64,000 nt of DNA, from contig NZ_JAMTCO010000007.1 in assembly GCF_024171925.1 (NCBI RefSeq), positions 310,001 through 374,000 on the forward strand, read 5' to 3'. The stretch comes from Actinokineospora diospyrosa (GTDB lineage Bacteria > Actinomycetota > Actinomycetes > Mycobacteriales > Pseudonocardiaceae). This document shows, one piece after another, positions 1-64,000 of this stretch (within the stretch, counting starts at the first letter, position 1; every line of letters begins with the position of its first letter). The notes below the pieces were generated by a model. That model did no database searches. It saw only the letters and a program-made list of their open reading frames with translations, and was not told the DNA's origin. Both the position numbers and the translations under genes were made by a program.

Positions 1-281
1 AGGACTGGCTAGGTGTCGGCACCGCGAACATGCGCTTCCACAAGGCCATCGTCGCCTCGGTGGGTAGCGCCCGCCTGGACGAGCTGATGAGTCAGCTCAC
101 CGCTGAGCTGCGCCTGGGCTTCCACGAGATGGGCGATCCCCGCGCCTTCCACGAGAAGTACCTGACCCGCAACGCCGCTATCGCCGACTCCGTCCGCGAA
201 GGCGACATCGAAGGCGCGGTGGCCCAACTGCGCGAGTACCTGGACGACGCCAAGGCCGAGATGCTCGCCGCCTTCGGCTGA
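1..281 (+). CDS. GntR-family regulator, C-terminal FCD domain (5' truncated by window edge)
   Basis: The reading frame is open from base 3, upstream of the first ATG at 30, so the gene starts outside the window. The visible 90 or so residues are all-helical. They carry an FH-x-A-[IV] motif followed by a helix that matches the end of FCD ligand-binding domains of FadR-type GntR repressors. The DNA-binding wHTH and the remaining metal or ligand residues are missing, so ligand and target cannot be named. Stop TGA at 279-281. Confidence 0.75.
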   Translation, partial: DWLGVGTANMRFHKAIVASVGSARLDELMSQLTAELRLGFHEMGDPRAFHEKYLTRNAAIADSVREGDIEGAVAQLREYLDDAKAEMLAAFG

Positions 282-757
282 CCCGCCCGCCCACCGGTCC
301 AGGGGGCCCGCCCGCGACGATCGGGGACGCGGGCGGCGGAGGATCGAGGCACTCGGTTGACCGCGTTCCGGACGCCGTGGGCCGCCTCGACGGTGTGGGA
401 GCCGTCTTCGTCCCCCGCCATGACCAGGCCACGAGCCGCGCACAGTGGATCGTGCGCGCCGACGAGGACCTGCGGCTGCAGGAGGACCGCACGCGCGGGC
501 TGCGCATCGGTGCCGCGCGGCGCACAGTTCGACGATGGCCTCGGCCCGCTCGCCGTCGGCGACACTGTGCTCGCTGGCCACCATCGCGCCGGACGCAGCT
601 CCGTCCGCGCCAGGTGCGCCGCGCCCAACCCCCGAAAGGCCGCAGTGGACGCGGTGCGGGTGGCGGCCATCAGCCTTTGGGATGCTGGTCGCGGACTTCG
701 GCCGGGGGTCGGCGGCTCGACTAGGGTCGGCGGGGTGCGGATGATCGGACGTGTTCG
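282..757. other. 476-bp spacer without a convincing gene
   Basis: Several high-GC open frames cross this stretch on both strands, but none has a good ribosome binding site, a recognisable domain or consistent codon-position bias. It may hold the decayed remains of a short gene on the minus strand around 300-690. I could not identify a family. Confidence 0.4.
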
Positions 758-1513
758 GTGAGCCCTTGGGAAGGCGTGCTGGTCTTCGTGGCCGGGGTGC
801 TCGCCGGGGGGATCAACTCGGTGGTGGGCTCGGGCACCCTGATCACCTTCCCCGTCCTGCTCGCCGTCGGCTACCCGCCGGTGGTCGCGAACATCTCCAA
901 CGGCATGGGCCTGGTGCCCGGCTCGGTGTCCGGCGCGATCGGCTACCGCGACCAGCTCGTCGGTCAGCGCACCCGCCTGCTCCGCCTGGGCGCCGCGTCC
1001 ACCACCGGTGGCATCATCGGCGCGATCCTGCTGCTCGTGCTGCCCTCGAGCGCGTTCGAGGCGATCGTCCCCGTCCTCATCGCCATTGCGCTGATCCTGG
1101 TCGTCGCACAGCCGTGGCTGGCGCGCAAACTCGCCGAGCGGCAGGCCGAGCGCCACCCGCACGGGGGCGTCGGCCTGCTCGCGGCGGTCTTCGTGGTCGG
1201 GGTCTACGGCGGCTACTTCGGCGCGGCCCAGGGGATCCTGCTGATGGGGATCATGGGCATCCTGCTGCAGGAGTCGCTGCAGCGGGTCAACGCGATCAAG
1301 AACGTGCTCGCCGCCGTCGTGAACCTGGCGTCGGGCCTGGTGTTCGTGTTCGTCGCCGATGTGGCGTGGTGGGCGTTCGCGTTGATCGCGGTCGGGTCGA
1401 CCATCGGTGGGGTGATCGGCGCGAAGGTGGGCAAGAAGCTCTCGCCCACCGTCCTGCGCGGCGTGATCGTGGTCGTCGGGACCGCGGCGATCGTCCAGCT
1501 GCTGCTGAAGTAG
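758..1513 (+). CDS. TauE/SafE-family (TSUP) anion exporter
   Basis: 251 residues, very hydrophobic, with about eight predicted membrane helices in two similar halves. The N-terminal half has the typical G-G-x-[NI]-S-x-V-G-S-G-x-L motif (residues 17-28) and an A-N-x-S-N motif, and the second half begins with a YGGYFGAAQG-like stretch near residue 150. TSUP proteins move sulfite, sulfoacetate or related organosulfur anions across the cytoplasmic membrane. The substrate cannot be read from sequence. GTG start. Its TAG stop directly abuts the stop of the convergent aminotransferase gene. Confidence 0.85.
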   Translation: MSPWEGVLVFVAGVLAGGINSVVGSGTLITFPVLLAVGYPPVVANISNGMGLVPGSVSGAIGYRDQLVGQRTRLLRLGAASTTGGIIGAILLLVLPSSAFEAIVPVLIAIALILVVAQPWLARKLAERQAERHPHGGVGLLAAVFVVGVYGGYFGAAQGILLMGIMGILLQESLQRVNAIKNVLAAVVNLASGLVFVFVADVAWWAFALIAVGSTIGGVIGAKVGKKLSPTVLRGVIVVVGTAAIVQLLLK

Positions 1514-2581
1514 TTACCGCGGGAAGGCCTTGGCCGCCGAGAGGAACAGGTCGTTCTCCTCGGGGGTGCCGATGGTGACCCGGGCACCGTCACCGGCGAA
1601 CGCGCGCACCACGACCTTGTGGTTGAGGCAGTGCTCGTTGAACGCCGCGGTGTCCTCGCCCAGCGGCAGCCACACGAAGTTCGCCTCGGTCTCGGGCACC
1701 TCGTACCCGAGCGCGAGCAGCTCCGCCCGAACCCGCCCGCGCTCGGCCACGATGTCGCGGCAGCGCGCCAGCAGCTCGTCCTCGGCGTCCAACGAGGCCA
1801 GCGCCGCCACCTGCGCGATCGCGTTCACGCCGAAGGGCACGAACACCTTGCGCACGGTCTCGGTCACCGCGTCCGGCGCCACCAGGTAACCCACCCGCAG
1901 GCCCGCCAAGCCGTACGCCTTGGAGAAGGTCCGCAGCACCGCCACGTTGTCGCGCCCGCGCGCCCACTGCTCCTTGGCGATCACCACGCCGTCTGGCACC
2001 TCGGGGTCGGCCACGAACTCGCGGTACGCCTCATCGATCACCACGAGCACGTCCGCGGGCACCGCGTCGATGAACCGCTCCAGGTCGGCGCGGCGCAGCG
2101 CGGTGCCGGTCGGGTTGTTCGGGGTGCAGACGTAGACCAGGCGGGTGGCCGGGGTGATCGCGGCGATCATCGCGTCGATGTCGAGCGCGTGGCCCTCGGT
2201 CAGCGGCACGCGGACCTGCCCGGCGCCGACCACCTGGGTCAGGATCGGGTACGCCTCGAACGAGCGCCACGGGAACAGCACCTCGTCGCGGTCGGTGCAG
2301 GTCGCCTGGATCAGCTGCTGGCACAGGGTCACCGAGCCGCAGCCGACGGTCACCTGGCTCTCCGCCACGCCCAGCTTGGCCGCCAGCCTGGCCACCAGCT
2401 CGGTCGCGCCGCTGTCGGGGTAGCGGTTGATCCGCCCGGCCGCCTCGGCGATCGCGGTCACCACGCTGGGCAGCGGGCCGAGCGACACCTCGTTGCTGGC
2501 CAGCTTCACCGCCCCCGGCACGCTCTTGCCGGGGATGTAGCCGGGCAGCGAGTCCAGGTCGGCGCGGGTTCGCACGGTCAT
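1514..2581 (-). CDS. pat: Histidinol-phosphate/aromatic aminotransferase (HisC2/Pat type)
   Basis: 355 residues, fold-type I PLP enzyme of the HisC subgroup. Visible motifs are ASNE near the N-terminus, the CTPNNPTG substrate/PLP loop, VIDEAYREF with the PLP-binding Asp and Tyr, and TFSKAYGLAGLRVGY with the Schiff-base Lys near residue 221. In actinobacteria a second HisC homologue outside the his operon usually transaminates phenylpyruvate, hence the Pat reading. A HisC role cannot be excluded because no his genes are in view. The ATG at 2581 is preferred over upstream alternatives because a GAGGAG box sits about 7 bases ahead of it. Convergent with the TauE gene, with no intergenic base. 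Confidence 0.85.
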   Translation of the reverse strand: MTVRTRADLDSLPGYIPGKSVPGAVKLASNEVSLGPLPSVVTAIAEAAGRINRYPDSGATELVARLAAKLGVAESQVTVGCGSVTLCQQLIQATCTDRDEVLFPWRSFEAYPILTQVVGAGQVRVPLTEGHALDIDAMIAAITPATRLVYVCTPNNPTGTALRRADLERFIDAVPADVLVVIDEAYREFVADPEVPDGVVIAKEQWARGRDNVAVLRTFSKAYGLAGLRVGYLVAPDAVTETVRKVFVPFGVNAIAQVAALASLDAEDELLARCRDIVAERGRVRAELLALGYEVPETEANFVWLPLGEDTAAFNEHCLNHKVVVRAFAGDGARVTIGTPEENDLFLSAAKAFPR

Positions 2582-2750
2582 CGATGCTCCTCGTGAGTCC
2601 AAAATGGCTCCAGGTCCGCCATGCTATCGAGCGGACACGACCGTCCGATATCCGAGCGCCGCTCGACGGGTGAAAATGCGCCTTTTCCTGCGGATGGGTG
2701 AGCGTGTGATCACGTTGACTGCTATTAACCCCGGCATGGTTGGGTATGTC

Positions 2751-3413
2751 ATGGCCCAGACACGCACAGAGGACTTCCGGCTCGATGACGGCCGTGCGCT
2801 GCGCCTCACCTACGCCGAACCGGACGGGGTGACCAGAGGTGGACTCGTGGTGCTGCACGAGGCCAGGGGGATCACCGAGACCACGACCGGCATGGTCGCG
2901 GGCCTCGCGGGCGAGGGCTGGTTGGTGGTTGTCCCGCACCTGTACCCGGGTGAGGCGGGGTCAGCCGAGATCGGGCACGACGAGGCGCGGGACAAGGTCA
3001 GCGGCCTGTCCGGCGAATCCGTGCTCGCCGCGACCGACATCGGGTTCGCCTGGCTGGCTGGCCACGGCCTCGCCGCGGACCGGATCGGCGTGATCGGCTT
3101 CGAACTCGGCGGCTCGGTCGCCCTCGTCGTCGCCGCCAGCCGCGACATCGGCGCGGCGGTCACCGTGTCCGGCGGCGGGATCCTGGAGCCGTTGTCCGAC
3201 GGGCTGCCCGCGCTGATCGAGGTCGCGGGCGAACTGCGGGTGCCCTGGCTGGGCCTCTACCGCGAAGACAGCGACGTGGCCACCGTCGAGAAGCTGCGCG
3301 AGGCCGCCGCCTCGGCCAAGATCGCCACCGACGTGGTCCGGTACCGGCCGGAGCCGGGCGCCCCCGAGGCCTGGGCGCGCGCCCTCAACTGGTTCGACGC
3401 CCACCTGCGGTGA
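2751..3413 (+). CDS. Dienelactone-hydrolase-like alpha/beta hydrolase with altered nucleophile
   Basis: 220 residues of the DLH family. An HEARG segment follows the first core strand (oxyanion/Glu region). The nucleophile elbow reads GFELGG near residue 118, where active DLHs have GFCxGG. The catalytic Cys is therefore replaced by Glu, and the protein may be a non-hydrolytic relative. The expected C-terminal His of the triad is also not obvious. The start is set at ATG 2751, where homology to the family begins. An in-frame extension upstream to 2604 looks non-coding. The stop overlaps the GTG start of the next gene (GTGA at 3410-3413), so the two are probably translated together. Confidence 0.7.
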   Translation: MAQTRTEDFRLDDGRALRLTYAEPDGVTRGGLVVLHEARGITETTTGMVAGLAGEGWLVVVPHLYPGEAGSAEIGHDEARDKVSGLSGESVLAATDIGFAWLAGHGLAADRIGVIGFELGGSVALVVAASRDIGAAVTVSGGGILEPLSDGLPALIEVAGELRVPWLGLYREDSDVATVEKLREAAASAKIATDVVRYRPEPGAPEAWARALNWFDAHLR

Positions 3414-4180
3414 GGATCGCATCGCTGACGCTGGTCGAGTTCGACCTGCTGTGGGAATCGCTCGGGCGCACCGACCGGCCGTACCCGCTCGACGTGCCCT
3501 CCTTCGGTGAGACCACCGACGACCGCGACCGCCTGCGCAAAGAGGTCATCGATGGCTTGGCGGCGCGCGGGTTGCACGACGGCACCGACCTCAACCGCGA
3601 CCTCGAGGACTCGCTGACCGTCCTCGCGCAGCACGAGTACAGCGTCGACGGGCTGCTCTCGGTCGGTCGCCACGTCCGGGTGCTCGGCGCGGGGCGCGGG
3701 AGCCGGACCGTGCTGGCCGTGCAGATGGGCGAGCGCATCCGCATCGGGCAGTTGCGCGGTGGCGCCATCGTCAGCGAGATCGTGGCACTGCTGCCCGACG
3801 CCGAACCCGGCCCGGGAACGGCGGTCACGCTGGCGAAGTCGGTCTTCCACAACGCGATAGACGCCTACGTCGACACCGGGTTCGCCGGGCTGGAGACCGC
3901 GCTGAACCAGGGCGGTGTGACCGGGCGGGACATGCGGACCATCGCGACCCTGGTCGAGAACTCGCGGCACGGCGGCGGCCAGATCGCGGCCAACAGCGTC
4001 GACCGGATGGGCAGGCGCACCCGCACCGACGTGGTGAACTGGTTCGACACGACCGCGGGCCGCTACTTGGCCCTGCCGACCAAGCGCGACGGGGTCGACT
4101 GGCTGACCCTGGCGCCCGCCGACACACCCAGGCTGTCCCAGCGGCTGCGGGACCTGGTCGACTCGGTCACCCCGCGCTGA
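3410..4180 (+). CDS. EspG-family ESX secretion-associated protein
   Basis: 256 residues similar to EspG, the cytosolic chaperone that binds PE/PPE-type substrates of ESX (type VII) secretion. Recognisable features are the LTLVEFDLLWESLG opening, alternating beta-strand and helix blocks, and the conserved R-I-G-Q-L/GG-A-I-V segment in the middle. The GTG start overlaps the preceding stop by four bases. No ecc, esx, PE or PPE gene is in the window, so it is an orphan whose secretion partner must be encoded elsewhere. Confidence 0.75.
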   Translation: MRIASLTLVEFDLLWESLGRTDRPYPLDVPSFGETTDDRDRLRKEVIDGLAARGLHDGTDLNRDLEDSLTVLAQHEYSVDGLLSVGRHVRVLGAGRGSRTVLAVQMGERIRIGQLRGGAIVSEIVALLPDAEPGPGTAVTLAKSVFHNAIDAYVDTGFAGLETALNQGGVTGRDMRTIATLVENSRHGGGQIAANSVDRMGRRTRTDVVNWFDTTAGRYLALPTKRDGVDWLTLAPADTPRLSQRLRDLVDSVTPR

Positions 4181-4213
4181 GGAAGGGGACGGGTCGCCCC
4201 GCCCCCCGTTGCC

Positions 4214-4867
<654 letters not shown>

Positions 4868-4868
4868 C

Positions 4869-5633
4869 TCACGCCTCCCTAGTACGCACGGTCCGGCGCT
4901 CGATGCGCTTCTCGACGGCCTCTTCCGGGGTCAGCACCACTACGCGCTGCACGAAGATGCCCGGCAGGTGGATCTCACCCGGCGCCAGGTCACCCGGCTC
5001 AACCAACTCCTCGACCTCGGCGATGCTGATGCGGCCCGCCATGGCACACAGGGGGTTGAAGTTCTGCGCGGAGTCCCGGAACACGAGGTTGCCGTGCCGG
5101 TCGCCCTTCCATGCGCGGACAAGCCCGAAGTCGGTGGTGATGGACCGCTCAAGGACGTAGTCGTGGCCGTCGAACTCGCGGACCTCCTTCGCGGGGGAGG
5201 ACACGGCGACGTTGCCTGCGTCGTCATAGCGCCACGGCACACCGCCGTCGGCTACCTGGGTACCGACGCCCGTCCGGGTGAAGAAGGCGGGGATACCGGA
5301 GCCACCCGCGCGCAAGCGCTCGGCGAGCGTGCCTTGCGGAGTCAGCTCTACCTCGAGCTCCCCAGAGAGGTACTGCCGGGCGAACTCCTTGTTCTCGCCG
5401 ACATAGGAGCTCGTCATCCTGGATATGCGCTTCTCGCGCAGCAGCAGGCCAAGGCCCCAGTCGTCCACGCCGCAGTTGTTCGACGTGACCTGCAGGCCGG
5501 TGACGCCTTTCGCGAGCAGCGCCTGGATGAGCGCGCTCGGGATGCCGCAGAGACCGAACCCGCCGACGGCGAGGGTCGCGTTGTCCGGGATGTCGGCTAC
5601 TGCCGCCGCGGCGCTCGGGACGACTTTGTCCAT
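4869..5633 (-). CDS. scoA: 3-oxoacid CoA-transferase, subunit A
   Basis: 254 residues. It opens with MDKVVPSA and the GGFGLCGIP glycine-rich CoA-binding segment, and has the TSNNCG and [23 protein letters not shown] blocks typical of ScoA. ATG at 5633 begins the family match. The frame stays open far upstream by GC bias only. First gene of the scoA-scoB pair, divergent from the MprF-like gene 78 bases away. Confidence 0.92.
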
Positions 5634-5711
5634 GTGTGTGCCCCTCCTTCTGGGTGTGGCACCGGCGACTCTAGCGGGGCGGACCCGCTTGCCGATGTGT
5701 TCGAGATCGCC

Positions 5712-7496
5712 ATGAATCGCCGCCGGCCGGTGGGCGTGGACACTGTGCACGTGGGTGACGAGCAAGACGGCCGCCCGTCGCGGCCCAGGGTTGAGGGACG
5801 CCGGTGGCGGCCAAGTGATGAGCTGACGTTGCGGCTGCTGACGTGGTCGGCGCGCGTGGTGGGGTTGCTGGCCGTGGTCTCGGTCGTGCTGCCGGTCGGG
5901 CGGCGCAGATTGCGCGACACGATCGGTGGCTGGCTCGACCTGCCGACCGAGGCGACCGTCGCGGCGGGCGTCGTGGTCCTGGCCAGCGGCGTCATGCTGC
6001 TGATGCTCGCCACCGCCCTGCGCAGGCGCAAGCGCAGGGCCTGGCAGGTGGCGGTCGTGGTCACCGGCCTCATCGCGCTGGCCCACCTCGGCTGGCGCCA
6101 CGGCATCGGCTCCGGCGTCACCGCCCTCGTGCTGTGCGTCGCGCTGATCGGTACCCGCAGCCACTTCACCGCCAAACCCGACCCGGTGCACGGCAAGTGG
6201 CGGGCCGTGCGGGTCACCCTGCAGCTGTGGCTCGCCGGGTTCCTGGCGAACTTCGTGCTGCTCAGCACCACCCCGTCCCGCTTCACCGACAACGCGGGCC
6301 TGCTCGACCGGGCACTGCACGCGCTGCTCGCCCTGATCGGCGTCTCCGGCCCGGTGCAACCCGTGCCGTGGCTCGACGACCTCAGCGCCGCCATCGGCCT
6401 CGCCTTCGGCATCGGCGCGCTCCTGCTCGGCGGCTACTACCTGCTGCGGTCCGCCGAGCCCAAGCAGGGCCTGTCGCCGGCGGCCGAGAGCGGCCTGCGC
6501 GACCTGCTCGCCGCCCGCGGCGCCGAGGACTCGCTCGGCTACTTCGCGCTGCGCCGGGACAAGTCGGTCGTGTTCTCCCCGTCCGGCAAGGCCGCGGTGC
6601 CGTTCCGGGTCCTCGCGGGCGTGGCCCTGGCCTCCGGCGACCCGCTCGGCGACATCGAGGCGTGGCCGGGCGCGATCGAGGTCTTCCTCGCCGACTGCCG
6701 CGACAACGGCTGGGTCCCCGCCGTCATCGGCTGCTCGGAACGCGGCGCGACGGTGTGGGTCCGCTACGGCCTCGACGCGATCGAACTCGGCGACGAGGCC
6801 ATCGTCGACGTCCCCGGCTTCACCCTCGACGGCCGCTCGATGCGCGGCGTCCGGCAAGCCTGCGCCAAACTGCGCCGCGCGGGCTACGAGGTCACCGTCC
6901 GCCGCTCCGCCGACCTGGGCGAGGTCGAACGCGCCGAACTGACCACCCTGGCCGAGCACTGGCGCGGCACCGAGACCGAGCGCGGCTTCTCCATGGCCCT
7001 GTCCCGCCTGGCGGGCCCCGACGACCCCGACTGCGTCCTGGTCACCGCGGCCAGGGCGGGCGAGGTCACCGGCCTGCTCCAGTTCGTCCCCTGGGGCAGC
7101 GACGGCCTGTCCCTGGACCTCATGCGCCGAGACCGCGCCACCGGCGACAACGGCCTCAACGAACTGATGATCGCCGACCTCCTCGGCGCCTGCGCCGCCC
7201 TCGGCGTCACCCGCGTCTCGCTCAACTTCGCCGTCTTCCGAGCCGCCATCGAACGCGGCGGCCGCATCGGCGCGGGCCCCGTCGCCCGGCTCTGGGCCAA
7301 AGCCCTCCGCATTGGCAGCCGCTGGTGGCAGATCGAGACCCTCTACCGCTTCAACGCCAAGTTCGGCCCCACCTGGAACCCCCGCTTCCTGATCTTCCCC
7401 GCCGTCCGGGACCTCCCCCGAGTGGCCCTCGCCGCGATCGAGGCCGAGGGCTTCGGAGGCCGCCCACCAGCACTTTTGCGCGCCTTACGACGCTGA
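5712..7496 (+). CDS. MprF-like phosphatidylglycerol aminoacyltransferase (DUF2156)
   Basis: About 594 residues. A basic N-terminus is followed by six or so membrane helices (roughly residues 40-260). A cytosolic C-terminal domain of the MprF/LPG-synthase type (GNAT-like) runs from about 275 to 590. The [20 protein letters not shown] and [14 protein letters not shown] blocks are characteristic of this family. Such enzymes transfer lysine or alanine from aminoacyl-tRNA to phosphatidylglycerol, reducing negative surface charge. The MprF flippase half is shortened, as is common in actinobacteria. Unlike mycobacterial LysX, no lysyl-tRNA synthetase domain is fused. ATG 5712 is chosen because the frame upstream runs antisense to scoA. 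Confidence 0.85.
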
Positions 7497-7566
7497 CCGG
7501 GGGGCGTTTTGCCCTCCGTCGAGGCACCTGTGTAGTCTTACCTCCCGAGCGGCCACTGGGGCCCCG

Positions 7567-7656
7567 GGAGGCTTCGCCTAGTCTGGTCTATGGCGCCGCA
7601 CTGCTAATGCGGTTGGGGTTCAAAGCCCCTCCCGGGTTCAAATCCCGGAGCCTCCG
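7567..7656 (+). tRNA. tRNA-Ser (GCT anticodon)
   Basis: Folds as a class II tRNA. A 7-bp acceptor (GGAGGCT/AGCCTCC) is followed by a 5-bp anticodon stem CCGCA/TGCGG holding loop CTGCTAA. There is a long variable arm (GGGG...CCCC) and a T arm with TTCAAAT. Discriminator G at 7656; the 3' CCA is not encoded. Confidence 0.96.
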
Positions 7657-7691
7657 CTGTACATCCGGCCCGCCGGATGACAACTGAACAA

Positions 7692-7764
7692 GCGCCCGTA
7701 GCTCAACGGATAGAGCATCTGACTACGGATCAGAAGGTTAGGGGTTCGAATCCCTTCGGGCGCG
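7692..7764 (+). tRNA. tRNA-Arg (ACG anticodon)
   Basis: Acceptor GCGCCCG/CGGGCGC, D arm with AGCTCAACGGATAGAGC, anticodon stem TCTGA/TCAGA with loop CTACGGA, and T loop TTCGAAT. ACG is read as ICG after deamination by TadA, whose gene lies at 29114. No encoded CCA. Confidence 0.96.
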
Positions 7765-7861
7765 CGCGACGGCGACCCATGTCCACGGAAAGCGTGGACG
7801 TGGGTCGCTTGCGTTGCATCTGGGGGGCGACCCCCCAGGCCCCCACGGTGCGATCACTCTC

Positions 7862-7898
7862 GACCCAGCGTGGCTCGCTCGACCTTCGGTCGTCGCAT
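7862..7898 (+). repeat. 37-bp direct repeat, copy 1
   Basis: Identical to 8019-8055. Begins GACCCAGCGTGGCTCG and ends GTCGTCGCAT. It contains the small dyad CGACC-TTC-GGTCG, so a transcript would form a short hairpin. Confidence 0.9.
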
Positions 7899-8018
7899 TG
7901 GGTATGCGACGAATGGGCTATCGGCCCACGGTGCGGTGGCGGGGAAGGCGCGGAGCGGTGAGTTCGCGGAGCTTGCGTAGCGGACGAGAACCGCGAAGCG
8001 CCTGGACCACCAAGGGGG

Positions 8019-8055
8019 GACCCAGCGTGGCTCGCTCGACCTTCGGTCGTCGCAT
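8019..8055 (+). repeat. 37-bp direct repeat, copy 2
   Basis: Exact second copy of 7862-7898, 157 bases downstream in the same orientation. The start of a third, partial match (GCGCTGGG) follows at once. Confidence 0.9.
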
Positions 8056-8148
8056 CGGGGGGGCGCTGGGCGCTGGGGGTTGGGGGTGTGGGTGGGGACT
8101 TGGGGGAGTCCTTAGTAGACTGTTGGTGGCTACTTCTGGGGAGATTTG

Positions 8149-8904
8149 ATGGTCAGGTGGATGCTGCCCGTTGCCGTTGTGGTGGCGGGTTTGGCCCTTG
8201 TGGTCTGGGCGTTTGTTACAGCGCCGGGGTATGAGAGGTATCGCGAGAGTGCGGACTCCATGACGCCGACGATGACGCGGGGGGACTCGATCAAGGTGTT
8301 GGAGGTCGAGGGGGATCAGGTGCGGCGGGGGGACATCATCGTGTTCGCCCTGGGTGGTTGGCCGGATGATGAACCGGTCCAAGGGGGGAACCTGCTGATC
8401 AAGCGGGTCATCGCGGTTGGTGGGGACTCGGTGGCGGGTGATGACGACGGGGCTTTGACCGTTAATGGCAAGAGAGTCGTTGAGGACTACCTCTTTGACG
8501 AGGACCCCAGCTTGGCTCGTCCGTTCGCGGCTCAGGTGCCCGCAGGCACGGTGTTCGTCGCGGGGGACTACCGGAGTCTCTCCAGGGACTCCCGCATCTA
8601 CTCCGGCGAACCCGGCCAGGGCGGCATCCCCGTGTCCCTCATCGAGGGCGTCGTCGTTGAGGTTGCGGGAGAGCCGCTCAAGCCGACGACCGCGTTCACG
8701 GCGGCGGGGTTGGAAGGGGCGCCCACTGTCGACAAACCTGATCGTTCGGGGTGGCTGGCTGTGGGGACCGGGGTCTCCTTGGTGGGTGGGATCTGGCTGG
8801 TGGTTGTGCTGACCTGGCGCAGGCGGCCGGGGGCGCGGGGGCGGATGGTCGGTGAGGGAGGCGTCGGGGAGCCGCGTGCGGACGGCTCCCCGACGCTGGG
8901 TTAG
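8149..8904 (+). CDS. lepB: Type I signal peptidase (S26 family)
   Basis: 251 residues. An N-terminal membrane helix (residues 4-24) precedes the serine box DSMTPTM with nucleophile near Ser37. The lysine box LIKRVIAVGGD has its general base near Lys85, followed by the GDxRxxSxDSR substrate-pocket motif. A second hydrophobic helix near residues 200-222 anchors the C-terminus. It removes signal peptides from exported proteins on the outer face of the membrane. Start at ATG 8149, preceded by GGGGAG; the TTG just upstream is a weaker option. Outside the usual rplS-rnhB setting, so probably an accessory paralogue. Stop overlaps the convergent hexosaminidase stop by three bases. Confidence 0.88.
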   Translation: MVRWMLPVAVVVAGLALVVWAFVTAPGYERYRESADSMTPTMTRGDSIKVLEVEGDQVRRGDIIVFALGGWPDDEPVQGGNLLIKRVIAVGGDSVAGDDDGALTVNGKRVVEDYLFDEDPSLARPFAAQVPAGTVFVAGDYRSLSRDSRIYSGEPGQGGIPVSLIEGVVVEVAGEPLKPTTAFTAAGLEGAPTVDKPDRSGWLAVGTGVSLVGGIWLVVVLTWRRRPGARGRMVGEGGVGEPRADGSPTLG

Positions 8905-10823
8905 AGGTGGGTGGTGATGGTGAAGTGGGTGGTGGCCACGCCGGTTGGGGTGGTGATGGTGAGGGTGGCCCGGTAAGTGCCGGGGCGGGAGTAGCGGTGT
9001 TCGGCGGCGGTGACCTTCCACAGGCCGGGGGCGGTCAGGGGACCGGCGGTCGTGGTGGGGGTGACGGTGGCGTCCGCCTTGGTGCCGTCGCCGTGATCGA
9101 GGGTGGCTAAGGGGGCGGCGGCGCTGGGGGCGGTGAAGCGGGCGATCTCGCCGCGCAGGGTTCGGGTGCGCTGGCTGGGGGCGGAGATGTCGGTGGTCCA
9201 CGGGACCGCGGGGCTGGGGCGGAAGTTGACCCCGGCGATGGTGAGCCTGCTGCCCAGCGATGACAGGCGGGCGGTGAAGTCGGCGAGGTTGCGCGCGGAC
9301 TGCTGGGTCCAGGCGACCTCGGCGATCGACGCCAGCCGCGGGTGGCTCAGCCACTCCGCTTGAGCCAGGCCGCGGATGGTCTCCGACCAGAGCGGACCGG
9401 TCACCCCGATGACGTCGGACTCGGTGAGGCCGTCGCGCACCGGCTCCCAGTCGTAGTAGCGGTCGAAGTCGCAGGCGTTGCGGCAGGCCCAACTCAGGCC
9501 GATGGGGCTGCTCGGGTCGTACTTCTGGTCGAGGTAGGTGGTCCCGGCGGGCGACATGACGACCTTCGCGCCCCTGGCCACCTGCTTGAGCGTGTCCGCG
9601 AGCGTCGCACCGCGCCAGAAGTGGATCACCGCGCCCGGAGGGAGGTCGACCGCGGCGAACTCGTTCCAGCCCATCGGGATCTTGCCCAGCGCGGTGACCT
9701 CCGGCAGCACCTTGCGCAGGTAGGTCAGGTAGTTGTCGTGCCCGGTCACCAGCGCCTCGTCCCCACCGATGTGCAGGTACGGGCCGGGGGTGAGCTTGGC
9801 GAGCTGGCCGAGCACGGTGCGCAGGAACTCGTAGGTGACCGGGGAGTTGGCGTCCAGCGTCGAGTAGCCGACGTCGGCGGTGTTGTTCATCGGCTTGGTG
9901 ACGCCGTCGGGGTTCAGTTGCGGGATCGACGCCAGCGCGGCGTTGGTGTGGCCCGGCCCGTCGATCTCGGGCACGACGGTGACGAACCGGGACCGGGCGT
10001 GGGCGACGATCTCCGAGTAGTCGCGCTGGGTGTAGGAACCGCGGATCGCCGGGCCGGTGCCGAGCGGGGTGCCGTTGCCGTACCGGTCGGCGCCGCCGAG
10101 CGAGCCGACCCGGGTCAGCGCGCCGTAGTCCAGCCCGGAGGGGTTGTCCTCGGGCGGGTTGATCGCGATCCGCCAGGCCTGGTCGTCGGTCAGGTGCAGG
10201 TGCACTGTGTTGACCTTGAACAGCACCGCGGTGTCGATGTAGCGCTTGATCTCGGCGACCGTCAGGTAGCTGCGCGCCACGTCGAGCATGACGCCCCGGT
10301 AGCCGAACCGGGGGTAGTCGCTGATCTTCGCGGCCTGCGCCTTCCACGGCCCGCCGACCTTGCTCCGGCTCTCCACCCACGCGGGCAGCAGTTGCCGGAA
10401 GGTCTGCACGCCGTTGAACAGGCCTGCCGGGGTGTCGGCGGAAATGGTCGCCGCCCGCTCGTCGGTCACCAGCCGGTACCCCTCGACGGCGTGGCCCTGC
10501 GGGCCCTTGCCCCGACCGAGGTCCAGCACGATGTCGCCGCGGCGGGCGTGCCCGCCGGTGATCGGCAGTCGGTAACCGGTCGCCGGGCGCAGCAGATCAC
10601 CGAGGTAGTCGGCGACCGCCCTGGCCGCGCCCCCGGCGACGATGCGGCTGTCCTCGGTCAGGCTGAACGGGGTGCGACCGGTCGCCACCGCCTCCACCGG
10701 GCGCGGCAGCAGCCGCTGCACGCCGGGGTCGACGGTCGCGATCGGTGCCGCGGGCGCCGCCGCGGCCGGTACGGCCAACAGCGCCACCGCGGTCACCACG
10801 ACCACGCGCCAGGTCCTCCGCAT
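8901..10823 (-). CDS. Secreted beta-N-acetylhexosaminidase (GH20)
   Basis: 640 residues with a Sec signal peptide (basic MRR, hydrophobic core, AAAAPAAP cleavage region). A GH20b-like alpha/beta domain spans about residues 35-165 and a GH20 TIM barrel about 165-510. The catalytic D-E pair lies in HIGGDE near residues 354-355; other signatures are RGVMLDVARSYL and EIDGPGH. The last 110 residues form a beta-rich PKD-like module. It releases GlcNAc from chitin oligomers outside the cell. A DasR-type operator lies 29 bases upstream of the start, which fits control by intracellular glucosamine-6-phosphate. Confidence 0.93.
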   Translation of the reverse strand: MRRTWRVVVVTAVALLAVPAAAAPAAPIATVDPGVQRLLPRPVEAVATGRTPFSLTEDSRIVAGGAARAVADYLGDLLRPATGYRLPITGGHARRGDIVLDLGRGKGPQGHAVEGYRLVTDERAATISADTPAGLFNGVQTFRQLLPAWVESRSKVGGPWKAQAAKISDYPRFGYRGVMLDVARSYLTVAEIKRYIDTAVLFKVNTVHLHLTDDQAWRIAINPPEDNPSGLDYGALTRVGSLGGADRYGNGTPLGTGPAIRGSYTQRDYSEIVAHARSRFVTVVPEIDGPGHTNAALASIPQLNPDGVTKPMNNTADVGYSTLDANSPVTYEFLRTVLGQLAKLTPGPYLHIGGDEALVTGHDNYLTYLRKVLPEVTALGKIPMGWNEFAAVDLPPGAVIHFWRGATLADTLKQVARGAKVVMSPAGTTYLDQKYDPSSPIGLSWACRNACDFDRYYDWEPVRDGLTESDVIGVTGPLWSETIRGLAQAEWLSHPRLASIAEVAWTQQSARNLADFTARLSSLGSRLTIAGVNFRPSPAVPWTTDISAPSQRTRTLRGEIARFTAPSAAAPLATLDHGDGTKADATVTPTTTAGPLTAPGLWKVTAAEHRYSRPGTYRATLTITTPTGVATTHFTITTHL

Positions 10824-10851
10824 GTGTTTCCCTCCCTGGACAAGTCGGGCA

Positions 10852-10867
10852 TATGGTCTAGACCATA
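10852..10867 (-). promoter_or_regulatory. DasR-responsive element (dre) upstream of the hexosaminidase gene
   Basis: Perfect 16-bp palindrome TATGGTCTAGACCATA. Its inner TGGTCTAGACCA equals the core of the dre consensus recognised by the GntR regulator DasR, which represses GlcNAc and chitin genes in Streptomyces and relatives. It lies 29 bp ahead of the start codon, a position suited to repression. Confidence 0.8.
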
Positions 10868-11220
10868 AGAAGTTGGATCAAGGTCCGTCAATCGCTCGGT
10901 CGGCCTAGTGCCGCGGGTGCCCCGGTCGACGCACCTGCCGTGTGACCTCGCCAAACCCCGCCGGATCCGGTGCGGCGGGCAGAGCTAGAGCTCACTGGAA
11001 CTACAAGTCTGAAGTGGACGGTTGGCCCGCCGCGCCCGGCAGCCCGGGCGCGGCGAGCGGTGAATGGGAACAGCGCGGACGGGAACGGCGCGGACGGGAA
11101 CGGTCGGGCTCGACCCCGGCCGGGACCAATGCCGTTCGGATTGGTCCCGGCCGCGACCGGGCCACTCGCCAAGCCGGACAGGTCCGCCCGCCGGGGACAC
11201 CGGGCTGGGCCGGTGCCCGA
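10868..11220. other. Spacer with a 15-bp tandem repeat and a large hairpin
   Basis: No supported gene. Contains 2.8 copies of a 15-bp unit (GGGAACRGCGCGGAC) at 11066-11107 and the hairpin listed next. Open frames here have no start signals or known domain. Confidence 0.5.
11118..11152 (-). terminator. 13-bp stem hairpin downstream of the 11221 gene
   Basis: Perfect inverted repeat GGCCGGGACCAAT (11118-11130) and its complement (11140-11152) around a 9-nt loop. It lies about 70 bases past the stop of the minus-strand gene at 11221. There is no clear U-run, so it may be a weak terminator or an mRNA-stabilising hairpin. Confidence 0.5.
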
Positions 11221-11697
11221 TCAGGACGCGACGACCGCGTCCCGACCGACCAGTGCCGCGGTCGTCTCGGTCAGCAACCGGCCCGTGACGTCCGGATCGC
11301 AGCCGACCCTGGGCAATCGGGCGCGGATCGCCGCCGCCGAGCGCCGCCGGTGCTCGGCCAACTCGCGGATGACCTCCGCCGCGGGTCGGGTGGGCGGGTG
11401 CGCCAGCCAGGCCTCGCGCAAGGTCGAGTCCTGTTCGGCCGACCAGGGTTGGTGCGCGTTGCCGGTGCTGCGGCGCTTGGTGTCCAGCGCCGATACGGCG
11501 ACCAGGGCGTCGCGCAGCAGCTTCGCGGTCTCGGCCGCGCCGCCCGGCGGCAGCTGCAGGTTCCCTTGTGCGAGCAGGACGCTGTCGTCGTCTTTGCCGG
11601 TGAGCTCGATCGCGAGGTCGCCGTCGACATCGGCCGTCACGGTCAGCGTGTAGCTGATGTCCTGTCGCTTGCTGGTGTATTCCAGGTTGAATGCCAT
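11221..11697 (-). CDS. Hypothetical protein with SANT/Myb-like helical C-terminal half
   Basis: 158 residues. Residues 1-60 are beta-rich (FNLEYTSKRQDISYTLTVTAD...). Residues 80-140 read like a single Myb/SANT or GcrA-type helix-turn-helix: PWSAEQDSTLREAW, then ELAEHRRRSAAAIRARLPRVG. Resembling modules with W-[ST]-x-E-E and RS-x-x-A-I-x-x-R-L occur in short DNA-binding or nuclease-associated proteins. I do not recognise a named family. The ATG at 11697 is used because the extension to 11745 shows no domain. Confidence 0.6.
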   Translation of the reverse strand: MAFNLEYTSKRQDISYTLTVTADVDGDLAIELTGKDDDSVLLAQGNLQLPPGGAAETAKLLRDALVAVSALDTKRRSTGNAHQPWSAEQDSTLREAWLAHPPTRPAAEVIRELAEHRRRSAAAIRARLPRVGCDPDVTGRLLTETTAALVGRDAVVAS

Positions 11698-11766
11698 GCC
11701 AGCAAAGGTAGGGACTTCCCGGCGAACGCGGAGAAAGTTATCCACAGCCCTGATCGGGTGACTTGC

Positions 11767-11988
11767 TTAGTGCCGCCAACGCTGCCTGCCGACGGAGTGC
11801 GGCTGGTCGTCCGGCTCCGCCAGCTCCGCTTCTGGGCCTTCGTCATCGCCTGGTTCGGTGTCGACCGGCTCGGTGCGTTCGCGCTCCTCACGCAAGATCG
11901 TCTCAAGTGTGGTGTTGGCGCGGCGCAATCGCCAGACGATGACCGCCACAGCGACCACCGCGGCAACGATCCACAGTGCGGTAGCCAT
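11767..11988 (-). CDS. Small single-pass membrane protein
   Basis: 73 residues. One N-terminal transmembrane helix (ATALWIVAAVVAVAVIVW) is followed by a basic RLRR stop-transfer segment and a charged, acidic cytosolic tail. GGAG sits 8 bases ahead of ATG 11988; an in-frame ATG at 12003 is the alternative. Function unknown. It lies 69 bases upstream of the SANT-like gene in the same direction and could be co-transcribed with it. Confidence 0.55.
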   Translation of the reverse strand: MATALWIVAAVVAVAVIVWRLRRANTTLETILREERERTEPVDTEPGDDEGPEAELAEPDDQPHSVGRQRWRH

Positions 11989-12159
11989 AGGACCACTCCG
12001 CATCAGCTGTTGTGAACCCGCTGGGTGGGGTACCACAAAGGCTCCCACCTGAAGCACCGCAGCGCAGCCGAGCGACCCACTTTGGCCACCTGGTCGGGCC
12101 GAATCCGCCCCAACGGAGCAATCCGCGGACGCAATGTGACCAATCGTTCGCCCGAACGG

Positions 12160-13410
12160 CTACTGAACGGCCTCGCGTGGTCGCTCGGCGTCGGCGACAT
12201 CGGTGACCGCCCCGGCGCCGCCGACCCGGTTCAGCGTTTCCCTGGCTGGCAGCCACACCAGCGCGGCGACCACGGCCAATCCGCCGGTCACCAGGAAAGC
12301 CCAGCTGAAGGACAGTTGGTCGGCGAGCACACCGGCCACGACCGGGCCCAGGATCGCGCCGACGTCCGCGGCCATCTGGAAGGTCGCGAGAACCTGTCCA
12401 CCACGGGATTTACCCATCACGTCGGCCACTACGGCCTGCTGCGGCGGGGTGAGCAGACCGGTGCCGAGACCAGCGACGACCGTGGCGACGAGGAACTCGG
12501 TGACCGTCTCGGTGAAACCGAACCAGATGGTTCCGCCTGCCGAAACCACCAGCCCCACCAGGATCAACGGTTTTCGGCCCCACCGGTCGGACAGTCGGCC
12601 GGACAACAGCAACATCACCACGTTGCCCGCGGCGAACACCGACAAGGCGGTTCCCGCGAAGGTGCCATCGCGGTGCAGCACCTCGGTGATGAACAACGGC
12701 ACCAGGGAGACACGCACCCCAAAGACCGCCCAACCATTGACAAAGCTGGAGGTCAGCGCGGCTATATAACCGCTGTCGCGTAATGCCTTCCGCAACGGCA
12801 TCACTGGCGTGGTGTCATGGCCCGCTGGAGCTATCAAGGTGGACTTGCGCAAGAACAGCCACACAGTGCCAACGGCAACCATGAGCGCGGTGGCGTAAAC
12901 GAGGAACGGCGCGCGCAACGAGATGCCGATCAGTCCACCGCCGACCAATGGCCCCGCCACGTTGCCCAGCAGGAAACTCGTCCCCCAGAGGCCGGATGCT
13001 TTGCCGCGCACATCAGATGGGGTCAAGTGGATCAGCAGTGCGATTCCCGAGACCGTGAACATGGTCGACCCCGTGCCGCCGAGGGCGCGTAGCGCTACCA
13101 GTTGCCAGTAGTGCGTGGCGAAGGCGCAAGCACCGGTGGTGACGGCGACGATGGTCAGACCCGTTAGGTACACCTTGCGTTCACCGAGTCGGGTCACGAG
13201 CCTGCCGCTCACGGGGGCGAACGCGAGGCGGGTCACGGCGAACGCGCTGACCACGATGGACGCCGCGGTGACACTGACGTCGAAACTGCGCGCGAAGGAG
13301 GGCAGTGCGGGCGCCACCAGGCCGAACCCGATGGCGATGATGAAGTTCGCGGCGACGATGACCCACACTTCGCGGGGGATGGCGGATGGCCGTTGCCGTG
13401 TCGCTGCCAC
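12160..13410 (-). CDS. MFS transporter (drug/solute exporter type)
   Basis: 416 residues, 12 predicted membrane helices. The loop 2-3 signature is GRLVTRLGERKVY (residues 63-75 region), and a related GRLSDRWGRKPLI lies at the start of the second half, the classic MFS duplication. Helix 5 shows the GxxxGPLVGG motif C pattern seen in antiporter-type exporters. GTG 13410 is chosen because AGGAGG lies about 10 bases upstream; the longer frame to 13593 adds only a polar tail. Substrate unknown. Confidence 0.85.
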   Translation of the reverse strand: MAATRQRPSAIPREVWVIVAANFIIAIGFGLVAPALPSFARSFDVSVTAASIVVSAFAVTRLAFAPVSGRLVTRLGERKVYLTGLTIVAVTTGACAFATHYWQLVALRALGGTGSTMFTVSGIALLIHLTPSDVRGKASGLWGTSFLLGNVAGPLVGGGLIGISLRAPFLVYATALMVAVGTVWLFLRKSTLIAPAGHDTTPVMPLRKALRDSGYIAALTSSFVNGWAVFGVRVSLVPLFITEVLHRDGTFAGTALSVFAAGNVVMLLLSGRLSDRWGRKPLILVGLVVSAGGTIWFGFTETVTEFLVATVVAGLGTGLLTPPQQAVVADVMGKSRGGQVLATFQMAADVGAILGPVVAGVLADQLSFSWAFLVTGGLAVVAALVWLPARETLNRVGGAGAVTDVADAERPREAVQ

Positions 13411-13546
13411 CCTCGTCCGCCCCTCCTCGCATTGCTTAGCCCTGCGAACTATAGGCCGGTTCGCACCGATCGGGCTAACCCCTGTCCGGGGTGGCCCGCG
13501 ACGGGGTATGTGGGAGTGGTCACCCGCACTAGCTAAGGAACCGCCG

Positions 13547-13738
13547 ATGTCCGAACCGCTCGACACCGTCGAGGTCACCGCGCTGCTCGCCAAGCTGGCC
13601 GAGGCGGAACGGGACGCCCGCGTCCTGACCGCCGATCAGTCCTACCGAGATGGTCAAGCCGCGGGCCTTGAACTGGCCCAACGCATCGTCCGAGAGCAGG
13701 CGAACCTGCCTGTGGAGGCCGACTCCGACCGGGTCTAG
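13547..13738 (+). CDS. Small hypothetical protein (63 aa)
   Basis: ATG at 13547 with AAGGAA about 8 bases upstream. The product is hydrophilic and helix-prone (EVTALLAKLAEAERDARVL...GLELAQRIVREQ), possibly a short coiled coil. No family recognised. Divergent from the MFS gene and followed at once by a good terminator. Confidence 0.6.
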   Translation: MSEPLDTVEVTALLAKLAEAERDARVLTADQSYRDGQAAGLELAQRIVREQANLPVEADSDRV

Positions 13739-13750
13739 GTCTAGACGGCA

Positions 13751-13779
13751 CGGAGGCCGGGTTGTTCACCCGGCCTCCG
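13751..13779 (+). terminator. Intrinsic terminator between convergent genes
   Basis: Perfect 12-bp stem CGGAGGCCGGGT/ACCCGGCCTCCG with loop TGTTC, followed by CCTCTT. It can serve both the 63-aa gene and the ABC permease gene ending at 13801. Confidence 0.8.
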
Positions 13780-13800
13780 CCTCTTCGGTTGCCTTACGGA

Positions 13801-15402
13801 TTAGCCGATATCGCGACGGCGGAAGGTAGTCAAGCCTGCCGCCACAGCTACTACGGCCACGCCGGTGAGCCAGAACAAGGGCGTCGCGACGAACTCAGTA
13901 CCAGGCTGCAGCTTGGGCACGTGCACGAACGGTGACACGTCCAACACCGCTTGTGTCAAGCCAATCACCGGCCCGTACAGCGCGAGCAACACGGCCACGG
14001 CGACCACGGTCCACGACCCGGCAACCGCCAACCTCGGCCAAGCCCCATGCAGCAAGGCGGCGATACCGGCGATCACCCACACTGCGGGGAGTTGTGCCAT
14101 AGAAGCTCCCAGCGTGTGCGTCAACTGGTGGCTGAGATCCCCCGCGCGTAGGCCGTGCGCGAGACCAGAAGCCAGGCCGGACGCAGCGAGCAGCACCACT
14201 GGACCCAGGACCGCGAACGCCAAGTGACTACCGGCCCACTGGACGCGCCCCACCGCGGTCGCGAGTACCGACTCGGCGTGGGTTGCCACCTCCTCGGACC
14301 GCATTCGCAACGCGGCTTGCACCGCGTAGACAGCGCCGAGCATCCCGAACAGGCCGATGATCGCCGACAGGTAGGCGTCCACGAGCCCTTGCGTGCCGCC
14401 CATCCGCTCCATGATCTGCTTGACCTGCTCGCTGTCACCGACGAGGCCGCCGATGCCGTCGGCGATCGCACCGAACATCGCGCCCATAGCCACGACGGCG
14501 ACCGTCCACCCCACCAACGATCCGCGCTGCAACCGCCACGCCAGCCCCAACGGGCTCGACAGCGACTTGGGTGCGGTGGCCGGGCCTGGCCGCGATGGCC
14601 AGAGTCCCGCGCCAATGTCCCTTAGTGGTACTAGTCGATACGCGACAGTGGCAACGGCGACTGCGACACCTATCGCCAGTAGGAACACCCACCACTTGTC
14701 GGCCACGAACGGTTTCGCCTGCTGCGGCCATGCCAAGGGGGACAGCCATGAAACCCAGCTCGCGGATGGGGTCGAGTCACCTAGTGCGCGCAACAAGAAC
14801 GCCGCGCCGAGAACCGTGGTGGCCACACCGTTGGCAGACCGGGAGTACTCGGTGAGTTGTGCGGTCACACCGGCGATCGCGGTGAACACCAAGCCGGTAC
14901 CGGCAATGGCCAGCCCTAGCGTGAAGGCGCCCGCGACAGGCAAACCGGAGCCGACCATCCCCGCCGCGATCAGCACTCCGATGAGGAGGCTGGATGCCCC
15001 GGCGACCACCACTCCCGCGGTCAATGCGGCATACCGGCCCACTACGGCCGAACCCAACAGCTCTAGCCGTCCAGAGTCCTCTTCCGCGCGCGTGTGACGC
15101 GTGACGGTGAAGATCGCGAAGAGGCCGATGAACAACGCCAGGAACGAGCCGTACCGCCACGCGCTCCAGCCACCTGGCGTCGACAGGTCGAAGGCTGGTC
15201 CGTAGAGGACGGCGACCGAAGGATTGCTCCCTGTACCGGCGTTGAGGGATGCCCGGGCCGCAGCGGTCGGGTAGAGCTGCTCGTAGGCGGACACCGTCGA
15301 CCCCGGGATCACGCTCAAGACCACGATCCAGATCGGCAGGATGACCCGGTCGCGACGCAAGGCCAACCGGATCAGGGGCCAAGTCCCGGTTATACCGCTC
15401 AT
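13801..15402 (-). CDS. ABC-2 type transporter permease (polyketide/drug exporter family)
   Basis: 533 residues, about 12 membrane helices in two similar halves. This fits the single-chain, double-length permeases annotated as exporters of polyketide antibiotics. The N-terminal block [17 protein letters not shown] and the mid-protein repeat [19 protein letters not shown] mark the duplicated start of each half. Its ATG overlaps the ATPase stop (ATGA, 15399-15402), so it is the membrane half of an efflux pump with that ATPase. Confidence 0.85.
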
Positions 15403-16298
15403 CGCGCGCCTACCTGCTCGTCTTGGTAGTGCCGCAAGAAGAGCTCTTCCAGAGTCGGTGGCTGGCTGGTCAGGGAGCGGACTCCCGACTCGGTAAGCGC
15501 CCGCAACGCGGTGTCGAGTTCGCGGGTGTCGACATCGAACTTGACCCGGTTGCCCTCCACAACCACGTCGTGCACCCCCGGGAGTTGAGCGATCCCGTTC
15601 GGCGGGCTCGCCAGCTCGGCGCTGATGCTCGTGCGCGTTAGGTGTCGAAGCTCGGCAAGAGTGCCCGTCTCGACCGTCTTACCGGCGCGGATGATGCTGA
15701 CCCTGTCGCACAGGGTCTCCACCTCGGCGAGGATGTGGCTGGACAGGAGGACCGTGCGCCCTCGGTCGCGCTCCTCGCGCACACACTCCTGGAAGACCGA
15801 CTCCATCAATGGGTCAAGCCCGGAGGTGGGCTCGTCGAAGACGAGCAACTCGATGTCGGAGGCAAGAGCGGCGACCAAGGCCACCTTCTGCCGGTTGCCC
15901 TTGGAGTACGTGCGGCCCTTCTTACGCGGATCCAGGTCGAACCGCTCCAACAGGTCGGCTCGCCTGCGCTGGTCAAGGCCACCGCGCAGCCTGCCCAGTA
16001 GGTCGATGACCTCACCGCCGGAGAGGTTGGGCCACAGCGAGACGTCGCCGGGCACATAGGCGAGGCGGCGGTGCAGTTCGGTGGCGTCGCGCCACGGGTC
16101 GCCGCCGAGCAGCGTGGTGGTGCCCGCGTCGGCGCGCAGCAGGCCGAGCAGCACCCGGATGGTGGTGGACTTCCCCGCGCCGTTGGGGCCGAGGAAGCCG
16201 TGGACCTCCCCGGTCTCCACCGACAGGTCGAGACCGTCCAGCGCGCGGGTCCGGCCGAAGGTCTTGACCAGGCCGGACACCGAGATTGCCGTTGTCAT
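15399..16298 (-). CDS. ABC transporter ATP-binding protein (DrrA-like)
   Basis: 299 residues. Walker A GPNGAGKS (residues 37-44) and Walker B ELLVFDEP are intact. The ABC signature is the divergent YSKGNRQK typical of DrrA/CcmA-like exporters, and the switch His is in LLSSHI. The C-terminal 80 residues are the usual DrrA-type accessory domain. ATG 16298 begins the domain match. The promoter region is shared with the divergent GbsR-type regulator and contains a perfect palindrome, suggesting drug-responsive control. Confidence 0.9.
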
Positions 16299-16317
16299 GA
16301 TTCGCAACGTACTCTTG

Positions 16318-16335
16318 GTTCACAACTTTGTGAAC
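16318..16335. promoter_or_regulatory. Palindromic operator between efflux genes and GbsR/MarR regulator
   Basis: GTTCACAA-CT-TTGTGAAC is a perfect 8+2+8 palindrome in the 83-bp divergent promoter region. It lies 20 bp from the ATPase start and 46 bp from the regulator start. It most likely binds the regulator encoded at 16382 and controls both directions. Confidence 0.7.
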
Positions 16336-16381
16336 GTTCCGAACGCGCTAGCGTTGTGATGTCTATCGGAAGGGTGAGGCC

Positions 16382-16834
16382 GTGACAGATGACCCGGTGG
16401 CGCACTACGTGGAGCGGTTCGCGTTGCTCCTATCGGACGCGGGCATGCCCCGGATGCCCGCTCGGGTGTTCACACGGCTGCTGGTCAACGACTCGGGCAA
16501 GGCAAGCGCGACCGAGTTGGCCCAAGCGCTGCAGGTGAGCCCAGCAGCCATCTCGGGCGCTGTGCGCTACCTGGAGCACGTGGGCATGATCACGCGCGGT
16601 CGCGACCCCGGGCAGCGCCGCGACCACTACGCCGTGCCCGATGACGCCTGGTACGAGGCGATCATGAACCGCGACAAGCTGCTAAGCACGTGGTCGTCGG
16701 CCATGGCTGATGGCGCCAAGCTCCTCGGCGAGGACAGCCCGGCCGGGAAGCGGATGGCGACCAGCAATCGCTTCTTCGAGTTCTTGCGCCAAGAGATGGA
16801 CGACATGCTTCTCAGGTGGCGCGCGCAGCGCTAG
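16382..16834 (+). CDS. GbsR/MarR-family transcriptional regulator
   Basis: 150 residues. Winged helix: GKASATELAQALQVSPAAISGAVRYLEHVGMITR (residues 40-73) with the wing GRDPGQRRDHYAV. The C-terminal helices (FFEFLRQEMDDML) would form the dimer interface. GTG start with AAGGGTGAGG upstream. Divergent from the DrrA-like ATPase gene, the common layout for a local efflux repressor. Its TAG stop overlaps the convergent SRPBCC stop. Confidence 0.85.
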   Translation: MTDDPVAHYVERFALLLSDAGMPRMPARVFTRLLVNDSGKASATELAQALQVSPAAISGAVRYLEHVGMITRGRDPGQRRDHYAVPDDAWYEAIMNRDKLLSTWSSAMADGAKLLGEDSPAGKRMATSNRFFEFLRQEMDDMLLRWRAQR

Positions 16835-17283
16835 CGCTCGGCGGCCTGAACCAGGCGCTTGGCGAGATCCTGGATGAAGGTGCGCAGCCCCGCGCGCAGG
16901 ACCGAGCCGGTACCGGGCACACGCTCGATGAAGCTGATCCGCCACACCAAGTCGGTGCCGCCGCCGTCGCGAGGAACGAAGGTGACCTCGCCGCGGTAGT
17001 CCTTGACCGGCGAGGCCGAACGCAGCACATAGGCGTGCCGACGGTCCTGTTCGTACTCGACCGTCTCCTCCCGCACGAGGACCGGCTTGCGCCCCAAGAC
17101 CCGGATGGCACCGACGCCGCCAGGAGCGGGGTCACCCTCACGCTCCATGAACGACTCCGCCACCACCGGGCGCGCCCATTCCGACCACCGGTTGCCGTCT
17201 GAGACCAAGGCGAACAGTGTGGACGCGTTGGCGCTGCTGCTCGTGCTGATCTCGAAGGCGAAGGTGCGCTGGCGCTCGACCAT
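16831..17283 (-). CDS. SRPBCC-family (polyketide cyclase/START-like) protein
   Basis: 150 residues with the helix-grip layout. The opening FAFEISTSSSANASTLFALVSDGNRWSEWARPV is the typical first strand and W-x-x-W loop. A FxPRDGGGTDLVWRISF strand and a long C-terminal helix follow. Such proteins bind hydrophobic ligands in a deep cavity. Ligand unknown. Stop shared (CTAG) with the GbsR-type gene. Confidence 0.8.
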   Translation of the reverse strand: MVERQRTFAFEISTSSSANASTLFALVSDGNRWSEWARPVVAESFMEREGDPAPGGVGAIRVLGRKPVLVREETVEYEQDRRHAYVLRSASPVKDYRGEVTFVPRDGGGTDLVWRISFIERVPGTGSVLRAGLRTFIQDLAKRLVQAAER

Positions 17284-17415
17284 GGGCGGTCTCCCGGTGT
17301 CGGGGCTGTGGACGGCGCAATCGTTCCACCCCGGTTTCCGGCGTAGCCTCCCCACCAGGCGAATAGCCACCTGGCGACTCGCCGCAGTGATCGACGGACC
17401 GGAATGGGGCCAGGC

Positions 17416-19098
17416 ATGACGACTGCCGACGACCGCGTACTCGCGCTCGCCGACGAACTGTTGGACCTGCAGCTGGCCGCCGAGCCGCTCGGGGCGACCC
17501 TGCTCGGCGTGCCCGGCTACGACGACCGGCTCTCCGACGTCTCCGAAGCGGCCGCGCTGGTCCAGCGCGCCGCCGCGCTCGACATCGCCGCGCGCGCCAA
17601 CCAGCTCGGCGCCGCCGGTGGCCTCAGCGCGGAGAACGACGTCACCGCCAAGGTCATCGCCCAGCAGGCCGAGGCCATCGTCGACCGGGTCGACGCGCGG
17701 ATGGTCGAGTACACGATCAGTGACATCTTCGTTGGCCCGGCGGCTTCGCTCTTGACCTTCCTGCCGATGGTGGTGCTGCCGGACGCCGAGCGCGGGCAGG
17801 CCTACCTGAGTCGGTTGCGGCAGGTGCCCGAGCACTTGGACCAGGTTGCCGAGCGCCACCGCGCCGGGATCGCGGCTGGTCGAGTGCCGGTGCGCAAGCT
17901 CGTCGACTCCGCCATTGCCCACCTTGACCGCTACCTGGGTGCTGACCTCGCCGCCGACCCGTTGCTCGGACAGCAACTGGCAGGCGAAGACAACGGCTTC
18001 GCCGCGGAACGCGAGCGCGTGGTCGCCGAGGTTGTCCGCCCCGCTTTCGCGGCTTACCGGTCGCTGCTGATCGACGAGATCGCACAGCACGGTAGGCATG
18101 ACGACCGTCCCGGCCTGTGTGCACTACCGGGTGGCGATGAGGCTTACGCCGCTCTATCGCGCGTGCACACCACCACGGACCTCACACCTGAGCAGCTGCA
18201 CCAGACCGGCTTGGACATCATCGCGAACCTCCGCGAGGAGTACGCCGAGCTCGGCTCCCGCGTCTTTGGCGTCTCTGACCAGGCCGAGGTCTTCAAGCGC
18301 CTCATCAACGACCCCGATCTGCGCTGGCGCGACGCCGACGAGCTGCTTGACCACGCCAAGGCCGCCATCGAGCGCGCCGAAGAGGCTGCCCCGCGATGGT
18401 TCGGTCGGTTGCCCGGGCAGCGCTGCCGGGTCGAGCCCGTTCCCGCGGCCGAGGCGCCCGGCGGGCCTGCCGCGTACTACATGCAGCCTTCCCTCGACGG
18501 TCTGCGGCCGGGCGTCTACTACGCCAACACCGACCGGGCCCACGAGCGCGACAGGTTCCTCGCCGAGGTCACCGCGTTCCACGAGGCCGTCCCGGGCCAC
18601 CACTTCCAGCTGACCATCGCCATGGAGCTGTCAGAGCTACCGCTGCTGCGCAGGCTCGCTGACGTCAACGCCTACGCCGAGGGCTGGGGTCTCTACACCG
18701 AGCGCCTCGCCGAGGAGATGGGTCTGTACTCCGACGACGTCGCCCGCTTCGGGATGCTCGCCATGGACTCCATGCGCGCGGGCAGGCTCGTCGTCGACAC
18801 CGGCCTGCACGCCAAGGGCTGGAGCCGTGAGCAGGCCGTCGACTACCTGCGCGCGAACACGCCGCTGTCCGCGCTGGAGATCGGCAACGAGGTCGACCGC
18901 TACATCGCCTACCCCGGCCAGGCGCTGTCGTACATGGTCGGCAGGCTTGAGATCCAACGGGTCCGCGCCGAGGCCGAGGCCAGGTTGGGCGACCGGTTCG
19001 ACATCCGCGCGTTCCACGACCTCGTCCTGTGCGGCGGCCCGCTGCCGCTGAAGGTCCTCGACGAGGTAGTCGCTGCCTGGCCAGGCGTCTCCGCGTAA
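17416..19098 (+). CDS. DUF885 family metallopeptidase-like protein
   Basis: 560 residues. It contains HEAVPGHH near residues 389-396, the HExxxGHH-type zinc motif of the DUF885 family, followed by the downstream glutamate helix AYAEGWGLYTERLAEEMG. The N-terminal 350 residues are helical. DUF885 proteins are carboxypeptidase-like enzymes; this one lacks a signal peptide, so it is probably cytoplasmic. ATG 17416 is preferred; ATG 17404 adds four residues. Confidence 0.87.
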   Translation: MTTADDRVLALADELLDLQLAAEPLGATLLGVPGYDDRLSDVSEAAALVQRAAALDIAARANQLGAAGGLSAENDVTAKVIAQQAEAIVDRVDARMVEYTISDIFVGPAASLLTFLPMVVLPDAERGQAYLSRLRQVPEHLDQVAERHRAGIAAGRVPVRKLVDSAIAHLDRYLGADLAADPLLGQQLAGEDNGFAAERERVVAEVVRPAFAAYRSLLIDEIAQHGRHDDRPGLCALPGGDEAYAALSRVHTTTDLTPEQLHQTGLDIIANLREEYAELGSRVFGVSDQAEVFKRLINDPDLRWRDADELLDHAKAAIERAEEAAPRWFGRLPGQRCRVEPVPAAEAPGGPAAYYMQPSLDGLRPGVYYANTDRAHERDRFLAEVTAFHEAVPGHHFQLTIAMELSELPLLRRLADVNAYAEGWGLYTERLAEEMGLYSDDVARFGMLAMDSMRAGRLVVDTGLHAKGWSREQAVDYLRANTPLSALEIGNEVDRYIAYPGQALSYMVGRLEIQRVRAEAEARLGDRFDIRAFHDLVLCGGPLPLKVLDEVVAAWPGVSA

Positions 19099-19101
19099 GG
19101 G

Positions 19102-19893
19102 CTACCGCAGGCGGGCAGTACTAAGGATTGACTCGACCGCGGCTTTGGTCAGTGGGGCGGGTGTCGTCGGACCGCCCACCAAGTCGGCGGCGATGACGAG
19201 CAAGGCGTAGCCGCGTGGGCGGGTGGTGGTGGCGTTGTCCAGGTCGATGGCCAGGACCGCCACCTCGCCCTCGCTCGACGCGCACGCCGCGTCGGCAGGC
19301 TTACCGGCGACCTTGGCGATGGCCAGCACGCCCTTCTTGCCGTCCACCTCGACCGGCCGCACCTCCGGGGCCGCGACAGCCGCGCCGGGGAAGTAGGTGC
19401 GGCCGAAAGCGGACGTGAAGGTCGTTGCGGCTTTCTCCGGGGTGAGATCTTTATCGGTCGGGTTCTGCGCGGTCGCGCTTGTGATGAACGCCCGGTTGTA
19501 ACCGGTGCCCCCGCAGTTGTAGGTGCCGTATGCGGCGGTGCCGCTGAAGTCGACCCCGGAAACGGTCGGCTTGGCCGACTCGTCGACCAGCCAGCCCGCC
19601 GGAACCCGATACGTCAGGTGCGCTGCCGGATTATCGATCACGCGCCCCGGGCCGGGGGCCTGGGTTGACGTGCGCGTCGGGCCGCTCGTCCTGGTCGGCG
19701 GTCGCGAGGTCGGGCTCGACGGGCGGGCCGCTGTGGTGGACACCACCGCGACGTCCGCGGGCTCATCACCCGAAGAGCGGTTGACCAGCGCCAACACCAC
19801 GACCGTCGCGACCGCGGCGACGATCGCGACGACGCTGAGCGCCATGGGGAGCCGCGACGTCCGCCGCTCCTGGTCGTCCTGCCAGCCGGTCAC
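19102..19893 (-). CDS. Membrane-anchored extracellular protein of unknown function
   Basis: 263 residues. A short cytosolic tail precedes one transmembrane helix (LPMALSVVAIVAAVATVVVLALV). A Thr/Pro/Ser-rich linker spans about residues 50-85, and a compact domain with Cys residues (NCGGTGYN, DAACAS) follows. The pattern is a type II membrane protein with an outside domain of about 170 residues, a frequent but uncharacterised actinobacterial family. GTG start. Convergent with the DUF885 gene, three bases apart. Confidence 0.65.
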   Translation of the reverse strand: MTGWQDDQERRTSRLPMALSVVAIVAAVATVVVLALVNRSSGDEPADVAVVSTTAARPSSPTSRPPTRTSGPTRTSTQAPGPGRVIDNPAAHLTYRVPAGWLVDESAKPTVSGVDFSGTAAYGTYNCGGTGYNRAFITSATAQNPTDKDLTPEKAATTFTSAFGRTYFPGAAVAAPEVRPVEVDGKKGVLAIAKVAGKPADAACASSEGEVAVLAIDLDNATTTRPRGYALLVIAADLVGGPTTPAPLTKAAVESILSTARLR

Positions 19894-20179
19894 GCGGCGA
19901 CCCTAGCCGCAGTCGAGGCCGGGGAATTGCCAATTCAACTGGTTACTCTCCGCGTAGCTGTCACCGTCTCATGTGAACTTTCGGCAACACTTTGGACTCA
20001 AACCTACCCTGACGAGTGGGTTGAATTGAGCGCTTAGTAGAGTCCGCCCACGCTGAAGTGTCGATTTCGACTCGAACGAGTGAGTCGATCTTTACGCAGA
20101 TCAGTGGCGGCGGACCCGGGTCGGGCCGAGGCCGCGTCCAGCGTTTTTCGGGTCGTCGTTCGGTGCGCGAAGGAGAGTC

Positions 20180-21379
20180 ATGCGGAGTCGTTGGAAGGTG
20201 GCCGCGGCCGCTGTGTCGCTCGCTGCGGTGACCGGGGCGCTCGCCGTCTCGCCCGCCTCGGCGGACAAGGTCACCGGCACGCTGCAGCCGACCAGCGCGG
20301 AGGACACCGGCTTCACGGTCCGCTTGGTCAAGCCGGGCGTCGCGGGCCACGAGGACGTCACCCCGTACCTGTTCCGCCTGAACCTCTCCGACGGCGCCAA
20401 GCTCGCGGTGTACTGCGTCGGCGCCGAGATCGCCTGGAGCTTCGAGGCCGACGTCATGTCCGAGGTGCCCTGGGGCGACTACCCGGACGCGGATTCCCCG
20501 TTCAAGGCGAACTCCAAGAAGGTCAACTGGGTGCTGCACCACGGCTACCCGAACCTGTCGCTCGAGCAGCTCAACGACCTCGGCCTGCAGACCAACCCCG
20601 ACGGCATCGAGCTCGAGGAGGCCATCTCGGCCACCCAGGCCGCGCTCTGGCACTTCAGCGACGGCCTCGACCTCGACCGCGACAACCCGGTGCAGCGTGG
20701 CAACCACGACTCCGACAAGGACGTGCTCGCCCTCTACGACTACCTCACCGGTGACGCCAACAAGGGCATCGACGAGTGGGTCATCGGCGACCTGAAGATC
20801 TCCCCGGACACCCTGTCCGGCGAGGTCGGCAAGCTCGTCGGTCCCTTCAAGGTGACCACCAACGGCACCGTCACCAAGCTCGAGGACACCCTGCCGAACG
20901 GTGTTGAGATCACCGACGCCGATGGCAAGCCGCTCGCCGCGAAGGACATCAAGAACGGCACCGAGTTCTTCGTGAAGGTCCCCCAGGGGGCCGCCGCGGG
21001 CAACGGCACCGTCAAGATCTCGGGCGACTCGCCCAAGGTCGAGGTCGGCCGCCTGTTCACCGGTAAGACCGCCGCGGGCGTGGAAGCCCAGCCGCTGATC
21101 GTGGCCGGGTCGGAGACCAAGCCGCTGTCCGCGCAGGCCAAGGTGGACTGGACGACCCGCCCGACCACCCCGCCGTCGTCGACCACCGCGACCACCCCGC
21201 CGTCGACCACCACGGTCCCGCCGACCACGACCACCACGGTGGCCCCGATCCCGCAGCCCAGCCCGGGCCTGCCGGACACCGGCGCCTCGATCCTGGTGCC
21301 CGCGCTGGTCGGTCTCGGCCTCCTCGGTGGTGGCGCAGGCGCCCTGCTCTACGTTCGGCACCGCCGCCGCGCCGCGTAA
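20180..21379 (+). CDS. Sortase-anchored thioester-domain (TQXA) surface protein
   Basis: 399 residues. Signal peptide (MRSRWK..., cleavage after SPASA). The thioester domain has Cys near residue 78 in AVYCVGAE and Gln near 153 in ATQAALWHF, the Cys-Gln pair that forms an intramolecular thioester in Gram-positive adhesins. An Ig-like beta region (about 185-320) and a Pro/Thr stalk (about 320-360) follow. The sorting signal is LPDTG at 364-368, then a 24-residue hydrophobic segment and an RHRRR tail. It would be covalently attached to peptidoglycan by a class E-type sortase, whose gene is not in the window. Confidence 0.88.
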   Translation: MRSRWKVAAAAVSLAAVTGALAVSPASADKVTGTLQPTSAEDTGFTVRLVKPGVAGHEDVTPYLFRLNLSDGAKLAVYCVGAEIAWSFEADVMSEVPWGDYPDADSPFKANSKKVNWVLHHGYPNLSLEQLNDLGLQTNPDGIELEEAISATQAALWHFSDGLDLDRDNPVQRGNHDSDKDVLALYDYLTGDANKGIDEWVIGDLKISPDTLSGEVGKLVGPFKVTTNGTVTKLEDTLPNGVEITDADGKPLAAKDIKNGTEFFVKVPQGAAAGNGTVKISGDSPKVEVGRLFTGKTAAGVEAQPLIVAGSETKPLSAQAKVDWTTRPTTPPSSTTATTPPSTTTVPPTTTTTVAPIPQPSPGLPDTGASILVPALVGLGLLGGGAGALLYVRHRRRAA

Positions 21380-21393
21380 GAACCTGATCTGAA

Positions 21394-21427
21394 CGATGCC
21401 CTCCCGGGTCCGCCTGGGAGGGCATCG
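21394..21427 (+). terminator. Terminator after the thioester surface protein
   Basis: Perfect 12-bp stem CGATGCCCTCCC/GGGAGGGCATCG with a 10-nt loop, 15 bases past the stop. Only a short T-rich tail (TCGTTCTC). Confidence 0.75.
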
Positions 21428-21456
21428 TCGTTCTCGGACCGCTTACCGTCAGAGGT

Positions 21457-23347
21457 GTGAGCAGCGACGACGTGGCGGCACCGCATTGGCTGCGGGGTCT
21501 GTTGAGCCAGAAGCCCGCGCCGATCCCGTGGAAGCGGGGTCTACGAGCTGCTGCTTCTATCGCGGGCCCGGTCGCGGTGGGACTCGCCTTTGGGCGCATC
21601 GACCTGGGTGTCCTGGTCTCGCTAGGCGCTCTCTGCGTCGTCTTCGCAGACATAGACGGCCCTTATCCCTATAGGTTTCAGCGCACGGGTTGGGCCGCCG
21701 TTGCGGGCGTCACTGGGTACCTAGTTGGTGCTCATCTAGGCAGCTCAGGGGCCTGGGCATTGATCCTTATCGCCGGTGTGTCCGCGTTGGTGAGCGCTAT
21801 AGGTAGCAATGCGTCGATGGCTGGGCTCCAACTCCTGGTGTTCGCCGTTCTCGGTACCGGGCAGACCGCGGAGCCATGGCTGGCCGCCCGGTGTTTCGGC
21901 CTAGGAGCCGCCGTCGCGCTGCTGCTGTCCCTCGCTGCCTGGCCTGTGAGGGGTGCTGCTCACGAGAGGGCAGCCGTTGCGGCTGTCTATGACCAGATCG
22001 CGGTCATGCTGGCTGCCTCTGGCACTACCGCCGCTCGGCAGGCCCGCCGCCACCTGACGGACACACTCAACGCCGCCTACGACGCCCTGTTCAACGTCCG
22101 CTCGCACCTGGCAGGCCGCGACCGGTCCTACCGGCGACTGTTTGTGCTGCTCACCGAGACCACGCCGGTGATCGAGGCTGCGGTCGCCATGGTCAACGCC
22201 AAGCGGCAGGCTCCCCCCGAGTACGTGACGTACCTTCTGGACTCCGCCTACCGGATCCGCGTTCGGGAGCCCCTGGCCGAGCCGCCGGAGCTGACTGCAG
22301 AGGGGCGCGTCGCAGCCCAGCTCCACGCAGGGCTGAGGGCCGTCGCCGAGTTCCGTCGCAGCGATGGCGACACGGATCGACGGCAGGACAGCGAGCGGAT
22401 AGATCCCGGGGTGCTGCTCGGTCGCCGTACTTGGCTGGTCGTGCTGCGCTTTGATGCTTTGCGTCGGTCTCGCTGTGGCCGTTGGCTGGCTCTTGGACCT
22501 AGAGCACGCCTACTGGGTCACCTTGACCGTGGCGATCGTCCTGAAGCCGGACTTCGGCTCGGTGTTCGGTAGAGCTGTCTTGCGGGGCATCGGTACGGCA
22601 GTCGGCGTCCTACTCGGCGCCGGTGTACTCGCCATCGCCCCGCCAAGTTGGGTACTAGTCGCCCTGATGGCCGTCGCGGCGGCAGCGCTACCTGTCGGGC
22701 AGGTGCGCAACTACGGGATGTTCAGCACCTTCGTCACTCCCTTGGTCCTCGTTCAGTTGGACATAGCGCAGGCAGGCGAATGGAGCTTGGTCGGCGCGCG
22801 ACTCCTCGACACCGCGATCGGCTGCGCCATCGTCCTCATCGCCGGCTACCTGCTCTGGCCAGGCGCTCGTCGACCCAGGGTTGGCGAGGACCTAGCGGCG
22901 ACCCTCGACACCATCGCCGACTACCTCCACCACGCCCTCTCCGGTCAGACCGACGAGAAGTCCAACTTGCGCAGGCAGGCCTACCGGGCCCTCTCGGACC
23001 TTCGCACCGCTTTCCAACAGTCACTCGTCGAGCCCACCGCTGCCGGGCGGGTGGCCGCCGCTTGGTGGCCGGTGATCATCGGCCTCGAACGGCTCACCGA
23101 CGCCGTCACCGAGGTCGCCGTCGCCGTCGACCGGGGCGCCGAGCCGATCGGCGAGCACGACACCAAGGTCCTTGCCGCCGCGATCAGGGAGGCGGCCAAG
23201 GCGGTCCGCGGCGAGCGTTCCCCCAAGCGGCCCACGCTGCCCGATGACGACCGGCTCGACCGGGTCGTCGGCGAGCTGACCTCGGTCAACGCGACCCTGC
23301 GCGGCCCCGCTCTGGCGGGCGGCCGTCGAGCCCCGGGGCCGGAGTAG
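21457..23347 (+). pseudogene. FUSC-family (aromatic acid exporter-like) protein, split by a frameshift
   Basis: Two adjoining frames together make one FUSC protein of about 630 residues. Residues from GTG 21457 give the N-terminal membrane bundle and cytosolic helical domain. From about 22452 the second frame supplies the matching C-terminal bundle (MLCVGLAVAVGW...HAYWVTLTVAIVLKPDFGS) and soluble tail. Dropping one T from the TTT at 22450-22452 turns ...LRFDAL... into ...LRLMLCVG..., restoring the family sequence exactly. So either a one-base insertion has disabled the gene or the assembly has an error. The first frame runs on to 22572 as nonsense. Role if intact: export of lipid precursors or aromatic acids. 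Confidence 0.85.
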
Positions 23348-23419
23348 GTATCTTGATTGTTTGGCAGTGGGCACTGCTGGATCGGTTGGGTAATCTTCGA
23401 ACCTGGCGTGAGGAGCAGC

Positions 23420-23620
23420 ATGGGCATCGACTTCAACCAGCTGAGGCAGCAGGCGGAAAGCCTCGTCGAGCAGCACGGGGACAAGATCGAGCAGGGCGTC
23501 GAGAAGGCGGGCGAGCTGGTCAAGGGCAAGTTCGGCCACGAGTCCCAGGTCGACGCCGTCGTCGACAAGATCCAGGACCTCATCCCGGACAAGCAGCAGA
23601 ACCAGGGCGATCAGGCGTGA
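23420..23620 (+). CDS. MT0933-like antitoxin-family small protein
   Basis: 66 residues with AGGAG 5 bases ahead of ATG 23420. The sequence pattern D-F-x-Q-L-R...EQHGDKIEQGVEKAGELVKGK matches the MT0933/Rv0909-type antitoxin family, which is amphipathic and helical. No toxin gene lies beside it. The next gene overlaps its stop (GTGA), so the partner if any would be the glycolipid-binding-like protein or a distant toxin. Confidence 0.7.
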   Translation: MGIDFNQLRQQAESLVEQHGDKIEQGVEKAGELVKGKFGHESQVDAVVDKIQDLIPDKQQNQGDQA

Positions 23621-24246
23621 GCTCACCGACCTCGACCGAGCGGGTGGAGAGCGCGGCCCGGCTGCGCAACCCCGTCGTTGTCACCTGGCAGGGCACCGGA
23701 CCCAACTCGTTGGAATCGGTGCGGCTGCTCCTTGCCGACGGCAGGGTCCGCGCGTCCGGCAGGCTCATCGTCGCCGCGGACCGCTCGGCCGGGGTCGAGG
23801 CTTACAGCGCCTCTTATGAGGCCGCTGTCGACCGAGGTGAAGAGGCGGGCAGGCTCCTGCTGCGCACCACCACGGCAGAACAAGAGCGGCAGATCTCGCT
23901 AAGCCGAGCCGAGGATGGCACCTGGCTCGTCGACCACGGCAACACCTCTACGCGTGACCACTTCGGCGGCTCCGTGACCGTGCACGTAGCGGGCGCGGTC
24001 ACCTTCGCCACCCTGCCGATCCGGCGGCTCGGGCTGCACCGCACCCCGGGCGAGTTCGAGATCCCGGTGGTGCACGTGTCGCTGCCGGACCTGCAGGTCC
24101 GGCTGGTCGACCAGACCTATCGCACGGTCTCGGTGGACGAACGCGGCGCGGTCATCGCCTTCACCCAGGGTGAGTTCAGCACCGAGCTGAAGGTCGACCC
24201 CGAAGGCGTCGTGGTGGACTACCCGGGCGTTGCCACCCGCGTTTAA
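23617..24246 (+). CDS. Putative glycolipid-binding domain protein
   Basis: 209 residues, beta-rich. The W-x-G...S-x-E-x-V-R-L opening, DFxGxxxVxxxxxxxFxTLPIRRLGL centre and E-[IF]-x-V-V-x-V-x-[LV]-P-x-L end fit the putative glycolipid-binding family (single-domain cytosolic beta barrel). GTG start overlaps the antitoxin-like stop by four bases. Stop TAA shares bases with the convergent FN3 gene. Confidence 0.7.
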   Translation: MSSPTSTERVESAARLRNPVVVTWQGTGPNSLESVRLLLADGRVRASGRLIVAADRSAGVEAYSASYEAAVDRGEEAGRLLLRTTTAEQERQISLSRAEDGTWLVDHGNTSTRDHFGGSVTVHVAGAVTFATLPIRRLGLHRTPGEFEIPVVHVSLPDLQVRLVDQTYRTVSVDERGAVIAFTQGEFSTELKVDPEGVVVDYPGVATRV

Positions 24247-26240
24247 TCCGCCAGCAGGAACGAGGCGTAGGCCAAAGCCGGGATCGTGGTCTCATCGGTC
24301 CCGAGCACCTTCACCTCGAAGGTGTGCCTACCTGCCTTGAGGCCGCCGTTGGGCAGCGCGATGGTCCACCGGCCACCCACACCGGGCCCGTCGACGACGG
24401 TAGGGATACCGGCGATCCGTTGCCCATCTAGACGGACCTCCACCCCCGCGGTACCTGCCAAGCGCCCAGCCACCTGCTGTCCGACGAACCCGTCCGTGCG
24501 TACCTCGATCACCATCCGGCCGCGGGGAACGTTCGCGCCCTCTTGGACCAAGTTCCCCGCTGCCGCGAAGAACGAGATGCCTGGCTCAGCCAGCGCTGCA
24601 TCGGGCCTCGGCAGAGGAACGTCGGTACCGCTACCGGCAGCCGGAGAGACAGCGCCATCCGGCGCGGTCAGTTCAAGAGCCACGTTGACGACATTCGTCG
24701 CTGCCTGACCTCGATGAAGTGGCCCGCGAACCCGTAGTGGCAGTGTCTTGCCGTCGTTGCCCAGGACGAGCGACTCAGGGGGCACGTCAGCGACGATCGG
24801 ATAGCGCACTCCTCGCGACATGGGTTGACCCGGGACAGCGGGCCGCGCGGGGAAGATGGCGCCACCGACCTCGATGCTGAACGTGTCCGAGGTAGGGTCG
24901 CCAGGCCTGTTCTGCGGAACCAACACCGCCCGAACTTGCGCGCCCTTGGTCCCGCTTAGCCGGGTACCGGTAGCCGACGTCTCCAGCGAAGCCTCGGGTG
25001 CGACCACGACGCGGCCCGCATCCACGGGCGGCGGCACTACGAGGACCGGGACAGTCGTAGGTGCGCCGATGAACCCCACCAGGCTGACCGCCGTGTAGGT
25101 GCTGCCCCGCGAACCGACGAAACCAACGAGAGCCGTCGCCTCACGCCAGGCCGGAAGAACATTGCCCGCGCCAACCAGAGCCCCGTCCTGCAGGACCTGA
25201 ATACCCGCTTCGGTGAAGACCACCTCCCACCGAACCACGACCCCGATCTCGGGAGGTCTGGTCGGGCTGACGGCGCTGCCTCTCGCGTTGCGCGGCGTCC
25301 CGGGCGCGACCAACACCCCCACATCCGTGGTCGACTCCCCTTGAGCCGATATCCACACCCGGATGGCCCCTGGCGGGAGGGAGGGATCATCGGCAGCACT
25401 CCCCCCGGGGTTGGGCGCCGGCTTGTCGGCGGGCGGACCACCGATCAGATCGGCGGGGCCCGGCACCAAGTCGAGGGTCAGGACCCCGCCCAACCCGACG
25501 TGGTCGGTCTCCACAACGAACCTGCCGTACTCGCCATTGACGGGGGTGTCGCGAAGCCTGAAGGGGGGCCTGGCGCGCAGGGCCACCGGCTCCGTCCCGC
25601 ACTTGGCGCTGATGATCAGGCGTCGTCCATCTTCGCCTTCACCGCTGGTGGCCTTGCCGCAGCCGTTGGAGCTGGCCAATACCCACTTGACCGGGTCAGG
25701 AACGACGCGATTGGTGAATCGATCGTTGAACGACCACGGCGGGTCATCGGTGGTCTCCTGCGGCGTACCCGTCACCTTGGTGGGTTCGGACCTCTGGCCG
25801 TAAGAGTCGACCGCGCGGACCTCGATGTCGTAGGCGGTGTTGTTGTCCAGGCCGTCAAGTTGCACCGATGTCTGCGCTATCAAACGGGAGTACTCCACCG
25901 TCCCCATACGGCCCCACCGCACGTCATAGCCGGCGGTACCCCCCGACTGATCAGACCCCCAACGCAACTTCAGCCGTTGTGGCCCCGCGCTGACCCAAAC
26001 GAGGCTGGGTGGCTTGGGCTTCCCACCCGGGGTGGGTACGACGACCCCGTCAGCCACGAACTGCTTCACGGCCGTCTGCGGCGGCGGTACCGGCACCGTC
26101 GTCGGCCCGGCCTTCTCCTCCGGCGGCGCGCGCAGCACCAAGACCGCTCCGACGAGCACGGCCAAGCCCGCGGCTATAGCCGCGATCCGGCGCACCCGGT
26201 TCGGGGGAACCGGCGCGGGTATGGGCTCCGGGTGATCCAC
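24243..26240 (-). CDS. Membrane-anchored fibronectin type III surface protein
   Basis: 665 residues. A Pro-rich cytosolic tail is followed by one transmembrane helix (IAAIAAGLAVLVGAVLVL, about residues 19-36) and a linker. An FN3 domain spans about residues 75-160 (SLVWVSAGPQRLKLRWG...AYDIEVRAVDSYGQRS). A larger jelly-roll-like region with two Cys (SSNGCG..., AKCGTEP) and C-terminal beta domains follow. The combination suggests polysaccharide or surface binding without an obvious catalytic site. GTG start. Confidence 0.7.
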   Translation of the reverse strand: MDHPEPIPAPVPPNRVRRIAAIAAGLAVLVGAVLVLRAPPEEKAGPTTVPVPPPQTAVKQFVADGVVVPTPGGKPKPPSLVWVSAGPQRLKLRWGSDQSGGTAGYDVRWGRMGTVEYSRLIAQTSVQLDGLDNNTAYDIEVRAVDSYGQRSEPTKVTGTPQETTDDPPWSFNDRFTNRVVPDPVKWVLASSNGCGKATSGEGEDGRRLIISAKCGTEPVALRARPPFRLRDTPVNGEYGRFVVETDHVGLGGVLTLDLVPGPADLIGGPPADKPAPNPGGSAADDPSLPPGAIRVWISAQGESTTDVGVLVAPGTPRNARGSAVSPTRPPEIGVVVRWEVVFTEAGIQVLQDGALVGAGNVLPAWREATALVGFVGSRGSTYTAVSLVGFIGAPTTVPVLVVPPPVDAGRVVVAPEASLETSATGTRLSGTKGAQVRAVLVPQNRPGDPTSDTFSIEVGGAIFPARPAVPGQPMSRGVRYPIVADVPPESLVLGNDGKTLPLRVRGPLHRGQAATNVVNVALELTAPDGAVSPAAGSGTDVPLPRPDAALAEPGISFFAAAGNLVQEGANVPRGRMVIEVRTDGFVGQQVAGRLAGTAGVEVRLDGQRIAGIPTVVDGPGVGGRWTIALPNGGLKAGRHTFEVKVLGTDETTIPALAYASFLLAD

Positions 26241-26310
26241 CGGCCCAACCTAGGCGCCCTACGACGGACACCCAAAGGTTCGTTGCCGAGCCGATACCTC
26301 GGCCTGCCCG

Positions 26311-27288
26311 TCAGTCCGACAGCACGGGCAGGGTCACCACGGCCATGTCGCCGTCGAACCCGATCACCCGTCCGCCACGGGTGCCGACCAGCCGAAGTTC
26401 CTCCATCGGGTCCTCTCCGGCGAGGTCCACCATCGCTTGAGCCCGGCCTGCCGTGCGGTAGCTGTCGAAGGTAACCCTGCCGCTGTGTCCTGACTGCACG
26501 GTCGCACCTAGCGAACCGGTGGACGCGAGCGCGCCTCTAGCCGCGCCTAGCCTGCCCAAGGCGTCGTCGACCGCGTCCAGCAGCGCGGGCCGGTTGCCCT
26601 CACACATCGCCAGCACCAGTTCGGGCCTGCTGCCCGCCACCCTGGTCCCGTCGCTGAACGACCCGGCGGCCAGTGCCATCGCCAGAGGCCCGCCGTCGGC
26701 TCCACACGCGGCCAAGACCGCGGCCATGACGTGCGGTAGGTGCGAGATCCGGGCTACGGCCGCGTCGTGCTCTTGCGTCGTAGTCGGCACCACGCCCGCC
26801 CCGCAGTCCAAGGCCAACTGGGCAGCTTCGCGCCACGCGAAGAGGCTGGTCTCCTCGTCGGCGGTCACCACCCAGGCAGCGTCATCGAACAGGGTTGCCG
26901 CGCTGGCCTCCCAACCCGAGACAGACTTACCTGCCATCGGATGGCCACCCGCGAACTGTGCTGATGGGGCGTACTTCGCCACAGCGTCCGCTACCGGCGC
27001 CTTGACGCTCACAACGTCAGTGAGCAGGCACTCCGGCGCTAGGTCGCCCACCTTGCGCAGGACACCGTCGACGGCAGGTAGAGGTACCGCGATCACCACC
27101 AGCGCGTCCTCGGCCGCAGCCCGGCGCAACGCCGTGTCCACGTCCACGACGGTGAAGCCCTCCGCGATCGCGCTTTGCGCGTCCGCGGTCGACCCCGTCG
27201 TTCCCCACACGTCCCGCCCGGCAGCCGCTGCCGCCCGCAAGACGGAGCCGCCGATGAGTCCCAGCCCGACCACGCACACCGATCGCAT
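26311..27288 (-). CDS. tyrA: Prephenate dehydrogenase
   Basis: 325 residues. NAD-binding Rossmann motif GLGLIGGS at residues 8-15. GGHPMAGKSVSGWEAS is the TyrA active-site region with the prephenate-binding His, and SHLPHVMAA contains the second conserved His. It oxidatively decarboxylates prephenate to 4-hydroxyphenylpyruvate in tyrosine synthesis. ATG 27288 places the glycine motif at the N-terminus. The C-terminal 70 residues differ from the ACT-type domain and may regulate activity. Confidence 0.92.
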   Translation of the reverse strand: MRSVCVVGLGLIGGSVLRAAAAAGRDVWGTTGSTADAQSAIAEGFTVVDVDTALRRAAAEDALVVIAVPLPAVDGVLRKVGDLAPECLLTDVVSVKAPVADAVAKYAPSAQFAGGHPMAGKSVSGWEASAATLFDDAAWVVTADEETSLFAWREAAQLALDCGAGVVPTTTQEHDAAVARISHLPHVMAAVLAACGADGGPLAMALAAGSFSDGTRVAGSRPELVLAMCEGNRPALLDAVDDALGRLGAARGALASTGSLGATVQSGHSGRVTFDSYRTAGRAQAMVDLAGEDPMEELRLVGTRGGRVIGFDGDMAVVTLPVLSD

Positions 27289-27318
27289 GTGGCGAAATTG
27301 TGCCGTATGGATCACCTG

Positions 27319-28554
27319 TCAGCGCAGTACGTCCAAGGCGAACGCAGCGTAAGTACTAACTCCATGCGGTAGCGCTGACTCATCGAAGTGGACGCGGTTG
27401 GAGTGGTTGGGAGCAGCGTCGGCCGGGTCAACCCCGGGCGGGCAGGCACCTAGGAACGCCATAGCGCCTGGTACGCGTTGCAGCACGTAGGACCAGTCCT
27501 CGGCGCCCATGAGCGGGTGCGTCATCGGGTTGACGTGCCCGGCTCCCAGGGCCGCTCGCCCGATGTCGTGCACCCGGGCGGCGACGTCATCGTCGTTGAT
27601 GGTGACGGGGTAACCGGCGTCCACGGTGAACGTGGTGGTGCAGCCGTGAGCCGCCGCGATCTGCGCGCACACCTTCGGGATCTCGGCCAGCATCGTCGCC
27701 CGGGATGCCTCCGACAGGGCGCGCAGCGTCCCTTCCAGCTCAGCGGTCTCCGGGATGATGTTCGACGTCGTGCCCGCGGTGATCCGCGAGATGGTGACGA
27801 CCGTCGGCTCGAACACGCTGATCCGCCTGGTCACCACGGTCTGCAGGGCGCCGACCATGGCCGCGGCCGCGGGCACCGGGTCCACCGCGTCGGACGGGTT
27901 CGAGGCGTGGCCGCCCTTCCCGGTGACGGTGATGGTGAACGAGTTCGCGCTCGCCATGATCGGGCCGGGCCTGCAGCGCAGCACCCCGGAGGTCTCCTTC
28001 GAGGTGATGTGCAGCGCGAGGGCCTGGTCCACCGGCCGGTCGGTCACGTCGAGCAGGCCCTCGTCGAGCATGAACTTCGCGCCGTAGTGGCCTTCCTCGC
28101 CGGGCTGGAACATGAACACGACGGTCCCGGCCAGTTGGTCGCGGCGGTCGGTGAGCAACCGGGCAGCCGATGCCAGCATCGCCACGTGCGTGTCGTGACC
28201 GCAGGCGTGCATGCTGCCCTCGACCTGGGACGAGTACTCCAGCCCGGTGTCCTCTTGCAGCGGTAGCGCGTCCATGTCGCCGCGCAGCAGCACAGTCGGA
28301 CCCGGCCGGGCACCTTCAAGCACGCCGATGACGGAACCGACTTTGTCCCCGGTGTGCACCCGTAGGTCCAAGTCTGCAAGAGAGCTGAGCACGGCGGCCT
28401 GCGTAAGAGGGAGTTCGAGGCCCTGCTCCGGGTTCTGGTGGAGCTGCCTGCGCAGTGCGACCGTCTTGGGCTGGAGCGCGTGCGCCGCTTCGAGGAGGCC
28501 ACTGAACCGGGGGTCGCCCGCCAGCGGAGAGGAGGCCGCAGCCTGGTTCGTCAT
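27319..28554 (-). CDS. M20-family amidohydrolase/peptidase
   Basis: 411 residues. Metal-binding blocks: RGDMDALP, HACGHDTHVAM, FQPGEEGHYGAKFM (general base Glu), and a late MGAEDWSYVL. A lid domain carries the GGHAS motif. The closest known activities are hippurate hydrolase and N-acyl-amino-acid or indole-3-acetyl-amino-acid hydrolases. Ends 30 bases upstream of tyrA in the same direction. Confidence 0.88.
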   Translation of the reverse strand: MTNQAAASSPLAGDPRFSGLLEAAHALQPKTVALRRQLHQNPEQGLELPLTQAAVLSSLADLDLRVHTGDKVGSVIGVLEGARPGPTVLLRGDMDALPLQEDTGLEYSSQVEGSMHACGHDTHVAMLASAARLLTDRRDQLAGTVVFMFQPGEEGHYGAKFMLDEGLLDVTDRPVDQALALHITSKETSGVLRCRPGPIMASANSFTITVTGKGGHASNPSDAVDPVPAAAAMVGALQTVVTRRISVFEPTVVTISRITAGTTSNIIPETAELEGTLRALSEASRATMLAEIPKVCAQIAAAHGCTTTFTVDAGYPVTINDDDVAARVHDIGRAALGAGHVNPMTHPLMGAEDWSYVLQRVPGAMAFLGACPPGVDPADAAPNHSNRVHFDESALPHGVSTYAAFALDVLR

Positions 28555-28631
28555 TTCTCGATAGTGTCATCGAGCGCCGGTATGGGGGACTGCTTCTTCC
28601 GGGTGACCTCCTAGCGGAATACGGTGTGTGC

Positions 28632-29117
28632 ATGTCGGGAGAGGAGCCGGTACCGGGCTTCGGGGTTGCGGTCGTCCGCGAGGACGGCAAATGGCGGTGC
28701 GATCCAATGGACAGCACTGCCCTGCGCGAGCTCGACGCCGCGATCACCGAGCTGCGCAAGACCCGCTCCACCGGAGCGGTATTCGGTTTGTTGGCCATCG
28801 ATGACGAGTTCTTCCTCGTGCTGCGACCCAGCCCGGGCGGGGTCGCGCTGCTGCTGTCGGACGCCGCGGCCGCGCTGGACTACGACATCGCGGCTGACGC
28901 GCTCGACGTGCTGCGGGTCGATCCCCCCGAGGACGAGGAGGAGGTCTGGCCGGAGGGGTCGCTCGACATCCTCGCCGACCTCGGCCTGCCTGCCCCGGAG
29001 CTCCAGGTGATCATCGACGAGGTCGACCTGTACCCCGACGAGCAGCTGCAGATGATCGCCCAGCGCTGCGGGTTCGCCGCTGAGCTGACCAAGCACCTGG
29101 ACACCATCCTGCAGTGA
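28632..29117 (+). CDS. tRNA adenosine deaminase-associated protein
   Basis: 161 residues, acidic. Matches the actinobacterial family always found directly before tadA (F-x-V-x-x-x-REDGxWR start, LxIDDEFFLxLRP...LLLSDA centre). Its stop overlaps the GTG start of tadA, so the two are coupled. Biochemical role unknown; probably a partner or fold helper of TadA. ATG 28632 is used; GTG 28626 is an alternative. Confidence 0.85.
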   Translation: MSGEEPVPGFGVAVVREDGKWRCDPMDSTALRELDAAITELRKTRSTGAVFGLLAIDDEFFLVLRPSPGGVALLLSDAAAALDYDIAADALDVLRVDPPEDEEEVWPEGSLDILADLGLPAPELQVIIDEVDLYPDEQLQMIAQRCGFAAELTKHLDTILQ

Positions 29118-29581
29118 ACACCGGCGCTGAGCTGGACGAACTGGTCCGCGCCGCACTCGTGGCCGCCCGCGCGGCCCCGGCGACCGGCGACGTCCCGATC
29201 GGCGCGGTCGTCTTCGGCCCTGACGGGGCGCCGCTGGCGGCGGCCTGCAACGCCCGCGAGGCGCTCGGCGACCCGACCGCGCACGCCGAGGTGCTCGCGC
29301 TGCGCGCGGCCGCCGCCGCGCACGGCGACGGCTGGCGGCTGACCGGCTGCACGCTCGCGGTCACCGTCGAGCCGTGCACCATGTGCGCCGGGGCGGCCGT
29401 GCTGGCCAGGGTCGAGCGGGTCGTGTTCGGCGCGTGGGAGCCCAAGACCGGCGCTGTTGGCTCATTGTGGGACGTGGTCCGGGACCGCAGGCTCACCCAC
29501 CGGCCCCAGGTCGTCGGCGGGGTGCTGGAGACCGAGTGTGCCGCGCTCATCGCCGAGTTCTTCGCCGCCAAGCGTCAATAG
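29114..29581 (+). CDS. tadA: tRNA-specific adenosine(34) deaminase
   Basis: 155 residues. Cytidine/deoxycytidylate-deaminase fold with HAE (zinc His plus catalytic Glu) and PCTMCAGA (two zinc Cys), together with the N-A-R-E loop that reads the tRNA anticodon. It converts A34 to inosine in tRNA-Arg(ACG); that tRNA gene is present at 7692. GTG start in a GTGA overlap. Confidence 0.95.
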   Translation: MNTGAELDELVRAALVAARAAPATGDVPIGAVVFGPDGAPLAAACNAREALGDPTAHAEVLALRAAAAAHGDGWRLTGCTLAVTVEPCTMCAGAAVLARVERVVFGAWEPKTGAVGSLWDVVRDRRLTHRPQVVGGVLETECAALIAEFFAAKRQ

Positions 29582-29596
29582 TGATGTGAGTCACAT
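29581..29596. promoter_or_regulatory. CRP-like site upstream of the CsbD gene
   Basis: GTGA-TGTGAG-TCACAT resembles the actinobacterial CRP/GlxR consensus TGTGA-N6-TCACA, with one mismatch at the first base. It lies 62 bp before the CsbD-like gene. Assignment rests on the motif only. Confidence 0.4.
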
Positions 29597-29657
29597 TAGT
29601 GTGGATTCACCCGTCTCAGCGGACACCCCACCGGTGTCGGCGAACGGAGGAATGGCT

Positions 29658-29870
29658 ATGAGCGTGTTCGACAAGGCCAAGGACAAGGCCGAGCAGGTGA
29701 TCGGCGAGGTCAAGGAGAAGCTCGGCCAGGCGACCGACAACCGCGACCTGGAGGCGTCCGGCAAGGCGGACCAGGTGAGCGGTGAGGCCAAGGAAGCGGG
29801 GCACACGCTCCGGGACAAGGTCGCGGGCGCCGTCCACGACGCGAAGGACCGTCTGGACAACCGACGCTGA
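29658..29870 (+). CDS. CsbD-family stress protein
   Basis: 70 residues, very charged and helical, with the KAKDKAEQVIGEVKEKLGQ...LEASGKADQ pattern of CsbD proteins, which are induced in general stress responses. GGAGG lies 7 bases before ATG 29658, deciding between it and ATG 29652. A strong hairpin follows. Confidence 0.85.
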   Translation: MSVFDKAKDKAEQVIGEVKEKLGQATDNRDLEASGKADQVSGEAKEAGHTLRDKVAGAVHDAKDRLDNRR

Positions 29871-29881
29871 TCCCCAGATCA

Positions 29882-29916
29882 CGGGCCCGCCTCCTATCCC
29901 CCGGGAGGCGGGCCCG
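29882..29916 (+). terminator. Terminator after the CsbD gene
   Basis: Perfect 13-bp stem CGGGCCCGCCTCC/GGAGGCGGGCCCG with a 9-nt loop, 11 bases past the stop, followed by CGCTCGTTAG. Confidence 0.8.
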
Positions 29917-29974
29917 CGCTCGTTAGGGGATACCCGATCGTCGCAGCGGCGGTGGGGTCTGTACTCTCTTCTGC

Positions 29975-30064
29975 GGTGGCGTGTCCGAGCGGCCGAAGGA
30001 GCGCGCCTCGAAAGCGCGTGACGGTTCACCCCGTCCGTGGGTTCAAATCCCACCGCCACCGCCA
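29975..30064 (+). tRNA. tRNA-Ser (CGA anticodon), CCA encoded
   Basis: Acceptor GGTGGCG/CGCCACC. The anticodon arm is GCGCG-CTCGAAA-CGCG type with CGA in the loop. Long variable arm (GACGG...CCGTC), T arm GTGGG-TTCAAAT-CCCAC, discriminator G, and encoded CCA at 30062-30064. Confidence 0.96.
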
Positions 30065-30071
30065 AGCTCTT

Positions 30072-30102
30072 AAAGGGCCGGACAGTCACTGTCCGGCCCT
30101 TT
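30072..30102. terminator. Bidirectional terminator after tRNA-Ser(CGA)
   Basis: Perfect 13-bp stem AAAGGGCCGGACA/TGTCCGGCCCTTT with a 5-nt loop. The A and T ends give U-runs in both directions, so it also ends the minus-strand operon that stops at 30110. Confidence 0.9.
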
Positions 30103-30109
30103 CGGCGTT

Positions 30110-31039
30110 TCAGCAGAGGCGCCGGTCCGCCTGTACGGGCTTGTGGCCCCGTGGTTCGATGCCCGCCAGGTTTTCGGCGAAAGCTCGATCCCACCCGGCG
30201 CTGTCGGCGATGAAGTCGTCCACCGCGTCCGCCAGTTCCCGGCACAGGGCTGGGCTGTCGTTGCGCATGGCGATGCCGTAGCGCTCGTCGCTCATCGGGA
30301 AGCCGAACTGGTCATTGGCCCACGTGGCCGACTCCACTTTGGGGCCCGTGTCCCGCTCGTAGGCGCCCGCGCTGTACGCGCTCAGGATGGACTGGTCGGT
30401 GACCATGCCGGTGACGCTGAGGTCATCGGGGTTGTTGAACCGGTCGAAGCACTCCCGTTGGGTCGCGCGCACCGGGGTCTCATCGCTGCTCGGCACCGCG
30501 GACCTGCGGAGGTATTCCTCGGCGGTGGTTCCGATGGACGCGCACAGGAACTTGACCGTCCCGCGTTCGACGTTGACGCTCAGCAGATCCTTGATCTTGG
30601 CCCTGTTGAACATCACGCCTGAGACGTCGAGGAAGTACGGCCCGGCGAAGTCCAAGACGTCGCTGCGGGCCAGGTTGCCGTTCTCCGAGCTCTTGCCGTC
30701 CATCGAGTAGTTCGAGATGACCAGGTCGACCTTTCCGCTGACCAACCAGGGCTCGCGCTGACCAGGATCGAGGAACACCGGCTCCCAGGTGAAGCCGTAC
30801 CGGTCGGCGAGGTAGTCGGCCACGGCGACGTCGAAGCCGTACGGCCGCTCATACGTGCCCCTGTCCCATTTGCCGAAGCTCCACCCGGGCAGCCTGCCGT
30901 TGAACCCGATCTTGACGGTCTCGGGCAGCGACAGCAGGGCGGGGTTGACGAACCGATCGGCCACCACAGTGGACGCGACCGCGACAACGGCTGCCGCGCC
31001 GAGGGAGTACAGCCGAACGCGGAGCCGACGGGTGGCCAT
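30110..31039 (-). CDS. Membrane-tethered solute-binding domain protein (SBP_bac_3 type)
   Basis: 309 residues. Basic N-terminus and one hydrophobic helix (LYSLGAAAVVAVASTVVA) without a clear cleavage site or lipobox, then a periplasmic-binding type II domain. Its family 3 signatures are TVKIGFNGRLPGW, GFDVAVADYLADRYGFTWEPV and KVDLVISNYSMD. Family members bind amino acids, but no ABC permease or ATPase accompanies it. Its ATG overlaps the caspase-like stop (TGATG), so it is the third gene of an EACC1-caspase operon and is more likely a sensor than a transporter part. GGAAGGAAGG precedes the start. Confidence 0.8.
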   Translation of the reverse strand: MATRRLRVRLYSLGAAAVVAVASTVVADRFVNPALLSLPETVKIGFNGRLPGWSFGKWDRGTYERPYGFDVAVADYLADRYGFTWEPVFLDPGQREPWLVSGKVDLVISNYSMDGKSSENGNLARSDVLDFAGPYFLDVSGVMFNRAKIKDLLSVNVERGTVKFLCASIGTTAEEYLRRSAVPSSDETPVRATQRECFDRFNNPDDLSVTGMVTDQSILSAYSAGAYERDTGPKVESATWANDQFGFPMSDERYGIAMRNDSPALCRELADAVDDFIADSAGWDRAFAENLAGIEPRGHKPVQADRRLC

Positions 31040-32226
31040 CAGACCTTCCTTCCTGCTGCCGAGCGGTGCGTCACGCGTTCCGCGATGGCGCTGAGCACCC
31101 CGATCGCCGCACCTGCGATGACGGCGTGCGGCAGGTACCAGCCCGACCACCACAACGCCACGCCACTGGCCAGCGCGGTGATCAGGCCGGTCGAGATCGC
31201 CCACCAATCCGGCTGCCGCCGCCGGGCCAAGGTGATGGGGATCTGGGTGGGGCGACCGCCGTCGATGTCGTTCAGCACGCGCGAAGCCTCGCTGCTGACC
31301 AGCTTGCTGTCGTCGCTAAGAGCCTTGGTCAGCTCAGCGCGACTTGCCGCCTGAACGGCGGGGCTACCGGTCCGGTAGATGGCGCTCAACTCGCGAACAG
31401 CTTGCGCGCGGACGGTGTTGGTCTCGCTTTCCAGATCTTGCTGAACCTGCTCTGGCAGTGACCATGTGGCGCTGTTCGCCCGATTCCGTACCAGCGCTAG
31501 GTGCTCGATGCTGTCGGTCATGTGCTGATGCGGTGATGGGAGGTGGTTGTCGATGAGCGTCTTGCGCAGGTGGGGGAAGACCTTCGGCAGTGACAGCATC
31601 TCGCCCTGCCCCTCTATGCCGGTCGACAGCAACTCCAGCAACGTCCCGGTGAACGCTGTGTTCCGCTCGTTGCTGTGGAGCGCGACCGCGCGGTAGTTCT
31701 TGCCGACAGCGGTAAGGGTGTAGGCGCCCTTGACGCTGAGGAGGTGCTCGGCTTGCCCACCTAAGGACTCCCGCAGCGCCCTCCCCGCGAAGCAGGTGTC
31801 GACGATGACGATGGTGTTGTCCGCGGTGCTTTGGCGGATGGTTTCCCTTACGTCGTCGTAGGACAGGGCGTCCTGCCACCACCGCCGCTTCGACGTGTCA
31901 GTGCCCGGGAGGTAGATGTACAAGTTGTTCGCGTCGGGGTCTCTAGGCAGGGCATGTGCGGCGATGTAGACCAGCAAGACGTCCTGAGCTTGGTCGACAG
32001 CCTCATCGAGCCGCTCGAGGATTCGCGCGCTATTCGACTCGTCGACCAGTTGGGCGCAGTGCTCCCGGCGGAAGCCGCCGTTGTTCTCATCGACGAGCAC
32101 GTCGACCAGGTCGGCTATGTTGTGCCCGATCACCGGCAGTTGGCCGCCCGCTTCGGGATCGGTGTATTTCGTGGTCCCGATGAGGACAGCACGGGATAAC
32201 TCAGGATCGGGTAGGCGCATCGTCAT
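31039..32226 (-). CDS. Caspase-like (C14) protease with C-terminal membrane anchor
   Basis: About 395 residues. Residues 10-235 form the caspase/metacaspase fold: RAVLIGTTKYTD at strand 1, the catalytic His in VYIAAHAL near residue 91 (the usual G-H-G is altered to A-H-A) and the catalytic Cys in IVDTCFAG near residue 145. A helical region (240-320) follows, then two membrane helices near residues 335-380 and a basic tail. It overlaps the upstream EACC1-like gene by about 26 bases and couples to the downstream binding protein by TGATG. Predicted to be a membrane-bound effector protease of a conflict or cell-suicide system. ATG 32220 is an alternative start. Confidence 0.85.
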   Translation of the reverse strand: MTMRLPDPELSRAVLIGTTKYTDPEAGGQLPVIGHNIADLVDVLVDENNGGFRREHCAQLVDESNSARILERLDEAVDQAQDVLLVYIAAHALPRDPDANNLYIYLPGTDTSKRRWWQDALSYDDVRETIRQSTADNTIVIVDTCFAGRALRESLGGQAEHLLSVKGAYTLTAVGKNYRAVALHSNERNTAFTGTLLELLSTGIEGQGEMLSLPKVFPHLRKTLIDNHLPSPHQHMTDSIEHLALVRNRANSATWSLPEQVQQDLESETNTVRAQAVRELSAIYRTGSPAVQAASRAELTKALSDDSKLVSSEASRVLNDIDGGRPTQIPITLARRRQPDWWAISTGLITALASGVALWWSGWYLPHAVIAGAAIGVLSAIAERVTHRSAAGRKV

Positions 32227-32599
32227 CCCCGAAGAAGCTCGCGCCGGTAGCTCCACCGCTGACCGCAGGGGGCTCTGTGTCGCCCAGGAAGAACCGGACC
32301 AGCTCCGTGGGGTTGGTCGTCCGCTGGACCTTGAGCGTCCGGACCGTCCCCGAGGGGTCTTCCACGGTCAGCTCTAGATCTGTGTGGCGCTGGCGGTGTC
32401 GTTCAGCCAGGTAGCGATAGACGGAGTCGGCGACGAGTGGCGTGACCGCTATGGCTGCCGCGATGACCAGTTCGGCGCCGAGGGTTCCTACCTCTATAGG
32501 GCCAGGGCGGATGCGCACGCTGCCCCGGAGGTCCTCCTCGTTGCTCAGCCACCGCCACAGATCCGCGGTCTCCCCCTCCGCTGTGACAAGCAGGTGCAC
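32201..32599 (-). CDS. Effector-associated constant component EACC1-like protein
   Basis: About 132 residues. The L-L-V-x-x-E-G-E-x-x-x-L-x-x-W-L start, the G-x-L-G-A-E-L-V-I-A...VTPLV hydrophobic helix (about residues 40-60) and the later ELTVEDPSGTVRTLKV beta hairpin match the EACC1 family. That family was described next to caspase, trypsin and other effectors in actinobacterial conflict systems. GTG 32599 is chosen because AGGAG lies five bases upstream; GTG 32605 is possible. First gene of the operon EACC1-caspase-binding protein. Confidence 0.75.
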   Translation of the reverse strand: MHLLVTAEGETADLWRWLSNEEDLRGSVRIRPGPIEVGTLGAELVIAAAIAVTPLVADSVYRYLAERHRQRHTDLELTVEDPSGTVRTLKVQRTTNPTELVRFFLGDTEPPAVSGGATGASFFGDDDAPTRS

Positions 32600-32755
32600 T
32601 CCCACTCCTCTCCGTCATTGGAGATGTCGGGTCCGCTGGTCCACTGTTACGTTCGACACAGGGTCTCACGAAGATCGTTACCGGTGTTCCCGCCGCTGGG
32701 CGGCCCGCGCGTTCCGGTGCGGTAGAACTGGCCGGACACGGGGTCGAGGAGGTCG

Positions 32756-33343
32756 GTGGTGAGCAGGCAGGCGGGGCAGGTGCTCGCGGGGAACCTGCGC
32801 GCGCTGCGCGAGCTGGGTGGGTTCTCCCTCTCCGAGCTCGCCAGGCGGTCGGGGATCGCCAAGGGGACGCTGTCGCAGCTGGAGTCGGGGACGGGTAATC
32901 CGACCATCGAGACAGTGTTCAGTTTGTCGAACGCCTTGGGGGTGCCGGTGTCGAGTCTGCTGACCGCGCCCGCCGAGTCCGAGGTCGTGCTGGTGCGCGG
33001 CGCCGAGGTCGACGTGCTCTCCGGGTCGGCCGTCGACCTGCGGATGATGCGCAGGCTCGACCTGGCCGACACCGTCATCGAGGTCTACGACCAGCGGGTG
33101 CGGCCGGGGGAGACCCAGTACTCGGCTGGCCACCCCGGCCGGGAACACGTACTGGTGAGCGAGGGTGTGCTGCGGGTGGGCCCGCCAACGGAGCCCTACG
33201 AGGTCGGCCCGGGCGACTACGTGTGCTTCGCCGCGGCAGGCCCGCACGTGTACTCGGCCGTTGACGGCCCCGTCGTGTCCGTCCTGCTGCTCGAGTACCC
33301 CTCGGCCGGGGATCGTCCCGCGATCGGGGTACACGGGGATTGA
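32756..33343 (+). CDS. XRE-type HTH regulator with C-terminal cupin
   Basis: 195 residues. HTH (residues 13-68: LRALRELGGFSLSELARRSGIAKGTLSQLESG...NPTIET), then a cupin beta barrel (about 105-185) with RPGETQYSAGHPGREHV and VGPGDYVCF motifs for ligand sensing. Such regulators often control amino-acid catabolic operons. It is directly upstream of, and co-directed with, the hydroxyproline genes, with a palindrome between them. GAGGAGG precedes two consecutive GTG codons (32756/32759). Confidence 0.87.
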   Translation: MVSRQAGQVLAGNLRALRELGGFSLSELARRSGIAKGTLSQLESGTGNPTIETVFSLSNALGVPVSSLLTAPAESEVVLVRGAEVDVLSGSAVDLRMMRRLDLADTVIEVYDQRVRPGETQYSAGHPGREHVLVSEGVLRVGPPTEPYEVGPGDYVCFAAAGPHVYSAVDGPVVSVLLLEYPSAGDRPAIGVHGD

Positions 33344-33372
33344 CCGCCCCGGTCCCGCTGCCTACGCTCAGG

Positions 33373-33392
33373 GCGTTCACTTCAATGAACGC
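33373..33392 (+). promoter_or_regulatory. Palindromic operator before the hydroxyproline operon
   Basis: GCGTTCA-CTTCAA-TGAACGC, perfect 7-bp arms and a 6-bp spacer, ending 14 bases ahead of the first structural gene and overlapping its likely ribosome-binding region and promoter. Best candidate target of the XRE-cupin regulator. Confidence 0.65.
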
Positions 33393-33406
33393 AAGGAGGG
33401 TGGCCG

Positions 33407-34528
33407 GTGGGCGTGGACGTGGTCGTCGTCGGTGCGGGGGTGGTCGGTGCCGCGTGCGCCGACGCGCTGTCGGCCGCCGGGCTCCGCGTCACGGTGCTCG
33501 ACCGGGGGCCCCTCGCGGCGGGGACGAGCGCCGCCGGTGAGGGCAACATCCTCGTCTCGGACAAGGAGCCAGGCCCTGAGTTGGCGCTAGCCCTGTCCTC
33601 TCTGGCTCTGTGGCCCTCTCTTGTCGAGGACTTCGACATCGAGTGGGACTCCAAGGGAGGCCTGGTAGTCGCAACAGGCGACCCAACCCCGCTAGAGCGG
33701 TTCGCGGCCGCGCAGCGCGAAGTTGGTGTGGACGCCCGATGGATCACGCCAGTTGAGGCGCTGGAAATGGAGCCCCACCTGACCAGGCGCGTGACGGCTG
33801 CCGTGCACTACCCGCAAGATGCCCAGGTCCAGCCGGTCTTGGCCGCACAAGCCCTACTCGCGAAGGTTCGTCGTCGCGGAGGTGTTCTGCGGCCCGGTGT
33901 GGCTGTGGTCGGTCTAGACGCAAGAGGCGTGCACACCACTGAAGGCGTCATCGCCTGCGAGCACGTTGTCAACGCATGCGGCCCGTGGTCGGGAGAGGTC
34001 TCGCGCGTTCTAGGTGCGCCTATCGCGATCGCGCCGCGCCGCGGAATGGTCCTCGTGACTGCGCCGTTGCCGCCAACTGTCCATCACAAGGTCTACGACG
34101 CTGACTATGTCGGCGCGGTGGCCAGTGGCGATGCGGACCTGCAGACATCGACCGTGGTCGAGTCCACCGCCGCGGGGACGATCCTCATCGGTTCGAGCCG
34201 TGAACGAGTCGGGTTCGACGAGTCGATTCGTGTCCGCGTGCTGCGCGAGCTGGCCCGTAAGGCCGTCGCGTTGTTCCCAGCTCTTGCTGATGCTCCGGTC
34301 ATGCGCGCCTACGGCGGCTTTCGCCCCTACGCGCCGGATCACCTACCGGTCATCGGGGCTGACCCGCGCGTGCCTGGGCTTTGGCACGCCACCGGACACG
34401 AAGGTGCAGGCATCGGCTTGGCGGCAGCAACAGGCGCGCTACTCGCAGAGCTGCTCACTGGTGCCACACCACAGCTGGACCCCAAACCGTTCCGAGTGGA
34501 CAGGCCGGGGGTGCTCCTATGCGCGTGA
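33407..34528 (+). CDS. FAD-dependent D-hydroxyproline dehydrogenase, beta-type subunit
   Basis: 373 residues, DAO-type flavoprotein. GxGxxG Rossmann motif VVGAGVVGAACADAL (residues 7-21). Typical GFRPYAPDHLPVIG and ATGHEGAGIGLAAATG C-terminal FAD contacts. In other bacteria this subunit works with a second flavoprotein and a small 2Fe-2S protein to oxidise cis-4-hydroxy-D-proline to pyrroline-4-hydroxy-2-carboxylate; both companions follow here. The 3' end overlaps the ferredoxin-like gene by ten bases. Sarcosine-oxidase-like activity is the alternative if seen in isolation. Confidence 0.85.
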   Translation: MGVDVVVVGAGVVGAACADALSAAGLRVTVLDRGPLAAGTSAAGEGNILVSDKEPGPELALALSSLALWPSLVEDFDIEWDSKGGLVVATGDPTPLERFAAAQREVGVDARWITPVEALEMEPHLTRRVTAAVHYPQDAQVQPVLAAQALLAKVRRRGGVLRPGVAVVGLDARGVHTTEGVIACEHVVNACGPWSGEVSRVLGAPIAIAPRRGMVLVTAPLPPTVHHKVYDADYVGAVASGDADLQTSTVVESTAAGTILIGSSRERVGFDESIRVRVLRELARKAVALFPALADAPVMRAYGGFRPYAPDHLPVIGADPRVPGLWHATGHEGAGIGLAAATGALLAELLTGATPQLDPKPFRVDRPGVLLCA

Positions 34529-34761
34529 CCATCGATGGGGTGCAGCACTCGGCAACTCCGGGGCAAACCGTGGCGGGCGCATTGCTTGCAGACGGCCGTA
34601 CCTCGTGGCGAACCACCCGTGGCGCAGGTAAGCCACGCGGGGTCTTCTGCGGTATCGGCGTGTGCTTCGACTGCCTGGTGACCGTTAACGGTGTCGCCGA
34701 TGTGCGTGCCTGCCAACGGCTCTTGGCCGAAGGTGACGACATTCGCACGGAGGAGCCGTGA
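34519..34761 (+). CDS. Small 2Fe-2S subunit of the hydroxyproline dehydrogenase
   Basis: 80 residues. Contains the Fer2-type cysteine pattern C-G-I-G-V-C-F-D-C (about residues 44-52) and a later Cys in VRACQRLL, enough for one plant-type [2Fe-2S] cluster. It passes electrons between the two flavoprotein subunits. Overlaps both neighbours (ten bases with the beta gene, four with the alpha gene). Confidence 0.88.
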   Translation: MRVTIDGVQHSATPGQTVAGALLADGRTSWRTTRGAGKPRGVFCGIGVCFDCLVTVNGVADVRACQRLLAEGDDIRTEEP

Positions 34762-36038
34762 GAGTCGTAGTCATCGGCGGCGGCCCTGCCGGAGTGGCAG
34801 CGGCCGAAGCAGCGGTCCGCGCGGGGGCTGACACTGTCCTGGTCGACAGCGAGCCAACCCTGGGTGGCCAGTTCCACCGGGGCAACCCTCAGCGCGTCGA
34901 CTCCAGGGTTCGCCATCTCGCCAACAGCACGGTCTGGGCAGTGCAAGGGCTGCGGCTACACATCCGCACAGGTCCAGCAGATAGCCCTACTCGCACTGGC
35001 GAGGCCATTGACGCGGACGCCGTCGTCATCGCCACCGGTGCCCATGACCGCGTGGTGCCGTTCCCAGGATGGGATCTTCCCGGTGTGTACACCGCCGGAG
35101 CGGCGCAAGCGCTTGCCAAGGGCCAGGGCATCGCTATTGGTCAGCGCGTGCTCGTTTCCGGTACGGGTCCCTTCTTGCTTCCGGTGGCCGAGTCCCTGAA
35201 GCATGTTGGCGCGAACGTGCTGGGGATCTGTGATGCCAACACCGGTGCGGGGTGGCTCAGGCACCCGCGTGCGGCCAACCCGACCAAGATTGCCGAACTG
35301 CTCGGCTATGCAATCCGGCTAAGAACCTCTTGGCAGCCTCGGACAGCGGTTGTTGCCGCTCACGGTGACGACAAGGTCAGCGCTGTCACTGTGGCTAAGT
35401 TGAATCCAGACTGGACTATCCGCAGTCAGCGTCGCGTTGCTGTTGACGCTGTCTGCGTGGGGCATGGGTTCACCCCGCGCCTGGAGCTGGCTGTTTCGGC
35501 TGGATGCAAGCTGGCAGACGGCTTTATCGCTGTCGACCACACCGGAGCTACGTCCGTCCCCGGCTGGTACGCGGCTGGCGAGGTTACCGGCATCGGTGGC
35601 GCCGATCTGGCTGCCGCCGAGGGCGAGGTTGCCGGAACTGCTGCAGCCGGAGGACCTTGTCCTGCCACGGCTCTGGCCAAAGTGCGCAGCGGTCGACGGT
35701 TTGCCGCTGCGCTCGCAGCTGCCCACCCCATCCGACCTGGTTGGCAAACCTGGCTTGCCGACGACACCTTGGTCTGCCGCTGCGAAGAAGTCACCTATAG
35801 GGCGCTCCGTGAGGCGATCGATCTAGATGCCACCGGTACGCGCACCTTCAAGCTGACCAGCCGCGTAGGCCTGGGGCTCTGCCAGGGCCGGATGTGTGGT
35901 CGTTCCGCGGTCGACCTGGCCACCACGCTCGCCGCCCAGCGGCGCACCTTCTTCACCCCCGCCGACTTGCAGCGCCGTCCCATCGCCACGCCGCTGCGGT
36001 TGGCCGAACTCGCATCCCTGCCCGAGGAGGATCTGTGA
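34758..36038 (+). CDS. FAD/NAD(P)-binding alpha-type subunit of hydroxyproline dehydrogenase
   Basis: 426 residues. N-terminal GGGPAGVAAAEAA FAD motif, a second nucleotide-binding motif (VLVSGTGPFLLPVAESL), and the AGEVTGIGGADLAAAEG FAD segment. A C-terminal BFD-like domain follows with Cys ligands in CRCEEV and CQGRMCG for another [2Fe-2S]. The layout equals the OoxA/HcnB alpha subunit class. GTG start overlaps the 2Fe-2S gene (GTGA). Confidence 0.87.
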   Translation: MRVVVIGGGPAGVAAAEAAVRAGADTVLVDSEPTLGGQFHRGNPQRVDSRVRHLANSTVWAVQGLRLHIRTGPADSPTRTGEAIDADAVVIATGAHDRVVPFPGWDLPGVYTAGAAQALAKGQGIAIGQRVLVSGTGPFLLPVAESLKHVGANVLGICDANTGAGWLRHPRAANPTKIAELLGYAIRLRTSWQPRTAVVAAHGDDKVSAVTVAKLNPDWTIRSQRRVAVDAVCVGHGFTPRLELAVSAGCKLADGFIAVDHTGATSVPGWYAAGEVTGIGGADLAAAEGEVAGTAAAGGPCPATALAKVRSGRRFAAALAAAHPIRPGWQTWLADDTLVCRCEEVTYRALREAIDLDATGTRTFKLTSRVGLGLCQGRMCGRSAVDLATTLAAQRRTFFTPADLQRRPIATPLRLAELASLPEEDL

Positions 36039-36943
36039 CCGAGCGACTCGATGGTGTCATCGTCGCCACCGCCCTGCCCTACGCCCCCGAGGCCGCTGCG
36101 CCAGCGGGCCTGCGCCCGGACCTGGACCGCTACGCCGAGCACTGCCGGTGGCTGGTGGAGAGCGGCTGCCGCGGTGTCGGCCCCAACGGCTCGCTGGGGG
36201 AGTACTCCTCGCTGACCGACGACGAGCGGCGCCAGGTCGCCCGGACCGCGATCGAGGCCGTGGGCGACGACGGGATCGTTGTTGTCGGCGTGCACGGCGT
36301 GGGTGCCCACCAGGCCCGGTATTGGGCTGAATTGGCCGCGGAAGATGGCGCGGACGGCGTGTTGTGCCTGCCGCCGACGATGTACCGGGCCAACCCCCGC
36401 GAGGTCATCGAGCACTTCACCGCTGTGGCGTCGGTAGGCCTACCGGTGATGGTCTACAACAACCCGATCGACACCAAGGTGGACCTCACGCCTGCCCTGG
36501 TGGCGGAAATCGCCCAGATCGACAACGTCGTGGCCATCAAGGAGTTCTCCGGCGACGTTCGCCGGGTGCTGGAGATCCGAGAAGCCGCTCCGAACTTGGC
36601 CGTGGTTGCTGGGGCTGACGACGTTGTCCTTGAGTCACTGCTGATGGGTGCGACCGGCTGGTTCGCCGGGTTCCCCAACGTCTTCCCGGCCGAGTCCGTG
36701 CGCCTCTACGAGCTGGCGCTGGAAGGCAGGGTCACCGAGGCGCGGGCCCTCTACGAGCCCATGGTCGCTGCTTTCCGGTGGGACTCGCGCACCGAGTTCG
36801 TACAGGCTATTAAGCACGGTATGGACATGGTCGGTCGGTTCGGTGGGCCGTGCCGCCCGCCGCGTGGCCCGCTAGCGCCGGAGCAGCTCGCGCTGCTGGA
36901 GGCGGACATGCGTCGTGCTGTTGACGCTGTGCAAGCAGCCTGA
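36035..36943 (+). CDS. DapA-family pyrroline-4-hydroxy-2-carboxylate deaminase
   Basis: 302 residues, class I aldolase TIM barrel of the dihydrodipicolinate synthase/NAL family. GPNGSLGEYSSLTDDERRQV is the substrate-loop block. The active Tyr is in VMVYNNP and the Schiff-base Lys in VAIKEFSGD. In hydroxyproline catabolism this member deaminates pyrroline-4-hydroxy-2-carboxylate to 2-ketoglutarate semialdehyde; the assignment comes from its neighbours. GTG start with GAGGAGG, four-base overlap with the preceding stop. Confidence 0.85.
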   Translation: MTERLDGVIVATALPYAPEAAAPAGLRPDLDRYAEHCRWLVESGCRGVGPNGSLGEYSSLTDDERRQVARTAIEAVGDDGIVVVGVHGVGAHQARYWAELAAEDGADGVLCLPPTMYRANPREVIEHFTAVASVGLPVMVYNNPIDTKVDLTPALVAEIAQIDNVVAIKEFSGDVRRVLEIREAAPNLAVVAGADDVVLESLLMGATGWFAGFPNVFPAESVRLYELALEGRVTEARALYEPMVAAFRWDSRTEFVQAIKHGMDMVGRFGGPCRPPRGPLAPEQLALLEADMRRAVDAVQAA

Positions 36944-36944
36944 C

Positions 36945-37943
36945 ATGCGGTCCGTCCGATGCCTGCACGCCGTCGACTCGCACACCGAGGGCATGCCTAC
37001 CCGCGTGATCACCGGTGGGGTCGGTGTCATCCCGGGCGCCACTATGGCCGAGCGCCGCGAGTACTTCATGGCCAACCTGGACCATCTGCGGGAGTTCCTG
37101 GTCAACGAACCGCGTGGTCACTCAGCTATGAGTGGCGCCATCCTGCAGCCGCCGACTCGGCCCGACGCGGACTGGGGCGTCGTCTACATCGAGGTGTCCG
37201 GTTGCCTCCCCATGTGCGGGCACGGCACGATCGGCGTGGCGACTGTCCTGGTGGAAACCGGGATGGTCGAGGTTACCGAGCCGGAAACGCTCATCAGGCT
37301 CGATACACCTGCCGGACTCGTCGAGGCCAGAGTCGCTGTGCGGGATGGCCGCGCTGAGTCGGTGACCATCGAGAACGTGCCTTCGTTCTCGCTGGAGCTG
37401 GACGCGACGGTAGATGTGCCGGGCATCGGGCAAGTTCGGTACGACATGGCCTATGGCGGCAACTTCTACGCGATCCTGCCCATCGCAGACCTGGGCATCC
37501 CGTTCGACCGCAGTCAGAAGGAACGGATGTTGTCCACCGGTTTGTCCATCATGGACGCCATCAACGACGCCAACCGGCCCGTGCACCCTGGCAATCCGGC
37601 GATCTCCGGTTGCAAGCACGTCCAGTTGGTCGCACCTCGGGCCGATGGCGGCTCCCGCAACGCGATGGTGATCCACCCGGGCTGGTTCGATCGATCTCCC
37701 TGCGGCACGGGAACTTCCGCCCGGTTGGCTCAACTGCACGCACGTGGTGACCTCGACATCGGCCAAGACCACATCAACGAGTCGCTTCTCGGAACACACT
37801 TTGTAGGTCGGTTGGTGCGGTCGACCAAGGTAGGCGAAGTGGCTGCAGTTGTCCCTACCGTCACCGGCCGCGCCTGGATCACGGGCACAGCTCAATACCT
37901 GCTCGACCCAACCGACCCGTTCCCAAGGGGGTTCGTCCTGTGA
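36945..37943 (+). CDS. 4-hydroxyproline 2-epimerase (proline racemase family)
   Basis: 332 residues. Both catalytic cysteines are present, one in PMCGHGTIG and one in SPCGTGTSARLA, giving the two-base racemization mechanism. The H-T-E-G-M-P-T-R-V opening is typical. It converts trans-4-hydroxy-L-proline to cis-4-hydroxy-D-proline, the substrate of the dehydrogenase encoded upstream. Proline racemase activity is the alternative. Starts one base after the deaminase stop; ATG 36945 aligns with the family. Confidence 0.9.
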   Translation: MRSVRCLHAVDSHTEGMPTRVITGGVGVIPGATMAERREYFMANLDHLREFLVNEPRGHSAMSGAILQPPTRPDADWGVVYIEVSGCLPMCGHGTIGVATVLVETGMVEVTEPETLIRLDTPAGLVEARVAVRDGRAESVTIENVPSFSLELDATVDVPGIGQVRYDMAYGGNFYAILPIADLGIPFDRSQKERMLSTGLSIMDAINDANRPVHPGNPAISGCKHVQLVAPRADGGSRNAMVIHPGWFDRSPCGTGTSARLAQLHARGDLDIGQDHINESLLGTHFVGRLVRSTKVGEVAAVVPTVTGRAWITGTAQYLLDPTDPFPRGFVL

Positions 37944-39226
37944 GGATCGTGTCCACATCGCCTCAGGCTCCTAACGACGTCGTCATCGACGTACCGGAAG
38001 GTGATGCTGTCGGCGCTGTCACGCGAGCCCGTGCCGCTCAACGGGAGTGGGTCACAACAGGGCCTGCCGTTCGCGCCGCCGCGCTTGACGCTGTCGCCGA
38101 CGCGGTGGCTGGATCCGACCTGGCCGCGTTGATCGTGCGTGAGGTCGGCAAGCCCATCACCGAGGCCAAGGGCGAGGTCGCCCGTGCCGTCGCCATCCTT
38201 CGCTACTACGCGCAACAAGCGTTTGACCCGATCGGGGAGACCTACCCGGGCGGGCTGGCGTTCACCGTGCGCAGGCCACGCGGCGTGGCAGGGCTGATCA
38301 CGCCGTGGAACTTCCCGCTGGCCATCCCGGTGTGGAAGGCCGCACCGGCGCTGGCCTTCGGGAACGCCGCCGTGATCAAGCCGTCCCCGGATGCCACCGC
38401 CTGCGCCCTGCGGCTGGCCGAACTCGCGGCGGGTCACCTGCCGGAAGGGCTGTTCGCCGTGGTCCCGGGTGGTGCGGACGTGGGCACCGCGCTCGTCGGC
38501 TCGGCCGACGTCGTGTCGTTCACCGGATCGGGCGCGGTGGGCCGCCAAGTGGCTGTCGCTGCGGCCGGTCGGGGTATCCCGGCGCAGTGCGAGATGGGCG
38601 GCCTTTCCGCCTCGATCGTCCTGCCCGATGCCGATATCGAGCGAGCAGCGGCCGACATCGCGTACTCGGCCATGGGGTTCGCGGGTCAGAAGTGCACGGC
38701 CACCAAACGGGTGATCGTTGTGGGCTCCGATGCCCGCGAGGCGCTCGTGTCAGCTGTGAACGCTCTGCGCATCGGCGACCCGAACGACCCGACCACCGCC
38801 ATTGGGCCCGTGATCAGCGCGGCCGCCCGGCAGCGGGTGGTCGCGGCGGGCGGCAGCGAGGTCGACGGGGACGGCTGGTTCGTCCGGCCGACGCTCGTGG
38901 GCCCCGGCAGCAGGCTCGACCGCGAGGAGGTGTTCGGCCCGATCGCCACCGTCACCGAGGTCGCCGACATCGACGCGGCGATCACCCTGGCCAACGCCAC
39001 CGACTACGGCCTGGTCACCGCGCTCTACACCGCCGACCTGGCCGCCGCGCTGTCCTATGTGGAGCGGTGCGAGTCTGGGCAGGTGAAGGTCAACATGCCT
39101 ACTGCGGGCGTCGACTTCCACCTACCGTTCGGCGGTGAGCGCGGTTCCGGCTACGGCGGCAAAGAGCAAGGCAAGGCCGCCGCTGCCTTCTATACCCTCA
39201 GCCGCACCGTCCAGGTGTCCCAGTAA
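37940..39226 (+). CDS. Aldehyde dehydrogenase, probably 2-ketoglutarate semialdehyde dehydrogenase
   Basis: 428 residues, ALDH superfamily. TPWNFP (residues 118-123), the catalytic Glu in CEMGG, the catalytic Cys in [18 protein letters not shown] and the C-terminal [12 protein letters not shown] are all visible. Somewhat shorter than usual because the N-terminal arm is trimmed. In the operon it should oxidise 2-ketoglutarate semialdehyde to 2-ketoglutarate, the last step of hydroxyproline breakdown. GTGA overlap with the epimerase gene. Confidence 0.87.
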
Positions 39227-39253
39227 TCCCGACCAGGTGAAAGAGGTGTCCAG

Positions 39254-40669
39254 ATGAGCGACCGCCCTGCCCGACGAGACCCGTCGAGGTTGGTGGAAGC
39301 CGAGGGTTTCCGCGATTTCGTCCGCGATGACTGGGGCCCGGCCGACCGCAGGGTGCACCTGGTCGAAGGGGCCGCCGAGGCCGCGGCGGCGCACCGCGCC
39401 CGGCTGTCAGCGGCGTTCCCCGGCAAGCGCATCGCCCTCGCCGCGGGCATCGCCCCGACCAGGTCCAACGACACCGACTACCAGCTGCGGGTGGACAGCG
39501 ACTTCGGGTGGCTCACCAACTGCCACGCCGAGGGTGCCGTCCTGGTCATGAACCCCGTTGGCGGCGGCCACGACGCCGTCCTGCACCTGCGGGAACCAGC
39601 TGGCCCGAGCGAGCCGGACTTCTTCGCCAGCGCCCGCGACGGCGAGCTGTGGATCGGTGCCGTGCCGGGCCTGGCCGAGTGGTCGGCGGCGCTGCAAATC
39701 GAGTGCAGGCCGCTAGAGGACCTGCCCCGCTCGCTGCGCGGTCAGCTCCCCGAGGTCCTTGCCGCCAAGGGGGTCGATCCGCTTCTCGACGCCCTGGTCG
39801 GCGCACACAGCCCCGAATTGCGCACCACGCTCGCCGAGCTCAAGCGGATCAAGGACGACTGGGAGATCGGTCAGCTCCGCGCGGCCGTTGACGCTACCGT
39901 CCTGGGCTTCGCCGATGTCGCCCGCGAGCTGGACACCGCTGTCCGCGGCGGCGGCGAGCGTTGGCTGCAGGGCACCTTCGACCGACGTGCCCGTGCCCTG
40001 GGCAATGGCCCTGGGTACACCTCTATCGTCGCCGCCGGTCCACACGCCCCGGTACTGCACTGGACGCGCTGCGATGGCCCGGTAGCTGAAGACGGCCTGC
40101 TGCTGTTGGACGCCGGTGTCGAGGTCAACACCCTCTATACGGCCGACGTCACCCGTACCTTCCCGGTCGCCGGTGAGTTCACCGACGCCGAGCGGCGCGT
40201 GTACGACTTGGTGCTTAAGGCGCACCTGGCAGGCATCGCCGAGGTCAAGCCCGGCCGCGACTACCGCGCGTTCCACGAGGCCGCCATGACCGTGCTCGCT
40301 GAGGGCCTGCACGACTGGGGCATGCTGCCTGGCTCCGTTGAGAAGTCGCTCGACCGCAACGGGCAGCACCACCGCCGCTACATCGTGTGCGGCATCGGCC
40401 ACTTCCTCGGCATGGACGTGCACGACTGCGCCCGCGCGAGTGCAGCCTCCTACCACGAGGGCGTCCTCGAACCCGGCATGGCGCTGACTGTCGAACCCGG
40501 CCTCTACTTCCACCCGAACGACCTGACCGTGCCGCCGGAGCTGCGCGGGGTCGGCGTCCGCATCGAGGACGACTTGGTGGTCACCGCGACCGGTGCCGAC
40601 GTCATCTCCGACGCGTTGCCCATCACAGCCGACGGGATCACCGAGTGGGTGCGGGACCGGCGGGGGTAG
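39254..40669 (+). CDS. M24-family Xaa-Pro aminopeptidase
   Basis: 471 residues with an N-terminal creatinase-like domain (1-190) and a pita-bread catalytic domain. Metal ligands are visible as LLLDAG, YTADVTRTF, GIGHFLGMDVHD, LTVEPG and GVRIEDDL. It cleaves peptides N-terminal to proline or hydroxyproline. As the last large gene of the hydroxyproline operon, it probably frees the imino acid from collagen-type peptides. AAAGAGG lies about 10 bases before ATG 39254. Confidence 0.9.
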   Translation: MSDRPARRDPSRLVEAEGFRDFVRDDWGPADRRVHLVEGAAEAAAAHRARLSAAFPGKRIALAAGIAPTRSNDTDYQLRVDSDFGWLTNCHAEGAVLVMNPVGGGHDAVLHLREPAGPSEPDFFASARDGELWIGAVPGLAEWSAALQIECRPLEDLPRSLRGQLPEVLAAKGVDPLLDALVGAHSPELRTTLAELKRIKDDWEIGQLRAAVDATVLGFADVARELDTAVRGGGERWLQGTFDRRARALGNGPGYTSIVAAGPHAPVLHWTRCDGPVAEDGLLLLDAGVEVNTLYTADVTRTFPVAGEFTDAERRVYDLVLKAHLAGIAEVKPGRDYRAFHEAAMTVLAEGLHDWGMLPGSVEKSLDRNGQHHRRYIVCGIGHFLGMDVHDCARASAASYHEGVLEPGMALTVEPGLYFHPNDLTVPPELRGVGVRIEDDLVVTATGADVISDALPITADGITEWVRDRRG

Positions 40670-40711
40670 CCTCGAGTCCGCTGTAGACAGGGGATTTGAA
40701 GGAGGGACGTC

Positions 40712-40849
40712 GTGACTGAGCACGACGAACGGCAAGAGGGGACCGGGAAGCACGCGGCGCCGGAGGGAGCCGAGCGGCACCCGCTGATCGACCTGTCCCG
40801 TGACCCGAACCCGGGCAAGCCCGACCACGCGGCGCCCGAGGAGGACTGA
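40712..40849 (+). CDS. Small hypothetical protein (45 aa)
   Basis: GTG 40712 with GGAGGGACG about 4-10 bases upstream, 46 codons to TGA 40849. Product is polar and probably disordered (VTEHDERQEGTGKHAAPEG... ending HAAPEED). No family recognised. 42 bases behind the aminopeptidase and just before a strong terminator, so likely the last gene of that transcript. Confidence 0.6.
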   Translation: MTEHDERQEGTGKHAAPEGAERHPLIDLSRDPNPGKPDHAAPEED

Positions 40850-40853
40850 CCCA

Positions 40854-40892
40854 CGGCCAGGCGCGGACCGGTGATCGGCCCGCGCCTGGCCG
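40854..40892 (+). terminator. Terminator of the hydroxyproline operon
   Basis: Perfect 13-bp stem CGGCCAGGCGCGG/CCGCGCCTGGCCG with a 13-nt loop, five bases after the 45-aa gene. No U-run, as is common in high-GC actinobacteria. Confidence 0.75.
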
Positions 40893-41103
40893 GGTGATGT
40901 CGGAGATTGCCGCCTGGCGGTGCTGCTCGCCTGACACCGCCCCGGTCCTGGAGAAGTACAACAAAACTGCCCCCGCGGTGTTCTTACAGGGTGAAAGCAC
41001 TCTACGGCGGACGGGGCAGCGATGTGGTTCAAACGGCGGTGGACAGGGGTCGGTCGGGCCTGGTGGACCGGTGCTGCGGCGCGACTCGCCGAACACCTCG
41101 CGT

Positions 41104-41119
41104 TCGAACATGTGTTTGA
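41104..41119 (+). promoter_or_regulatory. LexA (SOS) box upstream of the DUF2786 gene
   Basis: TCGAAC-ATGT-GTTTGA matches the actinobacterial LexA consensus TCGAAC-N4-GTTCGA at 11 of 12 defined positions. It lies 23 bases ahead of the start codon, where LexA would block transcription. Confidence 0.75.
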
Positions 41120-41142
41120 ACAACCGGCGCCGAGAGGGCAAG

Positions 41143-42267
41143 ATGGGCGCCATGCGAACGTATGGTCGACCGGGGTCGGTCGCTCTGCTCGCGGCCCGGC
41201 TGACCGAGGCCGCCGCGCTCGGGCCGGTGACCGCGCTCGACCGCGTTCGGCAGGTCGCCGAGCACGGCCCGGCCGTGGCGACGGCGGCCGCGGCCGCCTC
41301 GCTGTCGCGGGCGCTCGAACTGCTCTGGCAACGTGGCTGGCTGCCCGGCGAGGCGATCGCCGCGGTTCCGAAGGGACTGTCCACGCTGGTCACGGCGGCC
41401 ATCGGGCACGAGTGCCGCCGCTACCCGACCGCCCGGCTGCACCCGGTGTGGCGCACCCAGCTCGCCGAGTTGGACAGTGCCCCGGTCGAGCTGTCCGAGC
41501 CGCTGGTGCCCGGCCTGAGCCAGGTCGTCGAGCTCGTCTCGGTCCTGATGGCCCTGCCCCAGCTACCGCGGCTCGTCCCCGGTCCCTGCGAGGCGGCCGG
41601 GCCCTCCGGTGGTCCCGCGGTGGACCCGCGCGTGATGGTCAAGGTCCGCGGCCTGCTGGCCAAGGCCGAGTCCACCCCGTTCGCCGCCGAGGCCGAGGCG
41701 CTGTCGGCCAAGGCCCAGGAACTGATGTCGAGGTACGCCTTCGAACAGGCCGTGATCACCGCGGACCACCCGCAGCAGGCCACCGCCCGCCGGTTGTGGC
41801 TCAGCGGCCCCTACCAGGCACCCAAGGCCCAGTTGGTCGACGCCGTGGCCAGCGCGAACCGCTGCCGGTCGGTGTTCTACCCCCGGCTGGGCTGCGTCGG
41901 CCTGGTCGGCCACGAGACCGACCTGGAGATCACCGAGCTGCTCGCCACCTCGCTGACCACCCAGTCGGCCCGGGCGCTGGCCCACGCCCCCGGCCGCACC
42001 CGCGCCTACCGCCATGCCTTCCTCGTCGCCTACGCCCACCGCGTGCACCAGCGCCTGACCGAAGCCGCGGCGCACGTCCGCCCCAGCTCAACGGCCCTGG
42101 TCCCGGTCCTTGCCTCCCGTGAAGCCGCCGTGGAGGCCAAGTTCACCGCCCTCTTCCCCGGCATCCGCACCCGCCGCACCACCGCCACCAACCCGTCCGG
42201 CTGGACCGCGGGCCTGGCCGCCGCCGACCAAGCCGACCTGCACCCGCACCGCAGGGTCGCCAGCTAG
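41143..42267 (+). CDS. DUF2786 domain protein, probable SOS gene
   Basis: 374 residues. A mainly helical N-terminal region is followed by a DUF2786 segment (about residues 165-205: KVRGLLAKAESTPFAAEAEALSAKAQELMSRYA) and a C-terminal domain with F/Y-rich strands. DUF2786 proteins are of unknown biochemistry and sometimes accompany phage or DNA-damage genes. GAGAGGG precedes ATG 41143. The LexA-type box just upstream suggests induction by DNA damage. Confidence 0.8.
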   Translation: MGAMRTYGRPGSVALLAARLTEAAALGPVTALDRVRQVAEHGPAVATAAAAASLSRALELLWQRGWLPGEAIAAVPKGLSTLVTAAIGHECRRYPTARLHPVWRTQLAELDSAPVELSEPLVPGLSQVVELVSVLMALPQLPRLVPGPCEAAGPSGGPAVDPRVMVKVRGLLAKAESTPFAAEAEALSAKAQELMSRYAFEQAVITADHPQQATARRLWLSGPYQAPKAQLVDAVASANRCRSVFYPRLGCVGLVGHETDLEITELLATSLTTQSARALAHAPGRTRAYRHAFLVAYAHRVHQRLTEAAAHVRPSSTALVPVLASREAAVEAKFTALFPGIRTRRTTATNPSGWTAGLAAADQADLHPHRRVAS

Positions 42268-43097
42268 CGCAGTTCGTCCACCAGACTCGCGTTGTCCTCG
42301 GCGCCGAACCCCGCGGCGACCCGTCGTGCCATCAGGTCGAATAGCGGGGTGAGCAGCCGTGCGTCCACCCCTTGGGCTTTCGCCGTGTCCAGGAAGGTGG
42401 CTGTTCCCGCGACCTGCATGGCCAGGTTGGACGTGACGTCGGTGGCGAAGTCGCCCGTGTTCAGGCGCTTGGCCATGTCGTGGGCGACACCGGTTGTCGC
42501 GGTGACCCAGTCGACCAACAGCGGCGCGAAGCCGACCGGGTCGATGCCTTCGGCGCGTACCAGGGCAAAGGCATGGGTGATCCCCGCGAACATGCCGTAC
42601 ATGCCTGACAGCAGTGCCACGTCGTAGAGCGCCGCGTGGCCGGGGTCCTCGCCAACGTAGTGACAGCGCGCTGGCACACCGAGCACGTCGGCGTGCTCAT
42701 CGACGATCGCCTGGGATCCGCTGTAGAACACGAACGCGCCGGGCGTCCCGATCATCGGCGGCACCGCCATGATCCCGCCGTCGACAAACCGGGCACCGCG
42801 CTCGGCCGCCCACTCGGCGCGCGCCCTGCCTTGCTCCGGGGTACCGGTGGTGAGGTTGACCAGGTCCTTGCCCGCCAGATCGACGCCGTCCAGCGTCGAG
42901 GTGACCGAGTCGTCGTCGAGGAGGCAGACGACGACCAGCCGGTTGGCCGCGACGGCCGCGGCCGCCGAGTCAGTGACCACCGCGCCCGCCAGTGTCTTGG
43001 TGGTGCGGTTCCACACGGTGGTCTCGATGCCCGCAGCGAGCCAGGACTGTGCGATCGCGGTGCCCATCGCACCGAGTCCAAGAAGGGTGACTGCCAT
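42264..43097 (-). CDS. NAD(P)-dependent oxidoreductase, imine-reductase/HIBADH-like
   Basis: 277 residues. N-terminal GLGAMGTA Rossmann motif with W-N-R-T after strand 2 (NADPH preference). The central helix and C-terminal all-helical domain follow the 6-phosphogluconate/3-hydroxyisobutyrate dehydrogenase pattern. The lack of the usual catalytic Lys context (GxxGxGxxxK) favours the imine-reductase-like branch. Divergent from an HxlR regulator. Stop overlaps the DUF2786 stop (CTAG). Confidence 0.82.
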   Translation of the reverse strand: MAVTLLGLGAMGTAIAQSWLAAGIETTVWNRTTKTLAGAVVTDSAAAAVAANRLVVVCLLDDDSVTSTLDGVDLAGKDLVNLTTGTPEQGRARAEWAAERGARFVDGGIMAVPPMIGTPGAFVFYSGSQAIVDEHADVLGVPARCHYVGEDPGHAALYDVALLSGMYGMFAGITHAFALVRAEGIDPVGFAPLLVDWVTATTGVAHDMAKRLNTGDFATDVTSNLAMQVAGTATFLDTAKAQGVDARLLTPLFDLMARRVAAGFGAEDNASLVDELR

Positions 43098-43130
43098 GCG
43101 TCCAGGCTGGTGGGGGCGGGTGTGGCGATC

Positions 43131-43156
43131 AAGTACGCACTTTGAAGTCGGTGCAC
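43131..43156. promoter_or_regulatory. Possible HxlR operator
   Basis: AAGTACGCACTTTGAAGTCGGTGCAC-like imperfect dyad in the 87-bp divergent region (arms beginning at AAGTACGCACTT). It resembles sites often seen between HxlR regulators and oxidoreductase genes. Weak symmetry. Confidence 0.4.
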
Positions 43157-43184
43157 CGCCCGGGAGCTGGGGCACTCTGGGGAC

Positions 43185-43517
43185 ATGGCCACCACCCCCC
43201 GCCCCACCCTCGCCTACCACTGCGGCATCGACGCTGCGATGGAGGTGATCGGCGGCAAGTGGAAGGTGCTCATCCTCTGGGCGCTTAACGAGCAGCCCTG
43301 CCGCTTCGGTGAGCTCCGCAGGCAGCTGCCCGGCATCACCGAGAAGGTCCTCACCAGCCACCTCCGCGAGCTCGAGGCCGACGGCGTGGTCCACCGCCAC
43401 TCCTACGACGAACTCCCACTGCGGGTCGAGTACTCCCTCACGCCACGCGGGCAGTCCCTCAACGAGGCCCTGGCCCCATTGGGTACGTGGGGGCGGGAGA
43501 ACATCATCGGCAACTAA
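43185..43517 (+). CDS. HxlR-family transcriptional regulator
   Basis: 110 residues with the single HxlR winged helix. The start C-G-I-D-A-A-M-E-V-I-G-G-K-W carries the sensor Cys near residue 13, followed by FGELRRQLPGITEKVLTSHLRELEADGVV and the R-V-E-Y-S-L-T-P-x-G wing. Divergent from the imine-reductase-like gene, which it probably controls, perhaps in response to aldehyde or quinone stress. Confidence 0.9.
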   Translation: MATTPRPTLAYHCGIDAAMEVIGGKWKVLILWALNEQPCRFGELRRQLPGITEKVLTSHLRELEADGVVHRHSYDELPLRVEYSLTPRGQSLNEALAPLGTWGRENIIGN

Positions 43518-43693
43518 GTCGCCCGATCGTGTGGTGAGCCGCCCCCTCCGCCCCGGATGCCATGCCCCCACCCACAGCACACGGCGCGTTGGCACAGGTC
43601 GCGGCCATGTCACGGCCCCCAGCCCCATGCCCGCCAGCCCGGGGCAACCCCCCGTCTTGGGAGGTCAGGGCCCCATCCGGTAGTCTCTCCGGC

Positions 43694-43783
43694 GGAGGAT
43701 TCGCATAGTGGCCTAGTGCGCACGATTGGAAATCGTGTTGGGTGTTAAAACCCTCGGGGGTTCAAATCCCCCATCCTCCGCCA
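43694..43783 (+). tRNA. tRNA-Ser (GGA anticodon), CCA encoded
   Basis: Acceptor GGAGGAT/ATCCTCC. Anticodon stem CACGA/TCGTG with loop TTGGAAA. Long variable arm, T arm GGGGG-TTCAAAT-CCCCC, discriminator G, encoded CCA at 43781-43783. Its 3' end is duplicated at 44559-44580. Confidence 0.96.
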
Positions 43784-43784
43784 C
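43763..43784 (+). repeat. attL-type repeat (3' end of tRNA-Ser)
   Basis: 22 bases beginning CAAATCCCCC and ending CTCCGCCAC, within the T arm and acceptor of tRNA-Ser(GGA), identical to 44559-44580. The tRNA gene is intact on this side. Confidence 0.85.
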
Positions 43785-43795
43785 CTAGCAGGGCG

Positions 43796-43830
43796 AACGC
43801 GGGTCACCGAGCATCGTGGTGACCCGCGTT
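43796..43830 (+). terminator. Terminator after tRNA-Ser(GGA)
   Basis: Perfect 13-bp stem AACGCGGGTCACC/GGTGACCCGCGTT with a 9-nt loop, 12 bases past the tRNA. Confidence 0.8.
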
Positions 43831-44097
43831 CGTCGTTTCGGGTCTCAATTTGGGTCTCAGTGGTCCCCGGTCAGAGGCTGATGACCTGGGCCAAGTCGCC
43901 TTCGTCGTCGTCATTCTCGGTGCCGTCGTTGAGGTTCCACATACGAGTACACGAACTCTGTGGGCGAATGACCCCATGAGTTGATCTACGACATCGCCCC
44001 AATGTGGCGAGCATGCCTTCATGCCACTCGCCGGACTGTGTGTTGCAGTTCCATGTCGCCTGGGCGTGTCTCGGCATGAAGCCCGAGGCTGGCAACG

Positions 44098-44124
44098 AAA
44101 AAACCCGGCCCACGAGAGGCCGGG
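44098..44124 (-). terminator. Minus-strand terminator below the NYN remnant
   Basis: CCCGGCC-CACGAGA-GGCCGGG stem with an A6 tract on the plus strand at 44098-44103, which becomes U6 in the minus-strand transcript. A classic Rho-independent terminator about 47 bases past the NYN remnant's stop. Confidence 0.8.
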
Positions 44125-44170
44125 CGGGTATGAGCCCAAGCGTAGCTACAGACTTGCGAGAACCGCAACG

Positions 44171-44467
44171 TCACCAGCCAAGAGGCTTCGTGTAGCCGCC
44201 AGCCGGGTCGGGCAACTGTTGACCTGTGTAGTCGGACGTGTTCAAGCTTCGCCACCAGTGGTGACCAGCGCCGCTGGTCTGCCTCTGTGACAGCGCGCCT
44301 GCCGTGTAGCCCGACGACACCAACAGGTACCCGCCGCTAAGCCTCGTGCACGGGCATCCGGAGGTCGCTCGAACGTCCAGCCAGCGCCAGCCAGGTGTGC
44401 TTCGGCCGCAAGCCTCTCTCCCGCCGTAGTACAGGTTGTAGCCATCGACGGAGATACCAACTCGCAT
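44171..44467 (-). pseudogene. NYN-domain (PIN-like nuclease) gene with internal deletion
   Basis: Begins MRVGISVDGYNLYYGGREA, a clear NYN-domain start with the first catalytic Asp (VDGYN). The remaining acidic residues and about 100 further residues of the domain are missing. The frame continues into an unrelated-looking tail (HHWWRSLNTSDYTGQQLPDPAGG...) and stops after 98 residues. The family is normally about 200 or more residues. Interpreted as a cargo gene of the integrated element that lost its middle. Confidence 0.65.
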
Positions 44468-44558
44468 CTAGGGACCCTATCGGCAGTCGCCTCGCTGCCA
44501 CGTGCGACGGGGTGACGCAGTTCGGGGCCGTCCGGGGTGCGTCTGCTGTTGCAGGCGG

Positions 44559-44580
44559 CAAATCCCCCATCCTCCGCCAC
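44559..44580 (+). repeat. attR-type repeat (copy of tRNA-Ser 3' end)
   Basis: Exact 22-bp copy of 43763-43784, with no tRNA body attached. Marks the right edge of the integrated remnant. Confidence 0.85.
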
Positions 44581-44583
44581 TGA

Positions 44584-44615
44584 GAGCGCCGGTCACCCAC
44601 GGGTGACCGGCGCTC
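44584..44615. terminator. Terminator at the end of the binding-protein/cyclase operon
   Basis: Perfect 15-bp stem (GAGCGCCGGTCACCC and complement) with a minimal loop, just downstream of the minus-strand stop at 44622 and just outside the attR copy. Can work in either direction. Confidence 0.8.
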
Positions 44616-44621
44616 CGGTCG

Positions 44622-45881
44622 TTAGTGGAGGGCCGCGCGCATGTCCTCGGCGAGTTGGTCCAGCCTCCCGGGTACGCCCTCCACCCGGTCTAGGGCGCCG
44701 TGCAGGCTTTCTTGCATCAGGTCTGAGATGCGGTCGTATTGCGGGGTCTGCACGCGGTCTCGCGCGGTGATCAGGCTGCTGTGCAAGACGTCCAGGTAGG
44801 GGAACTTGCTGCGCAGTACGGGGTCGTCGTAGAGGCTCCGGACTGTGGGGGCGAAGCCGCCCTTGGCGAAGAGTTGTTGTTGTTCGTCTTTGTCTGTGTA
44901 GAACCGGATGAAGTCGCGGGCGGTCTCTTGGTGTTGTGAGCACGGCGAGATGGCCAGGTTCCACCCGCCGAGGGCGCTTGGGCCGGGGAGCGTGGTTACG
45001 CCTACCTGGTGCGCCACGGGGGAGGTCGGGCCGGTCACTATCGGGTAGATGTAGGGCCAGTTGCGCATGAAGAGTGCCTTGCCCGCTTGGAAGCGTTCGC
45101 GGCTGCGTTCCTCGTTGAACCCGGTGGCAGCGCGGGGGATCCACCCGTCGCGGAGGCCTCGGGCCAGGAGTTCTACGCCCTGTTTGGCTGCGGGGGAGTT
45201 GATGGTGATCTCGCCGTTGGTGGTCAGGTCGCCGCCTTGAGACCAGATCGCCTCTAGGGCGTTCACGGTCAGGCCTTCGTAGCGGGAGAGTTGACCAACG
45301 TAGCCGTCGATGTCGTAGATGGTTCGTAGTTCGTTGGCGGTCTCTGCTAGTTCGGTCCAGTTCGTCGGTGGCTTCTTGTGTTGCTGCTCCAAGAGGTCCT
45401 TGCGGTAGTACAGGAGGCCTGCATCCGTGCGTGCTGGGATCGCGTAGAGGGTGTCGTCCACTGTGGCGTTCTGTACCGGCACGTCCAAGAACTTGCCGAT
45501 GTCGAACTCGTCTGGGTTCAGCGGTAGCAGGTACCCGGCGCGGGCGAACTCGGCTGTCCAGACAGCGTCGACGGTGATGACGTCGTTGCAGCGGCCTCTT
45601 GCGCCGGGCAGGGCTCCGTCTTGGGCGGCGGCGACGAGGGATGCTCGGTGGGCGTCGGAGGAGGGGGATTGCTCGACGAAGGTGACCTGTTCCTTGGAGC
45701 CGCGGCGGTTGTTCCACCGCTCCACCAAGCGTTCCAACTGCTTGCCCTCGGTGTTGTCACGACCGTCCACGAATGTGATGGGGCCTCTGGCGTGTACGCG
45801 GTCGGCGTCGGGACGTTCGGTAGCGCAAGCGCCTGTCGCGACGAGCACGACGGCCAGGTAGGCGCAGCAGAGCTTGTTCAT
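44622..45881 (-). CDS. Extracellular solute-binding lipoprotein (family 1, sugar type)
   Basis: 419 residues. Signal peptide with a weak lipobox ending in Cys (VATGAC near residue 19). A family 1 periplasmic binding fold follows: ITFVDGRDNTEGKQLERLVERWN, VITVDAVWTAEFARAGYLLPL, LYAIPARTDAGLLYYRKDLL, MRNWPYIYP, GGWNLAISPCSQ. ABC sugar importers use such proteins, but no permease or ATPase is near. It starts two bases after the cyclase-vWA fusion gene and is therefore expressed with it, pointing to a sensing role. Confidence 0.88.
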   Translation of the reverse strand: MNKLCCAYLAVVLVATGACATERPDADRVHARGPITFVDGRDNTEGKQLERLVERWNNRRGSKEQVTFVEQSPSSDAHRASLVAAAQDGALPGARGRCNDVITVDAVWTAEFARAGYLLPLNPDEFDIGKFLDVPVQNATVDDTLYAIPARTDAGLLYYRKDLLEQQHKKPPTNWTELAETANELRTIYDIDGYVGQLSRYEGLTVNALEAIWSQGGDLTTNGEITINSPAAKQGVELLARGLRDGWIPRAATGFNEERSRERFQAGKALFMRNWPYIYPIVTGPTSPVAHQVGVTTLPGPSALGGWNLAISPCSQHQETARDFIRFYTDKDEQQQLFAKGGFAPTVRSLYDDPVLRSKFPYLDVLHSSLITARDRVQTPQYDRISDLMQESLHGALDRVEGVPGRLDQLAEDMRAALH

Positions 45882-45883
45882 CT

Positions 45884-48223
45884 CTACCCCCACAGTCCCA
45901 TCGCCACCAGGTTGGTCAGTTTCGCTGTGTCTTCCTCCACCGACGTCAGGTCGATGCAGGTGCCCTCTGTCGCCTTCGAGAGATCGCTCAGGTGCGCCAC
46001 CCGGCATCCCCCTGCTTGCAGGCTCACCACTATGAGCCGCGTAGCCCTCTTGTCCTGAGCGCTTACCTTCACCTTCAGCGCGGACTCGTCGATCTGGCTG
46101 GGAACAGCGGTAGCGGCATCGGTGAACATGACCAGTACGTCCCTACCGTCCACAGATGGGTCTGCCCGCAGTCGGTCTGTACCTGCCTCGAGCGCGTTGT
46201 AGACGTCAGAGTTGTTGCGGGACAACGGTAGGTCCGGGCTGGCCGCACTGCGGAGCGCTGATGTCTGTCCTGGGCCTAGCGGCACCACGTCCCTGACCCC
46301 ACCGCCGAAGGTCATCAGGCCGACCTCGTCCGCGTCGCTGAAATGCTGCAGCAGCCTGCGGACCAGTTCGGTCGCTGCCCGCACCCGCGTCCCCTGGACG
46401 AACGGCGCGCCCATCGTCGGCGCGGTGTCCACCGCGAACAGCACCCTCGGGTGCTGGCTGCCAAGCTCCGCCGCGTCCCGGACCTGGTCGAACGCGGTCA
46501 GTGGGCTGACCATCAGCTCAGCGGGCAAGGATGGCGCGGGACCTTCGTCGCGGCCGACCTGTCCAGAAGCGTCGCGAAAACCGTTGTTGCGCAGGAATGT
46601 CGTAGCGGTCGGGCTCAGCAGGTACGCGTAGAACCTATCGATCACCTGACTGCGCTGCCGGTGCTCGGGACGGTCTGTCCATCGCACGACAACGAACGGG
46701 TAGTCCTGGATGGGGGAATCCAGTTCGAGGTAGAGCGGGACCAGCCCTTCGGGACGCTGCGAGGACGCAGAGCAGTCGCTGCCCAAGGGCCTACCGCGGT
46801 TGTAGTCGAAGACTGCTTTCTCCGACACAAGTGCGGCCAACCGCCCGGGGGCGTCGCGCATCGCACACAGCAGGCTTCCGCTGTCCTTGCCTCTAGCGAA
46901 CGGGATCTCTCGCTCGGCCTTGTGCACTGTTAGCGCTACCGGATCGGTGCGCATCACGGTTGGCGTGAGCTGTGGTTCTCCCAACCGGTGCTGGTAGTAG
47001 GCGATGGTGGTGAGCATCCCGGCGCTGGAGTTGCTCACGTCCGGCCTGGTGATGGCCTTGGTCACGGCTGCCTGCGCCAGGGTCGGCCAGGAGATCCACT
47101 GCTGGTCGCCCGGGTGCAATGAGTCGACCATGCCGGGTGGGGTGGCGAGCACGATCGGGGATCGCGCAATCCCCGGCCGCGGTTCCAGGGTCGCGCCGAT
47201 ACCCGGCGACTTGGCCAGCTTGGTCCGCACGTGGTCGAGGTCGATCGTGCTGTCCGGCAGCCACACGTGCGGCTCCGGGCCGTGGTCGCGCAGGTCGATG
47301 CGCCCGGACCAACCCCGGCTGAGCGCCTCGACCGCGCCTAGGTAGGTATCGGCAACTACCAGCAGGCGAGCCTGCCTGCACCCGTTCTCATCGGCCTGGT
47401 TCGACTCCCGCTCGAAGTTCAACGCGAGTTGCCGCAGCGTCGGTGCCATCTCTGTTGAGGTGAGCACGTTGACCTGCACCGGGTTCGCGCACCGGGTATC
47501 CGGGGCGTTCGCTCCCGCCAAGAGGTTCGTGGTGGGGGCGACCAGGAGCAAAGCTGTTAGAACTACCGCCTGCCAACGTGGACGAGGAAGCCGGAGCGTG
47601 GGCAGCTTCGGCTTAGGCAGCCGCACTTTCGGTTTCGGCGAGGCGCGCCTGTTGGGATAGTCCGGGGTGCAGATCCACGCCTTGGTGTCGGTTTCCTTGT
47701 GTCGCACGGTGCAAGAGCGGTAGATCGTCGGATTCGCGGCGGGCTGATGCTTCACCACGTGTTCGTAGAACCAGTCCGACACTGCTAGCGCGAGAACGCC
47801 GGGGGAGTCGGCAAGAGCGTCGCGCAACGGTTGGGAATCCAGCAGCCGAAAGGCGTGGTTGAGGTCCCGGCCGTGCTTGCCGTTGTCGTCGCTGCCGACC
47901 TCACCGGCGTGGATCGCCACCCGTAGTCGCATCTGCGTTTCCGGGCCGTGATCGGCGTTGTGCTCGCGCAGCGCGGCAGCCAGTTCGTGCGGGAGGGAAG
48001 CCACCAGTTCCCGCTTCGGCAGGTCCGGGATGAGCAGGAACAGGCCGTCGCCACGGTCCTCGTGGTAGCCCCACGGGACTCTTGCCCTGCCGAGCGCGTG
48101 GCGCAGTGCGGCATAGAGGCCGTCACGCACCACCTTCTGGTGACGGTCGGTACGCCGGACGTCGCCGTAGCTCTCGACGTCGACGGCGAGAATGCTCGCG
48201 TGCTTGTCCTCAGAATGGGACAC
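45884..48223 (-). CDS. Nucleotide cyclase-like / TM / solute-binding / vWA fusion protein
   Basis: 779 residues. (1) Residues 8-180: class III cyclase-like domain with metal Asp in LAVDVESYGD, second Asp in RGDGLF, and the N-x3-R pair in LNHAFRLL. (2) A basic Pro/Lys linker and one transmembrane helix near 215-235. (3) About 245-570: extracellular binding-protein-like domain (VNVLTSTEMAPTLRQLALNFE..., FVVVRWTDR). (4) About 590-779: vWA domain whose MIDAS motif reads DTAPT instead of DxSxS. The parts suggest transmembrane signalling from an outside ligand to a cytosolic nucleotide messenger. GTG start with GGGAGCAGGGC ahead of it. Confidence 0.8.
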   Translation of the reverse strand: MSHSEDKHASILAVDVESYGDVRRTDRHQKVVRDGLYAALRHALGRARVPWGYHEDRGDGLFLLIPDLPKRELVASLPHELAAALREHNADHGPETQMRLRVAIHAGEVGSDDNGKHGRDLNHAFRLLDSQPLRDALADSPGVLALAVSDWFYEHVVKHQPAANPTIYRSCTVRHKETDTKAWICTPDYPNRRASPKPKVRLPKPKLPTLRLPRPRWQAVVLTALLLVAPTTNLLAGANAPDTRCANPVQVNVLTSTEMAPTLRQLALNFERESNQADENGCRQARLLVVADTYLGAVEALSRGWSGRIDLRDHGPEPHVWLPDSTIDLDHVRTKLAKSPGIGATLEPRPGIARSPIVLATPPGMVDSLHPGDQQWISWPTLAQAAVTKAITRPDVSNSSAGMLTTIAYYQHRLGEPQLTPTVMRTDPVALTVHKAEREIPFARGKDSGSLLCAMRDAPGRLAALVSEKAVFDYNRGRPLGSDCSASSQRPEGLVPLYLELDSPIQDYPFVVVRWTDRPEHRQRSQVIDRFYAYLLSPTATTFLRNNGFRDASGQVGRDEGPAPSLPAELMVSPLTAFDQVRDAAELGSQHPRVLFAVDTAPTMGAPFVQGTRVRAATELVRRLLQHFSDADEVGLMTFGGGVRDVVPLGPGQTSALRSAASPDLPLSRNNSDVYNALEAGTDRLRADPSVDGRDVLVMFTDAATAVPSQIDESALKVKVSAQDKRATRLIVVSLQAGGCRVAHLSDLSKATEGTCIDLTSVEEDTAKLTNLVAMGLWG

Positions 48224-48404
48224 GCCCTGCTCCCGGTGGGTCGCCTCAGGGCGTACAGGGTACCGCTGAGCTGTGGGCGACGATGAGCTGAATCACACCT
48301 ATAGGGGTGGCTTGTCCTTGATGTGTCCGGTGGCGAGTGCGCAGGGTGTAGGGCCACCGGCCCCGCCGGGGGTGCGATCGCGAGCATCCCGCTACACTTG
48401 CCGA

Positions 48405-48490
48405 GGACCCCGCGCGGTGTTCATCTCGCGAACCTCCCCAGGGCCGGAAGGCAGCAAGGATAAGCGGGCTCTGGCAGGTGCGCGGGGTCC
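48405..48490 (+). ncRNA. ffs: Signal recognition particle RNA (4.5S, small bacterial type)
   Basis: The ends pair as GGACCCCGCGC (48405-48415) with GCGCGGGGTCC (48480-48490). The apical region carries the SRP signature GGGCCGGAAGGCAGCAAGGATAAGCGGG-type symmetric and asymmetric loops (GGAAGGCAGCAA core near 48443-48460). It binds Ffh and targets nascent membrane proteins. Length about 86-90 nt. Location next to dnaX-recR is typical for actinobacteria. Confidence 0.9.
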
Positions 48491-48501
48491 CCTTCGTCAG
48501 C

Positions 48502-49506
48502 TCACACCTTCGCCGGGGCCAACCCCACGATCTCCGCGACCCGCTCGTAGCTGCGCAGCCGGTCCGCGTGGTCGAACACGTTCGTGGTGATCATCAGCTC
48601 GTCCACCCCGGTCTTGGCCAGCAGGTCGTCGATCTTCGCGCGCACCGTCTCCGGCCCGCCGATGATCTGCGAGGCCATCCGCTCCTCGATGAACAGCCGG
48701 TCCAGCTCGGTGTACGGGAAGGCGGCGGTCTCCTCGGGCGAGGGCAGCCGCCCCGGTGACCCCTTGCGCAACTGCAGGAACTGCAGCGCGGCAGGCTCAG
48801 CGAGGCGCAGCGCGGTCTCGTCGTCCTCGGCGCACACCACGTTCGCCGCGATCATCGAATACGGCTTGGACAGGGCCGCCGACGGCTGGAACTTCTCCCG
48901 GTACAGCGCCAGCGCGGGCAGGGTGTTCTCGGAGCTGAAGTGGTGGGCGAACGCGAACGGCAGCCCGAGATACCCGGCCGCCTGAGCGCTGTAGCCGCTA
49001 GAGCCCAACAACCAGATCGTGGGCTGGTTACCCAATGCGGGCACGGCAGTGACACCGTTCGAGTCACGTCCGGTGAAGTAGTTCGTCAGCTCGACGAGCT
49101 GGTCGGGGAAGTCGTCGGCCGACAGCGACCCCTGCGAGCGCCGCAGCGCCCGCGCGGTGATCTGGTCGGTCCCCGGTGCCCGCCCGATGCCCAGGTCGAC
49201 TCGACCCGGGTGCAGCGCCTCCAGCATCCCGAACTGCTCGGCGACCACCAGAGCCGGGTGATTTGGAAGCATTACCCCGCCACTACCGACCCGGATGCGC
49301 TCGGTGGCCATGGCGATGTGGGCGAGCAGTACGGCGGGCGCGGAACTGGCGATACCGGGCATGTTGTGGTGCTCGGCGACCCAGTACCGGTGGAATCCGA
49401 GCCGCTCGGTCGCCCTGGCGAGGTCGAGGCTGTTGCGCAGCGCCGTGGTCTCCGATGAGCCACTGGCCACCGGGGCGAGGTCGAGGACCGAGTACGGGAT
49501 AGGCAC
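48502..49506 (-). CDS. LLM-class flavin-dependent oxidoreductase
   Basis: 334 residues, luciferase-like TIM barrel of the single-component subgroup. [53 protein letters not shown] is characteristic, as is [13 protein letters not shown] start at 49506. It probably oxidises or reduces an unidentified small substrate with F420 or FMN; this branch (VAEHHN) usually uses FMN. Divergent from dnaX. Confidence 0.9.
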
Positions 49507-49574
49507 GTAACGCCCAACGCCGCCGGGGGCGGTCGGATTCCCGGGCTGTCGGTGCCGACCGGTAGTGTCGCGGC

Positions 49575-51536
49575 GTGGCGCTCGCCCTCTACCGCAAGTA
49601 CCGGCCTGCGACCTTCGCCGAGGTCGTCGGGCAGGAGCACGTCACCGTCCCGCTGCGCACGGCATTAGCGGCGGGCAGGGTCAACCACGCGTACCTCTTC
49701 TCGGGACCCCGTGGTTGCGGTAAGACCTCCAGCGCGCGGATCCTGGCCCGTTCGCTCAACTGCGAGCAGGGCCCCACCGACGAGCCCTGCGGTACCTGCG
49801 ACTCTTGCGTCGGCCTCGCCCCCAACGGCCCCGGCACGGTTGACGTCGTCGAGCTCGACGCGGCCAGCCACGGTGGTGTCGACGACGCCCGCGAGCTGCG
49901 CGACCGTGCCTTCTACGCCCCGGCCAGCTCCCGGTACCGGGTGTTCATCGTCGACGAGGCGCACATGGTCACCACGCAGGGCTTCAACGCCCTGCTCAAG
50001 ATCGTCGAGGAGCCGCCGGAGCACCTCGTCTTCATCTTCGCCACCACCGAGCCGGACAAAGTTCTGCCGACCATCCGGTCCCGCACGCACCACTACCCTT
50101 TCCGGCTCATTCCGCCCAGCTCCATGCGCGAGCTGCTCGAGCGCAACTGCGCCGCCGAGGACGCCAAGGTCGAGCCCGCGGTGTTCCCGCTGGTCATCCG
50201 CGCGGGCGGCGGTTCTGCCCGCGACACCCAGTCGGTGCTCGACCAGCTCCTCGCGGGCGCAGGCCCAGAGGGTGTCACCTACGAGCGCGCGGTGTCGCTG
50301 CTCGGCGTCACCGACGTCGCGCTTATTGACGACATGGTCGATGGTCTCGGCGCAGGCGACGCGTCCGCTGTCTATAGCACCGTGGACCGGCTGGTCGAGG
50401 CTGGTCACGACCCGCGCAGGTTCGCCTCGGACCTGCTCGACCGACTACGCGACCTCGTCTTGTTGCGCGCGGTGCCAGACGCGGCGAGCCGCGGGCTGGT
50501 CAACGCGCCGGAAGACGAGTTGGACCGGATGGTCGGGCAGGCGGAACGGCTCGGTGCGGCCACCTTGTCGCGATACGCCGAGATCGTGCACACCGGCCTA
50601 GTAGAGATGCGTGGCGCTACAGCGCCGAGGTTGTTGCTAGAGCTGCTGTGCGCGCGCATGCTCCTGCCTGGCGCGGTGCCAACTGACGCTGCCGCCGACT
50701 CGGCTGTATTGCAGCGGTTGGAGCAGATGGAGCGGCGGCTGTCCGCAGCCCCCGCCGCGGCTGAGGCCCCTGCTCGGCAGGTGGTTTCCCGTCCTTCGCA
50801 GCGCGCGCCCGAGCCCACTCGAGCACCCGCGCCCGCCCGCGAACCAGTGCGTGAGCCCGCTCGCGCGCCCGAACCTCCGCGCGCAGCTGAACCCACGCGC
50901 GCTCCCGCTCCTGAACCGGCACCCCCGCCCGCTCCTGAGCCGACTCCTGAACCCGCCGCGCCCGCCCCGGAACCAGCCGCGGCCGGTGCGCTGGACGCGA
51001 CGGCGATCCGCCGGGTGTGGCCGGAGTTGCTCGCAGCGGTCCGTGCGGTCAGCCGCAGCACCGAGGCGATGCTGACCAACGCGACGGTCCAGTCGGTCGA
51101 GGGCGAGACCGTGGTCATCGCCCACCCCGCCGCACCCTTGGCCCGCCGCCTCGGCGAGCCGCGCAACACCGACGCCATCGCCCAAGCGCTGGCCAGCGTG
51201 CTCGGCGGCCGATGGCAGGTCCGCTGTGTACACGCCGAGCCCGGCGCGGCAGTAGCCGCGCCGGGCCGTCAAGCGCGACCCGCCGCCGAGCCGCCCACCC
51301 GCACCTTCGAGCCGACTCGGCGCCAAGCGGCCGCGCCCACGCCGCCGCCCGTGGACGACATCCCGCCCCCGGAACCGCCGGAGCCGGATCTCCCCCCGGA
51401 GCCGGAAGACGAAGAAGAGATGATGGCGCAGGCAGCCCAGAAGCCGGACCCGTCAGCGCGTCAGCGGGATCCGGAAGAGGCCATGCTCAAGCTGCTGGCC
51501 GAGGCGTTGGGTGCCCGCCCCGTCGAGAGCAGCTAG
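49575..51536 (+). CDS. dnaX: DNA polymerase III gamma/tau subunit
   Basis: 653 residues. AAA+ clamp-loader module: Walker A GPRGCGKT (about 44-51), four zinc Cys (LNCEQG...CGTCDSC), Walker B with VDEAHM, sensor-1 FATTEPDKV and SRT arginine finger. A Pro/Ala/Glu-rich linker (about 395-480), a tau-like DNA-polymerase-binding region (about 480-560) and another disordered tail follow. It loads the sliding clamp and couples polymerases at the replication fork. GTG start. Slippage to the short gamma form is not evident. Confidence 0.96.
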
Positions 51537-51588
51537 TGGCTCGACTCAGAACGTGAGACATGGTCGACGTTCTGGGTCGCGCCACTAG
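51533..51588. terminator. Hairpin between dnaX and the convergent propeller gene
   Basis: 22-nt arms 51533-51554 and 51567-51588 pair with two mismatches around a 12-nt loop. The arms include both stop codons (CTAG at each end), so the element is shared by the two genes. Confidence 0.7.
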
Positions 51589-52493
51589 GAGACGGACACC
51601 TGTCGCACGGTCGCTGAGTCTGCCTGCACCACGGCGACCTCATCGGCGACCGTTCGCACTGCCACCGCGCGGGAGTTCGGCGACCACAAGAGGTCTTCGA
51701 TCTCCGCGCCCACCGCGACCGACCGCAAGAACCGCCCATTGTCCGTTTGGTGCAACGACAACTCGCCGCCCACCGCGATGGCCACACGTCGTCCATCAGG
51801 GGCCGTCCACCCGTGGGCGCTCGGGTCCAGCGACACCACCACCGGGTGCCAGCTCTCGCTGCCCACGTCGAACCGGACCAGCCGAGCCGAATCCGACTCA
51901 TATTCCACGGCCGTCAGCCGGGTCGAATCCGGCAACCACCGCAGGTTCCGCCGACCCCGCTCGGCGGGTTCAGGCGAGATCAACCGAACGTGGTCGTCTT
52001 CGGTCACCGGCATTGTGTCGACGAGGACAAGCTTGCGGGGCAACCGAATCGCGATGTGGCGACTGTTAGGACTGACAGCCGCCTCTATGACCGAGCCGCC
52101 CCGGTCATAGACCGCTTGTTCTTCGCCTACCAGGACATTGCGGATGACGACGCTATAAAGCAGCCGGTGCTTCCGGTTGGTCCGGTAGACGATGCGCCCA
52201 GGGAGTACCCCCAGGAGTTCGTTCGCGTGGTCGTCGGAACCAACCAGTGGGGTGACCTTGCCGCCGACCCGCACCAACGAGAGCTGGGCGGGCGTGCCGT
52301 GTTGGAGCACGACCTTGCGCTCACCGGGCAGGTAGCGCGCGGTGGCGAGATCCGGTACCCGGGCCACTTCCCTGGTCGCACCCTTGGCATCGACCTCCAC
52401 CAAGCGGACCGGGTCGGCAGCCGCCCCGTTCCCCGCCAGCGCGATCAGCAGCCGCTCCTGCTCGTCGACGTCGAGCACCCGCATCCCGGACAT
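51585..52493 (-). CDS. Beta-propeller (WD40/TolB-like) protein
   Basis: 302 residues made of repeating beta blades: VIEAAVSPNSRHIAIRLPRKLVLVD, NLRWLPDSTRLTAVEYES, DLLWSPNSRAVAVRTVADEVAVV. These show the (W/V)SPDSR-x-[IV]-A-[IV] TolB/WD40-like pattern. No signal peptide. Ligand unknown; similar propellers act as scaffolds. ATG 52493 preferred because AAGGTGGAG precedes it. Ends 25 bases before a lipoprotein amidase gene's end region (52518), same direction, so probably co-transcribed with it. Confidence 0.65.
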   Translation of the reverse strand: MSGMRVLDVDEQERLLIALAGNGAAADPVRLVEVDAKGATREVARVPDLATARYLPGERKVVLQHGTPAQLSLVRVGGKVTPLVGSDDHANELLGVLPGRIVYRTNRKHRLLYSVVIRNVLVGEEQAVYDRGGSVIEAAVSPNSRHIAIRLPRKLVLVDTMPVTEDDHVRLISPEPAERGRRNLRWLPDSTRLTAVEYESDSARLVRFDVGSESWHPVVVSLDPSAHGWTAPDGRRVAIAVGGELSLHQTDNGRFLRSVAVGAEIEDLLWSPNSRAVAVRTVADEVAVVQADSATVRQVSVS

Positions 52494-52517
52494 GATCTCC
52501 ACCTTGTCACAGCGGGC

Positions 52518-53414
52518 TCAGCCGAGATATCCGAGGACCCCGTTCGCGATCGCCTCCGCGTAGCGCTGCTTGCCCGCCGCGCTCGCCAAGAGCGCGGCCT
52601 CGGTGGCATCGCGCATGTTGCCGCATTCCACCAGAACCGCGGGCCGCGTCGACAGGTTCAACCCGCCGAGGTCGTCGCGTGCGGACAACCCTTGCGAGCC
52701 GATGTAGGTCGACGTCGCCAACCCGGCCTTGACCATGTCGTCGCGCACGGACCTCGCCAACCGCAGGGCAGGCTCGCCTTGGGCTTCGTTGAGCGGGGGC
52801 GCCGAGTAAGCGATATGGAAGCCGTGCGCACCCGCCGCGGTAGAGCCATCAGCGTGCAGGGAGACCACAGCGTCCGCGCCGGATTCGTTGCCTATCGCGG
52901 CGCGCCGGTCGACGCACGGGCCCACGCCCTTGTCGTCCGGCCTGGTCAGGATCACCTGCACACCGCGTTGCGTCAGCAGGTCACGCACCCGCAGCGCCAA
53001 GTCCCAGGTGAACTCGTGCTCGGAATACCCGCCATTGGTGGCCGTACCGGTCGTATTGCACGGCTTTGACTTACCGCGCCCGGCCGGGACCAACCGGTTG
53101 ATCTCGGCGGGGTGGCTGGCGTTGCCGCCGTTGTGCCCCGGGTCCAGCACGACAACCTTGCCCGGGGAGACAGGCCGGGCCGGCTTGGTCGTCTTTGCCT
53201 TACTGGTCGTAGTGGTCGTCGGCGTGATGGAGGTTGTGGTGGTGGTCGGCGACGTTGGTGGAGATGAGGCGGTAGTAGAAGAGGTGGCTGTTGGCGCTGC
53301 CGTTGAGGTAGTTCCCAGAGACTGCGCTGCTGGCGAGGGCTCTTGCCCTCCGCAAGCAGACAGCACTACCGCGAGCGCACAGCCGATGGCCAACCCGACA
53401 CGTCGTCTCAGCAC
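52518..53414 (-). CDS. N-acetylmuramoyl-L-alanine amidase (Amidase_3) lipoprotein
   Basis: 298 residues. GTG 53414 gives a signal peptide with lipobox VLSAC. A Thr/Ser-rich linker with long T runs (about 25-85) and an Amidase_3 domain follow. Zinc ligands: His in LDPGHNGG, Glu in SEHEFTW, His in SLHADGS, and the catalytic Glu in LVECGN. It cleaves the MurNAc-L-Ala amide bond in peptidoglycan during cell separation or remodelling. An in-frame upstream extension to 53507 lacks signal-peptide logic. Confidence 0.9.
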   Translation of the reverse strand: MLRRRVGLAIGCALAVVLSACGGQEPSPAAQSLGTTSTAAPTATSSTTASSPPTSPTTTTTSITPTTTTTSKAKTTKPARPVSPGKVVVLDPGHNGGNASHPAEINRLVPAGRGKSKPCNTTGTATNGGYSEHEFTWDLALRVRDLLTQRGVQVILTRPDDKGVGPCVDRRAAIGNESGADAVVSLHADGSTAAGAHGFHIAYSAPPLNEAQGEPALRLARSVRDDMVKAGLATSTYIGSQGLSARDDLGGLNLSTRPAVLVECGNMRDATEAALLASAAGKQRYAEAIANGVLGYLG

Positions 53415-53485
53415 GGGCCCACGATGCCACAGCGCGCGGCCCTCTAAGCTGAAGATGGCACCAACCCAAGACGAGAGGGGCCGCG

Positions 53486-53827
53486 GTGTTTCCCGGAGGC
53501 GGCGCACCCGACATGCAGGCGATCCTGGCGCAGGCGCAGAAGATGCAGGAGCAACTGCTCACCGCGCAGCAGGAACTGGCCGACGCCCAGGTCACCGGTA
53601 CCGCGGGCGGTGGTCTGGTGACCGCGACGGTGTCCGGGGCCGGGGAGCTGAAGGCCCTGGTCATCGACCCCGAGGTGGTCGACCCGGAGGACACCGAGAC
53701 GCTGGCCGACCTGGTCGTCGCCGCGGTGCGCGACGCGGGCAACAACGCCCAGCGGCTCGCCGAGGAGAAGATGGGTCCGCTCGCCGGGGGTCTCGGCGGC
53801 GGCGGGCTCGGCCTGCCGGGGCTGTGA
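53486..53827 (+). CDS. ybaB: YbaB/EbfC nucleoid-associated protein
   Basis: 113 residues. Helix 1 ([22 protein letters not shown]) and the beta-hairpin core [28 protein letters not shown] match YbaB. It forms tweezer-like dimers that bind DNA. Conserved dnaX-ybaB-recR order supports a role near replication and repair. GTG start; Gly-rich C-terminus. Confidence 0.93.
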
Positions 53828-53834
53828 GGACCGG

Positions 53835-54431
53835 GTGTACGAGGGCCCGGTCCAGGATCTGATCGACGAGCTCGGCAGGCTGCCCGGCGTCGGTCCCAAG
53901 AGCGCGCAGCGGATCGCCTTCCACCTGCTCGCCGCCGAACCGGCCGACGTGACCCGGTTGCAGGAAGTGCTGCAGAAGGTCAAGGAGGGCGTGGTCTTCT
54001 GCGACATCTGCGGCAACGTCTCCGAGGAGGCCACCTGCCGCATCTGCCGCGACGCCCGGCGCGACCCGACCGCGGTGTGCGTGGTCGAGGAGCCCAAGGA
54101 CGTCCTGGCCATCGAGCGCACCCGCGAGTTCAAGGGCCGCTACCACGTGCTCGGCGGCGCGCTCGACCCGCTCTCGGGCATCGGGCCCGAGCAGCTGCGC
54201 ATCCGCCAGCTGCTCTCCCGGATCTCCGCCCAGGAGGTCAGCGAGGTCATCCTGGCGATGGACCCCAACACCGAGGGCGAGGCGACCGCGACCTACCTGG
54301 TCCGGATGCTGCGCGACTTCCCCGGCCTCACCGTCACCCGGCTCGCCTCCGGCCTGCCGATGGGCGGCGACCTGGAGTTCGCCGACGAGCTGACCCTCGG
54401 CAGGGCGATGTCCGGCCGCCGCGCCGTCTGA
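53835..54431 (+). CDS. recR: Recombination mediator RecR
   Basis: 198 residues. HhH motif [17 protein letters not shown] (about 14-30), C4 zinc finger CDICGN...CRIC, and Toprim domain with [14 protein letters not shown] and the [10 protein letters not shown] acidic motif. It helps RecF/RecO load RecA onto gapped DNA. GTG start 7 bases past ybaB. Confidence 0.97.
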
Positions 54432-54461
54432 CCCTCCACATCGGACACCGGGCTCGCTCCC

Positions 54462-55049
54462 ATGCCGAACACTGTGGATGACTGGGAACGGAATAGGGGT
54501 CACCCGTTGGGGGTGGATCAGGTCGCCGCCGCCATTCGCGCGACCGAACCGCGACTCGGCGGCGTCCGACTGGTCGCCATCGATGGGCCATCCGGCTCCG
54601 GCAAGAGCACCTACGCCGCGCGGCTGCGCGAATTGCTCCCGGACTCGCTGCTGGTCTCCACCGACGACTTCGCGACGTGGGACGACCCGGTCGGCTGGTG
54701 GCCGCGGCTGGAAAGCGGGGTATTCCACCCGCTCGGGTCAGGCCGACCCGGTCGGTACCGCCGAACACGCTGGGTGAACGGCGATCCGCGTCCCGGCGAC
54801 TGGGTCGAGGTGCCGGTTCCGGCGACGTTGCTGCTCGAGGGCGTCTCCGCAGGCCGCCGTTCGATCACGCCATCACTGTCCGCGCTGATCTGGTGCGAGC
54901 TGCCCGATCCGGCCAGGCGCCTGGAACGCGCGGTCGCCCGCGACGGCGCCGGCTCGCGCGCGGAACTGGTGCGCTGGCAGGCTTTCGAGGCGGGTTGGTA
55001 CGCCGTGGACGGAGCCCGCGCCCGGGCGGCCATCACGGTGACTGTGTGA
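54462..55049 (+). CDS. P-loop kinase-like protein (uridine kinase fold)
   Basis: 195 residues. Walker A GPSGSGKST (about 41-49), STDDFATW as the lid/Asp base region seen in uridine kinase and phosphoribulokinase relatives, and ELPDPARRLERAVARDG. Substrate unknown. Starts 30 bases after recR and may be in the same transcript. Confidence 0.8.
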   Translation: MPNTVDDWERNRGHPLGVDQVAAAIRATEPRLGGVRLVAIDGPSGSGKSTYAARLRELLPDSLLVSTDDFATWDDPVGWWPRLESGVFHPLGSGRPGRYRRTRWVNGDPRPGDWVEVPVPATLLLEGVSAGRRSITPSLSALIWCELPDPARRLERAVARDGAGSRAELVRWQAFEAGWYAVDGARARAAITVTV

Positions 55050-55259
55050 CCGGTCACTACCCCGGTCCGTCCGTTCAGCGGACAAATACCGGCTGTTGAT
55101 CACGGTGCGTGTCATTTCAATCGCGTACCGGTGATTCTGTGTATGGCAGTTGGCCGGATCGTGACCTCCCGTAGCTAAGGGATGGTGACCCGAGCGGCTA
55201 TGGTCGGCCACCACACGGTGAGATCCCGGAGTAAGTGAACCGGACACGAGGAGTGCGTG
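55050..55259. promoter_or_regulatory. Upstream region of the oligopeptide importer
   Basis: AT-rich for this genome (for example TTGATCACGG and CATTTCAATC near 55096-55121). Probably holds the promoter of the importer operon. No clear inverted repeat seen. Confidence 0.4.
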
Positions 55260-55361
55260 ATGGCTTACCAGCGATCCGCGCGACCCGGTCGACCGGACGG
55301 CCTCTTCAGCCGCCCACGACTTGTCGCGCAGACGCCCGGACGGGGACGGTCGGCGGCATGA
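55260..55361 (+). CDS. Short upstream ORF (33 aa) coupled to the importer permease
   Basis: GAGGAG six bases before ATG 55260 is one of the best ribosome sites in the window. The frame encodes a basic, Arg/Pro-rich peptide (MAYQRSARPGRPDGLFSRPR...). Its TGA overlaps the permease ATG as ATGA (55358-55361). This could be a leader peptide controlling the permease. If not real, the permease itself would lack a strong ribosome site. Confidence 0.45.
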   Translation: MAYQRSARPGRPDGLFSRPRLVAQTPGRGRSAA

Positions 55362-56362
55362 CGGCTCCTCCCGAGGTCACCGGATCAGCCGCGGACGCGG
55401 ACCCGGAGGCCGCGCTCCAGGGCATGCCCAAGAAGGCGATCCAGGGCCGTTCGCTCGGCCAGATCGCTTGGCTGCGGCTCAAGCGCGACAAGGTCGCCAT
55501 CGCGGGTGCGATCGTCATCGCCCTGCTGATCCTGGTCGCCATCGCGGCCCTGCTGCTCGACCGCGTCTTCGACGTGGTGCACCCCAACGAGTTCCACCAG
55601 GACCTCATCGACACCCAGAACGGCACGCTCGCGCCGCTGGGCACCTTCGGTGGCATGTCCGGTGCGCACCCGCTGGGCATCGAACCGGTCAACGGCCGCG
55701 ACATCCTGGCCCGCATCTTCGCCGGGTCCTGGATCTCGCTGCTGATCGCGACGCTGGCCACCGTGCTGTCGGTCATCATCGGCACCACGATGGGCATCAT
55801 CGCGGGCTTCTTCGGCGGCTGGGTCGACACGCTGATCAGCCGCCTGATGGACGTCTTCCTCGCCTTCCCGCTGCTGGTCTTCGCGATGGCGCTGGTCGGC
55901 GTCCTGCCCGACACCGCGTTCGGGCTCTCGCCGGAGATGGTGCGGATCGGCCTGCTGATCTTCATCATCGGCTTCTTCAACTGGCCCTACATCGGCCGGA
56001 TCGTGCGCGGGCAGACCCTGTCCCTGCGCGAGCGGGAGTTCGTCGACGCCGCGCGCAGCCTCGGCGCCCGCGGCCCGTACATCCTCTTCCGCGAACTGCT
56101 GCCCAACCTCGTCGCGCCGATCCTGGTCTACGCGACGCTGCTGATCCCGACGAACATCCTGTTCGAGTCGGCTCTGTCCTTCCTCGGAGTCGGCATCAAC
56201 GCGCCAACCGCGACCTGGGGCGGCATGCTCTCGGACGCCTCGCGCTTCTACACGATGCCGCACTTCATGCTCTGGCCCGGTCTCGCCATCTTCGTGACCG
56301 TGCTCGCGTTCAACCTGTTCGGCGATGGCCTGCGCGACGCGCTCGACCCGCGAGCCCGATAG
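55358..56362 (+). CDS. Oligopeptide ABC transporter permease (DppC/OppC type)
   Basis: 334 residues. An N-terminal cytosolic region with the OppC_N segment (LAWLRLKRDKVAIAGAIVIALLIL-like, about 35-60) precedes a large loop and five to six membrane helices. The EAA motif is REFVDAARSLGARGPYILFRELLPN. It pairs with the DppB-like permease at 58285. Listed first in the operon, ahead of the binding protein, which differs from the common A-B-C-D-F order. Confidence 0.9.
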   Translation: MTAPPEVTGSAADADPEAALQGMPKKAIQGRSLGQIAWLRLKRDKVAIAGAIVIALLILVAIAALLLDRVFDVVHPNEFHQDLIDTQNGTLAPLGTFGGMSGAHPLGIEPVNGRDILARIFAGSWISLLIATLATVLSVIIGTTMGIIAGFFGGWVDTLISRLMDVFLAFPLLVFAMALVGVLPDTAFGLSPEMVRIGLLIFIIGFFNWPYIGRIVRGQTLSLREREFVDAARSLGARGPYILFRELLPNLVAPILVYATLLIPTNILFESALSFLGVGINAPTATWGGMLSDASRFYTMPHFMLWPGLAIFVTVLAFNLFGDGLRDALDPRAR

Positions 56363-56412
56363 GTGAGTTGTAGTCCCGGAATTGCTCCTGGAAGAAAGGG
56401 TGCAACAGCACA

Positions 56413-58185
56413 ATGAACAGCAAGCGCTTGGTAACCGCGGTCGCCGCGGGCGCGGCTGTCGTTATGGGGCTGTCCGCCTGTGGCGGCGGAACGAGCTCCA
56501 GCGGCGGCGGCACCACCGGGGGTAGCGGGGGAACAAACACCCCGGCCTTCAACGCTGCTCTGACGAACATCTTCAACCCTTCTGACAAGAAGGGCGGGAT
56601 CGTCAAGATCGCCAACGGTGGCACCTGGGACTCGCTCGACCCGGGTGAGACCTACTACGGCTACTCCTGGAACTTCCTGCGGCTCTACGGACGCTCGCTG
56701 GTGATGTTCAAGCCCGCGCCCGGCGGCGGCTCCAACGAGCTCGTCCCGGACCTGGCGGAGAAGCTCGGCGAGCCCAGCGACGGCGGCAAGACCTGGACCT
56801 ACAAGCTGCGCAAGGGCGTCAAGTACGAGGACGGCACCGCGGTCACCTCCAAGGACGTCAAGCACGCCGTCCTGCGGTCGACCGACAAGGAGACCTTCCC
56901 GAACGGCCCGGCCTACTTCGAGGGCTACCTCAACCTGCCCGACGGCTACAAGGGCCCGTACAAGTCCAAGGACGTGAACACCGACTCGGCCATCGAGACC
57001 CCCGATGACTCGACGATCGTGTTCCACCTGAAGGCCCCCTTCGGCGGCTTCGACTACTTCGCGCAGCTGCCGCAGACCGTCCCGGTCCCCGAGGCCAAGG
57101 ACACCGGCGCCAAGTACCGCGAGCACGTCATCGCGACTGGCCCGTACAAGTTCGACAAGAACGAGATCGACAAGGGCTTCAACCTGGTCCGCAACGACCA
57201 GTGGGACCAGGCGACCGACCCGAACCGCAAGGCGCTGCCGGACGGTTACCAGGTCTCGATGAACGTCAACGCCGATGACATCGACAACCGGCTCATCTCC
57301 GGTGACCTCGACATCGACATCGCGGGCACCGGCGTGCAGCCCGCGTCGCTGAGCCGCGTGCTCGGCGACCCGGCGCTCAAGGCGAACGCGGACAACCCGA
57401 CGATCGCCCGCCTCTGGTACACCTCGATCAACCCGACCGTCGCGCCGTTCGACAACAAGGCGTGCCGCGAGGCCGTTGAGTTCGCCGCCGACCGCACCGG
57501 CTACCAGACCGCTTACGGCGGCGCGTTCTCCGGTGGCGACATCGCCACCACCCTGCTGCCGCCGCAGATCCCGGGCGCGCAGAAGTTCGACCTGTACCCG
57601 GCTGGCGCCGACAACAAGGGCGACGTGGAGAAGGCCAAGGCGAAGCTGCAGGAGTGCGGCAAGCCGGACGGCTTCGAGACCAACATCTCCTACCGCGCCG
57701 AGCGCCCCAAGGAGAAGGCGACCGCCGAGTCGCTGCAGCAGTCGCTCGGCCGCGTCGGCATCAAGCTGACCCTGAAGGCGTTCCCGCAGGGCGACTACTT
57801 CTCGCAGTTCGCGGGCAACCCGCCGTACGTCAAGTCCAACAACCTGGGCCTGATCGTCAACGGCTGGGGTGCTGACTGGAACGACGGCTTCGGCTTCCTG
57901 TCGCAGATCGTCGACAGCCGCGTCATCCGCGAGACCGGTGGCTCCTCGAACACCTCCGTGCGCATCCCCGACGTCGACAAGTTGCTCGACGAGGCCATCG
58001 GCGAGACCGACAAGGCCAAGCGCGAGGCCCAGTGGGGCGCGATCGACAAGCGCGTCATGGAAGAGGCGGTCATCCTCCCCGGCGTGCACGCCAAGAGCCT
58101 GCTGGTCCGCAGCAAGAAGCTGACCAACGTGTTCATCTCGGAGGCGTACGGCATGTACGACTACCTCTCGATCGGTGTCGCGTAA
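56413..58185 (+). CDS. Oligopeptide-binding lipoprotein (SBP_bac_5)
   Basis: 590 residues. Signal peptide with lipobox LSACGGG (Cys about 19) and a Ser/Gly linker. The family 5 binding protein shows DPGETYYGYSWNFLRLYGRSL, LVPDLAEKLGEPSDGGKTWTYKLRKGVKYEDG and a late NGWGADWNDGFGFLSQIVDSR. It captures peptides for the importer. GAAAGGG precedes ATG 56413. A 17-bp hairpin follows the gene. Confidence 0.94.
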   Translation: MNSKRLVTAVAAGAAVVMGLSACGGGTSSSGGGTTGGSGGTNTPAFNAALTNIFNPSDKKGGIVKIANGGTWDSLDPGETYYGYSWNFLRLYGRSLVMFKPAPGGGSNELVPDLAEKLGEPSDGGKTWTYKLRKGVKYEDGTAVTSKDVKHAVLRSTDKETFPNGPAYFEGYLNLPDGYKGPYKSKDVNTDSAIETPDDSTIVFHLKAPFGGFDYFAQLPQTVPVPEAKDTGAKYREHVIATGPYKFDKNEIDKGFNLVRNDQWDQATDPNRKALPDGYQVSMNVNADDIDNRLISGDLDIDIAGTGVQPASLSRVLGDPALKANADNPTIARLWYTSINPTVAPFDNKACREAVEFAADRTGYQTAYGGAFSGGDIATTLLPPQIPGAQKFDLYPAGADNKGDVEKAKAKLQECGKPDGFETNISYRAERPKEKATAESLQQSLGRVGIKLTLKAFPQGDYFSQFAGNPPYVKSNNLGLIVNGWGADWNDGFGFLSQIVDSRVIRETGGSSNTSVRIPDVDKLLDEAIGETDKAKREAQWGAIDKRVMEEAVILPGVHAKSLLVRSKKLTNVFISEAYGMYDYLSIGVA

Positions 58186-58231
58186 CTCCTCCTTGTTGCC
58201 CTGCTCGAACGTTAGGTAGGTGAAGGCGACA

Positions 58232-58270
58232 GGAGAACAGGCCCGGGACGACCTCCCGGGCCTGTTCTCC
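58232..58270 (+). terminator. 17-bp hairpin between binding-protein and permease genes
   Basis: Perfect stem GGAGAACAGGCCCGGGA (58232-58248) and complement (58254-58270), loop CGACC. It lies inside the operon, 46 bases past the binding-protein stop. Probably a partial terminator or 3' stabiliser that raises binding-protein mRNA over the transporter parts. Confidence 0.8.
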
Positions 58271-58284
58271 GCCTGCCGGCCACT

Positions 58285-59294
58285 GTGATCACATACATCA
58301 TCAGGCGGCTCTTCGCGGCGATCGTGCTGTTGTTCGTCGTCAGCGCGGTGACGTTCTCGATCTTCTTCCTCATGCCCAAGCTGTTGGGCGCCTCGCCGGA
58401 GACCCTGGCTACCCGCTACGTCGGCCGGGCCGCCACCGCCGACACCGTCCGCGAGACCGCCGAACGACTCGGTTTCTACGACCCCATCTACGTGCAGTAC
58501 CTGGACTGGGCGAAGGGCATCTTCGTCGGTGCGGACTACAGCTACGGCAGCGGCGTGGAGCACTGCCCGGCCCCGTGCCTGGGCTACTCCTTCCGCAACA
58601 ACCAGCCCGTGTTCCCCGACCTGATCGACCGGCTGCCGGTCACCCTGTCGCTGGCCGTGGGCGCCGCGGTCCTGTGGTTGCTCGGCGGCGTCGCCGTCGG
58701 CACCCTGTCCGCGCTGCGCAAGGGCACCATCTTCGACCGCGCCGCGATGGGCATCTCGCTCGCGGGCGTGTCGCTCCCCATCTTCTTCACCGGTCTGCTG
58801 TCCCTGTCGATCTTCAGCTACAACCTCGGCTGGACCGCGGTCGGCGGCTCGTACGTCCCCTTCCTGGAGAACCCGGGTGAGTGGGCCTACAACCTGCTGC
58901 TGCCGTGGATCACCCTGGCGCTGCTGTTCTCCGCCCAGTACGCGCGGCTCACCCGCGCCGGGATGCTGGAGACGATGAACGAGGACTTCATCCGGACCGC
59001 GCGCGCGAAGGGCCTGACCGAGCGCAAGGTCGTCGTCCGGCACGGCCTGCGCGGCGCGCTCACCCCGATCCTGACGATCTTCGGCCTCGACGTCGGCCTG
59101 CTGCTCGGTGGCGCGATCCTCACCGAGAGCGCGTTCTCCCTGCAGGGCCTCGGCAAGTACGCCATCGACGGGATCACCAACTACGACCTGCCCAAGGTCA
59201 TGGGTGTCACGATCCTGGCGGCCTTCTTCGTCGTCGTCGCCAACCTGGTCGTCGACCTCCTCTACGCCGTCGTCGACCCGAGGGTGCGTGCCAA

Positions 59295-59298
<4 letters not shown>
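58285..59298 (+). CDS. Oligopeptide ABC transporter permease (DppB/OppB type)
   Basis: 337 residues, six membrane helices. The N-terminal ITYIIRRLFAAIVLLFVVSAVTFSIFFL helix and the EAA motif DFIRTARAKGLTERKVVVRHGLRGALTPI are typical of DppB. GTG start at 58285, 14 bases past the hairpin. Stop overlaps the next GTG by four bases. Confidence 0.93.
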
Positions 59299-60367
<1,069 letters not shown>

Positions 60368-60371
<4 letters not shown>

Positions 60372-61447
60372 GCGAGGACGCCGTGAGCACCAAGACTGAG
60401 ACCGGCGCGGCCAACCGCCGCCTCGGCGAGGACCTGCTGGTCGCAACCGACCTGCAGAAGCACTTCCCGATCCGGCGCGGCCTGCTGCAGCGCCAGGTCG
60501 GCGCCGTGCAGGCCGTGGACGGCCTGACCTTCACGGTGAAGCGGGGCGAGACCCTGTCGCTGGTCGGCGAGTCCGGTTGCGGCAAGACCACCACCGGTCG
60601 GCTGCTGACCCGGCTCATCGAGCCGACCGGCGGCACGATCACCCTGGACGGCCGCGACATCACGCACCTGTCCTCAGGTGCGATGCGCCCGCTGCGCCGC
60701 GACATCCAGATGATCTTCCAGGACCCGTACGGCTCGCTGAACCCCAGGCACACCGTCGGCGCCATCATCGGCGCCCCGTTCCGCCTGCAGAAGGTCAAGA
60801 CCGAGCACGGGGTCAAGCGCGCGGTCCAGGACCTGCTCGAACTGGTCGGCCTCAGCCCCGAGCACTACAACCGCTACCCGCACGAGTTCTCCGGTGGCCA
60901 GCGCCAGCGCATCGGCATCGCCCGCACGCTCGCCCTGCGCCCCAAGGTGATCGTGGCCGACGAGCCGGTGTCCGCTTTGGACGTCTCCATCCAGGCCCAG
61001 GTCGTCAACCTGATGGAGGACCTGCAGAACGAGTTCGACCTGACCTACGTGATGATCGCCCACGACCTGTCGGTCGTGCGGCACGTGTCCGACCGGGTCG
61101 CGGTGATGTACCTGGGCAAGATCATGGAGATCGCGGACCGGACCTCGCTGTACGAGCGCCCGATGCACCCGTACACCGTGGCCCTGCTCTCGGCGGTCCC
61201 CATCCCCGACACCTCCCGCCGCGACAACCGCGAACGCATCCGCCTCACCGGCGACGTCCCCAGCCCGATCAACCCCCCGTCGGGCTGCCGCTTCCACACC
61301 CGCTGCTGGAAGGCCCAGGACCTCTGCAAGACGACTGAGCCACCACTGGTGGAGCTGTCAGCCGGACACCAGGCCGCCTGCCACTTCCCGGAGAACACCA
61401 CCAAGCTGACCATCGACCCCACCGGGGCCGCAGGCTCAGCTGCTTGA
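60368..61447 (+). CDS. Oligopeptide ABC transporter ATPase (DppF/OppF type)
   Basis: 359 residues. Walker A GESGCGKT, signature FSGGQRQR, Walker B VIVADEPVSALD, and an oligo_HPY tail with CRFHTRC...ACHF cysteines. It forms the heterodimeric ATPase with the preceding gene product. GTG start overlaps the preceding stop; a later in-frame GTG (60383) is possible. Confidence 0.95.
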
Positions 61448-61460
61448 CCTGCTGTTGGTG

Positions 61461-61492
61461 AAGGGCCCGCGCCGGGAACGGCGCGGGCCCTT
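61461..61492 (+). terminator. Terminator of the oligopeptide importer operon
   Basis: Perfect 13-bp stem AAGGGCCCGCGCC/GGCGCGGGCCCTT with loop GGGAAC and a following TTTT. Strong intrinsic terminator 13 bases past the last gene. Confidence 0.92.
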
Positions 61493-61575
61493 TTCATTTC
61501 CAGGTCCAGTGAGAGGAAGGCTTATGCCCGTAAGGGAACCGCCGGGTGTCCACTCAGGACACCCGGCGCCACTGG

Positions 61576-63441
<1,866 letters not shown>

Positions 63442-63456
<15 letters not shown>

Positions 63457-63486
63457 GCGGAGAAGCAGGAGGAGAGCGCGAGCCAC
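63442..63486 (-). CDS. leuA leader peptide (14 aa, five consecutive Leu)
   Basis: GTG 63486 to TGA 63442 encodes MARALLLLLRRDGV. The run of leucine codons just before a hairpin region ahead of leuA is the hallmark of ribosome-mediated attenuation. No strong ribosome site lies upstream, so the transcript may be leaderless; TTAGGCT close to the start could be the -10 box. Confidence 0.75.
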
Positions 63487-63606
63487 GCCGCCAGCCTAAC
63501 CACAAGCGCGCGGCGATGTGGAATCCACGGTCCACATCGTGGGCCCGGCTCGCGTTGGGCCGTTCGGAGTAGTTACGGTCGCCCTGGTCAGGGGCACTTT
63601 CCAGGC

Positions 63607-63903
63607 ATGGCAACTCGTAGATGGCACGGCACCAGCACCCGCGGGTCCGCTGCCCGGATCATCACCGGTATCGGTGCTCTCTTCGCGATCATCGAGGTTC
63701 TCTACATCCTGTTGGTCGTGCTCGGGGCGAACACCGCGAACGCGTTCGTCCGCTTCATCGCCTCGATCGCCGAACCCCTCGCGCTGTTCTTCCCCGGGTT
63801 GTTCCCGATCGACAACTACACCGCCGCGGTTGTCGTCAACTACGGCCTGGCCGCGGTGTTCTGGCTCGTGGTGACCGGGCTCATCGCCCGGTTGCTCCGC
63901 TGA
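63607..63903 (+). CDS. Small membrane protein (98 aa)
   Basis: Basic N-terminus (MATRRWHGTSTRG) and two membrane helices (about 18-40 and 75-95) joined by a partly hydrophobic loop containing FFPGLFPID. It resembles small uncharacterised actinobacterial membrane proteins beside leuA. ATG 63607. Divergent from leuA. Confidence 0.7.
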   Translation: MATRRWHGTSTRGSAARIITGIGALFAIIEVLYILLVVLGANTANAFVRFIASIAEPLALFFPGLFPIDNYTAAVVVNYGLAAVFWLVVTGLIARLLR

Positions 63904-63908
63904 CCGAG

Positions 63909-64000
63909 GTGGCCGGTCCGGACACCCGGCGCCGTGGGCGAAACCTGTCCACGGCCGCCGGGGTCCTGGCCGGTGCCGTCCGCTGGATCGGCCTCGTCGC
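63909..64000 (+). CDS. Start of a further gene, cut by the window end
   Basis: GTG 63909 opens a frame that stays open to the window end (about 30 residues: VAGPDTRRRGRNLSTAAG then VLAGAVRWIGLV). Basic start followed by a hydrophobic stretch suggests a membrane protein, probably co-transcribed with the 98-aa gene 5 bases upstream. Too short to assign. Confidence 0.45.
   Translation, partial: MAGPDTRRRGRNLSTAAGVLAGAVRWIGLV

What the first reader, a model, noticed from the sequence alone, without database searches (positions are those of the whole stretch)
44622..48223. Cyclase-like/TM/binding-protein/vWA fusion with a partner binding lipoprotein
A single 779-residue protein joins a cytosolic class III cyclase-like domain (both metal Asp and the N-x3-R pair kept) through one membrane helix to an extracellular binding-protein-like domain and a vWA domain with a degenerate MIDAS (DTAPT). 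The next gene, two bases away, is a family 1 sugar-binding lipoprotein with no ABC transporter. This looks like a one-component receptor that converts an outside ligand into a nucleotide signal, possibly using the lipoprotein as co-receptor. I know of substrate-binding-plus-vWA proteins in actinobacteria, but a cyclase in the same chain is uncommon. The residue at the usual Lys base-specificity position seems to be Glu, which could favour GTP.
Basis: partly seen in the sequence, partly recalled or inferred. Interest (0 to 1): 0.78.

Follow-up and report, generated by a model that had tools for sequence, protein, structure and literature searches.

The report
Modular two-gene bacterial cyclase receptor
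In soil actinobacteria a pair of neighbouring genes probably builds a sensor that spans the cell membrane: binding parts outside, a cyclic-nucleotide-making enzyme inside; relatives keep the outside parts but carry a protein-cutting enzyme or an adaptor inside instead, as in proposed bacterial immune and cell-death systems.

Summary
One 779-aa frame (45884-48223, minus) encodes a class III cyclase domain, one TM helix, a type II binding-protein domain and a vWA domain with a broken MIDAS. Two bases on lies an SBP_bac_1 lipoprotein (44622-45881), with no transporter genes among the flanking genes tested. AlphaFold/Foldseek put the N-domain with Cya2 and Ma1120. Asp15, Asp59, Arg126 and Lys176 are kept in 35 of 35 distinct cyclase rows; the base pocket is Glu55/Gly115/Phe125, close to the Glu/Gly/Tyr of guanylyl cyclases.

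The fusion is not a one-off. All 20 fetched family relatives have the lipoprotein next door. Elsewhere in the class the same ectodomain-lipoprotein pair occurs with a caspase (behind an EACC1-type gene), a trypsin (behind Trypco2 in two of three) or EAD1 instead of the cyclase. Ectodomains without the lipoprotein form a separate branch.

Best reading: a modular transmembrane receptor, constant outside pair, swappable signalling domain inside, from the conflict-system network of Kaur et al. 2020; this is its cyclase branch. Catalysis, ligand and role are inferred. New variant of a known kind; I found the lipoprotein partner and the swapping in no text searched.

The parts
45884..48223 (-). Receptor gene, 779 aa: cyclase - TM - SBP_bac_11 - vWA
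   Evidence: full-length relatives
47654..48205 (-). Class III nucleotide cyclase domain (residues 7-190); Asp15, Glu55, Asp59, Gly115, Phe125, Arg126, Lys176
   Evidence: AlphaFold pLDDT 92.8; Foldseek Cya2 2w01_A E 2.3e-9 and Ma1120 EGY mutant 5d0h_A E 2.6e-8; residue counts; profile alignment to Ma1120
47516..47575 (-). Single transmembrane helix (residues 217-236) behind a Lys/Arg/Pro-rich linker
   Evidence: Hydropathy; helix in model (low confidence in this stretch)
46538..47500 (-). Extracellular type II binding-protein domain (residues 242-562), EPHVWLPD-type motif, Cys245/Cys282/Cys453 invariant in 21 rows
   Evidence: Pfam; alignment; Foldseek sulfate-binding 5um2 E 3.1e-10
45887..46501 (-). 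vWA domain (residues 575-779), MIDAS degenerate (DTAPT 599-603), Cys740/Cys756 invariant in 21 rows
   Evidence: Pfam; alignment; Foldseek BatB 3ibs_A E 9.3e-9; MIDAS comparison
44622..45881 (-). Partner SBP_bac_1 lipoprotein, 419 aa, probable lipid Cys19 (kept in 90% or more of 21 rows); sugar-pocket positions kept
   Evidence: Pfam; alignment; PDB relatives MalE3 6dtq and trehalose/maltose-binding 1eu8; pocket counts

Best explanation
The two genes encode a transmembrane receptor. Outside, the SBP-vWA ectodomain and the neighbouring binding lipoprotein act together. The lipoprotein probably captures an alpha-glucoside-type sugar and docks on the ectodomain. Binding changes the spacing or dimer state across the single TM helix. 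That brings two cytosolic class III cyclase domains into a productive dimer, which makes a cyclic nucleotide (cGMP or a cAMP/cGMP mixture) that intracellular readers turn into a response. The pair is the cyclase branch of a modular actinobacterial receptor family with a constant ectodomain-lipoprotein pair and a swappable inside domain (cyclase, caspase, trypsin, EAD1). It therefore most likely reports on the envelope or on a biotic challenge and belongs to the conflict/regulated-response network rather than to nutrient uptake. Shown: architecture, folds, conserved catalytic-site residues, conserved gene pair, different inside domains on the same outside pair. Inferred: complex formation, ligand class, catalysis, product, and conflict role.
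For: Lipoprotein next door in 20 of 20 fetched cyclase-type loci and in 17 of 60 fetched class-wide ectodomain loci: nine caspase-like, three trypsin-like, one EAD1, two cut by contig ends, two with no recognised inside domain. Receptor and lipoprotein distances correlate at r 0.94 over 38 pairs, 0 of 2000 permutations as high. The 42 ectodomains in the tree without a lipoprotein neighbour form one side of a 100/99 branch. Cyclase fold and site; D15, GDG58-60, R126, K176 in 35 of 35 rows. Lipoprotein pocket positions 21 of 21 in cyclase-type partners. The best-scoring own-genome paralogue has two ABC permease genes beside it; no transporter gene was found beside the window gene. Ten cNMP-binding-domain places in the own genome could be readers. 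Inside domains and companions (caspase, EACC1, trypsin, Trypco2, EAD1; a related cyclase domain in one frame with EAD1 and TIR in L146) are parts named in PMC7159879 (against 47, 54, 61, 85, 86).
Against: No activity, ligand or interaction has been measured. The transition-state Asn is kept in only 9 of 35 rows. The cyclase-type vWA lost its MIDAS (DxSxS in 0 of 21, against 17 of 17 in the other paired forms) and is shortened in 13 of 20 relatives, so it may be a passive spacer. Correlated distances also arise from common descent. The pocket residue Trp307 of the lipoprotein is replaced in the caspase, trypsin and EAD1 partners, so the forms need not share a ligand. The EAD1 rows group weakly with the unpaired ectodomains (95/59) and with transporter-type lipoproteins (91/83), so a single origin of the pair is not shown. 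No EACC1-type gene was found beside the cyclase form. Flanking genes are not effectors. The site is the same in the five genus relatives that have the pair, so ordinary sugar sensing is not excluded.
Confidence: 0.57

Rival explanations
1. Ordinary nutrient sensor: the lipoprotein and ectodomain report an external alpha-glucoside and the cyclic nucleotide controls carbon metabolism, with no conflict role.
For: Lipoprotein closest to maltose/trehalose-binding proteins with pocket positions kept in 21 of 21 cyclase-type partners but Trp307 replaced in the caspase, trypsin and EAD1 forms; cNMP-binding-domain proteins in the genome; same chromosomal site in five genus relatives.
Against: Same kind of outside pair is coupled to caspase, trypsin and EAD1 in relatives, an odd output for nutrient control; no sugar genes among the flanking genes scanned; present in only 6 of 16 genus genomes.
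Confidence: 0.28
2. The N-domain is a nucleotide-binding but catalytically dead cyclase relative that relays conformation to another protein.
For: Asn122 not conserved; Pfam does not recognise the domain; Kaur et al. describe inactive cyclase domains on the vWA component of some systems (PMC7159879, passage).
Against: Both metal Asp, Arg126 and Lys176 in 35 of 35 rows and Glu55/Gly115/Phe125 in 32/34/31 of 35; active Ma1120 itself lacks the Asn (PMC4215837, passages).
Confidence: 0.15
3. The extracellular SBP-vWA is a deployed effector released by the inside domain, the position that Kaur et al. gave to TM-linked PBP domains, not a sensor.
For: PMC7159879 section 33 lists TM plus extracellular PBP among variable C-terminal domains read as effectors.
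Against: Here the ectodomain-lipoprotein pair is the constant part and the inside domain the variable part; a cyclase cannot cut anything free.
Confidence: 0.1

Closest known systems
EACC1 two-gene conflict system (System 4 of Kaur et al. 2020, PMC7159879)
   Same: Inside domain caspase or, less often, cNMP cyclase; TM plus extracellular PBP reported among the C-terminal parts; the nine caspase-type relatives found here have an EACC1-type gene directly upstream (a model built from three of them finds those three and the other six, L095 weakly)
   Different: No EACC1 gene found beside the cyclase form; a vWA follows the PBP; a binding lipoprotein follows as the next gene; ectodomain constant, inside domain variable
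Class III guanylyl/adenylyl cyclases Cya2 (2w01) and Ma1120
   Same: Fold, both metal Asp, Arg, and a Glu/Gly/aromatic base pocket (the Cya2 Tyr from PMC4215837 passages)
   Different: 16-20% identity to these two in the structure alignments shown; transition-state Asn not a family feature; fused to a TM-SBP-vWA ectodomain
Maltose/trehalose ABC importer binding proteins (MalE3, TMBP, LpqY)
   Same: Lipoprotein sequence and pocket positions
   Different: No permease or ATPase gene among the flanking genes scanned; neighbour is a receptor
Plain actinobacterial TM-SBP-vWA proteins
   Same: Ectodomain layout
   Different: No lipoprotein neighbour in the 43 fetched loci so classed; MIDAS motif found in 35 of 45 frames; separate branch

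Membership tests
Class III nucleotide cyclases | Cyclase-homology fold | tested here: met
   pLDDT 92.8; the 50 PDB matches shown (of 821 at E<=10) are all class III cyclase structures
Class III nucleotide cyclases | Two metal Asp and transition-state Arg | tested here: met
   D15, D59, R126 in 35 of 35 rows
Class III nucleotide cyclases | Transition-state Asn four residues before the Arg | tested here: inconclusive
   Asn122 is present in the window protein, but in only 9 of 35 rows; Ma1120 also lacks it and is active (PMC4215837, passages)
Class III nucleotide cyclases | Cyclic nucleotide formation | not testable with these tools
   Needs an enzyme assay
EACC1 conflict system (System 4) | EACC1 gene directly 5' of the caspase/cyclase gene | tested here: not met
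   No gene called in the gap to the monooxygenase gene; nearest own-genome EACC1 at window 32291-32578. In the caspase-type relatives the upstream gene matches an EACC1 model made here in 9 of 9 (three of them built it); Pfam EACC1 passes its cut-off in 2 of 7 tested
EACC1 conflict system (System 4) | N-terminal caspase or cNMP cyclase plus variable C-terminal part, TM-PBP included | tested here: met
   against PMC7159879 section 33
ABC importer binding lipoprotein | SBP_bac_1 fold and sugar pocket | tested here: met
   Sequence-based; no model of the lipoprotein was made
ABC importer binding lipoprotein | Permease/ATPase genes in the operon | tested here: not met
   None among the flanking genes scanned, against two permeases beside the own-genome paralogue L202
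Metal-dependent vWA adhesion domain | DxSxS MIDAS | tested here: not met
   DTAPT; 0 of 21 cyclase-type rows keep DxSxS, one (L039) has DTSAT

The most novel reading that the evidence does not exclude
Actinobacteria carry a family of bacterial death- or immune-receptor analogues: a conserved extracellular pair (SBP-vWA ectodomain plus sugar-binding-type lipoprotein) senses envelope damage or a foreign glycan and drives an interchangeable intracellular output, namely a cyclase, caspase, trypsin or EAD adaptor. The window pair is the branch that answers with a cyclic nucleotide.
Probability: 0.38. Interest if true: 0.85.

Novelty: new variant of a known kind. Interest (0 to 1): 0.64.

Why it matters
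How the caspase- and cyclase-bearing conflict systems of multicellular bacteria sense anything outside the cell is open. A constant ectodomain-lipoprotein pair wired to interchangeable inside domains gives a concrete, testable receptor: a ligand found for one form gives a handle on the caspase, trypsin and cyclase versions alike, even if each branch has tuned its own ligand. It would also give a natural design for coupling sugar-binding proteins to a cyclase.

Tried and rejected
Missed frameshift or fused neighbouring genes: rejected, full-length relatives in one frame.

No cyclase fold: rejected. Family N-x3-R pair: rejected, Asn kept in 9 of 35 rows.

Anti-phage system in the PADLOC library: no match for either protein at E<=1. 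NCBIfam gave none for the receptor and only matches far under the cut-offs for the lipoprotein.

Uncharacterised cyclase-like family of PMC4886424 (outline and abstract seen): the family named in its outline (DUF2652) did not appear in our Pfam scan; not pursued.

EACC1 beside the cyclase form: not found. My narrow EACC1 model (built from L092, L094, L106) rang at those three and the six other caspase loci (L095 only weakly, E 3.8e-5) but missed the window's own Pfam-confirmed EACC1 at 32201-32605, so its silence at the cyclase loci is weak evidence; the own-genome Pfam search and the bare gap are better. Trypco2 was found upstream of two of three trypsin forms, not of L096. RNA fold of the 5' region: z -1.59, not remarkable. 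Promoter/terminator scan: nothing useful.

One origin of the pair: not shown; the EAD1 rows sit weakly with unpaired or transporter-type rows.

The claim that the lipoprotein partner and the swapping are not in print rests on searches of open-licence papers, and on 'lipoprotein' occurring in PMC7159879 only in its reference list. Figures and supplements of that paper were not seen.
Full report
What is there. The finding's coordinates are correct. The minus strand carries a 779-aa gene (45884-48223) and, two bases after its stop, a 419-aa gene (44622-45881, from the ATG chosen here). Pfam finds SBP_bac_11 (46.4 bits) and VWA_2 (39.3 bits) in the first and SBP_bac_1 (98.5 bits) in the second; it does not recognise the N-domain. 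One hydrophobic stretch at 217-239 separates the inside from the outside part.

The N-domain is a class III cyclase. AlphaFold on 21 family sequences gives pLDDT 92.8. The 50 PDB matches shown are all class III cyclase structures, led by an artificial phytochrome-cyclase and the guanylyl cyclase Cya2 (E 1.3e-9 to 3.4e-9), with Ma1120 chains, among them the Glu/Gly/Tyr mutant, next. A profile of the family matches that mutant sequence (28.7 bits) better than wild-type Ma1120 (19.6 bits). In 35 distinct domain rows from the loci then held (30 in receptor-sized frames, five in other proteins), D15, G58-D59-G60, R126 and K176 are kept 35 of 35, E55 32, G115 34, F125 31, N122 only 9; the E55 and G115 exceptions are all in the five other proteins. 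E55, G115 and F125 sit where Ma1120 has K101, D157 and A167; PMC4215837 (passages) reports that the change of these three to Glu, Gly and Tyr raised guanylyl activity and left the enzyme impartial between ATP and GTP. So GTP use is likely but not settled. That paper also reports that Ma1120 lacks the transition-state Asn and that putting Asn there abolished activity, so loss of Asn122 in relatives does not argue for a dead enzyme.

The outside part. The full model (pLDDT 84.6) matches sulfate- and molybdate-type binding proteins in its SBP part and BatB-type vWA structures. MIDAS decay is specific to the cyclase form: DxSxS in 0 of 21 cyclase-type proteins (L039 has DTSAT), 17 of 17 other paired forms, and 35 of 45 unpaired frames, by motif search (the window's own duplicate locus L172, which that script printed with the unpaired group, is left out; at least two of the ten unpaired misses, L134 and L135, are short proteins in which no vWA was found). 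In 13 of 20 relatives the vWA is also shortened, so metal binding is not its job here.

The pair is conserved. Of 390 genomes of the family, 208 have some match to the protein; most of the rows listed cover the cyclase domain alone (list cut). Thirty of the listed genomes, the own included, have a match reaching well past the TM (my count, a lower bound). I fetched 20 of the 29 relatives; all 20 have the lipoprotein as next gene on the same strand. In the genus the receptor is in 6 of 16 genomes. In the five relatives it lies at the same site beside the luciferase-like monooxygenase and dnaX. All ten genus genomes without it keep that monooxygenase, and the stretches fetched around it hold no copy at 40% identity or more (in L163 only 2.7 kb of the relevant side was available). 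In L162, where most flanking genes are 88-99% identical, the interval holds an integrase fragment, a radical-SAM gene, an ATPase and a kinase-like gene instead (named by eye), so this is a variable site.

The inside domain differs. A profile of the ectodomain found matches in 122 of 394 genomes drawn evenly from the class. I fetched 60 stretches around listed places, long frames first, so this is not a random sample. Seventeen of 60 have the lipoprotein next door. Their inside domains: nine caspase-like (Pfam Peptidase_C14 over its cut-off in 7: L093, L094, L095, L098, L099, L104, L106; L100 below it; L092 by motif only); three trypsin-like (L109 and L110 over the cut-off, L096 below it); one EAD1 (L087); two cut by contig ends (L088, L097); two without a recognised domain (L103, L108). 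Directly upstream of the caspase forms lies an EACC1-type gene (a model built from three finds those and the other six, L095 weakly; Pfam over the cut-off in 2 of 7 tested). Upstream of L109 and L110 lies a Trypco2 gene, not upstream of L096. Of the 43 loci without the lipoprotein, L101 (phosphorylase) and L111 (helix-turn-helix) carry an inside domain; the others were not scanned with Pfam, and I saw no domain in those printed. No fetched class locus had the cyclase as inside domain (the cyclase model rang only at the separate proteins in L108 and L146), so the cyclase form is so far seen in one family.

Trees. In a 74-row ectodomain tree the 42 rows without a lipoprotein are one side of a 100/99 branch; the 15 cyclase rows are one clade (99/95), as are the trypsin (3) and EAD1 (2) rows, and the nine caspase rows form a clade with the contig-cut L097 (six cyclase rows dropped by hand, one short row, L141, and the second frames of L112 and L137 left out). 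The lipoprotein tree (45 rows; five cyclase rows dropped by hand, 12 of the transporter-type rows kept) has the same cyclase, caspase-plus-L097, trypsin and EAD1 groups. The EAD1 pair is placed weakly in both: with unpaired ectodomains (95/59) and with transporter-type lipoproteins (91/83). Pairwise distances of ectodomain and lipoprotein correlate at 0.94 over 38 pairs, 0.94 in the 21 cyclase pairs and 0.965 in the 17 others, 0 of 2000 permutations as high; shared descent alone can give this, so it shows co-inheritance, not contact.

The lipoprotein. Among its best solved relatives are MalE3 (282 bits), the trehalose/maltose-binding protein 1eu8 (230 bits) and LpqY (171 bits). Positions R79, D105, D153, E257, R273, W275, G305-G306-W307, R376 and Y382 are 21 of 21 in the cyclase-type partners; W307 is Gln, Asn or His in the caspase, trypsin and EAD1 partners. 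PMC7949145 (passages) lists Asp80, Asn134, Glu241, Trp259, Gly334 and Arg404 among the LpqY residues that hold trehalose; that my positions correspond to these is my reading from motifs, not a computed superposition. The best-scoring own-genome paralogue (4 of 47 candidates were scored; 37% identical) sits beside two permease genes; none was found beside the window gene. Transporter-type proteins score higher with the cyclase-type model (about 330-414 bits in those fetched) than the caspase-type partners do (about 180-225), so one origin of all partners is not shown.

Mechanism. Shown: architecture, folds, site residues, conserved pair, different inside domains on the same kind of outside pair. 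Inferred: lipoprotein-ectodomain docking, sugar ligand, dimer-driven cyclase activation, cyclic nucleotide product, and a conflict or stress role. The conflict reading rests on the company: caspase, trypsin with Trypco2, EAD1, and EACC1, the parts named by Kaur et al. (PMC7159879; section 33 read in full, other passages by find). Those authors mention TM plus extracellular PBP among parts read as effectors; here the outside pair is the constant part, which fits a sensor better.

Novelty. The kind (cyclase or caspase plus TM-PBP in actinobacterial conflict systems) is in print. The lipoprotein partner, and the same pair across cyclase, caspase, trypsin and EAD1 forms, I did not find in searches; figures and supplements were not seen.

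Noticed in passing
window 30110-32605 (-): A second, separate unit in the same window: an EACC1 gene (32201-32605, Pfam 49.6 bits), a caspase-like gene (31039-32256, by motif only; Pfam gives just a weak HEAT_2 match) and an SBP_bac_3-type gene overlapping its end (30110-31042, 37.4 bits). A binding protein again follows a conflict-type protease.
   Followed up: partly
L108:3110-8537: A paired receptor without recognised inside domain (4973-7117, +) plus lipoprotein (7104-8537, +), with a stand-alone protein of the same cyclase family on the opposite strand next to it (3110-4021): a possible split version.
   Followed up: no
L146:8535-11999 (-): A cyclase domain of this family in one frame with EAD1 (two stretches) and a TIR domain; its pocket residues differ.
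   Followed up: no
L101:6872-10072; L111:4495-6828: Unpaired SBP-vWA proteins carrying a nucleoside-phosphorylase-type (L101) or helix-turn-helix (L111) inside domain, no lipoprotein neighbour.
   Followed up: no
L162:7062-10181: In the relative G008 the receptor site holds an integrase fragment, a radical-SAM gene, an ATPase and a kinase-like gene instead (named by eye): a variable accessory site.
   Followed up: partly
L005: An own-genome paralogue of the cyclase domain has an in-frame TAG in the matched stretch and Ala at the Glu55 position: possibly a decaying copy.
   Followed up: no
L044-L056: In these 13 relatives, most from one other genus, the pair lies beside a conserved gene family of about 920 aa and shared further neighbours, a different site from Actinokineospora.
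   Followed up: no
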